A stretch of 29,443 bases of DNA from a virus: the IMG/VR virus record IMGVR_UViG_3300042197_003019, positions 1 through 29,443 of that record; one strand, 5' to 3'. Numbering within the stretch: the first letter of the stretch is position 1; each line of letters starts with the position of its first letter. Below the pieces are notes generated by a model, which was not told the origin of the DNA, made no database searches, and worked only from the letters and a program-made list of their open reading frames with translations. Of this stretch, positions 1 to 29,443 are shown in pieces. A program made the position numbers and the translations under genes.

Positions 1-1369
1 ATTTATATGTACAATCGTCAGAGATGTCGTAGAGCACTGCTTCAGTTTTATTTTTTCCCTTTCTAAGTACTCTTCCAATTGATTGTAAATTTCTAATTCT
101 CGACTTACTGGGTGAAGCGAAGATAACATTGTGGAGTCTCTTAATATTAATACCAGTAGAAAAAGTTCCATAAGAGGCAACAATGATTGCGTTGTCTTCT
201 CTCTCAGTAATTTCTCTGACTAACTCTCTTTCCTCTGTATCAACACCACCGTGGACGAAGAATACCTTACGGTTATCTCGCTTATCCTTATTTATCTTCT
301 CAAAAAGAACCGCTCCGTGAGCTTCAACTCTTGCAAAGAGAACAAGAGTATTTCCTTTAAGATCTAAAGAAAGATTTTTAATGAAGTTATTTCTTTGTTC
401 ATGAGAAATCAGATATTGAATCTCATCTTCATAAGTCTCAAATTTTTGTGGGGGATGTTTGAGAACTAAGCATCGAATATTAAGTTGAGAAAGATGTCCC
501 TGTCTCATTAACTCTTCAGTTTTTGTGACCTTATAAGATGGACCGAACAATCCTTCCAACACCCACTTATGAGTTTGTGTTCCATCCAAAGTACCAGTAA
601 AACCAAACCGATACTTAGCATGATGTAGTTTTGTCATTATAGATATTAATGACTTACTTTTGAAAAGATGAGCTTCATCTCCAATCACAACATTGTAATC
701 CTCAAAGAACGAACGTTCTAACTTATAAATTGACTGCCAAGTTGTGATTGTGACAGGATACTCACTAGTTTTTTCTTTTCCCGCATAGATTTGATGACAG
801 CATGACTCAACATCCATCCCATAATCGTGAAAATCCCCGTATAGTTGACTTACAAGACTGGTCGTTGGAACGACTACAAGAATTTTTTCATTCCTATCCA
901 TATAGTACCGCACGAGGGCGTAGATCATCAGCGATTTACCTGACGCAGTGGGACTTATCAGCAACTTTCGATTATGTCGTAGGGCATCATATACTCCCTC
1001 AATTTGATAATCCCTAGGAGTATGTGAGCATATCGACTTCATATAATCTTTGACACCTTCATATGAGATTCCTTCGTTGATCTCAAATGGAAGTCCGTAG
1101 AATTTATTGTCTTCAAACTTATAAGTATATCCATACTGATTACAAAAATCTACGATCTTATCCAGAAGCCCTACGTAGATTTGTTTAGATCTTGTATCGA
1201 ATAAATGTATTTCTCCGTTCCAATTTTTACCACGATATTGTGGCATAAACTTTGCATTCGGAACTTCAAACTTAAAATGATCTCTCAGTTCGTACTCAAT
1301 GTGAGGATCAGTATTAACTTTAAGAAATACTTCGTTAGATTTGGATATAACAAGATCTGTTGTTCTCAC
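1..1369 (-). CDS. uvsW: UvsW-like DNA/RNA helicase (3' end cut by the window)
   Basis: Superfamily 2 helicase that in T4 unwinds branched DNA and R-loops and drives branch migration during recombination-dependent replication. The minus-strand frame is open from a GTG at 1369-1367 to base 1. I translated it by hand: it begins V-RTTDLVISKSNEVFLKV and has an N-terminal region with NWNGEIHLFD (compare NWDGRIRLLD in T4). Walker A is SPTASGKS, the DEAH-type box is GDEAHLF, motif III is FGFTGTLDG, and motif VI QSIGRVLRKG lies near the left edge. Only the extreme C-terminus should be missing. GTG is the only usual start in this frame after the in-frame TAA upstream; there is no ATG in frame at the N-terminus. 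The gene follows uvsY, as expected of cyanophage late-region ends. The family call is secure; the exact start is not. Confidence 0.95.
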   Translation of the reverse strand, partial: MRTTDLVISKSNEVFLKVNTDPHIEYELRDHFKFEVPNAKFMPQYRGKNWNGEIHLFDTRSKQIYVGLLDKIVDFCNQYGYTYKFEDNKFYGLPFEINEGISYEGVKDYMKSICSHTPRDYQIEGVYDALRHNRKLLISPTASGKSLMIYALVRYYMDRNEKILVVVPTTSLVSQLYGDFHDYGMDVESCCHQIYAGKEKTSEYPVTITTWQSIYKLERSFFEDYNVVIGDEAHLFKSKSLISIMTKLHHAKYRFGFTGTLDGTQTHKWVLEGLFGPSYKVTKTEELMRQGHLSQLNIRCLVLKHPPQKFETYEDEIQYLISHEQRNNFIKNLSLDLKGNTLVLFARVEAHGAVLFEKINKDKRDNRKVFFVHGGVDTEERELVREITEREDNAIIVASYGTFSTGINIKRLHNVIFASPSKSRIRNLQSIGRVLRKGKNKTEAVLYDISDDCTYK

Positions 1370-1390
1370 ATGAGTCCATTCATCTAGAAA

Positions 1391-1397
1391 TATTTAT
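1391..1397 (-). promoter_or_regulatory. Late-promoter-like box before uvsW
   Basis: The minus strand reads ATAAATA (then TTTCTAG), matching the core of the T4-type late box recognised by the gp55-like sigma. It overlaps the uvsY stop codon and lies 21 bases upstream of the uvsW GTG. Assignment is by motif only. Confidence 0.45.
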
Positions 1398-1834
1398 TAA
1401 CCTAATCCAGATTGGAATTTTATAAACTCTATAGAATTTTTGATTTGATAGGTTCTATTTTGAATAACCTTGAGAATGCTTTCAATATAATTGAGCATTG
1501 TATCGTAGTAATCAATCTTTAGACAAACTGTAGAAAGTTTTTCATCTGCATCAAGATACTTTTGCATTGTATCTTTATCACGAATCTTTTTGGGAAAAGG
1601 ATCTTCAACATAAACGTCTGGATCTGCTTTTCCAGAATAATATTCATATCTTTCGTGACGAATATTTCTCTTCTGTTGTTCTGCTTTTTTTCTCAGAAGT
1701 ACAATGTTATTGTACATCTCAAAGTACTTTGCATGAAGTGCTGGAATTTTTAAAGATTCTGTGTGTAAATTGTCAATATCAATTTTGGAATCTTCTTCCC
1801 ACATCTTTTGAATCATATCAAGATCAAAACTCAT
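1397..1834 (-). CDS. uvsY: UvsY recombination mediator
   Basis: Mediator that loads UvsX recombinase onto gp32-coated single-stranded DNA. It is 145 aa against 137 in T4. It aligns with T4 UvsY in the central KKAEQQKRNIRHERYEYYSG stretch (the RLDYYSGRGDGDEF region of T4), in LDADEKL, and in the C-terminal helix IKNSIEFIKFQSG. It is highly charged, mostly helical, and has no signal or membrane segment. Its ATG overlaps the TGA of the upstream tail gene (ATGA), so translation is probably coupled. It is followed by uvsW. High confidence. Confidence 0.93.
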   Translation of the reverse strand: MSFDLDMIQKMWEEDSKIDIDNLHTESLKIPALHAKYFEMYNNIVLLRKKAEQQKRNIRHERYEYYSGKADPDVYVEDPFPKKIRDKDTMQKYLDADEKLSTVCLKIDYYDTMLNYIESILKVIQNRTYQIKNSIEFIKFQSGLG

Positions 1835-2394
1835 AATTTATTGCCACTTAAATCTGTGATATCATAGATAGTATACTTGAAAGTTACCTCAGCAGTCAAA
1901 TACTCAATATCAGAATCTGTTGCGTCGAATTGTAAATCTGATATTGAGTAAGGCCAAAGATCCTTAAACTTTAATTTAAAGTTTGGCGTGCTGCTACTAG
2001 TAAGTATGTGTAAAGTTCCATCAGAATAAATGTTCATCAGTTTTGAATCTGATGTATCAACATATTTTTGTTCTTGCTGCAGATCATAAATTTCATCAAG
2101 ACTGTGTGGAAATCCAAGTCCACGAATCCAATTCTGAATTTCCATATAGTTTTCAAGATTTTCATCGACTAAAAATCTGATTGTTAAATCATTGAATTGA
2201 ATTTTATCTCCGGGAGTGTCAATATCTTTCAGATATGATGGTTGAACAACCACTCCTAAGTTAAGTCCGGGAATATTTGCACTATTCGAAAAGAATGCAA
2301 CTTTTGGACACCTATTCAAAGTAAACTTAAATCCTACAGGAGAAAGAAAATTCCTGTTTTGGATTTGATTTGCAAATGCGTTTCCGACTGCCAT
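1831..2394 (-). CDS. Tail-tube-fold tail completion protein (gp3 position)
   Basis: A 187-aa protein just downstream of the gp23 region, where cyanophages usually carry the gene annotated gp3 (tail completion/tube terminator). Residues 17-50 hold FKFTLNRCPKV, then SANIPGLNLGVVVQPS. Later come LTIRFLVDENLENYMEIQNW and a C-terminal beta segment ending VTFKYTIYDI. This is the beta-strand, DE, helix with W pattern also visible in gp19 of this window (TILNDEAFGH, FEAWM), which suggests a shared tail-tube fold. Predicted role: part of, or a cap on, the tube or sheath end. The fold is inference from pattern; the gp3 label is by position and memory, not direct T4 similarity. The ATG is preceded by AGAAAAAG and a late box; the stop overlaps uvsY. 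Confidence 0.72.
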   Translation of the reverse strand: MAVGNAFANQIQNRNFLSPVGFKFTLNRCPKVAFFSNSANIPGLNLGVVVQPSYLKDIDTPGDKIQFNDLTIRFLVDENLENYMEIQNWIRGLGFPHSLDEIYDLQQEQKYVDTSDSKLMNIYSDGTLHILTSSSTPNFKLKFKDLWPYSISDLQFDATDSDIEYLTAEVTFKYTIYDITDLSGNKL

Positions 2395-2405
2395 CTTTTT
2401 CTAAT

Positions 2406-2412
2406 TATTTAG
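2406..2412 (-). promoter_or_regulatory. Late-promoter-like box before the gp3-position gene
   Basis: The minus strand reads CTAAATA, directly after the T-tract of the terminator at 2415-2445 and only 11 bases before the ATG at 2394. The leader would be very short. Confidence 0.5.
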
Positions 2413-2414
2413 AT

Positions 2415-2445
2415 AAAAAAACAGGGAGGAATTAACCTCCCTGTT
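2415..2445 (-). terminator. Intrinsic terminator after the 79-aa gene
   Basis: On the minus strand a perfect 10-bp stem AACAGGGAGG/CCTCCCTGTT encloses a 6-base loop (TTAATT) and runs into seven T's counting the stem end. It starts one base after the TGA of the 79-aa gene. Confidence 0.9.
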
Positions 2446-2446
2446 A

Positions 2447-2686
2447 TCAGGCAATTCTTTTAAAGAGATAACCAGATTCAAGTTTTGCGTACTCAAATCG
2501 ATATCCCTTGTCTTTAAGGTTATTGGGAAGTGTCGGAACAGACTTTTTCTTTCCAAGGTCTTCAAATGGAACATGGAAACCCCCATCTACAGGAGTCTTT
2601 TCCCAAGGATAACTGCATCTAGATTGTTTATTTCTCAGAAATTCTTTTTCTGGAAAGTCTAAAACGGTGTAAACTTTGACTGCCAT
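2447..2686 (-). CDS. Small phage protein of unknown function with its own promoter and terminator
   Basis: A 79-aa ORF between gp23 and the tail completion gene. I do not recognise a function. Residues 25-40 contain YPWEKTPVDGGFHVPF, and the second half has GYRFEYAKLESGYLFKRI. This resembles a class of small phage proteins built as YPW-x-M/T-x-V-G-x-F-VP, a basic stretch, then K/R-x-F and G-x-RVWR; that resemblance is from memory and weak. It is one Cys, basic, and soluble. It stands out for its context: a consensus sigma70 promoter 32 bases upstream and a strong terminator at its stop, while its neighbours carry late boxes or are coupled. It may therefore be expressed early, unlike the virion genes around it. 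No clear Shine-Dalgarno precedes the ATG. Confidence 0.75.
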   Translation of the reverse strand: MAVKVYTVLDFPEKEFLRNKQSRCSYPWEKTPVDGGFHVPFEDLGKKKSVPTLPNNLKDKGYRFEYAKLESGYLFKRIA

Positions 2687-2717
2687 AATACTGGTTAAAA
2701 TGATTCACTGCTTTATC

Positions 2718-2746
2718 AGTATAAACTAGTTAATGGGTTTTGTCAA
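2718..2746 (-). promoter_or_regulatory. Consensus sigma70-type promoter (TTGACA-17-TATACT)
   Basis: Minus strand: -35 TTGACA (2746-2741), a 17-base spacer, and -10 TATACT (2723-2718). The predicted start is near 2711, giving a leader of about 25 bases to the ATG at 2686. It sits just downstream of the gp23 terminator. Host-type promoters in T4-like cyanophages are normally associated with early genes. Confidence 0.82.
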
Positions 2747-2758
2747 CACTTTTTCAAT

Positions 2759-2782
2759 AAAAAAGGGGTCCTTTCGGACCCC
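2759..2782 (-). terminator. Intrinsic terminator after gp23
   Basis: On the minus strand a 7-bp perfect stem GGGGTCC/GGACCCC closes a GAAA (GNRA) tetraloop, followed by TTTTTTATTG. It lies about 20 bases past the gp23 stop and should limit readthrough from the most highly expressed gene. Confidence 0.93.
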
Positions 2783-2803
2783 CCAGAAACCTGTGAGAAT
2801 GAC

Positions 2804-4225
2804 TCACATGAGGTTCTTGATAGCAACTCTTCTGTAGTAGCGGTTGCTGTTAACACGGAGACGACCCAGACCCTGATCAGTACCTTCTGCAAATGGGTTT
2901 GCAACGATACCGTAACGAGTCTTGAATCCGATTTTTGGCTGGAAGGAATTCTCACCAACCGCACGTACCATCTGAAGAGGAACGTATGGGCAGTAGAAAA
3001 GACCAGCATCATAAGGCGAAGAACCCTTATAACCAACAACGTAGTACTGGTTGGATCCTTGTGCCAGACCGCTGTTATCAGCAGCCAGGTTTGCCGAATA
3101 TGGGTCAATGTAAACTCTGTACTTACCGTTGATTGTACCAGCAAAGGTGTTGCCAGTGTCATCAACGTTCAGGTTTGCATTCAGAGCAGGGGTGTAATCC
3201 AGAACACCAGCCATGGTCAGTGCTGAAGCAACGTCAGCAGAGCACATGATGATGTTGCCCTTACCGCGACGAGTTCTCTGAGCGATTCTGTTTGCATCTC
3301 TTTCGATTTGGAACAGAAGACCCTTGAACTTCTCAACGGACCAACGACCGTTGGAGTCGATGTCGAGGTCGAATACACCTGCGGTTGCAGTGTTCTCGAT
3401 TGCGCCTTGCTCAGCGATCTTGTAGATAGTACGGATAACTTCACGGTTGATCTCAGCAAGAATTTCGCTAGACAGAATGTTAGCGAGTTCTGCTTCTGCA
3501 TTCAGACCATGAATTGCCTTCAGATCCTGAGCGAGCTCGAGGGAGTATTCTGCTTTCAGTGCGCGTGACTTAGCAGTTACAGTGACTTTCTCGATTGAGA
3601 ATGCCATCTGGTTGAACTGGTCGCCAGTGCCAGAACCGAGGTTCTCAGCATCGCCAGTGTTCATGCCACCACCAACGTTATATGCCGTTGAGGTTGCAGT
3701 TCCAACTGGGTTCAGGATTGCTGGGTTGGTTCCTGACTGTGCGGTTGTACCGATACCAGCAGCAGCGTCTGCAAATGCACCGGTAAGGTTAAATCCGTCA
3801 TCTTGACCAGAGAATGCGGTATCAACTTCGTTGAAGAATGCTTCGGTTCCGCTCTGGGTGTTGTAGCGCGAACGCATTGCGAAGATCAGGCCGGTAGGAC
3901 CATTCATTGGCTGAACGCCAGCGAGATCATAAGCAACCAGGTTTGGCATCGAACGACGGATCAGCGAGATCAGTACGGGATCAAAACCAGCGGTAGGACC
4001 AGCAGCGGCTGACGAACCGGTGAAACCACCAGTGCCAGTTGAGTTGGTTGGGGATTCCATCAGGTTCATACCTGATGTAAATGCTTGCTCCTCACGGAGG
4101 AACTTTTCTTGGTTTTCGAGCAGGACGGCGGTTACAGCTCTTCTGTGCGAATCTTTGATTGGATCAAGACCCTCATAGTTCAGAAGGGGAGCCCACTTTT
4201 CCTGCAACTGTTCGGAATGGAACAT
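2804..4225 (-). CDS. gp23: Major capsid protein gp23
   Basis: Forms the hexameric lattice of the T4-type head (HK97 fold). It is 473 aa against 521 in T4. It matches T4 gp23 across its length: N-terminal EKWAPLLNYEGL, RRSMPNLVAYDLAGVQPMN, KSRALKAEYSLELAQDLKA, ILAEINREV, GKYRVYIDPY, and the C-terminal FQPKIGFKTRYGIVANPFAE. Prohead maturation by gp21 should remove the N-terminal propeptide. NLME(57)-S aligns with the T4 cleavage site FLTE(65) and fits the hydrophobic-x-E rule. AAAGG lies 9 bases before the ATG. A strong terminator follows and gp22 precedes it, as in T4. Confidence 0.98.
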   Translation of the reverse strand: MFHSEQLQEKWAPLLNYEGLDPIKDSHRRAVTAVLLENQEKFLREEQAFTSGMNLMESPTNSTGTGGFTGSSAAAGPTAGFDPVLISLIRRSMPNLVAYDLAGVQPMNGPTGLIFAMRSRYNTQSGTEAFFNEVDTAFSGQDDGFNLTGAFADAAAGIGTTAQSGTNPAILNPVGTATSTAYNVGGGMNTGDAENLGSGTGDQFNQMAFSIEKVTVTAKSRALKAEYSLELAQDLKAIHGLNAEAELANILSSEILAEINREVIRTIYKIAEQGAIENTATAGVFDLDIDSNGRWSVEKFKGLLFQIERDANRIAQRTRRGKGNIIMCSADVASALTMAGVLDYTPALNANLNVDDTGNTFAGTINGKYRVYIDPYSANLAADNSGLAQGSNQYYVVGYKGSSPYDAGLFYCPYVPLQMVRAVGENSFQPKIGFKTRYGIVANPFAEGTDQGLGRLRVNSNRYYRRVAIKNLM

Positions 4226-4270
4226 TTGCGTTTACCTTTGGGAATGTTTGTGTTTGATTTAATGTTAAAT

Positions 4271-5374
4271 TCAGTTCTTAGCGACTTGCTGAAGAGTTCT
4301 GAGGTATGCAGCCATTGTGCCTGAGACTGACTCAGAAGCACTGTCTACACCTTCAGACAGAGTTTCAGTCTGTGCTTTTGGAGACTTCTGTGCTGAGAAG
4401 TATGACTCTTTCAGCATCTCCAGTTTTTCACGATATTGGGTTTCACTTTCAAACTCAACACTTTCGGAAAGTGAAGCGAGCTTTTCCTTCTGAGTAGCAG
4501 CGAGGCCCTCAGAAACTTGATCTAAGATTCCATCAGCAACCGACTCTGCGAGACGCTTGTTGAGTGAAATATTTCTTTCAATTTGCTCGTTGAGTTTTTC
4601 TTCCATTTCATCAAGTTTTTCTACCATGCTCTCTAAAACATCATATTTATCTTCAGGGATTGTTACATAATGATCTTCAAAAAGTTGCTTCATTCCACCG
4701 AGGAATGATTCTGTCATTTCGGTCTTCAGACCGTGCTCAATTGCGAGTTCGTTAGCAGAGAACCACTCATCTGAAACGTACTCAAGGTATGAATCTACAC
4801 GCTCTGCAAGTTGAAGTTTGATCTCTTCAACTTCCTCTACCAGAGCTGCAGCATATGCTTGCTCAATTTCTTCTTTGATAGTAGCAACCTTTGCATTGAT
4901 TGCTGCTTCAAAGATGGTCTTTGCCTTTTCCTTGAAACCTTCGGAGAGTTCTTCACCACCGAGGAGAGCATTGACATCTTCTTCGATGTCATACTCTTCC
5001 TTCTTCATTTTCTTCTCTTCTTTCTCCTCCTCCTCTTCTTCTTCTTCCTCTTCTTTATGCTTTGCTTCTAAGAGTTCTTCTGCTTCCTCTTCTGCCTCTT
5101 CTTTAACAGACTTCATAGGATCAGCAGACTTTGCACCTTTGTTGACAACATCTCTGACTTGCTTCAGAGTTGCACCAGGAGTCTTCAGCTTTGCTGAGTC
5201 ATCATCTGGTCTGTAGTTTTCTGGGGTAGGACCACCCAGATCTTCTACAGAACCCAGTTGTGTACCAGGATCTGCCAAACGTGGCATTGGATCCCCTGCC
5301 TTTGCAGTTGCATTTACGGCAGTTTTGGATTGCTTAGTGCCTACTTCCATTTCTTGTAAATCTCCACGAGACAT
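4271..5374 (-). CDS. gp22: Prohead scaffold/core protein gp22
   Basis: Internal scaffold that templates the prohead and is degraded by gp21. It is 367 aa, longer than T4 gp22 (269). The T4-like part starts around residue 130 (EDVNALLGGEELSEGFKEKA) and continues through VDSYLEYVSDEWFSANELA, GLKTEMTESF, and a long coiled coil with MEEKLNEQIERN. The extra N-terminal part is low-complexity and acidic, with a run of ten Glu followed by a Lys-rich patch, like a core protein. GGAGAG lies 5 bases before the ATG, and a good late box is upstream. It lies between gp21 and gp23 as in T4. Confidence 0.95.
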   Translation of the reverse strand: MSRGDLQEMEVGTKQSKTAVNATAKAGDPMPRLADPGTQLGSVEDLGGPTPENYRPDDDSAKLKTPGATLKQVRDVVNKGAKSADPMKSVKEEAEEEAEELLEAKHKEEEEEEEEEEKEEKKMKKEEYDIEEDVNALLGGEELSEGFKEKAKTIFEAAINAKVATIKEEIEQAYAAALVEEVEEIKLQLAERVDSYLEYVSDEWFSANELAIEHGLKTEMTESFLGGMKQLFEDHYVTIPEDKYDVLESMVEKLDEMEEKLNEQIERNISLNKRLAESVADGILDQVSEGLAATQKEKLASLSESVEFESETQYREKLEMLKESYFSAQKSPKAQTETLSEGVDSASESVSGTMAAYLRTLQQVAKN

Positions 5375-5379
5375 TTGAA

Positions 5380-5385
5380 CTCTCC
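5380..5385 (-). promoter_or_regulatory. Shine-Dalgarno of gp22
   Basis: The minus strand reads GGAGAG five bases upstream of the ATG at 5374; it supports this start over internal Met codons. Confidence 0.7.
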
Positions 5386-5412
5386 GTTTAACCTTAAGTT
5401 ATAAACTATATT

Positions 5413-5420
5413 TATTTATA
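5413..5420 (-). promoter_or_regulatory. Late promoter of gp22/gp23
   Basis: The minus strand has TATAAATA, a full match to the T4 late consensus, about 39 bases upstream of the gp22 ATG in the gp21-gp22 gap. It is one of the best late boxes here and is placed before the scaffold and capsid genes. Confidence 0.75.
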
Positions 5421-5430
5421 ATTTAACAAA

Positions 5431-6081
5431 TTACAGATTATTCAGGAAATCATTGAACAGATTTAATTTCTGTTCATCCAATTTCTTCTGATCAACCAGC
5501 GTGTTAATTCTTTTATATGTTTTTGATGCGTAGTTTTCACGAAGAATACCACCATCCCATACCCACTCTTTTCCTTCCATAATTCCAGAAACAAATGCAT
5601 CTGGAGCTGAAGGATCTGCAACGATATCTGCTGCAGTAGCGAGCATGAAATCTTCAGCAACTTCGTTATAACCTTCTCTAGTCATTCTGATTGAACCAAC
5701 TCCACGAGAAGAAACTCCAAGTTTTACTCCTTCACCAATTAAAGACTCAGCAATTTTTCCCATAGGAGTGCTAAGAATCTTTGCCTTACCGATAAAGTTC
5801 GATCCACTTTCCTTTAATGAAACAATCTTGTGTGAAACTCTATCAAGGTTTACAGTAGGACCATCTGGGTGTCCAAGTTCTCCAAGAGCTCTGCCTTGCT
5901 GAATATGGTTTTCGTTATATCTTGAAACTTCACGGCGGAGAGTTTCCATTGGATATACACGACCATTACGGTTTTTGATATCTCCCTGAAGGAACACACC
6001 TTCAATAAAGAGAGACTTTTTACCGTTGCGTTCTTCAACGATAAATTCTACTGATTCGATTTCTTCTCTGATGAGTTTCAT
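5431..6081 (-). CDS. gp21: Prohead core protease gp21
   Basis: Serine protease inside the prohead that cleaves gp22, gp67 and the gp23 propeptide. It is 216 aa (T4: 212). Family hallmarks are GVFLQGDIKNRNGRVYP near residues 28-44, the likely catalytic His in GELGHPDGP (His71), and the likely nucleophile in LGVSSRGVG (Ser124/125). These assignments follow the T4 gp21 (MEROPS S77) pattern. No Shine-Dalgarno is evident; the ATG follows the upstream ORF's stop by one base, so coupling is likely. Gene order 67-like, small ORF, 21, 22, 23 mirrors T4. Confidence 0.96.
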   Translation of the reverse strand: MKLIREEIESVEFIVEERNGKKSLFIEGVFLQGDIKNRNGRVYPMETLRREVSRYNENHIQQGRALGELGHPDGPTVNLDRVSHKIVSLKESGSNFIGKAKILSTPMGKIAESLIGEGVKLGVSSRGVGSIRMTREGYNEVAEDFMLATAADIVADPSAPDAFVSGIMEGKEWVWDGGILRENYASKTYKRINTLVDQKKLDEQKLNLFNDFLNNL

Positions 6082-6082
6082 T

Positions 6083-6352
6083 TTAGTTCGTGAATGCTAC
6101 TTTATTTGCTTTAATGGCAGTCCCATCAGTCCAAATTACATCAGTTGGATTCTTTTGCAAGAACTCAATATTTCCGTTTGGAATACTGAAATAAGAACTG
6201 GTTGCTGCACCAACAATGGTTGAAATTGCTACAACTCTTGTAGCACCACTATCATTGTATAAACGTACTAAAGATGCTTCAGTAATGCTAGTTGCAGCTC
6301 CAGCAGAAGTTCCAGTATTTACTTGTGTTGCAACAATTTTTGTGATGGGCAT
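6083..6352 (-). CDS. Small beta-rich protein in the head cluster, function unknown
   Basis: 89 aa between gp67-like and gp21, where T4 has gp68. It shows no resemblance to the acidic, helical gp68. The sequence is Thr/Ala/Val-rich and predicted mostly beta: LVRLYNDSGATRVVAI, then YFSIPNGNIEFLQKNPTDVI, then a C-terminal IKANKVAFTN. The pattern of alternating strands with a P-x-G turn and a KxPTD turn resembles small head-decoration or spike-type beta barrels in general, but this is inference only. A double late box lies upstream and gp21 is immediately downstream, so it should be made late with head proteins. Confidence 0.78.
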   Translation of the reverse strand: MPITKIVATQVNTGTSAGAATSITEASLVRLYNDSGATRVVAISTIVGAATSSYFSIPNGNIEFLQKNPTDVIWTDGTAIKANKVAFTN

Positions 6353-6377
6353 TATTCTTTCATTTTGTGATATTAGT

Positions 6378-6388
6378 TATTTATTTAT
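6378..6388 (-). promoter_or_regulatory. Double late-promoter-like box before the 89-aa head gene
   Basis: The minus strand reads ATAAATAAATA, two overlapping ATAAATA boxes starting at the gp67-like stop codon, about 25 bases before the ATG at 6352. Confidence 0.6.
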
Positions 6389-6594
6389 TATTCTTCCTCA
6401 TCAGAATCATATTCACCTTCTTCATCAGTTTCCTCTTCATATTCATCCTCTTCACTTGCAAATAAAGAAGATGCTACTGCAGGTTTAAATGCATCAATTC
6501 TTTCAGCAGACTTTGCAAAAAGAAGTTCTTTGATTTTATCACTGATTTGTGAAGGACTTTCATCAGTAACAATCATATCCATTAATTCATCCAT
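6388..6594 (-). CDS. gp67: Prohead core protein gp67-like (PIP precursor)
   Basis: 68 aa. The N-terminal half is helical (DKIKELLFAKSAERIDAFKP, then AVASSLF) and the C-terminal half is almost entirely Asp/Glu. T4 gp67 (80 aa) has the same two-part design: a helix with A-x-R-I/T-D-x-I/F-K, then a polyacidic tail. It also lies directly after gene 20. In T4 it is an essential core component cleaved by gp21 to internal peptides. LFAS is followed by EEDEYEEE; hydrophobic-x-E sites for gp21 are plausible. Confidence 0.88.
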   Translation of the reverse strand: MDELMDMIVTDESPSQISDKIKELLFAKSAERIDAFKPAVASSLFASEEDEYEEETDEEGEYDSDEEE

Positions 6595-6618
6595 AACTCT
6601 AAAATTTGTGATCGTTTT

Positions 6619-6625
6619 TATTTAT
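6619..6625 (-). promoter_or_regulatory. Late-promoter-like box before gp67-like gene
   Basis: The minus strand reads ATAAATA inside AATAAATAAAAACG, overlapping the gp20 stop, 24 bases before the ATG at 6594. Confidence 0.55.
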
Positions 6626-8310
6626 TAAATTTCGCCACCCTTGGGCATTTCTACTTGCTTACCACTGGCAACGGTTGCTTGGCCTTGTGAATCAAGGTTT
6701 GGTTCCATGACTGGAGCTCCAAGATCTCCTCCCATTCCTGCTGGAATTGGTTGTCCTGTTGCAGGATCCATCATCATTTGAGATGGATCTGGAATAGTTC
6801 CATCTTTGATTTCTTTTTCGATAAGTTGATCCTGCTCAATAATTTCTTCATCAGTTTGACGAAGAACTTTGCGACGGATATAATCTTGTGAAAAATACTT
6901 GCCGACGTATGGTTCTGCCTGAGCGACCATATTTAATCTTTCAGTTAAAAGTTCCGTTTCTTTCAGTTCTGCAAAGTGATTGTCATATAAGAAGTCATAT
7001 TGAATATGCTCACTCATAACTTCCCAGTCTTCTGGAGTGATAATATTTTTAAGAATCAACTGAGTTTTGAGCATATCGTTGAACATATTTGAGAATCTTT
7101 TTCTCAAACGTCCCACAAACTTACTGAACTTGACTTCATCACGGAGAATTTCTGAGGATCTACCAAGATTAAATCCACCATCACCACCAATTCTTGATAC
7201 TGGAACATTCAATGAACGATATAATTTGTCTTGGAAATACTTGATATCTGTGATTTCTCCAAGGTTTTGACCACCAGGAAGTGTAGTAATTTCAGTTCCT
7301 CTACCACCTTCACGGCGAGGAAGCCAGAAATCCTCAAGCATTGACATATATTTGCGGTCATCCCGAACTTCACCAGTCGCTGCATCGTAAACAACCTTAT
7401 TACGATATCTCATCATAACATCGCGCAAATATTGTTCTGCTTTGATCTTAGGAAGATTACCTACATCAATATAGAAAATACGACGTTCTGGGGCTCTTGA
7501 TAATCTGTAAATCACAAGAGAATCTTCAATCATACGAAGTTGATTGAGAGACTTAATTGCTTTCTGTAAGTATGAAAGTGTTGTGCCTTTATTTCTATCT
7601 ACTAATCCAGATGTGCAATATGTAATAGCATCTCTTGCAATCTTAATACCTTTTGAATCTCCATTTGAAGAAGGATTTCCAACAGGATACATTGCCTTTG
7701 GAGTATATACGAAGTACTCTTCAATCTCAGGAAAATCATATTCCATGGGATTGTCCCGATTATAATTACTTAATCTTACTCTCTCGTCTTTATCAGTTTT
7801 TTTAGTCTGCCTTACATATTTAATTTTTAATGCATCAATATATCTTAATTCTTTAATTCCTTCATGTGGATTTTTTAAGTCGATAATTTTATGATAGAAA
7901 AGTCTTCCATCAACATACCAATTTCTATAAATTTCATGAGATTTTTTATCAAAATCTAAAAGATCAAGAATATGTTTAAACTCTTCTCTAATTTTTTTCT
8001 TAATACCATCGCTAGCATTTAGGTTTGATAACTCAATTTTTACTGGAGTGTCATCTGTATCTGATACAATTGCTTCGTTTACAATATCTTCAATGGCACT
8101 ATCAACTTCTGGGTGAAGAGCCATTTCACGATATCTTTTGATTAAATCAAACTCGGTTCTGTAGATACCTTCAATATCTACATAAGAACCAAAAAATCCA
8201 CTGGTTAGATAATGATCAACCCCGTCCTCATTATTGGGAGGAACGGGGGACAATACACCAGGGGATAATGGTTCTTTATCTTCAATTGAGAAACCAAAAA
8301 GTTTTGCCAT
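6625..8310 (-). CDS. gp20: Portal vertex protein gp20
   Basis: Dodecameric portal through which DNA is packaged, and the nucleation point of the prohead. It is 561 aa (T4: 524). Diagnostic stretches are YREMALHPEVDSAIEDIVNE, WYVDGRLFYHKIID, LRMIEDSLVIYRLSRAPERR, IFYIDVGNLPK, and MLEDFWLPRREGGRGTEI followed by TLPGGQNLGEI. These are the regions used for cyanophage g20 typing. The C-terminus is Pro/Gly/Met-rich (MMMDPATGQPIPAGMGG) as in cyanophages. The start is supported by the AKLFGFSIEDKE N-terminus. It is followed by gp67-like and preceded by gp19. Confidence 0.98.
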   Translation of the reverse strand: MAKLFGFSIEDKEPLSPGVLSPVPPNNEDGVDHYLTSGFFGSYVDIEGIYRTEFDLIKRYREMALHPEVDSAIEDIVNEAIVSDTDDTPVKIELSNLNASDGIKKKIREEFKHILDLLDFDKKSHEIYRNWYVDGRLFYHKIIDLKNPHEGIKELRYIDALKIKYVRQTKKTDKDERVRLSNYNRDNPMEYDFPEIEEYFVYTPKAMYPVGNPSSNGDSKGIKIARDAITYCTSGLVDRNKGTTLSYLQKAIKSLNQLRMIEDSLVIYRLSRAPERRIFYIDVGNLPKIKAEQYLRDVMMRYRNKVVYDAATGEVRDDRKYMSMLEDFWLPRREGGRGTEITTLPGGQNLGEITDIKYFQDKLYRSLNVPVSRIGGDGGFNLGRSSEILRDEVKFSKFVGRLRKRFSNMFNDMLKTQLILKNIITPEDWEVMSEHIQYDFLYDNHFAELKETELLTERLNMVAQAEPYVGKYFSQDYIRRKVLRQTDEEIIEQDQLIEKEIKDGTIPDPSQMMMDPATGQPIPAGMGGDLGAPVMEPNLDSQGQATVASGKQVEMPKGGEI

Positions 8311-8335
8311 TATTAAAGTGTAGACTTAGATGTAC

Positions 8336-8342
8336 TATTTAT
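8336..8342 (-). promoter_or_regulatory. Late-promoter-like box before gp20
   Basis: The minus strand reads ATAAATA (context TGATAAATAGTAC), overlapping the gp19 stop, 25 bases before the gp20 ATG at 8310. Confidence 0.55.
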
Positions 8343-8956
8343 CAAGCGCCAGAACCAGCAGCCTCAGGATAGAAGTACTGAATCTGGAACTCAACAGTGA
8401 ATTCTTCGATTGTATCTCCCGTATCATATGACAGAGGAATATCTGAAACTGAAGTTGGGAAGATATCTACAAACTTGTATTGTGCAAGAATGTTTGCAGG
8501 ACCAGAAGTTGTACCCTCACCTTGCTGAGAAGCGGCAGTTCTTCCAAGTTGATAAACTGTAGCATTGCCCATGTAGTCTGCAGGGTTTACCAGACCTGAA
8601 CTATCACCATATTGTGAAACGTTTTGCATCCATGCTTCAAAAGCTCTTCTATGACCAAACGCTTCATCATTAAGGATCGTTACGGTCCAAACATCAAATG
8701 ATCTATCACCAGCAACTTTTAAAGTTCTTCCTCTGAAAGGAATATCAATTGCAGCAACAGTTGATGCTGGCAGAGCAGCTGCTTTACACATGAATCTGAA
8801 ATTTTCAGAATCAAATGTCCCTGTTCCATCATTTTGGATGCCAAGGTTTACTCCAGTTGGGAATGTTACGCTAACCTCAAAAAGGTTGGGGCGAGCACCA
8901 CCACCAATGAGTTTTGACTTGAACTGTGAGATGTTTCTTGTTGGGATTTGTGCCAT
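8342..8956 (-). CDS. gp19: Tail tube protein gp19
   Basis: Subunit of the inner tail tube. It is 204 aa (T4: 163). Features: N-terminal KSKLIGGGARPNLFEVSVTF, CKAAALPASTVAAIDIPFRG, DVWTVTILNDEAFGHRRAFE, and the C-terminal strand EEFTVEFQIQYFYPE. It lies between sheath gp18 and portal gp20, the T4 order. A perfect AAGGAGG is present 9 bases before the ATG, and no late box is seen directly upstream, so it is probably co-transcribed with gp18. Confidence 0.97.
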   Translation of the reverse strand: MAQIPTRNISQFKSKLIGGGARPNLFEVSVTFPTGVNLGIQNDGTGTFDSENFRFMCKAAALPASTVAAIDIPFRGRTLKVAGDRSFDVWTVTILNDEAFGHRRAFEAWMQNVSQYGDSSGLVNPADYMGNATVYQLGRTAASQQGEGTTSGPANILAQYKFVDIFPTSVSDIPLSYDTGDTIEEFTVEFQIQYFYPEAAGSGA

Positions 8957-8965
8957 TTTTAGGGT

Positions 8966-8972
8966 CCTCCTT
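8966..8972 (-). promoter_or_regulatory. Strong Shine-Dalgarno of gp19
   Basis: The minus strand has AAGGAGG nine bases before the ATG, the best ribosome site in the window and fitting a tube protein needed in many copies. Confidence 0.85.
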
Positions 8973-8989
8973 AGTAATTAATTATGTGA

Positions 8990-11179
8990 TCAAACAGTTC
9001 CTGCAACTTCCTCAAAGCTGACCCCAGTTCGAGTCGCCACGAAAGTTAAGGTTACGTAGTTAATTGACTTGGTTGGTTTGAGGTAAATGTCAGCTCTAAA
9101 TTCATTGTTGTCAATAACATCGGGAGTGTTATTTGTTTCATCACAAACAACTAAGAAGTCGTAAAGACCACGCTTTGCCTGAATGTCTCTCAGGTATGGT
9201 TCAACAATATTTACAAAGTTTGATCTTGTAATTTGATCATTCAGTTCAAAGAGTTGAGCATTTGCGGTTCTTTCAAGTGCTTGCTCAACAGTCAAGAAGA
9301 GACGACGAACGTTAATTCTATCAAATGCTGATGCATATGAGAGAGCAGTCTTATCACCATAAAGAATAACTCCAGTTCCTGGTTGGTTGATAATGGAATT
9401 AACTCTTAAAGGATAAAGTTGATCTCTTTGTGCTTTTGATGGATTATATGCAAGTTTAACTGCATTGTTTAGTACACCTCTTTGTTGACCAGCGGGGGAG
9501 AACCATGGATATGCGGTAATTGCAGTTCTTACCATCAGTCCCGCAACGTCACCATTGCATGGAATATATCGGAATGTGTTATTAAATCTATCATATGTGT
9601 ACTTGTATCCACTATCAAATACTGCATATGATGAAGAAGAAAGTGGAGAGAAAAATTCAATTATATTATTTGTTTGTGTTGTTGAATTTGTAAAGTTAAT
9701 AACATCAACTCTGTGTGGTGAAATAACTGCTAAACAATCTTTTCTTTGATTTGCGATTGATATTAAATAATTTGCTTTTGCCTGAGAATTAAATTTACTT
9801 ACAAGTCCTGGACCCATTAAAAGGTAGTCAACTGCAATTTGATCTTTATTTGAGAACAGTCCATATGATGTTACTAAATTCCCTAAATCAGCCGTCATTC
9901 CATTTGAAGCACTATAATCAACTCCACCAGTTAAAGTATAGGATACATTACCAATTGCTGCAAAAGTTTTTCCTTGTGCAGGGAAATTCCATTGTCCTTG
10001 AGATTCGGTATTGGCAGTGAAAGATGTTGAGAATCCTGTGGCTCTTGATGTTGTATTATGATAAGAATCTGTTCCAACAGATGGATTATCGCCAGCGTAA
10101 ATATTTTCAGAAAAATCTGCAATATAATTTTTCCAGAAAATTTTCTGAGGTGAGTTTACTGCGGAAACTGCATCAGTTGCTTTTGAAAGACCAATATGTT
10201 TTTCTAAAAGATTTCCTTGGATTCCTGTGATGGTTCCGCGATCATCATAAACTACAACGTGAATTTCATCATTCTTACAATTTCTTTCAGATGCGTATGA
10301 AGATGTTCCTGGTTTTGGAGCTAAAGATTTCCAATAAACTGTTTGATTTGTAAGACCCAAAGTTTGTTGATCATACCAATCAACAACTGTCGATGCTGTT
10401 GTGTTTGATCCAGTTTGAATTCCAGATATATCAATAAATTTTAAAGTATCATTTACTGTAAAAGAAGATGCTCTATCCGATTGCTTATAGTCAATAAATG
10501 TTTCTGTTCCGGCAGAAGAAACTCTGGAAACCATTTTAACATCAATTGTGCTGTTTCCATTGTTTCCATCAGTAGAAACTCCAGTGATAATACCCTTTAA
10601 ATATCCCGTAAATGAGTTTGTTACTCCCTCTCCTGGGATAGTAATTGCTGCAACTGCAACAGTAACTCCGGCACCAATAGTAGCTCCAGATGCACTTGGG
10701 TTGGTTGTAGTAATTCCTATTGTTTGATCTGCCAAATTATCAATTACACAGACTTTCATATTATTTGCCCAAGAACCAGGATTCTTAGAAGCAAAAACAA
10801 AATTTACACTATCATCGGAATGATATTGAATGTAATCATCATAATTATTAATTTGTAAAGTAGTTGTAGCAGCGAATCCAACTGCAGCATTGGCATTATT
10901 TAATGTATTACCTGATGTTCTTACAACTTTCAATACACCACCATAACTGAGAAATGATGATGCAGTCATCCAATACTCATATTGAAAATCAGTTGAAAGT
11001 GGCTTTCCGAATGTATTGATTAATTGTGCTTCGGTTGCAATATCAATTGGTTCATCGACAGGACCTTTAACGAAAGGACCCGCAATTGCTCCGATATTAT
11101 CGAGAACATTATCAGCTCTCCCTACTGTTAAATCAACTTCCCTGATAAGTACACCAGGAGATAATTGAGGAGTCGCCAT
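8990..11179 (-). CDS. gp18: Contractile tail sheath protein gp18
   Basis: Contracting outer sheath. It is 729 aa (T4: 659). The N-terminus LSPGVLIREVDLT is the family signature. Conserved landmarks follow: FGKPLSTDFQYEYWMTASSF, YGGVLKVVR, and near the C-terminus GTGVILYGDKTALS, FDRINVRRLFLTVEQALE, and NYVTLTFVATRTGVSFEE. The middle (roughly residues 150-420) is the variable protruding part, Ser/Thr/Asn-rich. GGAGA lies 6 bases before the ATG, with a late box farther upstream. Confidence 0.97.
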   Translation of the reverse strand: MATPQLSPGVLIREVDLTVGRADNVLDNIGAIAGPFVKGPVDEPIDIATEAQLINTFGKPLSTDFQYEYWMTASSFLSYGGVLKVVRTSGNTLNNANAAVGFAATTTLQINNYDDYIQYHSDDSVNFVFASKNPGSWANNMKVCVIDNLADQTIGITTTNPSASGATIGAGVTVAVAAITIPGEGVTNSFTGYLKGIITGVSTDGNNGNSTIDVKMVSRVSSAGTETFIDYKQSDRASSFTVNDTLKFIDISGIQTGSNTTASTVVDWYDQQTLGLTNQTVYWKSLAPKPGTSSYASERNCKNDEIHVVVYDDRGTITGIQGNLLEKHIGLSKATDAVSAVNSPQKIFWKNYIADFSENIYAGDNPSVGTDSYHNTTSRATGFSTSFTANTESQGQWNFPAQGKTFAAIGNVSYTLTGGVDYSASNGMTADLGNLVTSYGLFSNKDQIAVDYLLMGPGLVSKFNSQAKANYLISIANQRKDCLAVISPHRVDVINFTNSTTQTNNIIEFFSPLSSSSYAVFDSGYKYTYDRFNNTFRYIPCNGDVAGLMVRTAITAYPWFSPAGQQRGVLNNAVKLAYNPSKAQRDQLYPLRVNSIINQPGTGVILYGDKTALSYASAFDRINVRRLFLTVEQALERTANAQLFELNDQITRSNFVNIVEPYLRDIQAKRGLYDFLVVCDETNNTPDVIDNNEFRADIYLKPTKSINYVTLTFVATRTGVSFEEVAGTV

Positions 11180-11213
11180 GTTTTTCTCCGTTAGACTCAG
11201 TTTATCTAAAAAA

Positions 11214-11220
11214 TATTTAT
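11214..11220 (-). promoter_or_regulatory. Late promoter of gp18/gp19
   Basis: The minus strand reads ATAAATA in AATAAATATTTTTTAG, 34 bases before the gp18 ATG, in the 81-base gap after the zinc-ribbon gene. No hairpin terminator was found in that gap. Confidence 0.65.
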
Positions 11221-11260
11221 TAAAAAGTTACTTTTCACTGGGAAAACAATGCATGAACAT

Positions 11261-11485
11261 CTACCAGTCTGGATATTCCCATAAAATGTTTTGATTTTTT
11301 AACTTTCTATTTGCTAGAACTCGATTCTTTGTACACTCTTTACACTCATAAGAGTATGCGGAAACTGAAACACCTTTTCTAGTCCTATAAAAATCTTCTA
11401 TTAAATTTTTTTCTTTATGGCAAGTTCGACACTTTCTTTCAGTAAAAAATAAATGTCCAAGTCTCAACTGGCCATCTAAGTCCAT
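11261..11485 (-). CDS. Small zinc-ribbon protein overlapping the gp17 stop
   Basis: 74 aa if started at the ATG overlapping the gp17 stop (TAATG); a longer 91-aa reading would begin inside gp17 and is less likely. It carries CRTCHKEKNLIEDFYR, then YECKECTKNR, a CxxC...CxxC treble-clef or ribbon pattern like the N-terminal zinc module of phage HNH and endonuclease VII-type proteins. The HNH catalytic part is absent, so nuclease activity should not be assumed. It ends ILWEYPDW. The gp17 overlap suggests translational coupling and a possible role near packaging, DNA or RNA; that role is inference. It could also be a remnant of a homing-type nuclease. Confidence 0.78.
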   Translation of the reverse strand: MDLDGQLRLGHLFFTERKCRTCHKEKNLIEDFYRTRKGVSVSAYSYECKECTKNRVLANRKLKNQNILWEYPDW

Positions 11486-13128
11486 TATCGATACTCCCAC
11501 ATGTATGCGCGATCTCCATATTCGTCGGTAAACCATCTATCACCATCTTCATCAACAAAACTCCCTTCATCTGTTCCATCAACAATAAATCCAAAAGGAG
11601 ACATGTCTTGTTCTATCTGATTCTTCTGTTCTTCATAGAGACGCTTACGAACGTCCTGATCTGTAAGTTCTTTAAAGTAATCTTGTGCGACCAACCATGC
11701 GTAAATTACAAGACACATTGCTAAGTCATCATTACATCCTTCTTCTGCCTCAAAAGAGTTGTGCTTTTGAATAAAGGTTGTAAGTTCACTCATAATCTCA
11801 TAATCATTGAAGATTAGTTTATCTTCTTCGATCATTGTCTTTAAATTGAGGCATCCAACTTTTTTGACTGCCTTAGACATCTTAACTCCAAGTTGAGTCT
11901 TTTTGCCAGAGAATCCTTGACCTACAATTTGTCCAGCACGACCACGCATTGAACACATCAAGAGATTATTATATTCTAGATCATAATGAATAATTGATGC
12001 TACCTGATCTCCAACATCATTGACTTCACATAGAATAAACGCATCATTATAACTCTTAGCTAACTCAACAATGACGCTTGGAAAAAGCATTGGTTTGATT
12101 TCATTGTTTCGATATTTTGCAACAACTCTATGTGGAAATTGTGTAATGTCTACAACGGTAAATGCTGAATAATCGTTTCCTACGCCCCTGGCTACGTCCA
12201 CAGTGATCAAATAGTCATGCTCCTCAATAGGATCCACATATACATCTAAACCCGCGCTACGGGTCTTAGGATGGTCATAGACTAAGGTTCTGAGTTTACT
12301 TGGAGAAATAAGAGTATCAACAGATCCAAGGAATTCGCACTCAAACTCAACTTTGAACTGTTGCTCTGAAGTGTTTGCAATCGTTTGCTTTTTCCACTCA
12401 GCATCACGACCAGGAACTTCAGACCAATGAACATCAGTAAAAATATATTCATTTTTGCCTTTCTCAGCATCATGCCACATACGGTAGAAATGATTCATAC
12501 CGTGTGGAGTAGAAACAATGATTACTTTTGTACTTTTACCTGAAGTAATTGTAGGATAAACCGATGCAAAGAATGAGTCTGCGATGTGATTTGGAACGAA
12601 CGCAAATTCGTCCAAAAAGAGGATATTGAAAGACATACCACGAACCGCAGAAGCAGAAGTAGAAGCAGCCAAGATCTTACTTCCGTTCTCCAGTTCCAGA
12701 GAACCTTTATTCCAGGAGATGATTCCTTGTTGCATCCACTTTGGTAAGTTTTCATACGCTGTTTGCAAACGATCTAAGAGTTCTCTTGCTGTTGCAGCTT
12801 TGTTTGCAAGGATACCTATATTTACATTATCATTGAATACTGCGTAATGCAAAAGAAATGATACCACGGTTGTAGACTTACCAGTCTGTCGAGGCATCTT
12901 GCAAATATTAAAGCGATGTTGGTGGAAATTGTTAACTAACTTTTCCTGAAAAGGATACATTGAAAAAGGTTGAAGACCCTTATCAAGAGTCACGATCTTT
13001 ACATAATTTTTTGCAAAATATACAGGATCATTTTTACATCGAACAAATTCACGAATCTGCTCTTCAGTAAATTCAATTGGTGTATTGGCTTTCTTTAATA
13101 GTGGATTACCAAGATATACGTCACTCAT
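11485..13128 (-). CDS. gp17: Terminase large subunit gp17
   Basis: ATP-driven packaging motor and headful nuclease. It is 547 aa (T4: 610). ATPase: Walker A-like MPRQTGKST (78-86), Walker B with catalytic Glu ILFLDE (169-174), and coupling motif VSTP (205-208). RNase H-fold nuclease: acidic residues expected at D311 (TVDVARG), E368 (CEVNDVG) and D467/D468 (CNDDLAMC), matching T4 D401/E458/D542. AAAGG lies about 11 bases before the ATG, only 6 bases after the 424-aa gene. No frameshift or intron is seen, in contrast to some phages where this gene is interrupted. Confidence 0.98.
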   Translation of the reverse strand: MSDVYLGNPLLKKANTPIEFTEEQIREFVRCKNDPVYFAKNYVKIVTLDKGLQPFSMYPFQEKLVNNFHQHRFNICKMPRQTGKSTTVVSFLLHYAVFNDNVNIGILANKAATARELLDRLQTAYENLPKWMQQGIISWNKGSLELENGSKILAASTSASAVRGMSFNILFLDEFAFVPNHIADSFFASVYPTITSGKSTKVIIVSTPHGMNHFYRMWHDAEKGKNEYIFTDVHWSEVPGRDAEWKKQTIANTSEQQFKVEFECEFLGSVDTLISPSKLRTLVYDHPKTRSAGLDVYVDPIEEHDYLITVDVARGVGNDYSAFTVVDITQFPHRVVAKYRNNEIKPMLFPSVIVELAKSYNDAFILCEVNDVGDQVASIIHYDLEYNNLLMCSMRGRAGQIVGQGFSGKKTQLGVKMSKAVKKVGCLNLKTMIEEDKLIFNDYEIMSELTTFIQKHNSFEAEEGCNDDLAMCLVIYAWLVAQDYFKELTDQDVRKRLYEEQKNQIEQDMSPFGFIVDGTDEGSFVDEDGDRWFTDEYGDRAYMWEYR

Positions 13129-13134
13129 AATAAA

Positions 13135-14409
13135 TTACCTTTGTTCAATCCAGTTCAGAACCGCAAGTGCTGCTTTGTTAGTATTGGGACTTGCACAAGC
13201 AAGAGTATAAGTATCACTGATTGTTCCAATACCACTTCTACCTAACTGAAGTGCTGCCTTATCATCAATATTAATCAATGCTGCACCACCTCCAACAACA
13301 AATCCATTTAATAAAGTAGTTCCACCAGTCGTTGCAGTTTCGGTAATATTATATTGCATAAAAGAGTTTGGATCTGGATGGTCTACCCAAGTTCCACCCG
13401 TATTTGTTGCATTCTCAAGAAGTTTCCAATAGACATTTGTATTATCATTCGTTGCTGCTTGTAGTGATCTTAATAGCATCACCGCAGACAATTGTGTAGA
13501 TTTTAAACGAATACTTACAATTGGATAAAATGTATTTGCAGAAGTCATCGTTGTCCCTGTAATGGGATTTGCGATACTTACAAGAGTTCCAAGTTTTTCT
13601 GGTTCTCCTTCCTGAATCAGAGAATTGGAACCCTGATACATGTAATGAGTTCCTGCGACACCAGTTACATTTTCTATTTCAACTCTGATTGGTAAGAATG
13701 GAGTAGAACACCAAACCCTATCATTAGTGTTTGCATTATCAAAAGTATGACTTGGGATAGTTTCATTCTTCATCAACCAGGCAAATTCTACAATTCCAGC
13801 ACCATACCATTCATAATTGATGGAGATCATTTGTTGTTTTGTTGGATCTGCAGTAACTCCAGTGTATCCATTACCATCAAACTTTTCACCATTCCAATTA
13901 TCTCTGGTTACTCTGGTTTCAGTAACAATTCCTGATGTGTTACTGCGAAGTACATATGAATATGTTCCTCCATCATCCTCAAAGTATGCACCATTATTAT
14001 CGTCAAACAATCCAAATCTTCTACGAATACCTACCTGTGGAGTATCAAGACGAATTGCAAATGCAAGTGTTGCAGATCTACCAGGAATGTATCTCATTAC
14101 CTGTTTGGTTTGACGGATGACTTTACTTCCTGCAGTAGAACCTACTTGCATCACTATATTACTAGATGATACATTATGAGTTGCAGTTCCTACTCCAACT
14201 ACTCTTTCATCCCATACATCAGTCTCTTTGCCATACTGAAAGGTATTGAAGAAGACTGTTTGGAATGGAGCAACTTTGAGGCGACTGTTACCAGTAAATT
14301 GAGGTCTCCAGTCCGTCTGGTTTCCCCAATGATCTGCGATATTATAAACTTCAAATAAAGTCCTTTCTTGATTTAGAAAGTCCTGTGTTTTCTTATTCCA
14401 CTGTGCCAT
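13135..14409 (-). CDS. Virion structural protein, function unknown
   Basis: 424 aa, starting MAQWNKKTQDFLNQERTLFE. Proteins of this type are common next to gp17 in T4-like cyanophages and are called structural; I recall no defined role. The sequence looks beta-rich and jelly-roll like: RSATLAFAIRLDTPQVGIR, RFGLFDDNNGAYFEDDGGTY, ISINYEWYGAGIVEFAWLM and VWCSTPFLPIRVEIEN. This resembles concanavalin-like or capsid-decorating folds, which is inference. C-terminal region: LNGFVVGGGAALINID, AALQLGRSGIG. No coiled coil, signal peptide or membrane segment. It is packed between the 105-aa gene and gp17, 3 and 6 bases apart. Confidence 0.85.
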   Translation of the reverse strand: MAQWNKKTQDFLNQERTLFEVYNIADHWGNQTDWRPQFTGNSRLKVAPFQTVFFNTFQYGKETDVWDERVVGVGTATHNVSSSNIVMQVGSTAGSKVIRQTKQVMRYIPGRSATLAFAIRLDTPQVGIRRRFGLFDDNNGAYFEDDGGTYSYVLRSNTSGIVTETRVTRDNWNGEKFDGNGYTGVTADPTKQQMISINYEWYGAGIVEFAWLMKNETIPSHTFDNANTNDRVWCSTPFLPIRVEIENVTGVAGTHYMYQGSNSLIQEGEPEKLGTLVSIANPITGTTMTSANTFYPIVSIRLKSTQLSAVMLLRSLQAATNDNTNVYWKLLENATNTGGTWVDHPDPNSFMQYNITETATTGGTTLLNGFVVGGGAALINIDDKAALQLGRSGIGTISDTYTLACASPNTNKAALAVLNWIEQR

Positions 14410-14412
14410 GAA

Positions 14413-14730
14413 TTAAATCCAATCTAGTTTTGCTGGGTGATATCTTTTTGCGTCAGTTATTTTGACTTTATCTTCAATTGCAGGATAAATTTGATGCACA
14501 ATTGCTCCTGGATACTGATCTTGCAATTGTTCTGATAAACCATTTAAAGATGGTAAACCATTATCTGTTTCTATTTTCATTCTATATAGACTTCCTTGCC
14601 AAACCACATCCGCATAAAACTCCTCAGAAACTCTTTGCTGTTGCTGAGAGTCATTTCCAATAATTAAAGTACCGTTAAAATCTCCAGAAATGTTAACGCT
14701 TTCGGAGAGAAATTGATTAAAACTTTTCAT
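14413..14730 (-). CDS. 105-aa protein sharing a W-G-Y...YPG domain with the upstream mosaic protein
   Basis: The start chosen is the ATG that overlaps the TAA of the 593-aa gene (TAATG), giving MKSFNQFLSESVNISGD, a typical phage N-terminus; a start four codons upstream is possible but lies inside the other gene. Residues 41-84 (DVVWQGSLYRMKIETDNGLP, then LQDQYPGAIVHQIYP) match residues 449-492 of the 593-aa protein (IILTWRGKSYMAKMFFP, IQKVYPGSTVLSYEV). Both keep W-x-G-x-x-Y-x-x-K, a Pro, a helix with Q, and YPG-x-x-V. Function unknown; probably a small alpha/beta domain. The KSFNQFLSE start resembles the N-terminus of several phage proteins of unknown role. Confidence 0.8.
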   Translation of the reverse strand: MKSFNQFLSESVNISGDFNGTLIIGNDSQQQQRVSEEFYADVVWQGSLYRMKIETDNGLPSLNGLSEQLQDQYPGAIVHQIYPAIEDKVKITDAKRYHPAKLDWI

Positions 14731-16511
14731 TAGCAGTTCCAAGCTCTGAGTGATTTGTTAATGCGTGAATCTGGGTCTCTTGCGGTTTTAGAAGAAGTGA
14801 GTTTCTTTTTCATACCCTTCATTCGAGCACAAAAGCTCTTCCTGCGGGGATTTCCAACCTTCTTTGAAGGTGCTTTAAGGTCGCTTCCAGGATTCTCACG
14901 CTCATAAGACTTACGTCCTTTTTCATTGAGACCACCTGCTTTGTTCTTTCCTTCTTTACGTTGCCATGCAGCAACTTCATCAATTGTTTCTTCAGTAACT
15001 TGAATTAATGGCTCTCCAGGTTGAACCTTGGATACTTCATAAGAAAGAACGGTTGAGCCTGGATAAACTTTTTGAATTTGATCATTAACTTCCCTTCTTG
15101 TTGGCATCTTAGCGTTAGGGAAGAACATCTTTGCCATGTAAGATTTCCCACGCCAGGTCAGAATGATTGAAAGAACATTTCCATAAATTGCAGGAATTTT
15201 GATTGCCTCAGAAAACTCTTCATTAGCAGGATGAATCTGAGCAATGTCATACTTCATTTGATTTGAAGTTAATGCAATTGGTGACGAGTATAATGCCCAA
15301 TACTTTGGACCATACTTGCATTCAAAAGAATGTTCCTCTTTTTGACATTTTGGACAGTATCTTTTTTCACCAGCATTAATTGGTCCTTCCCAATCTGGCA
15401 AATCTGCATATGTATTTGATTCGGATTTATTTCCCCAATTCTTTGCACCTTTCTTGCGGCACTTAACGAGTGCTCCAGATGCATATGCACTTGGCCAAAC
15501 TTTATATCTTGACTTTACTTTATGGTAACAAGCATCCTTTTTACTTTCTTCTTCCTTTAATGATTCATCGCTTGACATGTACTCTGCAGCTGTATCAATG
15601 AAATCTGCTGCTCTAGTAATTTTTGATTGAACCCAAGCAGGAATTTGCTGATCTCCTTTTGTAATATGTTTTCTCAACATTGCAACAGCTCTTTCGATTT
15701 GATCGAACTCCACCATTGCCATGTATCCTTCATCATCCTTTATCTTTCCAGATGCGATCTCCTTATGATCTTCACTGACTGGAACACAATTTGGAACAAT
15801 TTTCTTACCTTTCTTCTTCATTCCAACTTGTTTATAACCAGACCAACATGCCTCATCAACAGGATCTTTTGTTCTTGACTTCCAAGTTCCACCATATTCT
15901 TTACTCATCTGCTTTTTAAATGCACTAACTGCTTTTTTTCTTACAGATGCTTTTGGATGATCCGATACATTTTGTAAAGGGGATCTTCCACTAGGCGCTT
16001 CACCTTGTTCCGGATCAACAAATGCTTCTGTAGCAACATTGATTGCCTTTCCACTTCTTTCTGGATTTGGATCTTTTTTATTCTTACGACGAAACGCTGC
16101 TTCCTCTTCGCTTTTCGATAAGTCTCTCTTCATTTTACTTGATCCACATTTTGGTTTTGTTGTTTGACCTGGTTGTTTTGCACAAGGTTTACCTGCATAT
16201 TTTCCACCCAACTGAACCCATCCAGGTTTTCCATCAGAAGACTTTGATTTTGAAAACCAATCATGAAGAGAACTATCTCCTGATTTATTTTCTTCTTTCA
16301 TTGCCTCTTTTTCCATTTTCTTCAAACGTGTATAATAATCTGGAATTTCATCCAGATGCTGAAGTGCAATGTCCATAGCGAGATCATGATCTTTTGTATG
16401 TTCATGTTCAATAGGTTCACCAATTTTCAGTTGCTTCTTAATGAAAGAAACATCAACACGATGCTTCTTTGCAATTTGTTCAACTGTTTTATGTGACTTC
16501 AGATTAAGCAT
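14730..16511 (-). CDS. 593-aa mosaic, basic, Cys-containing protein of unknown function
   Basis: Reads as a chain of small modules. Residues 5-68: helical HRVDVSFIKKQLKIG... HTKDHDLAMDIALQHLDEIP, DYYTRLKKME (DUF5661-like, from memory). 83-150: GKPGWVQLGGKYAGKPCAKQ, with PKCGSSK. 221-244: ACWSGYKQVGMKKKG, NCVP. 264-312: helical. 325-362: DACYHKVKSRYKVWPSAYAS, ALVKCRKKGAKNWG. 385-399: CPKCQ...C. 445-505: W-G-Y...YPG domain shared with the downstream gene. 511-593: AAWQRKEGKNKAGGLN, RRKSFCARMKGMKKKLTSSK, ending INKSLRAWNC (DUF6321-like, from memory). Very Lys-rich with paired Cys, suggesting nucleic-acid contact; this is inference. A late-like box abuts the ATG and no Shine-Dalgarno is visible. 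Confidence 0.85.
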   Translation of the reverse strand: MLNLKSHKTVEQIAKKHRVDVSFIKKQLKIGEPIEHEHTKDHDLAMDIALQHLDEIPDYYTRLKKMEKEAMKEENKSGDSSLHDWFSKSKSSDGKPGWVQLGGKYAGKPCAKQPGQTTKPKCGSSKMKRDLSKSEEEAAFRRKNKKDPNPERSGKAINVATEAFVDPEQGEAPSGRSPLQNVSDHPKASVRKKAVSAFKKQMSKEYGGTWKSRTKDPVDEACWSGYKQVGMKKKGKKIVPNCVPVSEDHKEIASGKIKDDEGYMAMVEFDQIERAVAMLRKHITKGDQQIPAWVQSKITRAADFIDTAAEYMSSDESLKEEESKKDACYHKVKSRYKVWPSAYASGALVKCRKKGAKNWGNKSESNTYADLPDWEGPINAGEKRYCPKCQKEEHSFECKYGPKYWALYSSPIALTSNQMKYDIAQIHPANEEFSEAIKIPAIYGNVLSIILTWRGKSYMAKMFFPNAKMPTRREVNDQIQKVYPGSTVLSYEVSKVQPGEPLIQVTEETIDEVAAWQRKEGKNKAGGLNEKGRKSYERENPGSDLKAPSKKVGNPRRKSFCARMKGMKKKLTSSKTARDPDSRINKSLRAWNC

Positions 16512-16520
16512 TTTTATTAT

Positions 16521-16528
16521 TATTTATA
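16521..16528 (-). promoter_or_regulatory. Late-promoter-like box overlapping the fibre terminator
   Basis: The minus strand reads TATAAATA, a full late consensus, but it begins within the terminator T-tract and ends 9 bases before the ATG of the 593-aa gene. If used, the mRNA would be nearly leaderless. Confidence 0.5.
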
Positions 16529-16552
16529 AAAAAAGGGGCAGTTGCCTGCCCC
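16528..16552 (-). terminator. Intrinsic terminator after the 1890-aa fibre gene
   Basis: On the minus strand a 7-bp perfect stem GGGGCAG/CTGCCCC closes a GCAA (GNRA) tetraloop and is followed by seven T's. It sits 20 bases past the fibre stop. Confidence 0.92.
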
Positions 16553-16572
16553 CGTTAGAATCTAATCAAGAA

Positions 16573-16854
16573 TCACTTCTTGAGTTCTTCAATTTCTGCC
16601 TTAAGCGCAGCGATCATTTCGCCTTGCTCACGTACAGCAGCGATCAGAACACCAACGAGACCATTGTAGTTAACGGTCTTATGGTCATCTCCTGTTTGTA
16701 CCAGTTGTGGCAGATGCTCTTCAATTTGCTGAGCGATGACACCGCAGGTTTCAGCTCCGCTTGATTTCCAAGTGAAGTGTACACCTTCCAGTTTTCCAAC
16801 CAGTTCGGATGCATTTTCAATTGGGCGGATGTTATCCTTCAGTTTTCTATCCGA
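16573..16854 (-). other. Peptidase S74 / intramolecular chaperone domain
   Basis: C-terminal domain of the giant fibre starting at SDRKLKDNI. The spacing of Ser and Lys (S-x4-K) matches the autoproteolytic dyad known from endosialidase-type chaperones. It ends in a short coiled coil (IAALKAEIEELKK). Confidence 0.88.
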
Positions 16855-19800
16855 AGTTGAGTTGAAGTCAGAAGCGGTAACAATTCCAGAAACGGAAACA
16901 CCACCAACACTCAGAGTATTGGAACTTGCATCGAAGGTTAAGTCTCCATCGGTTGACGATGTTACCATCGTACCTGAGGTGAGACTTGTCAATACAACTC
17001 TTTGTACTCCTGAAGCAGCACTCAGAGTAGAACCAGTATTGGTCAGGTTAGCACCATCACCGTAGAAGGAAGCTGCTGTGATCGCAAGACCAACAGCATT
17101 GATTCCACCTGAAGTGATTGTTACACCAGAACCAATAGTAGCGGACTGAGTTACCGACAGAGTGGTATTTGCATTAACCGCACCAGTGAATGTCGAAACA
17201 CCACTATTGCTGATTAACAGCGAATTGAAGGTGTTTGGAGCATAACCCAGAGCAGTCTCAAGAGTTGCAACGGTTGTTGCGTCAACAGAGTTGATGCCAA
17301 CCAGTGCTGAAGAATTAACCCACTCAGAACCGTTATACTGAAGAAGTTGACCGTTCGAAGAAGATGTTAAAGTAACATCTGAAAGGTCATTCAGAGAGTT
17401 AACTGAACCAACACCAGCAGAGAGTGTATTATACGCATAGAATTCAACAACGTCTCCAGCAAATGCAGCTTCGCTCAGAGTAACTCCAGTACCGTTGTTT
17501 GCAGTGAACTCGCTAGGAGCAAGTTTAACACCATTGATGAATACATCAAGGAATCCAACAGTGTAATTAACAGTAAATGAAGTTTGACCTGAAGTTGCAG
17601 TTTGAACAGAAGTCGTTCTTAATGTTGGCAGAGAATCTGAAATAGATGCCCATGAAACACCAGTTCCAACATTCTTCAGAACATAACCAGATGTACCAGT
17701 GCTATTGTTAACATCTGTCAGAGTACCATTGATATCAATATTGTTGAATGTTGAAATACCAGTGGTTGCATTGACATTACCAGTCAGATTACCTGTTACA
17801 TTACCAGTTACATTACCAGTTACGTTTCCTGAGAAACCACCAGTTGCAGTTACAACACCAGAAGCAACGACACTCGTTAAGGAGATGTTATTATCGAGGT
17901 TAATTGTTACTGCATTTGAAGAAGCAGATGAAGTCAGGTTTGTACCACCAGAAATTAACAGACTCTCACTTAAGAAGTTAATGGTTTCTGAACCAGAATC
18001 TCCAGTGACGGTCAGAGCAGCGCCAATTGCAGCTGTTCCAGCAGCAGTTAAACGACCTCTTGCATCAACAGTAAATGTTGGAATTGCTGTTGTTGAACCA
18101 TAAGAACCAGCGGTAACGCCAGTTGTCGAAAGTCCAAGAGTAACAGCAGCTGTTTCTGTACCAGAGTTGTTAACTACGATATCCGAAGATCCGGAGTCAG
18201 CAACGGTAGCAACATAGTTACCTGTGGTATCAGTTCCAAGAGCAACGCTATTTGGTTGAATGGTAACTGCTAAACCAACGTTTCCAGTACCATCAAAGGA
18301 AACTGCAGCGGAAGCTACGTCGCCAGTGATTTGGAAAGTTCTAGCGGTCTGCAGAGCAGTTGCTGTGTCAGCATTACCAGTTAAGTTTCCTGTTACGTTA
18401 CCTGTGACGGATCCAATGAATCCACCAGTTGCGGTTACGATACCAGAAGCGTTAACGTTAGCAATCGACAGAGAGTTTGCACTCAGAACTTCAGTACCAT
18501 TGATCTTATAAACTTTACCTGAAGCGAGATCAAAGTTTTCGCTCGACTTCAGCGAAGCTGAAGTGTTATTCCAGGTAATAGTCTTACGGATATTAGCAGA
18601 ACCGATTCCGATTCCAGCACCATCAAGAACAGCATTTGAAGCTGCAGTGCTTGCAACACCAACAACAAAGTCTGCTAATTCAATAGTAGTTGAATTTACA
18701 AAGAACTGCGAACCATCAACGTACAGATCACCCTTAATTCTGACCAGACCAGTGTTGTCTCCAACAGCAGCAGGGTCAATCGTTAATTCTGCAGGACCAG
18801 TAATTGTATTGGTGTTGATTCCAATCGCTTCACCAGAAGCACCAGTTACAAATTGAGCAGCGGTGATGATACCAGATGCTTTAACACTTGTTAAATCAAT
18901 TGCTGGATCGAGGTTAACGGTTACAGAATTACCTGAAGCAGAAGAATTCAGGTTTGTACCACCAGAAATAGTTAATGTTTCGGTTAAGAGATTGATGTTC
19001 TCAGAACCAGAATCACCAGCAACAGTCAGAGCAGTGCCTACAGCAGCAACACCAGCAGCAGTTAAACGACCTCTTGAGTCAACAGTAAATGTTGGAATTT
19101 GAGTCGTTGAACCATATGAACCTGCAGTAACTCCTGTGGTCGAAAGACCGAGAGTGACAGCAGCATTTTCTGAACCGGAGTTAGAAACAACAATATCTGA
19201 TGAACCAGCATCAGCAACAGTAGCAACATAGTTACCAGTTGTGTCTGTTCCGAGAGCGACCGAGTTAGGTTGAATTGTAGCTGCGATAGAAACGTTTCCA
19301 GTACCATCGAAGGATACTGCAGCCGAAGCTACATCACCAGTGAGTTGGAAAGTTCTAGCGGTTTGCAGAGCAGTCGCAGTGCTTGAGTTACCAGTTACGT
19401 CGCCAGTTACATTACCAGTTAAGTTTCCTGAGAAACCACTAGTAGCGGTAGCAACACCTGTAACTACAACACCAGATGCATTTGTATCGAATGCAGCAGC
19501 ATTAACTTCGCCAGTTAAGTTTCCTGAGAAACCACTAGTAGCAGTTATAACACCAGAAGCAACAACACTTGTCAATGAAATGTCGTTATCAAGGTTAATT
19601 GTTACTGAATTGGATGCAGCCGATGAAGTCAGGTTTGTGCCACCAGAGATGGTTAAAGTTTCACTTAAAAGATTAATGTTTTCAGAACCAGAATCGCCAG
19701 CAACTGTTAAAGCAGTGCCAACAGAAGCTGTACCAGCAGCAGTTAAACGACCTCTTGAGTCAACGGTAAATGTTGGGATCTGAGTTGATGAACCGTATGA

Positions 19801-22245
19801 ACCTGCAGTAACTCCTGTGGTTGAGAGTCCCAATGTAACTGCAGCGGTTTCTGAACCAGAGTTAGAAACAACGATATCCGATGAACCAGCATCAGCAACA
19901 GTAGCAACATAGTTACCAGTAGTATCACTACCAAGAGCAACACTATTTGGTTGAATTGTAGCTGCGATAGAAACGTTTCCAGTACCATCGAAGGATACTG
20001 CAGCCGAAGCTACATCACCAGTGATTTGGAAAGTTCTGGCGGTCTGAAGAGCAGTTGCTGTATCAGCGTTACCAGTTACATTACCAGTTAAGTTTCCTGA
20101 GAAACCACTAGTAGCAGTTACAACACCAGAAGCAACAACACTTGTCAATGAAATGTTTGGATCAAGATCAATTGTTACTGCGTTTGCAGCAGCTGAAGAA
20201 GTCAGGTTTGTACCACCATTAATTGCTAAGTTTTCGCTTAAGAAGTTAATGGTTTCAGAACCAGAGTCTCCAGTGACTGTCAGAGCAGCACCAATTGCAG
20301 CAGTTCCAGCAGCGGTCAGACGACCTTTTGCATCAACAGTAAATGTTGGGATTGCTGTAGATGAACCATAAGAACCTGTAGTAACTCCTGTATTAGCAAG
20401 AGTAATTGCTAAACCAACGTTTCCTGAGCCATTAAATGATACTGCAGCAGAAGATGCATCACCAGTAACTTGGAAGTCTCTAGCGGTTTGTAATGTAGTT
20501 GCTGTGTCAGCATTGCCCGTTACATTGCCAGTTAAGTTTCCTGAGAAACCACTAGTAGCGGTAGCAACACCAGTTACAACCACACCAGATGCGTTAGTAT
20601 CGAATGCAGCAGCGTTGACTTCGCCAGTTAAGTTACCAGTTACATTACCAGTTACGTTTCCTGTTAAAGGACCGCTAAATGAAGTAGAAGTAGTAACACC
20701 AGTTACAACCACGCCAGATGCATTAGTATCAAATGCAGCAGCATTAACTTCACCAGTTAAGTTACCAGTTACATTACCAGTTACGTTACCAGTTACGTTT
20801 CCTGAGAAACCATTCGTTGCTGTTACGACACCAGAAGCATTGACATTAGTAATAGAAAGTGAAGTTGCACTTAGAACTTCAGTTCCATTGATTTTATATG
20901 ATTTACCTGAGGCAAGATTGAAGTTTTCGCTTGACTTCAGAGCTGTATTAGCATTATCATAAGTTAAAGTATTGTCTGGACCAATCTTGATACCTGCTCC
21001 ATCGGCAAGTGCATCGGTTGTTGCTGTAGAAGCAATACCTACAATAAAGTCAGCAAGTTCAATTGTTGTCGAATTAATGACAGTTTGAACACCGTCAACA
21101 AACAGGTCACCCTTAATTCTTACAGCACCAGTATTATCACCAACACCTGCTGGGTCAATGATGATTTCTGCAGGACCAGAAATTGTGCTTGTGTTAATTC
21201 CGATCGCTTGACCTGAAGCACCAGTTACAAACTGAGCAGCGGTAATAATACCAGATGCCTTGACACTGGTGAGATCGATCGAAGGATCGAGGTTAATTGT
21301 AACTCCATTTGCAGCTGCAGAAGAAGTCAGGTTTGTTCCACCAGAAATCGTCAGAGTTTCTGATAAAAGATCAATATTCTCAGAACCAGAATCGCCAGCA
21401 ACTGTTAAAGCAGTACCAACCGAAGCTGTACCAGCAGCAGTTAAGCGACCTTTTGCATCAACAGTAAATGTTGGGATCTGAGTCGATGAACCGTAGGAAC
21501 CTGGGGTTACTGCAGTATTAACAAGATCAACTGTAATTGTATTTGATGCAGCAGATGTAGCAACGCTACCAGCAGCACCAACGATTGACAGAGTTTCTGT
21601 CAGAAGGTTGATGTTTTCAGAACCAGAGTTTCCAGCAACTGTTAAAGCAGTACCAACCGAAGCTGTACCTACCGAAGTTACACGACCTCTTGAGTCAACT
21701 GTAATTGTAGGAATTGCTGTTGTTGAACCATAGGAACCTGCAACAACACCAGTTGTTGTAAGACCAATAGTAACCGCAGCAGTTTCTGTACCAGAGTTGT
21801 TGACTACAATATCAGATGAACCAGCATCAGCAACAGTAGCAACATAATTGCCAGTTGTATCAGTACCAAGAGCAACTGAGTTTGGTTGAATTGTAGCAGC
21901 AATCGAAACGTTTCCAGTACCATCAAAAGATACCGCAGCCGAAGCTACATCACCAGTGAGTTGGAAAGTTCTAGCAGTTTGTAAAGCAGTTGCTGTATCA
22001 GCATTACCAGTTACGTTTCCTGTTAAAGGACCTTCAAATCTGCCTTCACCAGAAGTTTTAAAGTTTGCAGCAGTAATAATGCCAGTGATTCTTGCATCAC
22101 CAACGACTACGAATTTTGAATCGGGAGTTGCTGTACCAACACCGACCTTTGTTGAAGCTGAGTTGGAAGTAATTCCAATATATCTCGAAGATGCGTCCAG
22201 CTCCAAGAACGACGCAAATTGCGAGAGTTCTCTATTAAATGCCAT
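16573..22245 (-). CDS. Giant repeat-rich tail fibre with C-terminal S74 autoprotease/chaperone
   Basis: 1890 aa, likely a trimeric fibre for host adsorption. The N-terminus (MAFNRELSQFASFLELDASS, VGVGTATPDSKFVVVGDARI) looks like a virion-attachment start. The shaft is made of duplicated modules: five copies starting TAR(T/D)FQ-x-TGD, many FTVD(S/A)(R/K)GRLTAAG turns, two long AQFVTGASG...NVNASG blocks, and TGNV tetrapeptide runs. Near residues 1600-1700 is NYTVGFLDVFINGVKLAP. The final 93 residues are an intramolecular chaperone/peptidase S74 domain: SDRKLK from residue 1798 supplies the Ser-Lys pair (Ser1798, Lys1803), then GVIAQQIEEHLPQLV, VNYNGLVGVLIAAVREQ and a coiled coil. Self-cleavage before Ser1798 is expected after trimerisation. 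AGGAG lies three bases before the ATG. No frameshift is seen. Confidence 0.95.
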   Translation of the reverse strand: MAFNRELSQFASFLELDASSRYIGITSNSASTKVGVGTATPDSKFVVVGDARITGIITAANFKTSGEGRFEGPLTGNVTGNADTATALQTARTFQLTGDVASAAVSFDGTGNVSIAATIQPNSVALGTDTTGNYVATVADAGSSDIVVNNSGTETAAVTIGLTTTGVVAGSYGSTTAIPTITVDSRGRVTSVGTASVGTALTVAGNSGSENINLLTETLSIVGAAGSVATSAASNTITVDLVNTAVTPGSYGSSTQIPTFTVDAKGRLTAAGTASVGTALTVAGDSGSENIDLLSETLTISGGTNLTSSAAANGVTINLDPSIDLTSVKASGIITAAQFVTGASGQAIGINTSTISGPAEIIIDPAGVGDNTGAVRIKGDLFVDGVQTVINSTTIELADFIVGIASTATTDALADGAGIKIGPDNTLTYDNANTALKSSENFNLASGKSYKINGTEVLSATSLSITNVNASGVVTATNGFSGNVTGNVTGNVTGNLTGEVNAAAFDTNASGVVVTGVTTSTSFSGPLTGNVTGNVTGNLTGEVNAAAFDTNASGVVVTGVATATSGFSGNLTGNVTGNADTATTLQTARDFQVTGDASSAAVSFNGSGNVGLAITLANTGVTTGSYGSSTAIPTFTVDAKGRLTAAGTAAIGAALTVTGDSGSETINFLSENLAINGGTNLTSSAAANAVTIDLDPNISLTSVVASGVVTATSGFSGNLTGNVTGNADTATALQTARTFQITGDVASAAVSFDGTGNVSIAATIQPNSVALGSDTTGNYVATVADAGSSDIVVSNSGSETAAVTLGLSTTGVTAGSYGSSTQIPTFTVDSRGRLTAAGTASVGTALTVAGDSGSENINLLSETLTISGGTNLTSSAASNSVTINLDNDISLTSVVASGVITATSGFSGNLTGEVNAAAFDTNASGVVVTGVATATSGFSGNLTGNVTGDVTGNSSTATALQTARTFQLTGDVASAAVSFDGTGNVSIAATIQPNSVALGTDTTGNYVATVADAGSSDIVVSNSGSENAAVTLGLSTTGVTAGSYGSTTQIPTFTVDSRGRLTAAGVAAVGTALTVAGDSGSENINLLTETLTISGGTNLNSSASGNSVTVNLDPAIDLTSVKASGIITAAQFVTGASGEAIGINTNTITGPAELTIDPAAVGDNTGLVRIKGDLYVDGSQFFVNSTTIELADFVVGVASTAASNAVLDGAGIGIGSANIRKTITWNNTSASLKSSENFDLASGKVYKINGTEVLSANSLSIANVNASGIVTATGGFIGSVTGNVTGNLTGNADTATALQTARTFQITGDVASAAVSFDGTGNVGLAVTIQPNSVALGTDTTGNYVATVADSGSSDIVVNNSGTETAAVTLGLSTTGVTAGSYGSTTAIPTFTVDARGRLTAAGTAAIGAALTVTGDSGSETINFLSESLLISGGTNLTSSASSNAVTINLDNNISLTSVVASGVVTATGGFSGNVTGNVTGNVTGNLTGNVNATTGISTFNNIDINGTLTDVNNSTGTSGYVLKNVGTGVSWASISDSLPTLRTTSVQTATSGQTSFTVNYTVGFLDVFINGVKLAPSEFTANNGTGVTLSEAAFAGDVVEFYAYNTLSAGVGSVNSLNDLSDVTLTSSSNGQLLQYNGSEWVNSSALVGINSVDATTVATLETALGYAPNTFNSLLISNSGVSTFTGAVNANTTLSVTQSATIGSGVTITSGGINAVGLAITAASFYGDGANLTNTGSTLSAASGVQRVVLTSLTSGTMVTSSTDGDLTFDASSNTLSVGGVSVSGIVTASDFNSTSDRKLKDNIRPIENASELVGKLEGVHFTWKSSGAETCGVIAQQIEEHLPQLVQTGDDHKTVNYNGLVGVLIAAVREQGEMIAALKAEIEELKK
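17783..17830 (-). repeat. Four tandem 12-base units encoding TGNV-type tetrapeptides
   Basis: Plus-strand units are gtcagattacct, gttacattacca twice, and gttacgtttcct, encoding GNVTGNVTGNVTGN-type sequence on the minus strand. Two middle units are identical in DNA. Confidence 0.9.
18433..18880 (-). repeat. Long fibre module, copy 2 (AQFVTGASG...NVNASG)
   Basis: Encodes AQFVTGASGEAIGINT, VRIKGDLYVDG, NSTTIELADFVVG, LKSSENFDLASGK, YKINGTEVLSA and NVNASG. It matches the block at 20826-21258 with substitutions concentrated in two short stretches. Bounds are approximate. Confidence 0.85.
20627..20662 (-). repeat. Three tandem 12-base units (TGNV repeat)
   Basis: Plus-strand units are gttaagttacca, gttacattacca and gttacgtttcct, the same unit family as at 17783 and 20756 in the fibre gene. 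Confidence 0.88.
20756..20803 (-). repeat. Four tandem 12-base units (TGNV repeat)
   Basis: Plus-strand units are gttaagttacca, gttacattacca, gttacgttacca and gttacgtttcct. First and last units are the same as in the 20627 array, which has one unit fewer. Confidence 0.9.
20826..21258 (-). repeat. Long fibre module, copy 1 (AQFVTGASG...NVNASG)
   Basis: Encodes AQFVTGASGQAIGINT, VRIKGDLFVDG, NSTTIELADFIVG, LKSSENFNLASGK, YKINGTEVLSA and NVNASG. It is the partner of the block at 18433-18880, about 2.4 kb apart in direct orientation. Confidence 0.85.
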
Positions 22246-22248
22246 TTT

Positions 22249-22253
22249 CTCCT
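22249..22253 (-). promoter_or_regulatory. Shine-Dalgarno of the giant fibre
   Basis: The minus strand reads AGGAG, then AAA, then ATG; short spacing but clear. Confidence 0.65.
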
Positions 22254-22262
22254 ACTAAAAAG

Positions 22263-22294
22263 GGATGGGGGGTTTTTAGATCTAAAAGCCATCC
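22263..22294 (-). other. Hairpin in the fibre gene leader
   Basis: On the minus strand GGATGG (22294-22289) pairs with CCATCC (22268-22263), and inside it lies the 14-base palindrome TTTTAGATCTAAAA (22287-22274). CTTTTTAG follows, so it could act as a weak terminator for the 183-aa gene or as a leader structure for the fibre mRNA. Confidence 0.55.
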
Positions 22295-22323
22295 TCATGC
22301 CCGAAGACACTAGGCTATGCAAT

Positions 22324-22330
22324 TATTTAG
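22324..22330 (-). promoter_or_regulatory. Late-promoter-like box before the giant fibre
   Basis: The minus strand reads CTAAATA overlapping the 183-aa stop, about 78 bases before the fibre ATG, giving an unusually long leader. Confidence 0.5.
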
Positions 22331-22878
22331 AAACTGCTTAAAGAAGTCCTTTTCCAACTGTTCGTAGCGACACAGACATAAAGATAAGATGAATCATATG
22401 ACATTTGACCGGGTAATCCAGTTGAAGATGATGTCTCTGGAGGATTATGTAAAACATTTGGAGACACTCCTGTTGATGGAGTATTGAACGCATGAAAATC
22501 TACTATTTCTCCGCCATAAGTGGATTCATTAAAAATTACTGACGTACCATTGGTTGCAGTAAAATCTGAAGGTGCTAATTTTACTCCATTCACATATACA
22601 TCTAAAAACCCAACTGTGTAATTTAAGGTAAAAGTATCCGTACCAGCAATGGCAACTGTTGATGAAGTATTTCTTAAAACACTACCTGATGCCCAAGTGA
22701 CTCCAACTCCAGTGGATTGTAAATATTGTCCGCTCTGTCCAGTTGTAGAACCAGTACTAATTGAAGTAAGGGTTGTAATACCTACAATGTTTACACCACC
22801 AGTTACACTTAATGCAGATGTTGATGATGTTAGTCCTACATTTAATCTTGGTAGTCTTCCACTAAGAAGTTTAGCCAT
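22327..22878 (-). CDS. Fibre-associated structural protein sharing a module with the giant fibre
   Basis: 183 aa. N-terminus MAKLLSGRLPRLNVGLTSST, then VTGGVNIVGITTLTSIS, a short fibre-like segment. Residues 80-132 (DTFTLNYTVGFLDVYVNGVK, LAPSDFTATNGTSVIF, VDFHAFNT) closely match a stretch of the 1890-aa fibre (SFTVNYTVGFLDVFINGVKL, VEFYAYNT). The C-terminus LPGQMSYDSSYLYVCVATNS, WKRTSL is an ending I recognise from marine phage fibre proteins. Probably an accessory fibre or hinge protein; no enzymatic motif. GGGAG and AGGAA both lie upstream of the ATG. Confidence 0.84.
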   Translation of the reverse strand: MAKLLSGRLPRLNVGLTSSTSALSVTGGVNIVGITTLTSISTGSTTGQSGQYLQSTGVGVTWASGSVLRNTSSTVAIAGTDTFTLNYTVGFLDVYVNGVKLAPSDFTATNGTSVIFNESTYGGEIVDFHAFNTPSTGVSPNVLHNPPETSSSTGLPGQMSYDSSYLYVCVATNSWKRTSLSSF

Positions 22879-22897
22879 TTCCTATATTACTCCCTTA

Positions 22898-23239
22898 TCA
22901 TTTCAACGTTTCAATGACGCTGACAGTAAATTTCAAATTAGATGAATCACTTCCAGATATTACAAGAACATCATTTGACTCCAGAACTAATTTTCCGTCA
23001 AGAAAACTTGCAGCGTCATTTGCTGGAATTTGAAAATCCTTTACAATTTCAGTTGTAACAGCAGTTCCTGCAACGGTTCTTTTATGTGAAAAAGTCACTG
23101 TTTCTGGTTGAGTTCCTGTATTTGCAACCTGCGCTAAGAGAACTACTCCAGCATAACCAATTGGAGCTGTATAAATTCCAACTGGACTTGTTGGTACAAC
23201 TTGAGTTACTGTTTTAAATACGTTAAGTGCTAATGCCAT
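22898..23239 (-). CDS. Small beta-sandwich structural protein, function unknown
   Basis: 113 aa, starting MALALNVFKTVTQVVPTSPV. It is almost wholly beta-predicted: IYTAPIGYAGVVLLAQVANT, TVTFSHKRTVAGTAVTTEIV, DFQIPANDAASFLDGKLVLE, VLVISGSDSSNLKFTVSVIE. The pattern GYAGVVL...N-x-G...V-FSH is shared by small proteins in the fibre regions of cyanophages (from memory). Probably a virion or fibre-decorating subunit. A full AGGAGG lies upstream of its ATG, within the last codons of the 524-aa gene. Confidence 0.82.
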   Translation of the reverse strand: MALALNVFKTVTQVVPTSPVGIYTAPIGYAGVVLLAQVANTGTQPETVTFSHKRTVAGTAVTTEIVKDFQIPANDAASFLDGKLVLESNDVLVISGSDSSNLKFTVSVIETLK

Positions 23240-23248
23240 GACTTTAAA

Positions 23249-24823
23249 TTAACCTCCTAGTGCTAAAATGTATGGTGTTACGTTTGCAAGAACACTCTTT
23301 TGATAGAAATTACCATAAACTGTTCCAGTATTTTGGTTAATAACTACACCATCTCCAATTCGGAAGTTTCCTGCTTGATCTGTGCTTGTGTAAATAACTA
23401 ATCCACCGTTTCTCATATCAACTTCATTTGCTTGGATTGCAACTCCTCCCAATGCTGGAAGACAAGTATTAATATCAGTTCCAGATCCAATATATTCAAA
23501 AGAATGACCAGATGCTAAAATTCTACTTTGCTTAAATATTGGAACTGTTGTTCCAACTCCAACAGCATATGGAAGTTGCTCAGCGATAGTAAATGTACAT
23601 ATACCCGCATTAGGTAATGTGCAACTCTCAATAGAGTAATATTTTGGTTTTACTGTCAAAGATATAGTTGCCGTGTTAATTCCAACGTCTGGAGCAGAAA
23701 CTGTGACTGTTGGTGCAGTTTCAAATCCTCTTCCACTTGAAATTAAATTCAGTTCATTTAGAGATCCACTAGAAATATCCGCTGTTGCTTGAGCCTCGAT
23801 ACCCCAAGGAGTTTCTGGTGGACTAATCGTAATTGTTGGAGCATTTGTATATCCTGATCCATGATTTGTTATTGTTACGGTTTCAACTTCATAGTAAAGT
23901 CTTCCAAAATAAACAACCTGTCCATCAAAAAGTCTCGTTGTTCCAATTCCTGAAATTGTAAATGATGTAGCACCAGCATCGGCATTTGATGTGACAATTC
24001 CAGTTTGAATAACATTACTTACTCCATCTGCAACTAATCCATAATTACCAAAAGATGAGTTTGAGTTGGTTAAATCACATGCTCCACCACTTCCACAATA
24101 AACAGCAATATTATCACAAATTGTAAAAAGAGAAACTAATTGTGCGTATCCAGAATTGGTTATTGATACTCCAATTCCACCTTGATTGTATTGAGTATAT
24201 GAATCAAGTACCATACTTTTAGTGTTTCCAGAAGCATGGTTTCCATCAACTTTCATACCAATACTGTTATGAATAAAATTGGTACAATTTTGAATATATG
24301 GAGATTGCGTTATATTGCCAGACCCAGAAGGATTAAATGAAATTACTGGGTGCGTACTTGCAGCACCAGTAAAAGACATTTCAGCGATATAATTTCCGTT
24401 AGTGACATAAAAGAGAGAACCAGCGTTTTGTGGAGATACTGATACTTCTCTTAAACTGCTTCCAACAATACTTACTTGCTCTGGAAGACTGATTGGATTA
24501 TTTTCAATATAATTGCCAGGTAATACATTTATGACAGTTCCTGTAGATGCAATTGAAACTGCGGCAGCAATTGTAGCTTTTGCATCACCAAGTTTTTTCC
24601 CAGTATTATTATCATCACCATCAACAGTTACATAGAGAACGTTTGTTACTGTTGCACCGACACCAAGACTTACAATGTCGGTTCCTATACCACTTCTTTC
24701 TCTACGAGTATAGAGTTCAGCATCAAACGTATTAAGGCCAAGTTCCCCCAGTTGCAAATCAGCAACTGTAGGCACTTTACCCGGTACGGATGACCGTTTA
24801 ATTTTAATATTCGGATTTGCCAT
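23249..24823 (-). CDS. Beta-helix-like tail fibre/structural protein
   Basis: 524 aa. Residues 5-40 (IKIKRSSVPGKVPTVADLQL, GELGLNTFDAELYTR) form a virion-adapter N-terminus found in many phage fibres. Residues 62-240 (YVTVDGDDNNTGKKLGDAKA, GTVINVLPGNYIENNPISLP, VSIVGSSLREVSVSP) look like the opening of a right-handed pectin-lyase-type beta helix. Residues 318-337 (ITNHGSGYTNAPTITISPPE) and 361-379 (ISSGRGFETAPTVTVSAPD) are two copies of a GxGYxxAPTxTxS repeat that is also in gp14 of this window. The C-terminus ends ILALGG. No catalytic triad of a polysaccharide lyase can be named. Late box and an 18-base palindrome lie upstream. Confidence 0.87.
   Translation of the reverse strand: MANPNIKIKRSSVPGKVPTVADLQLGELGLNTFDAELYTRRERSGIGTDIVSLGVGATVTNVLYVTVDGDDNNTGKKLGDAKATIAAAVSIASTGTVINVLPGNYIENNPISLPEQVSIVGSSLREVSVSPQNAGSLFYVTNGNYIAEMSFTGAASTHPVISFNPSGSGNITQSPYIQNCTNFIHNSIGMKVDGNHASGNTKSMVLDSYTQYNQGGIGVSITNSGYAQLVSLFTICDNIAVYCGSGGACDLTNSNSSFGNYGLVADGVSNVIQTGIVTSNADAGATSFTISGIGTTRLFDGQVVYFGRLYYEVETVTITNHGSGYTNAPTITISPPETPWGIEAQATADISSGSLNELNLISSGRGFETAPTVTVSAPDVGINTATISLTVKPKYYSIESCTLPNAGICTFTIAEQLPYAVGVGTTVPIFKQSRILASGHSFEYIGSGTDINTCLPALGGVAIQANEVDMRNGGLVIYTSTDQAGNFRIGDGVVINQNTGTVYGNFYQKSVLANVTPYILALGG
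23253..23258 (-). promoter_or_regulatory. Shine-Dalgarno of the 113-aa gene inside the preceding gene
   Basis: The minus strand has AGGAGG, 13 bases before the ATG at 23239; it is made by the last codons (Leu-Gly-Gly-stop) of the 524-aa gene. Confidence 0.7.
23687..23872 (-). repeat. Two GY/GF-x3-AP beta repeats in the 524-aa protein
   Basis: Encodes ITNHGSGYTNAPTITISPPE and ISSGRGFETAPTVTVSAPD, the same unit as in the gp14-like gene. Confidence 0.85.
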
Positions 24824-24857
24824 CAGGTCAAACTAACATTGTTGGTATGTACCGTAA

Positions 24858-24875
24858 ACCCAATATATATTGGGT
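24858..24875 (-). other. Perfect 18-base palindrome in the leader of the 524-aa gene
   Basis: ACCCAATATATATTGGGT is its own reverse complement. It sits between the late box (24894) and the ATG (24823). Only three T's follow on the minus strand, so it is not a good intrinsic terminator. Confidence 0.75.
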
Positions 24876-24893
24876 ATTAATCAGCATTAACAA

Positions 24894-24901
24894 TATTTAT
24901 A
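24894..24901 (-). promoter_or_regulatory. Late promoter before the 524-aa gene
   Basis: The minus strand reads TATAAATA, a full late consensus, about 70 bases before the ATG and just after the 61-aa gene's stop. Confidence 0.68.
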
Positions 24902-24907
24902 AAAGTT

Positions 24908-25093
24908 TCAGTAAGACTCTTCTGAATTGTTAGTGTTTTTTACTTCACATTGCTTGAGTTTTTCTTCCAACTCAACAATCTTTGCAAGTGCTTGTTCAAG
25001 TTTTGTTTCTGCAACAACGAGTTGTGTAAATAAATCCATTGCCTTTTTTTGGTAAGTATTCAAAAGATACTTCAAATCATTTTCAGTTGCCAT
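24908..25093 (-). CDS. 61-aa coiled-coil protein
   Basis: MATENDLKYLLNTYQKKAMD, then LFTQLVVAETKLEQALAKIV, ELEEKLKQCEV and a hydrophilic tail. Heptad hydrophobics run from about residue 8 to 48 with no helix breaker, so a coiled coil, perhaps a trimer, is expected. Similar short coiled-coil ORFs occur among fibre genes of cyanophages (from memory). It may be a fibre-assembly chaperone or connector; that is inference. GAG at the end of the upstream gene may serve as a weak ribosome site, and it lies 9 bases after the 453-aa stop. Confidence 0.78.
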   Translation of the reverse strand: MATENDLKYLLNTYQKKAMDLFTQLVVAETKLEQALAKIVELEEKLKQCEVKNTNNSEESY

Positions 25094-25102
25094 TAATTAA
25101 TC

Positions 25103-26464
25103 TCAAAAAGTTCCGCAGTCGATAGTAATATTAACTAGATTTCTTGTTGATCCAGAGCAAGAAATTACTTGCGATTGTCCAGCACAGTCGTTAACAAACA
25201 GAGATCCAATTTCTAAACCAGCATATCCAGATGGAGTTAAAACGCCAGAAGATTCTGATACCGCAGAAGCAATAACAATTCTTGCTGCGCTATCATCCCA
25301 GAAAACTGCGGCTTTTTTAGCAGAACCATCATAATAATTTAAAAGTAGACCGAGATCAATATCAAGATCAGTAGATGGTGCCGAACCATTTACAAGGCCA
25401 ACTTCAATGAGAGCATCTTCAACAGTTAAAGATTGAGTATTAACTTGAGTTGTAGATCCATTAACAAACAGATTTCCACCAACAGTCAGATTACCACTAA
25501 TATTTCCTGTTCCAGCAGTAACAATACCAGAAATATTAACATCATCTAACTCGGTATGTCCATCTACATCAATTGAGGATTCAAAAATAGTTGGATCCGT
25601 AAATGTTGTAACACCGGCAATTCTATTATTTACTCCAGAAAAAGTAACCGATGCAGTTCCTACAGTTAAAATTCCAACAATTCTAGTATTGCCATTAACT
25701 AAAAGAGCAGTTGATGCACCACCTACAACAACACTATTAGCAAATGTAGAAACACCAGAAACATTTAAAGCGTCAATATCTGCAGTTCCATTTAAATACA
25801 GATCTTTCCACTGTTTTGAAGACGAACCTAGATTAAAGGTATCATCTGTTGTTGGAATAAGGTCTGATGCAAATTCGCCACCAACAACAACATTATCACC
25901 TTCAGTATCACCAAGACCAATTGTACCGCCACGGAAGGTTACAACACCAACAAACTCAGAATATCCTTGTACGTTTAAATTTTGTCCAATGGTAACATTC
26001 TTATTGACTCCAAGGCCACCATCAATTTGAAGAGCACCACTATCTGGATTTCCAAGTTCATTATCTGTGGTATCTGTAAATGATACAATTCCGGTAAAAG
26101 AAGTTGATGTGGCAGGATCGGTCCAACTTAAATTTCCACTACCATCATTCGATAAAACATATCCAGAACCACCCTGAGTTCCTGGAAGGTAGTATGTTAC
26201 AATTCCCGCAAGAGATGCAGGAGAGGCAAGAGTAATAAAACTAGTGCCATTATCGGTTCCTTCTACAAGGTTAACTCCACTACCAGTTGTAGAAGTTCCT
26301 TTTGTCCAATATCTATGAGAACCAACAAATCTATTTGTCGCGGTATCGGAAGTTAAACCAACATATAAATCATAACTATCGGTTGTAAAACCTGGTTCAC
26401 CAGCTTGCAACCCAGGAAGATTTGCAAGTAATCCTCTTTTAAACTGAATGACAGGTGCGGTCAT
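25103..26464 (-). CDS. Tail fibre-like structural protein
   Basis: 453 aa. Residues 1-37 (MTAPVIQFKRGLLANLPGLQ, AGEPGFTTDSYDLYVGL) are the same adapter-type N-terminus as in the 524-aa protein, presumably for docking to the baseplate. The shaft repeats short beta units: VTIGQNLNVQG, VVTFRGGTIGLG, DTFNLGSSSKQWKDLYLNG, DALNVSGVSTFANSVVVGG, TRIVGILTVG, VNISGIVTAG, LTVGGNLFVNGST. A head domain follows (TVEDALIEVGLVN, LLLNYYDGSAKKAAVFWDDS). The C-terminus is RNLVNITIDCGTF. The DLYLNG/NVSGVST repeat class is common to marine T4-like fibres. A late box lies upstream. Confidence 0.87.
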   Translation of the reverse strand: MTAPVIQFKRGLLANLPGLQAGEPGFTTDSYDLYVGLTSDTATNRFVGSHRYWTKGTSTTGSGVNLVEGTDNGTSFITLASPASLAGIVTYYLPGTQGGSGYVLSNDGSGNLSWTDPATSTSFTGIVSFTDTTDNELGNPDSGALQIDGGLGVNKNVTIGQNLNVQGYSEFVGVVTFRGGTIGLGDTEGDNVVVGGEFASDLIPTTDDTFNLGSSSKQWKDLYLNGTADIDALNVSGVSTFANSVVVGGASTALLVNGNTRIVGILTVGTASVTFSGVNNRIAGVTTFTDPTIFESSIDVDGHTELDDVNISGIVTAGTGNISGNLTVGGNLFVNGSTTQVNTQSLTVEDALIEVGLVNGSAPSTDLDIDLGLLLNYYDGSAKKAAVFWDDSAARIVIASAVSESSGVLTPSGYAGLEIGSLFVNDCAGQSQVISCSGSTRNLVNITIDCGTF

Positions 26465-26489
26465 TGTTATTCTTATATTTTACTTGTAT

Positions 26490-26496
26490 TATTTAG
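26490..26496 (-). promoter_or_regulatory. Late-promoter-like box before the 453-aa fibre
   Basis: The minus strand reads CTAAATA (context AACTAAATAATAC), 25 bases before the ATG at 26464. Confidence 0.52.
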
Positions 26497-26498
26497 TT

Positions 26499-26810
26499 TT
26501 AGAAAGTTCCAGCATCCAAATCAATTTTATTGTCAAGATCGATATCCATACGATCAATGAATGCCGTTGCATAACCAACCAATCCTGGTTGATTTGTTTC
26601 TGTTGATGCTGCAGCATTTAGCACAACATCAGGATTAACTAATTTATATTTTTGTTGAGAAGCATCATAAACTAAGACATACTGATCTTTATTGCCAAGA
26701 TCTGTGGCACTAACATCACTAAGATCTGAAAGTCTATCTGCCACAATAGTCCTCTCTACTGATACGGAAAATGAATTTGAACCATCCATACTAACAGAAT
26801 AATCTGCCAT
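26499..26810 (-). CDS. 103-aa fibre-associated protein, function unknown
   Basis: MADYSVSMDGSNSFSVSVER, then RLSDLSDVSATDLGNKDQYV, LVYDASQQKYKLVNPDVVL. The L-x-DLSDV...L-x-Y motif also occurs in the giant fibre (NSLNDLSDVTLTSSSNGQLL, then QYNGSEW), a link segment used in phage fibres. C-terminus MDIDLDNKIDLDAGTF ends like the neighbouring 453-aa fibre (...ITIDCGTF). Probably a small fibre or connector subunit. A late box overlaps the stop of the upstream gene. Confidence 0.8.
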   Translation of the reverse strand: MADYSVSMDGSNSFSVSVERTIVADRLSDLSDVSATDLGNKDQYVLVYDASQQKYKLVNPDVVLNAAASTETNQPGLVGYATAFIDRMDIDLDNKIDLDAGTF

Positions 26811-26832
26811 GGGAATACTCTTGGTTTAAAAA

Positions 26833-26839
26833 TATTTAT
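26833..26839 (-). promoter_or_regulatory. Late-promoter-like box before the 103-aa gene
   Basis: The minus strand reads ATAAATA, overlapping the stop of the 107-aa gene, 22 bases before the ATG at 26810. Confidence 0.52.
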
Positions 26840-27159
26840 GTAACAATAGCCATTCCTTCAATGACTCTCGTTTTTTTATTTGTATTGTTGTTTGTAATTA
26901 CAATATTATAATAATGACGACCCATGTCCAATTCACTTGTGATTGAGTTACCAAGTGATATCGTTACCTTTCCAGTGGCAACAACTAAAGACGATGTGAA
27001 TGTTGTAATTCCAGATGTTGCATCTGGAAATTTTCTTAAAGTTGATAATGCACTAGTATCAGTTAAATTATATGGAGTTCCATCTGGATTTGTAATCGTA
27101 AAAGTTGCAAAATAATCTGCACCTTTTTCGATTACTATATTTACTGCTGGTACTGCCAT
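26836..27159 (-). CDS. BppU-like beta-sandwich protein
   Basis: 107 aa. Pattern VNIVIEKGADYFATFTITN-DGTPYNLT, then STLRKFPDATSGI, VATGKVTISLGNSITSELDM, GRHYYNIVITNN, RVIEGMAIVT. This matches the N-terminal domain type of baseplate upper proteins (BppU/DUF2479): extended strands, LTxxxAxxxLRK, an asymmetric turn, and GRHYYNI (family usually G-x-Y-x-Y-D/N-x). In other phages that domain anchors receptor-binding proteins to the baseplate; a similar role is inferred here. The family call rests on pattern memory. It follows gp16 directly. Confidence 0.78.
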   Translation of the reverse strand: MAVPAVNIVIEKGADYFATFTITNPDGTPYNLTDTSALSTLRKFPDATSGITTFTSSLVVATGKVTISLGNSITSELDMGRHYYNIVITNNNTNKKTRVIEGMAIVT

Positions 27160-27172
27160 AGGACTTTTTTAG

Positions 27173-27607
27173 TTATTTATCTTGTGGATTCAATCCATCC
27201 TTTAAAAGTTTAGAAAGTTCCGCTGTAGATCCAACAAACAATGCATTTGTAACATTTGTTGGACCACGAACTTGTTTTGTTTCTTCAATATCTTTTAATT
27301 TCTTTTGAAGATCCATCAACTTATCAGTAGCATCAGAAACGTTTTTAATTAATTGACCAGCAACTTCATAAGCCCTGGGCATTTCACTTTCTGCTGCCAA
27401 CTCAAGAATACCATTAATTGCTTCTTGTCCTTTCTCGATAATTGAATATAAATTTCCTCTGGTATATTCATAATCCTTACGAATATCTTCTACAGAAGAT
27501 GTTATATCATCAATTTTTGATTCAACTACTTCAGTATCTGTTGCGACAATATCTCCAGAAACATCAAACGTTTCATTCAGTTTGTCGAATTTTTTTGTCA
27601 TCTTCAT
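27173..27607 (-). CDS. gp16: Terminase small subunit gp16
   Basis: DNA-recognition regulator of gp17. It is 144 aa (T4: 164). It aligns with T4 gp16 across the core: DYEYTRGNLYSIIEKGQEAI (T4 [20 protein letters not shown]), LELAAESEMPRAYEVAGQLI (T4 [20 protein letters not shown]), the coiled LMDLQKKLKDI, and NVTNALFVGSTAELSKLL (T4 NATVFMGSPTEL). The start overlaps the gp15 TGA (ATGA); a second Met two codons later is an alternative. Unlike T4, gp17 is not next door but about 14 kb downstream. Confidence 0.94.
   Translation of the reverse strand: MKMTKKFDKLNETFDVSGDIVATDTEVVESKIDDITSSVEDIRKDYEYTRGNLYSIIEKGQEAINGILELAAESEMPRAYEVAGQLIKNVSDATDKLMDLQKKLKDIEETKQVRGPTNVTNALFVGSTAELSKLLKDGLNPQDK
27174..27180 (-). 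promoter_or_regulatory. Late-promoter-like box before the BppU-like gene
   Basis: The minus strand reads ATAAATA (context GATAAATAAC), overlapping the gp16 stop, 14 bases before the ATG. The short spacing lowers confidence. Confidence 0.42.
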
Positions 27608-28605
27608 GACCCACTAAATCCAAAATCATCACCAATATTAATTAGAGCATCATCCGCGGCCGTTATTTTCTTAACAGAAGTTCCTCCAACATGAGGAGCG
27701 ATAATCGTGTTATCAGAACCTCGTGTTACCTTAAGTGTATTACCCGTTTTAGATTCAACATACATTTCTTCGTTGTCGAGAACAATGTATGTTTGTGCTG
27801 AAATGTTTGATGCATCTGCAACTTCAATAAAAATTGTTGTGTCTAAAGCATCAATATCACCCACAAGAGTTGTAGTTACTGTTCCAGTATAATTTTTGAT
27901 AGCACGGGGTTCTGCAACATAAGAAAGATCTCTTGTTGGACTTGATGTTTGATCTCCACCAATATAGCCAATAGTAACTTTTTTAATAATATCTTTAGAT
28001 ACATCTGTAACTGGACCAAAGAGATATGTTTTTGCAGTAAATCTAAGAGTATAAATTAAAGATCTTCTCGTTTCAAAATTCCCCTCATAATCATCTTGCA
28101 TTGAGATACCTTCAAAAACAACAGGAATATCTCTTTTTTCTCCAATAGTTTGTACTAAGTCAACAGATAAACTATATGCTGGTTGAAAATATGGTAAAAT
28201 TTGTTCAATAATCTGAAGCATATCATCATTTAATTTTGTGTAAATTGCTAACTCAAAAGACATATTATAAGGAACTGGCATAAATGTTTTTCTGGGTTGA
28301 GTCTTATCTGATGCTAACCCTGCAAGAAATGTTTGTGTTGTTGTGACTTTTCTTGAAGGATCATAAGTCAATCCAGTAAATTCAAAAGACATTCTTGGAA
28401 GAGAAATCTGAACAGGTTTATTCAGATTGGGAACTTGCTCAAGACGTGCCAAAAACTTTTGAGTTGGGCCATAGGCTAAAGGGACTTTGATAACGCTTGT
28501 CGTATTATCCGAATTATCAGTATGTTTAATTGAAATATCGTTGAAGAGGGATCCAAATGCTACAATGGTACTCCTCAATATTTCGTGATAAAAATATTCA
28601 AACAT
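27604..28605 (-). CDS. gp15: Tail sheath stabiliser/terminator gp15 with extra C-terminal domain
   Basis: Caps the tail and connects it to the neck. N-terminus MFEYFYHEILRSTIVAFGSL, then FNDISIKH parallels T4 (MFGYFYNSSFRRYATLMGDL, FSNIQIKR). LPRMSFEFTGLTYD and DDMLQIIEQILPYFQPAYSL also match T4 (DDMFQIVEQILPYFQPHF). It is 333 aa (T4: 272). Residues 241-315 form an added module (DTTIFIEVADASNISAQTYI, VLDNEEMYVESKTGNTL, RGSDNTIIAPHVGGT) of the xxRG-x-x-GT-xx-H-xx-GT kind found in many virion proteins. AAGGAA lies near the ATG. Confidence 0.95.
   Translation of the reverse strand: MFEYFYHEILRSTIVAFGSLFNDISIKHTDNSDNTTSVIKVPLAYGPTQKFLARLEQVPNLNKPVQISLPRMSFEFTGLTYDPSRKVTTTQTFLAGLASDKTQPRKTFMPVPYNMSFELAIYTKLNDDMLQIIEQILPYFQPAYSLSVDLVQTIGEKRDIPVVFEGISMQDDYEGNFETRRSLIYTLRFTAKTYLFGPVTDVSKDIIKKVTIGYIGGDQTSSPTRDLSYVAEPRAIKNYTGTVTTTLVGDIDALDTTIFIEVADASNISAQTYIVLDNEEMYVESKTGNTLKVTRGSDNTIIAPHVGGTSVKKITAADDALINIGDDFGFSGS
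27661..27885 (-). other. Added C-terminal virion domain in gp15
   Basis: Encodes residues 241-315 of gp15. The pattern T-x-x-I-x-V...Y-I-x-L-D-x-E-x-M, then N-T-L-x-V-x-R-G...H-x-x-G-T is a short beta domain known from many phage tail proteins. It is absent from T4 gp15. Confidence 0.65.
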
Positions 28606-28627
28606 GTTAGCAATTCCTTATATAATC

Positions 28628-28634
28628 TATTTAA
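28628..28634 (-). promoter_or_regulatory. Weak late-like box before gp15
   Basis: The minus strand reads TTAAATA, a one-base departure from CTAAATA, 22 bases before the gp15 ATG. Confidence 0.3.
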
Positions 28635-28650
28635 CAAAAAGATAATCTAT

Positions 28651-29443
28651 CTATGGTGTGCCAAATGGATTTTTCTCAGAAAAATCCAATATTGCATCAG
28701 CTTCAGACTCAATATTATCATTATCTGCATATTTATCTACACTATCATCAGATGAATATGTTCTTAATTTATATGCAGCAGAAGATCCAGCGCCAGTTAT
28801 AACATCACCATTCACAAAACTACCATTAATTTTGTAGACATTAAGTTCACCAGTAGGTGCATCCCAAGATTTTACTAGCGCAGTTGTTCCACTAATTGAT
28901 CCAGTAACAACTTCTCCATGAATATATGTCCCAACTCCAGAAGAAGCTGGTGTTGCTACAGTAATAATTGGTGCCACGGTATAACCAGCACCTGCATTTG
29001 TAATTCTAATTGAAGTTACAACTCCAACTGTATTGATATATGCTCTTGCTGCAGCATTAATTCCTCCCCCTGGTGCAGCAGAAATAGTTATAATTGGAGG
29101 TGTTGCATAACCACCACCACCATTTGTTACCGTGATAACTCCAACTACACCATTACCAATAGTTGCAGTTGCTGCAGCTCCAACTCCACCACCTCCAACA
29201 AATACGATTCCGGGAGCGACAGTATATCCAAATCCTGGATTTATAAGTTCAACACCTTGAATTTTGTTTGAAGTAGTGCCGTTACAATCGACAATATTAT
29301 CAATAATTGTTGCAATTCCAACAGCGGTTAATCCTCCAGTTGGAGCAGAAGAAATTGCGACTTGTGGGAGCGAAGTATATCCAGATCCTCGATTTGTTAT
29401 AGTTATTGAACGAACTGCGCCATTTAATATTCCAGTAATAGCC
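28651..29443 (-). CDS. gp14: Neck protein gp14-like (5' end beyond the window) with inserted GY-P repeats
   Basis: The frame is open from base 29443 to the TAG at 28651 (264 codons seen); the apparent start near 28977 is only an internal GTG. The C-terminus DKYADNDNIESEADAILDFS, then EKNPFGTP parallels the end of T4 gp14 (DQYAEVDQINSEAKEYVEP...SPFDN), and gp15 follows as in T4. The visible upstream part is not gp14-like: it holds four repeats of GY-x-x-x-P-x-(I/V)-x-(I/V/F), for example GYTSLPQVAISSAP and GYATPPIITISAAPGGG, spaced 39-51 residues. Either gp14 carries an insertion or this is a fusion. The gp14 call rests on the C-terminus and position. Confidence 0.78.
   Translation of the reverse strand, partial: AITGILNGAVRSITITNRGSGYTSLPQVAISSAPTGGLTAVGIATIIDNIVDCNGTTSNKIQGVELINPGFGYTVAPGIVFVGGGGVGAAATATIGNGVVGVITVTNGGGGYATPPIITISAAPGGGINAAARAYINTVGVVTSIRITNAGAGYTVAPIITVATPASSGVGTYIHGEVVTGSISGTTALVKSWDAPTGELNVYKINGSFVNGDVITGAGSSAAYKLRTYSSDDSVDKYADNDNIESEADAILDFSEKNPFGTP
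28945..29382 (-). repeat. Four GY-x3-P beta repeats inside the gp14-like gene
   Basis: Tyr codons lie at about 29378, 29225, 29108 and 28982. Each repeat has ITN-x-G-x-GY-x-x-x-P-x-(I/V)-x-(I/V) with a Gly/Ala-rich linker and then GV/VTS/IRI. The unit also occurs twice in the 524-aa protein (23687-23872). Confidence 0.82.

Follow-up and report, generated by a model that had tools for sequence, protein, structure and literature searches.

Morons in the classical sense were described in temperate phages, where the lysogen expresses them. T4-type phages reportedly carry another sort of cassette, the promoter-early stem-loop or PeSL, a name associated with Arbiol 2010 and Comeau 2014. In the text available of one later source, gene shuffling in T4-like phages is attributed to the PeSLs (PMC4503421). 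The cassette that we report here is of a kind already known, moron or PeSL-like, and shares features with both: as in the morons of tailed phages, the gene has its own promoter and terminator and lies between genes that are adjacent in relatives, and as in the PeSLs, an early-type promoter adjoins a stem-loop and may be tied to gene shuffling. In spite of these similarities, the cassette shows some differences: (i) the phage is T4-like, and the promoter would serve early infection; (ii) unlike a PeSL, the cassette is embedded among late structural genes, where it occupies a single defined junction; (iii) its promoter geometry is coupled to one protein family. A PeSL would be expected to recur as a conserved composite sequence in its genome and in relatives; here the geometry recurs in the relatives and the exact sequence does not.

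The window, that is, the whole stretch of DNA analysed, comprises the 29,443 bases of virus record IMGVR_UViG_3300042197_003019 and is a fragment of a T4-like cyanophage, the best matches of its gp23 region among the nearest records being Synechococcus phages in the family Kyanoviridae. Along the minus strand come gp23, an ORF of 79 aa, a gp3-like gene (gp3 being the name of the corresponding gene in S-SM2), UvsY and a long frame at 2-1369 which, by its position compared with annotated phages, would be UvsW. The features are as follows.

2804-4225, minus strand: gp23 major capsid protein gene, the upstream neighbour (phrog_138 major head protein, E 1.8e-169).
2763-2784, minus strand: intrinsic terminator of gp23, a 9-pair stem with 6 GC, also found in this position in L006 and L007.
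About 2413-2755, minus strand: insert of 343 bp, whose ends T/A runs leave uncertain by a few nt.
2718-2746, minus strand: host-type promoter TTGACA-17-TATACT, 11/12, with the -35 at 2746-2741 and the -10 at 2723-2718.
2447-2686, minus strand: 79-aa ORF that probably belongs, as a divergent member, to a cyanophage family without a name.
2420-2445, minus strand: cassette terminator, a 10-pair stem with 6 GC and a T tract, directly after the stop codon.
2406-2413, minus strand: late-type box TCTAAATA, which belongs to gp3 and lies outside the cassette; the same octamer precedes gp3 in 85 of 149 relatives.
1831-2394, minus strand: gp3-like tail tube or tail completion gene, the downstream neighbour (phrog_45 tail tube, E 2.3e-40).
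After the gp3-like gene, minus strand: UvsY gene (phrog_231).

The box TCTAAATA is a variant of the late motif given for S-PM2 as NATAAATA in the portion of PMC2984593 at hand. The original prediction had placed a self-contained unit between gp23 and the tail completion gene, and its ORF, host-type promoter and terminator were all found; the cassette is real, although the extent proposed for it, 2415-2782, was not exact, since the inserted DNA covers about 2413-2755 and the terminator at 2784-2763 belongs to gp23.

That this DNA was inserted is shown by the closest relatives among the matches listed, L006 and L007 (gp3 identity 99 and 98%). In both, the gp23 stop and the gp3 ATG are separated by an empty junction of 72 nt, versus 415 nt in the window, and the gp23 terminator and the gp3 late box are kept with nothing between them. 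The insert separates the gp23 terminator, with its T tract, from the gp3 late box, both signals being intact. On the gp23 side, the DNA of L006 is 95.0% and that of L007 98.7% identical to the window; on the gp3 side the values are 96.9-97.0%. Since 13 further near relatives are empty as well (L008, L010-L015, L019, L021, L031, L033, L066 and L069), a gain in the lineage of the window seems more likely than many losses. Taken at the level of sequence, the locus shows an insertion that kept both flanking signals and that brings a near-consensus sigma-70-type promoter, an ORF and a terminator of its own; these features, between genes that are adjacent in L006 and L007, support the moron-like reading that had been proposed.

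We surveyed this junction in at least 159 IMG/VR loci, fetched via gp3 and gp23 similarity, plus 4 annotated phages; both ends could be placed in 149 of the 163, with at least two contigs present in duplicate (L052/L092, L045/L135). Of these junctions, 93 measure less than 115 nt and 56 more, and in 89 of the 93 short ones a late-like octamer comes no more than six bases after the T tract. An 11/12 promoter occurs in 0 of these 149 other junctions. With 93 of the 149 junctions that short, the gene is not a core gene carried with a late box by all relatives, in agreement with the original prediction.

Within the window, the -35 begins 60 nt before the ATG and transcription is predicted to start near 2711. 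The stem of the gp23 terminator ends at 2763 and the -35 starts at 2746, so that a stem-loop is directly joined to an early-type promoter; the gp23 and cassette terminators are the two longest terminator-like stems within the first 15 kb. Dinucleotide shuffling reproduced a promoter of at least 11/12 in the 70 nt before the ORF in 11 of 5000 trials and anywhere inside the insert in 7 of 2000, and an ATG-started ORF of at least 79 codons on the sense strand of the insert in 14 of 5000. Across the whole window, two 11/12 sites do not exceed what chance would give (mean 0.8 and maximum 3 in 30 shuffles), and the case therefore rests on position and comparison, not on the site alone. The claim that this was the only such promoter in the window did not survive: the other 11/12 site (TTGACG-17-TATAAT, 6856-6884, plus strand) lies inside and antisense to an ORF at 6625-8310, and may be a chance occurrence or an antisense start.

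The cassette does not deviate in base composition (37.5% GC, versus 38.4% for the window). The ORF has a codon score of 0.08 in frame, the other five frames being lower (-0.23 to -0.05); this score is poor for the phage, falling within the lowest 2.8% of true-gene segments. The weak codon bias, together with a short predicted transcript (about 297 nt), would fit a unit that yields a regulatory RNA, the ORF being incidental. We consider this extremely improbable and have rejected it: no excess structure was found (z-score 0.0), Rfam gave no match within the window, and related ORFs in other phages are under purifying selection.

These related ORFs came from a scan of IMG/VR for the 3' end of gp23 followed by TTGACA-N16-18-TANNNT, which returned at least 5 loci; in two of them, L165 and L168, a 90-aa ORF has the same layout. 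Searching with the 90-aa protein retrieved QPB08322.1 of S-H9-2 and at least 14 IMG/VR loci (including the contigs of L165 and L168), and an alignment search added three more, L186-L188, with QFG06300.1 of S-SCSM1 next. The family, which has no name and whose members are about 90 aa long, thus includes at least 17 IMG/VR loci plus S-H9-2 and S-SCSM1; 19 loci, representing about 11 distinct upstream sequences, were analysed. The family ORF directly follows gp23 in 19/19. In all of them it is preceded by a host-type promoter of 10-12/12 with a spacer of exactly 17, whose -35 starts 54-58 nt before the ATG; the match is 12/12 in L182, L185, S-H9-2 and S-SCSM1, and in the 12 sequences tested, window included, between 0 and 37 of 2000 shuffles equalled the sequence's own promoter score. 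As only L172 and L181 were discovered through the promoter, the other 17 of the 19, found by protein similarity, are an independent test of it. A terminator follows the ORF in every locus, 15 by script and 4 by eye (L172, L181, L178 and L179, where the stem overlaps the stop codon). Host-type promoter and own terminator, as originally predicted for the window, are therefore found there and in 19/19 loci of the related family, and comparison of the loci shows that other cyanophages have, in the same slot, a related protein family with the same predicted promoter geometry and terminator. The presence or absence of the cassette in relatives, which had been suggested as a check, gave both answers: the closest relatives, L006 and L007, are empty, and the family occupies the slot in at least 19 loci.

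Many family promoters (e.g. L172, L174, L182, L185 and L186) have in common an ATAG some six bases past the -10, which is perhaps a conserved start region. An ORF at the junction of L110 (19.9 bits) was excluded from the 19; its TTTACA lies within the terminator, which makes the promoter doubtful. QPB08322.1 and QFG06300.1, the annotated counterparts of the window gene, resemble it in lying directly after gp23 with a 12/12 promoter, a terminator and profile-level similarity; both are hypothetical proteins with no function annotated, from phages whose recorded hosts are WH 8102 (S-H9-2) and WH 7803 (S-SCSM1). The family protein was not found in plasmids, and the family profile had no match in genome contigs.

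The loci of these two phages bear on another explanation, according to which the promoter mainly serves the downstream genes gp3, uvsY and uvsW, expressed early or at middle times by read-through of a leaky terminator. UvsY and uvsW have recombination roles and come directly after gp3, and mixed early and late promoters are possible in cyanophages, as far as the consulted part of PMC2984593 goes. However, a 10-pair terminator with a T tract separates the ORF from gp3, the 11/12 promoter is missing from the 149 other junctions with gp3 still in place, and in both S-H9-2 and S-SCSM1 further ORFs lie between the cassette and gp3. We regard this explanation as very unlikely.

Whether the window ORF belongs to the family had to be judged from profiles. 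Alone, it matched none of 50,697 phage records at E 0.01 and had only three weak matches (E 2-5), none in 22 records and none with L168 in pairwise BLASTP, and its peptide patterns were not found in IMG/VR or the genome contigs. Its identity to family members is 24-35% (about 26-27% to QPB08322.1 and QFG06300.1 in the alignment). A first profile, built on ten members before L186 and L189 were added, gave it 11.3 bits versus 12.5 for the best shuffle. These results, the low identity and the indecisive first profile, are what would be expected of a protein that is not related to the family but sits in a slot of this kind, its likeness to the family being due to chance. By contrast, the second profile, with L186 and L189, gave 20.9 bits (E 3.6e-4 among 20,001 sequences), clearly above the 12.6 bits of the best of 20,000 shuffles of the ORF; searched against the records, the family profile matched carriers only, the records including rows that built it. 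Columns common to the window ORF and the family include Y26 P27 W28, F37, K48, P51, P54, G72 Y73 and R77, and both have the same place, spacing and terminator. A single-sequence structure model was poor (pLDDT 55); AlphaFold2 with 11 rows reached pLDDT 65, with 72, 78 and 79 in the successive blocks of ten residues from 51 on, and predicted with moderate confidence a strand-helix-helix-strand-strand topology. Foldseek with this model in a viral library placed the S-SCSM1 protein at rank 2 (E 7e-3), a match that is not fully independent, since other family members, though not this protein, were in the alignment of the model. On this evidence a chance likeness is improbable, and the window ORF is very probably a family member. 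The gene would then probably belong to a family that holds the same place in other cyanophages, which lay beyond the view of the original prediction.

The same junction receives other genes as well. Most of these other inserts look late-type: in most of 16 examples from the 149-locus survey a late box comes right after the gp23 terminator and the insert runs into gp3, and only 2 of the 55 filled junctions of at least 150 nt have the T tract plus late box at their end. Unlike the window cassette, with which they share the junction, the HNH-like, GIY-YIG, peptide deformylase and Trp halogenase inserts mostly stand behind late boxes and lack a second terminator. The HNH-like ORFs (about 100-135 aa; L017, L024, L039, L047, L054, L056, L059, L093, L098, L130 and L160) are mostly of this late-box type; L017, the one scanned, matched Pfam HNH below the cut-off only. 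A GIY-YIG ORF is found in L023 and L025 (Pfam E 4.6e-6 for L023), and peptide deformylase-like ORFs adjoin gp3 in L157, L141, L119 and L169 (Pfam E 4.6e-38 for L157, the sole one scanned); tryptophan halogenase is another cargo named by Pfam. A family of short ORFs of about 60-80 aa, with a MAYYIKKP-like start and a VVSE-like end, has late boxes where these are visible (L029, L100, L005, L090, L103, L109, L116, L150, L091, L160 and L144); that of L029 had no Pfam match. At the junction of L060 and L123, minus-strand ORFs of 515 and 502 aa run opposite to the gp23/gp3 direction and look, by eye, nuclease-like. In L166 (11175-11537), a gene for a cyanophage outer-membrane-like barrel (Phage_OMP in Pfam) lies directly after gp23, with a TTGACA promoter before it and a terminator after it, making it a second early-type cassette in the same slot; in L167 and L169 other ORFs lie downstream of TTGACA promoters.

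Among nine family members, dN/dS ranges from 0.02 to 0.34 (31 of 36 pairs, those where dS was computable), which shows, at the sequence level, that the family is under purifying selection. Because the identities of the family and of gp3 are poorly correlated (r = 0.24; 66 pairs, 12 carriers), the cassette probably travels separately from the genes beside it. Cassettes can be more alike than the neighbouring gp3 (75% versus 48% for L172-L173, 62% versus 37% for L172-L183) or much less so (30% versus 69% for L186 and the window), and in gp23 the carriers are 57-90% identical to the window, versus 96 and 99% for the empty L006 and L007. Slot exchange is the simpler reading, as unequal rates alone do not easily give both signs. 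The empty and filled sites and the discordant identities agree with recombination and show no breakpoint.

A mobile regulatory cassette of the PeSL kind would also account for such exchange: the promoter-terminator module would be what is selected and recombines, and the ORF an interchangeable, perhaps neutral cargo. The gene shuffling ascribed to PeSLs is in line with this explanation, and so is the terminator-promoter-ORF-terminator layout at one site with differing cargo (the family, the L166 Phage_OMP gene, L167 and L169). The purifying selection on the family protein argues, however, that the cargo is not neutral, and exact scans of IMG/VR found no second copy of the window promoter or terminator sequence; in addition, PeSLs as the explanation of the S-PM2 gene-acquisition case are doubted in the same partial source (PMC4503421). 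We consider this alternative unlikely.

Promoter-like sites of this type recur in cyanophages. Nine cyanophage records contain TTGACW-17-TATAAT 76 times on one strand but 3 times on the opposite one, versus 1 for a reversed-pattern control, and the set includes the cassette sites of S-H9-2 and S-SCSM1. Syn9 has a site of this sort ahead of two high-light-inducible genes and a putative thioredoxin, and a further one that overlaps the 3' part of a baseplate hub gene, with a small ORF after it. According to the sections of PMC2984593 consulted, early genes of S-PM2 and Syn9 have sigma-70-like motifs, not found in S-RSM4, and the cyanomyoviruses, which lack alt, modA and modB, have their early genes transcribed by the unmodified host polymerase. 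This supports a cassette competent for early transcription, from a promoter that could stay active later; it speaks to early competence, not to timing.

Searches of Pfam, NCBIfam, PHROGs and PDB gave no significant match for the ORF or the family, and in PDB only chance-level matches by profile and by fold. Two leads were dropped: phrog_3261, a weak one (E 0.025 for L183), was absent from 10 records including carriers, and a supposed likeness to the DUF7303-type family of small phage proteins had no Pfam support. In the S-SCSM1 record a number of virion proteins carry a tag and QFG06300.1 does not, which means little, as no hypothetical protein in the stretch checked is tagged. The cassette is not described in the parts consulted of PMC3037559, PMC2984593, PMC2993671, PMC4503421, PMC4177764 and PMC9602691, and in this partial literature we found no description of the slot, the family or the coupling of promoter geometry to a protein family.

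Taken together, the comparisons make it reasonably probable that the locus is an insulated cassette of early type, similar to a moron, which occupies a reusable slot bounded by the gp23 terminator and the late promoter of gp3 and whose small protein would be directed at the host. Once the DNA enters the cell, unmodified host RNA polymerase would transcribe the cassette into a short single-gene mRNA, from about 2711 to 2415 (some 297 nt predicted). The cassette terminator would keep this early transcription out of gp3-uvsY-uvsW, and the gp23 terminator would stop gp23 transcripts from running into the cassette. The encoded protein might act early on a host component, for instance in takeover or counter-defence, and the cassette may have spread by recombination at the terminator, T-tract and late-box boundaries. 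More tentatively, and with considerable doubt, the slot could be a docking site in cyanophages for swappable, insulated, immediate-early genes, each behind a near-perfect host promoter and coding for a different small protein directed at the host, the family being a new takeover or counter-defence factor.

Many small genes of cyanophage genomes have no known function. This family stands out by its conserved position, its promoter geometry and its insulation as probably early-acting and as a candidate for takeover of the cyanobacterial host, and the slot suggests how a T4-like phage can hold an early gene within a late operon while leaving its neighbours undisturbed.

Follow-up and report, generated by a model that had tools for sequence, protein, structure and literature searches.

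Among the internal proteins of tailed phage heads, the best described are IPI-IPIII and Alt of phage T4. Each is the product of a separate gene, carries a capsid-targeting sequence (CTS), and loses one N-terminal propeptide (Alt also a C-terminal one) to the prohead protease gp21. IPII and IPIII begin MKTYQEFIAE/A in the GenBank record, where a slash marks here, and throughout, the position of a cut or candidate cut. The gp21 protease is reported to cut after L/I-x-E, and Asp at this position to block processing of the T4 CTS (PMC9026906). In phiKZ and SPN3US, head and ejection proteins are cut several times by the Glu-directed proteases gp175/gp245, with an A-x-E motif in SPN3US, and internal proteins are ejected into the host, but the extra cuts fall in long propeptides that are mostly lost (PMC10052503). 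A third strategy is that of the polyvalent proteins of phages and plasmids, in which 2-15 domains are joined in mosaic order in one polypeptide and delivered with the DNA (Iyer et al. 2017, PMC5512222). These carry recognisable enzymatic domains, some carry their own peptidase, and cyanophages are not mentioned in the text of that work that was searched.

Described here is a gene of a T4-like cyanophage, one of the ocean viruses that infect cyanobacteria, which encodes a chain of small, shuffled protein modules, many of whose joints carry a motif that resembles the gp21 site. Literature searches for a cyanophage head polyprotein, for DUF6321, or for a CTS in cyanophages found none, although subscription papers were not covered.

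Organization of the locus

The window, the whole stretch of DNA analysed (29,443 nucleotides of IMG/VR record IMGVR_UViG_3300042197_003019), is a fragment of a T4-like cyanophage in which the gp17 terminase, gp21 protease, gp22 scaffold and gp23 capsid protein are present. The terminase and capsid protein were recognised from sequence rather than by a profile search. The gene of interest encodes P0001, of 593 residues, and lies between a 1890-aa fibre-like ORF (16573-22245) and, after two further genes, the large terminase (11485-13128). The features are as follows.

14730..16511 (-). Modular ORF P0001, 593 aa, stop TAA at 14732-14730; PHROG 727, E=1e-152
16293..16511 (-). Module A, DUF5661 (residues 1-73), helical by prediction, pLDDT >=90 over most of residues 11-70; candidate cut after MKE73; Pfam PF18905, E=2.6e-14
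16023..16292 (-). Module B (residues 74-163), GKPC..PKC, net +10; 150 domain hits in 108 proteins
15852..16022 (-). Dispensable cassette (residues 164-220) ending VDE220/A; absent by alignment in a close relative, L081
15771..15851 (-). Module C (residues 221-247), ACW..NCVP, predicted beta hairpin; ends VSE247/
15552..15770 (-). Module G (residues 248-320), acidic predicted helical hairpin, no Cys in P0001; ends LKE320/
15396..15551 (-). Module D (residues 321-372), ACYHKVKSRYKVWPSAYASGALVKC, related to DUF5872 (Pfam PF19197, E=0.003, sub-threshold)
15207..15395 (-). Module H (residues 373-435), YCPKC...C knuckle; ends FSE435/A
14991..15206 (-). Module E (residues 436-507), predicted beta-beta-alpha-beta (pLDDT about 72-89), paralogue of the next gene; PHROG 1742 match, and one HMM finds both; ends VTE507/
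14733..14975 (-). Module F, DUF6321 (residues 513-593), follows IDE512/; net +15; Pfam PF19846, E=2.5e-22
14413..14730 (-). Downstream gene, overlapping P0001 by 1 nt (TAATG); CTS-like N-terminus MKSFNQFLSE/S plus an E-type module
5431..6081 (-). gp21-type prohead protease, the proposed processing enzyme; Pfam Peptidase_S77, E=2.5e-33
4271..5374 (-). gp22 scaffold
2804..4225 (-). gp23 major capsid protein with LME57/S, aligned by eye to LTE/A of phage S-CREM2

A sequence-only reading had described a 593-aa protein assembled from at least six Cys/Lys-rich modules, several with paired Cys, and this observation holds, with the addition that the ORF is on the minus strand; the plus strand of this frame is full of stops. 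The borders proposed in that reading (residues 75, 215, 320, 380, 440 and 508) fall on module borders. Two refinements are that residues 75-215 are module B plus a separate cassette of about 52 aa (163-214) missing in a >90% identical relative, and that residues 215-320 are two modules, C and G. P0001 is a chain of at least eight small modules, five with conserved Cys. The Cys groups named in that reading are present at residues 110/122, 222/242, 328/351, 386/389/398 and 561/593. The one-base overlap with the next gene, read from the coordinates, is also found between gp029 and gp030 of phage S-SCSM1 (NC_070962).

Pfam recognises only the two ends of P0001, DUF6321 at 79.7 bits against a gathering score of 28.5 and DUF5661 at 53.8 against 27, and finds in P0001 none of the known effector, peptidase or nucleic-acid-processing domains of polyvalent proteins. 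Module D falls short of DUF5872, at 18.6 bits against 27.5, but a sister variant in the related contig L009 passes at 29.5 (E=1.2e-6). A relationship of module B to DUF5872 was considered, but Pfam showed none. PHROG 727, PHROG 1742, and the Pfam families DUF6321, DUF5661, DUF5872, DUF192 and DUF3008 hold this protein, its neighbour or single modules of the chains. All are listed as unknown function or uncharacterised, with no architecture or processing described in the entries.

The sequence-only reading had also called the product strongly basic. This is right overall (pI 9.5, net +34) but mixed by module, as B, C, D, E and F are basic and A, G and H are acidic. The same reading considered contact with DNA or RNA, or condensation of DNA in the head. 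A DNA-condensing or DNA-binding protein acting as one unit, in the head or during late infection, would fit the Lys-rich modules and the detection of relatives in virions. However, three of the eight modules are acidic, composition varies among relatives, no solved-structure relative or confident PDB fold match was found, and condensation would not need shuffled, individually bounded modules. DNA contact or condensation remains possible but is conjectural, and this explanation is considered quite unlikely.

Two other ORFs of the window lie nearby. A 424-aa gene between the downstream CTS-like gene and terL (13135-14409) closely resembles S-SZBM1_190, which was detected in virions, and a 91-aa endonuclease VII-like ORF (11261-11536; PHROG 4723, E=3e-32) lies just downstream of terL.

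Variation in module order

A tblastn search finds the family in 532 phage records, of which only 3 cover 80% of the query in one place. Profile HMMs for eight modules were built using 159 related viral contigs. Among 162 full-length proteins, from 78 to 765 aa, there are 42 module orders, and modules also occur alone. Cys number per module is nearly fixed, with exactly two in 87/87 B, 52/52 C and 50/50 D, two in 118/121 F, and three in 24/25 H. Other chains contain further modules, including a DUF192 domain (E=2e-27) and a DUF3008 domain. The latter is also a stand-alone 69-aa protein labelled 'virion protein' in S-SCSM1 (gp279, L171:41626-41835, where L171 is the S-SCSM1 contig), which ends KKRTFKEFLEYIE, a CTS-like sequence at the C-terminus.

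Large indels between relatives can also start and end at Glu. Three relatives with the same architecture differ by insertions and deletions that run from one Glu joint to another: VATE/...VDE/, KISE/...MKE/ and VTE/...IDE/. Across 143 distinct indels between relatives, 40 have Glu at both ends, against 2.7 expected for random placement. The indels, like the junctions between modules, share ancestry and are not independent, and the linkers are Glu-rich, so the excess is partly expected.

A protease-like motif at the module joints

After thinning of similar joints, 181 of 242 have an [LIVMF]-x-E motif within -10..+2 of the module start, whereas 1000 shuffles of the same upstream 20-mers give 68.5±6.7, with a maximum of 89. 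The motif forms a positional peak, at 10.2% per residue at -6..-1 against about 1-2.5% over most other positions; a second peak at +12..+17 is a conserved LNE inside module F. It occurs whatever module precedes, as for C after B (7/7), after G (8/8) and after D (53/56), and for E after C (46/46). Many joints nonetheless miss the consensus, as only 19/45 joints of F after E, 0/9 of G after B, and about half of the H joints fit. In P0001, sites are found at E73, E220, E247, E320, E435, E507 and E512.

The gp22 scaffold of the window, the classic gp21 substrate, served as a positive control and has 10 [LIVMF]xE[AGS] sites against 3.5 in shuffles. P0001 on its own shows no excess (2 against 2.0), so the argument rests on the family and on position. 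A hydrophobic residue at P3 of a Glu is not unusual in itself (35% in other ORFs). P3 enrichment over all Glu is not significant against general ORFs (0.37 against 0.35, p=0.2) and is not relied upon, although it is significant against other Glu of the same proteins (0.21, p=1e-14).

Alternatively, the chain may stay uncut, as a flexible multidomain virion protein in the manner of the co-injected polyvalent proteins, with the Glu-rich, disordered linkers acting as spacers. Virion detections of relatives would fit an uncut protein too, and no cleavage product has been seen. The ordered motif is, however, peaked at module starts beyond what linker composition gives, CTS-like sequences lie inside joints, and stand-alone modules carry the cut-site-like sequence at the same place. 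This alternative is considered unlikely, though the least so of the rivals.

CTS-like N-termini on stand-alone modules

Modules E, F, G and H also occur alone behind an N-terminal MK(T/S)(F/Y)xxFxxE/, like the T4 CTS. In the gene downstream of P0001, which carries a module-E relative, 31 of 33 relatives match a strict version of the pattern. Short proteins with F, G or H modules begin the same way: MKNYKEFKELAE/AAWTRKEG, MNNKKTFSEFMIE/VAAWQRKEG, MKTFKEMKQICE/NHVAV and MKNYKEIKQLAE/EAKKK. The second compares with IDE/VAAWQRKEG in P0001. Similar sequences occur inside chains at joints, such as KKSFQDFLDE/GQKCW, KRKTFSQFVE/GC, and LTFQQFQE/KCW in gp114 of phage Syn9 (DQ149023). P0001 itself begins MLNLKSHKTVEQIAKKH and has no N-terminal CTS.

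In S-CREM2 (OR473000), a strict CTS pattern at annotated starts picks three proteins, gp15, gp136 and gp154, and all three are in the virion list. The pattern was written after seeing examples, so this is supportive only. The NMNAT/cytidylyltransferase-like enzymes repeatedly reported in cyanophage virions also start with CTS-like sequences, suggesting how they enter the head: MKNFSSFLTE/A in S-CREM2 gp154 (contig L160, 20609-21469), MKSFLQFLKE/A in S-SCSM1 gp281 (L171:38819-40048) and MRFRQFIIE/A in S-SZBM1_140 (contig L164, 20389-21477), all three detected in virions. Short sequences that mimic the N-arm of the capsid protein (GGFTGSSAAEGPTAGYDPLM) are found in the non-capsid proteins S-SCSM1 gp275 (L171:43121-43306) and S-CREM2 gp160 (at its N-terminus; L160:24343-25236), perhaps as another capsid-association tag. 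The mimic in gp160 (GFTG..GPxAGYDP) was sought in the other module proteins and not found.

Phages that lack the protease provide a natural contrast. In eight complete phage genomes without a Peptidase_S77 hit (Pelagibacter, Roseobacter, Microcystis, Planktothrix, and T7-like cyano- and pelagiphages), the modules are single proteins of 47-93 aa with no CTS and no xxE joint. Four cyanophage isolates with chains or CTS-bearing forms (Syn9, S-CREM2, S-SCSM1 and S-SZBM1) all encode S77. The contrast is confounded with phage lineage and is not a full census. Two of the bare DUF6321 genes in T7-like phages (contigs L174, 1159-1413, and L178, 1174-1413) lie next to the capsid gene (P-SCSP1o) or between scaffold and capsid genes (HTVC131P).

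Predicted structure

AlphaFold2 with 35 sequences, aligned over order-consistent spans, gives a mean pLDDT of 63.9 and a pTM of 0.25, with ordered islands (A, C, G, D, E and F) joined by disordered linkers like beads on a string. Candidate sites E320, E435, E507 and E512 lie in segments with pLDDT below 50, and E73 and E220 lie within three residues of one, but E247 lies far from any low-confidence linker. A constant architecture in all relatives without stand-alone modules, or a single-domain predicted fold, had been named beforehand as evidence against modularity, and neither is found. No solved structure matches by sequence and no PDB fold match reaches E<0.1 (best 0.31), so no function is drawn from fold. 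The best viral fold match is the S-SCSM1 'Virion protein' (E=1e-27).

Detection of relatives in virions

Published virion mass spectrometry lists modular relatives, rather than P0001 itself. In S-CREM2, Table 3 of PMC10665884 lists ORF160 (7 unique peptides, 13.1% coverage) and ORF137 (4 peptides, only 4.1% coverage), in which modules B-C-D and E-F, respectively, are found. In S-SCSM1, the protein at the same locus, gp029, with modules B-D-C-H-E-F in the same order, is annotated 'virion protein'. This evidence rests on the label of the record, in which 47 entries are so labelled against 45 reported as detected (PMC9602691), and 14 of unknown function against 13, so that the label tracks the mass spectrometry closely but not exactly. 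S-SZBM1 is mixed, as gp139, with one C module, was detected, but gp192 (CTS plus DUF6321) and gp194 were not among the listed proteins.

Mass spectrometry of whole virions does not separate head from tail, and P0001 follows fibre genes, such that a fibre- or tail-associated protein can be considered. The prohead-protease-like joints, the downstream gene with a T4-like capsid-targeting N-terminus and a shared module, and the stand-alone F genes beside capsid or scaffold genes in T7-like phages speak against this, and it is thought the least likely of the explanations.

Interpretation

The favoured explanation, held with moderate confidence, is that P0001 is a precursor polyprotein for internal head proteins. 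In this view, it enters the prohead core, and gp21 cuts the disordered joints after (L/I/V/M/F)xE to release small, mostly basic, Cys-containing modules that stay with the packaged DNA and are probably ejected with it, like T4 IPI-III. Modules would be gained, lost and reordered as units bounded by these joints. The analysis demonstrates the modular chain and its shuffling, the joint motif, the protease gene, the CTS-like N-termini on stand-alone modules, and the published detection of modular relatives in virions. Entry of P0001 into the core, cleavage itself, location in the head rather than the tail, ejection, and the function of each module, DNA binding included, are inferences. The sequence-only interpretation is thus supported in part: modularity, stand-alone homologues and late-gene, virion-related status are confirmed, but the joint motif, the CTS-like N-termini and the existing virion detections were missed.

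The system would work like the T4 internal proteins, with which it shares a T4-like phage encoding an S77 protease, a hydrophobic-x-Glu motif, neighbouring and stand-alone genes with an MK(T/S)(F/Y)xxFxxE/A or /S N-terminus, small and often basic products, and relatives found in virions. It differs in that up to eight or more modules are chained and shuffled and in that P0001 lacks the N-terminal CTS; no sequence homology of the modules to IPI-III was found, in the absence of a formal test. Compared with phiKZ and SPN3US, the proposed cuts would separate folded modules that are retained. Compared with the polyvalent proteins, the modules are tiny and the protease would be that of the head.

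A bolder reading, about as likely as not, is that this is a bacteriophage structural polyprotein: a fast-evolving cassette array, delimited by prohead-protease sites, from which the head protease frees several different retained small proteins that are ejected with the genome, giving T4-like cyanophages a quickly changed set of early effectors. Virion enzymes such as the NMNAT-like protein would use the same capsid-targeting route.

The family occurs in over 500 deposited phage records, mainly of T4-like cyanophages, and is annotated as unknown. If the favoured explanation holds, a large class of unknown cyanophage proteins gains a location and a maturation route, and a short sequence rule, the CTS-like N-terminus and xxE joints, predicts which phage proteins travel in the head. 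It would also represent a polyprotein strategy in a tailed phage that uses the maturation protease, and provide a testable route by which the virion-borne metabolic enzymes reported in cyanophages enter the particle. In short, one gene would probably supply a changeable cargo of small proteins packed inside the virus particle.
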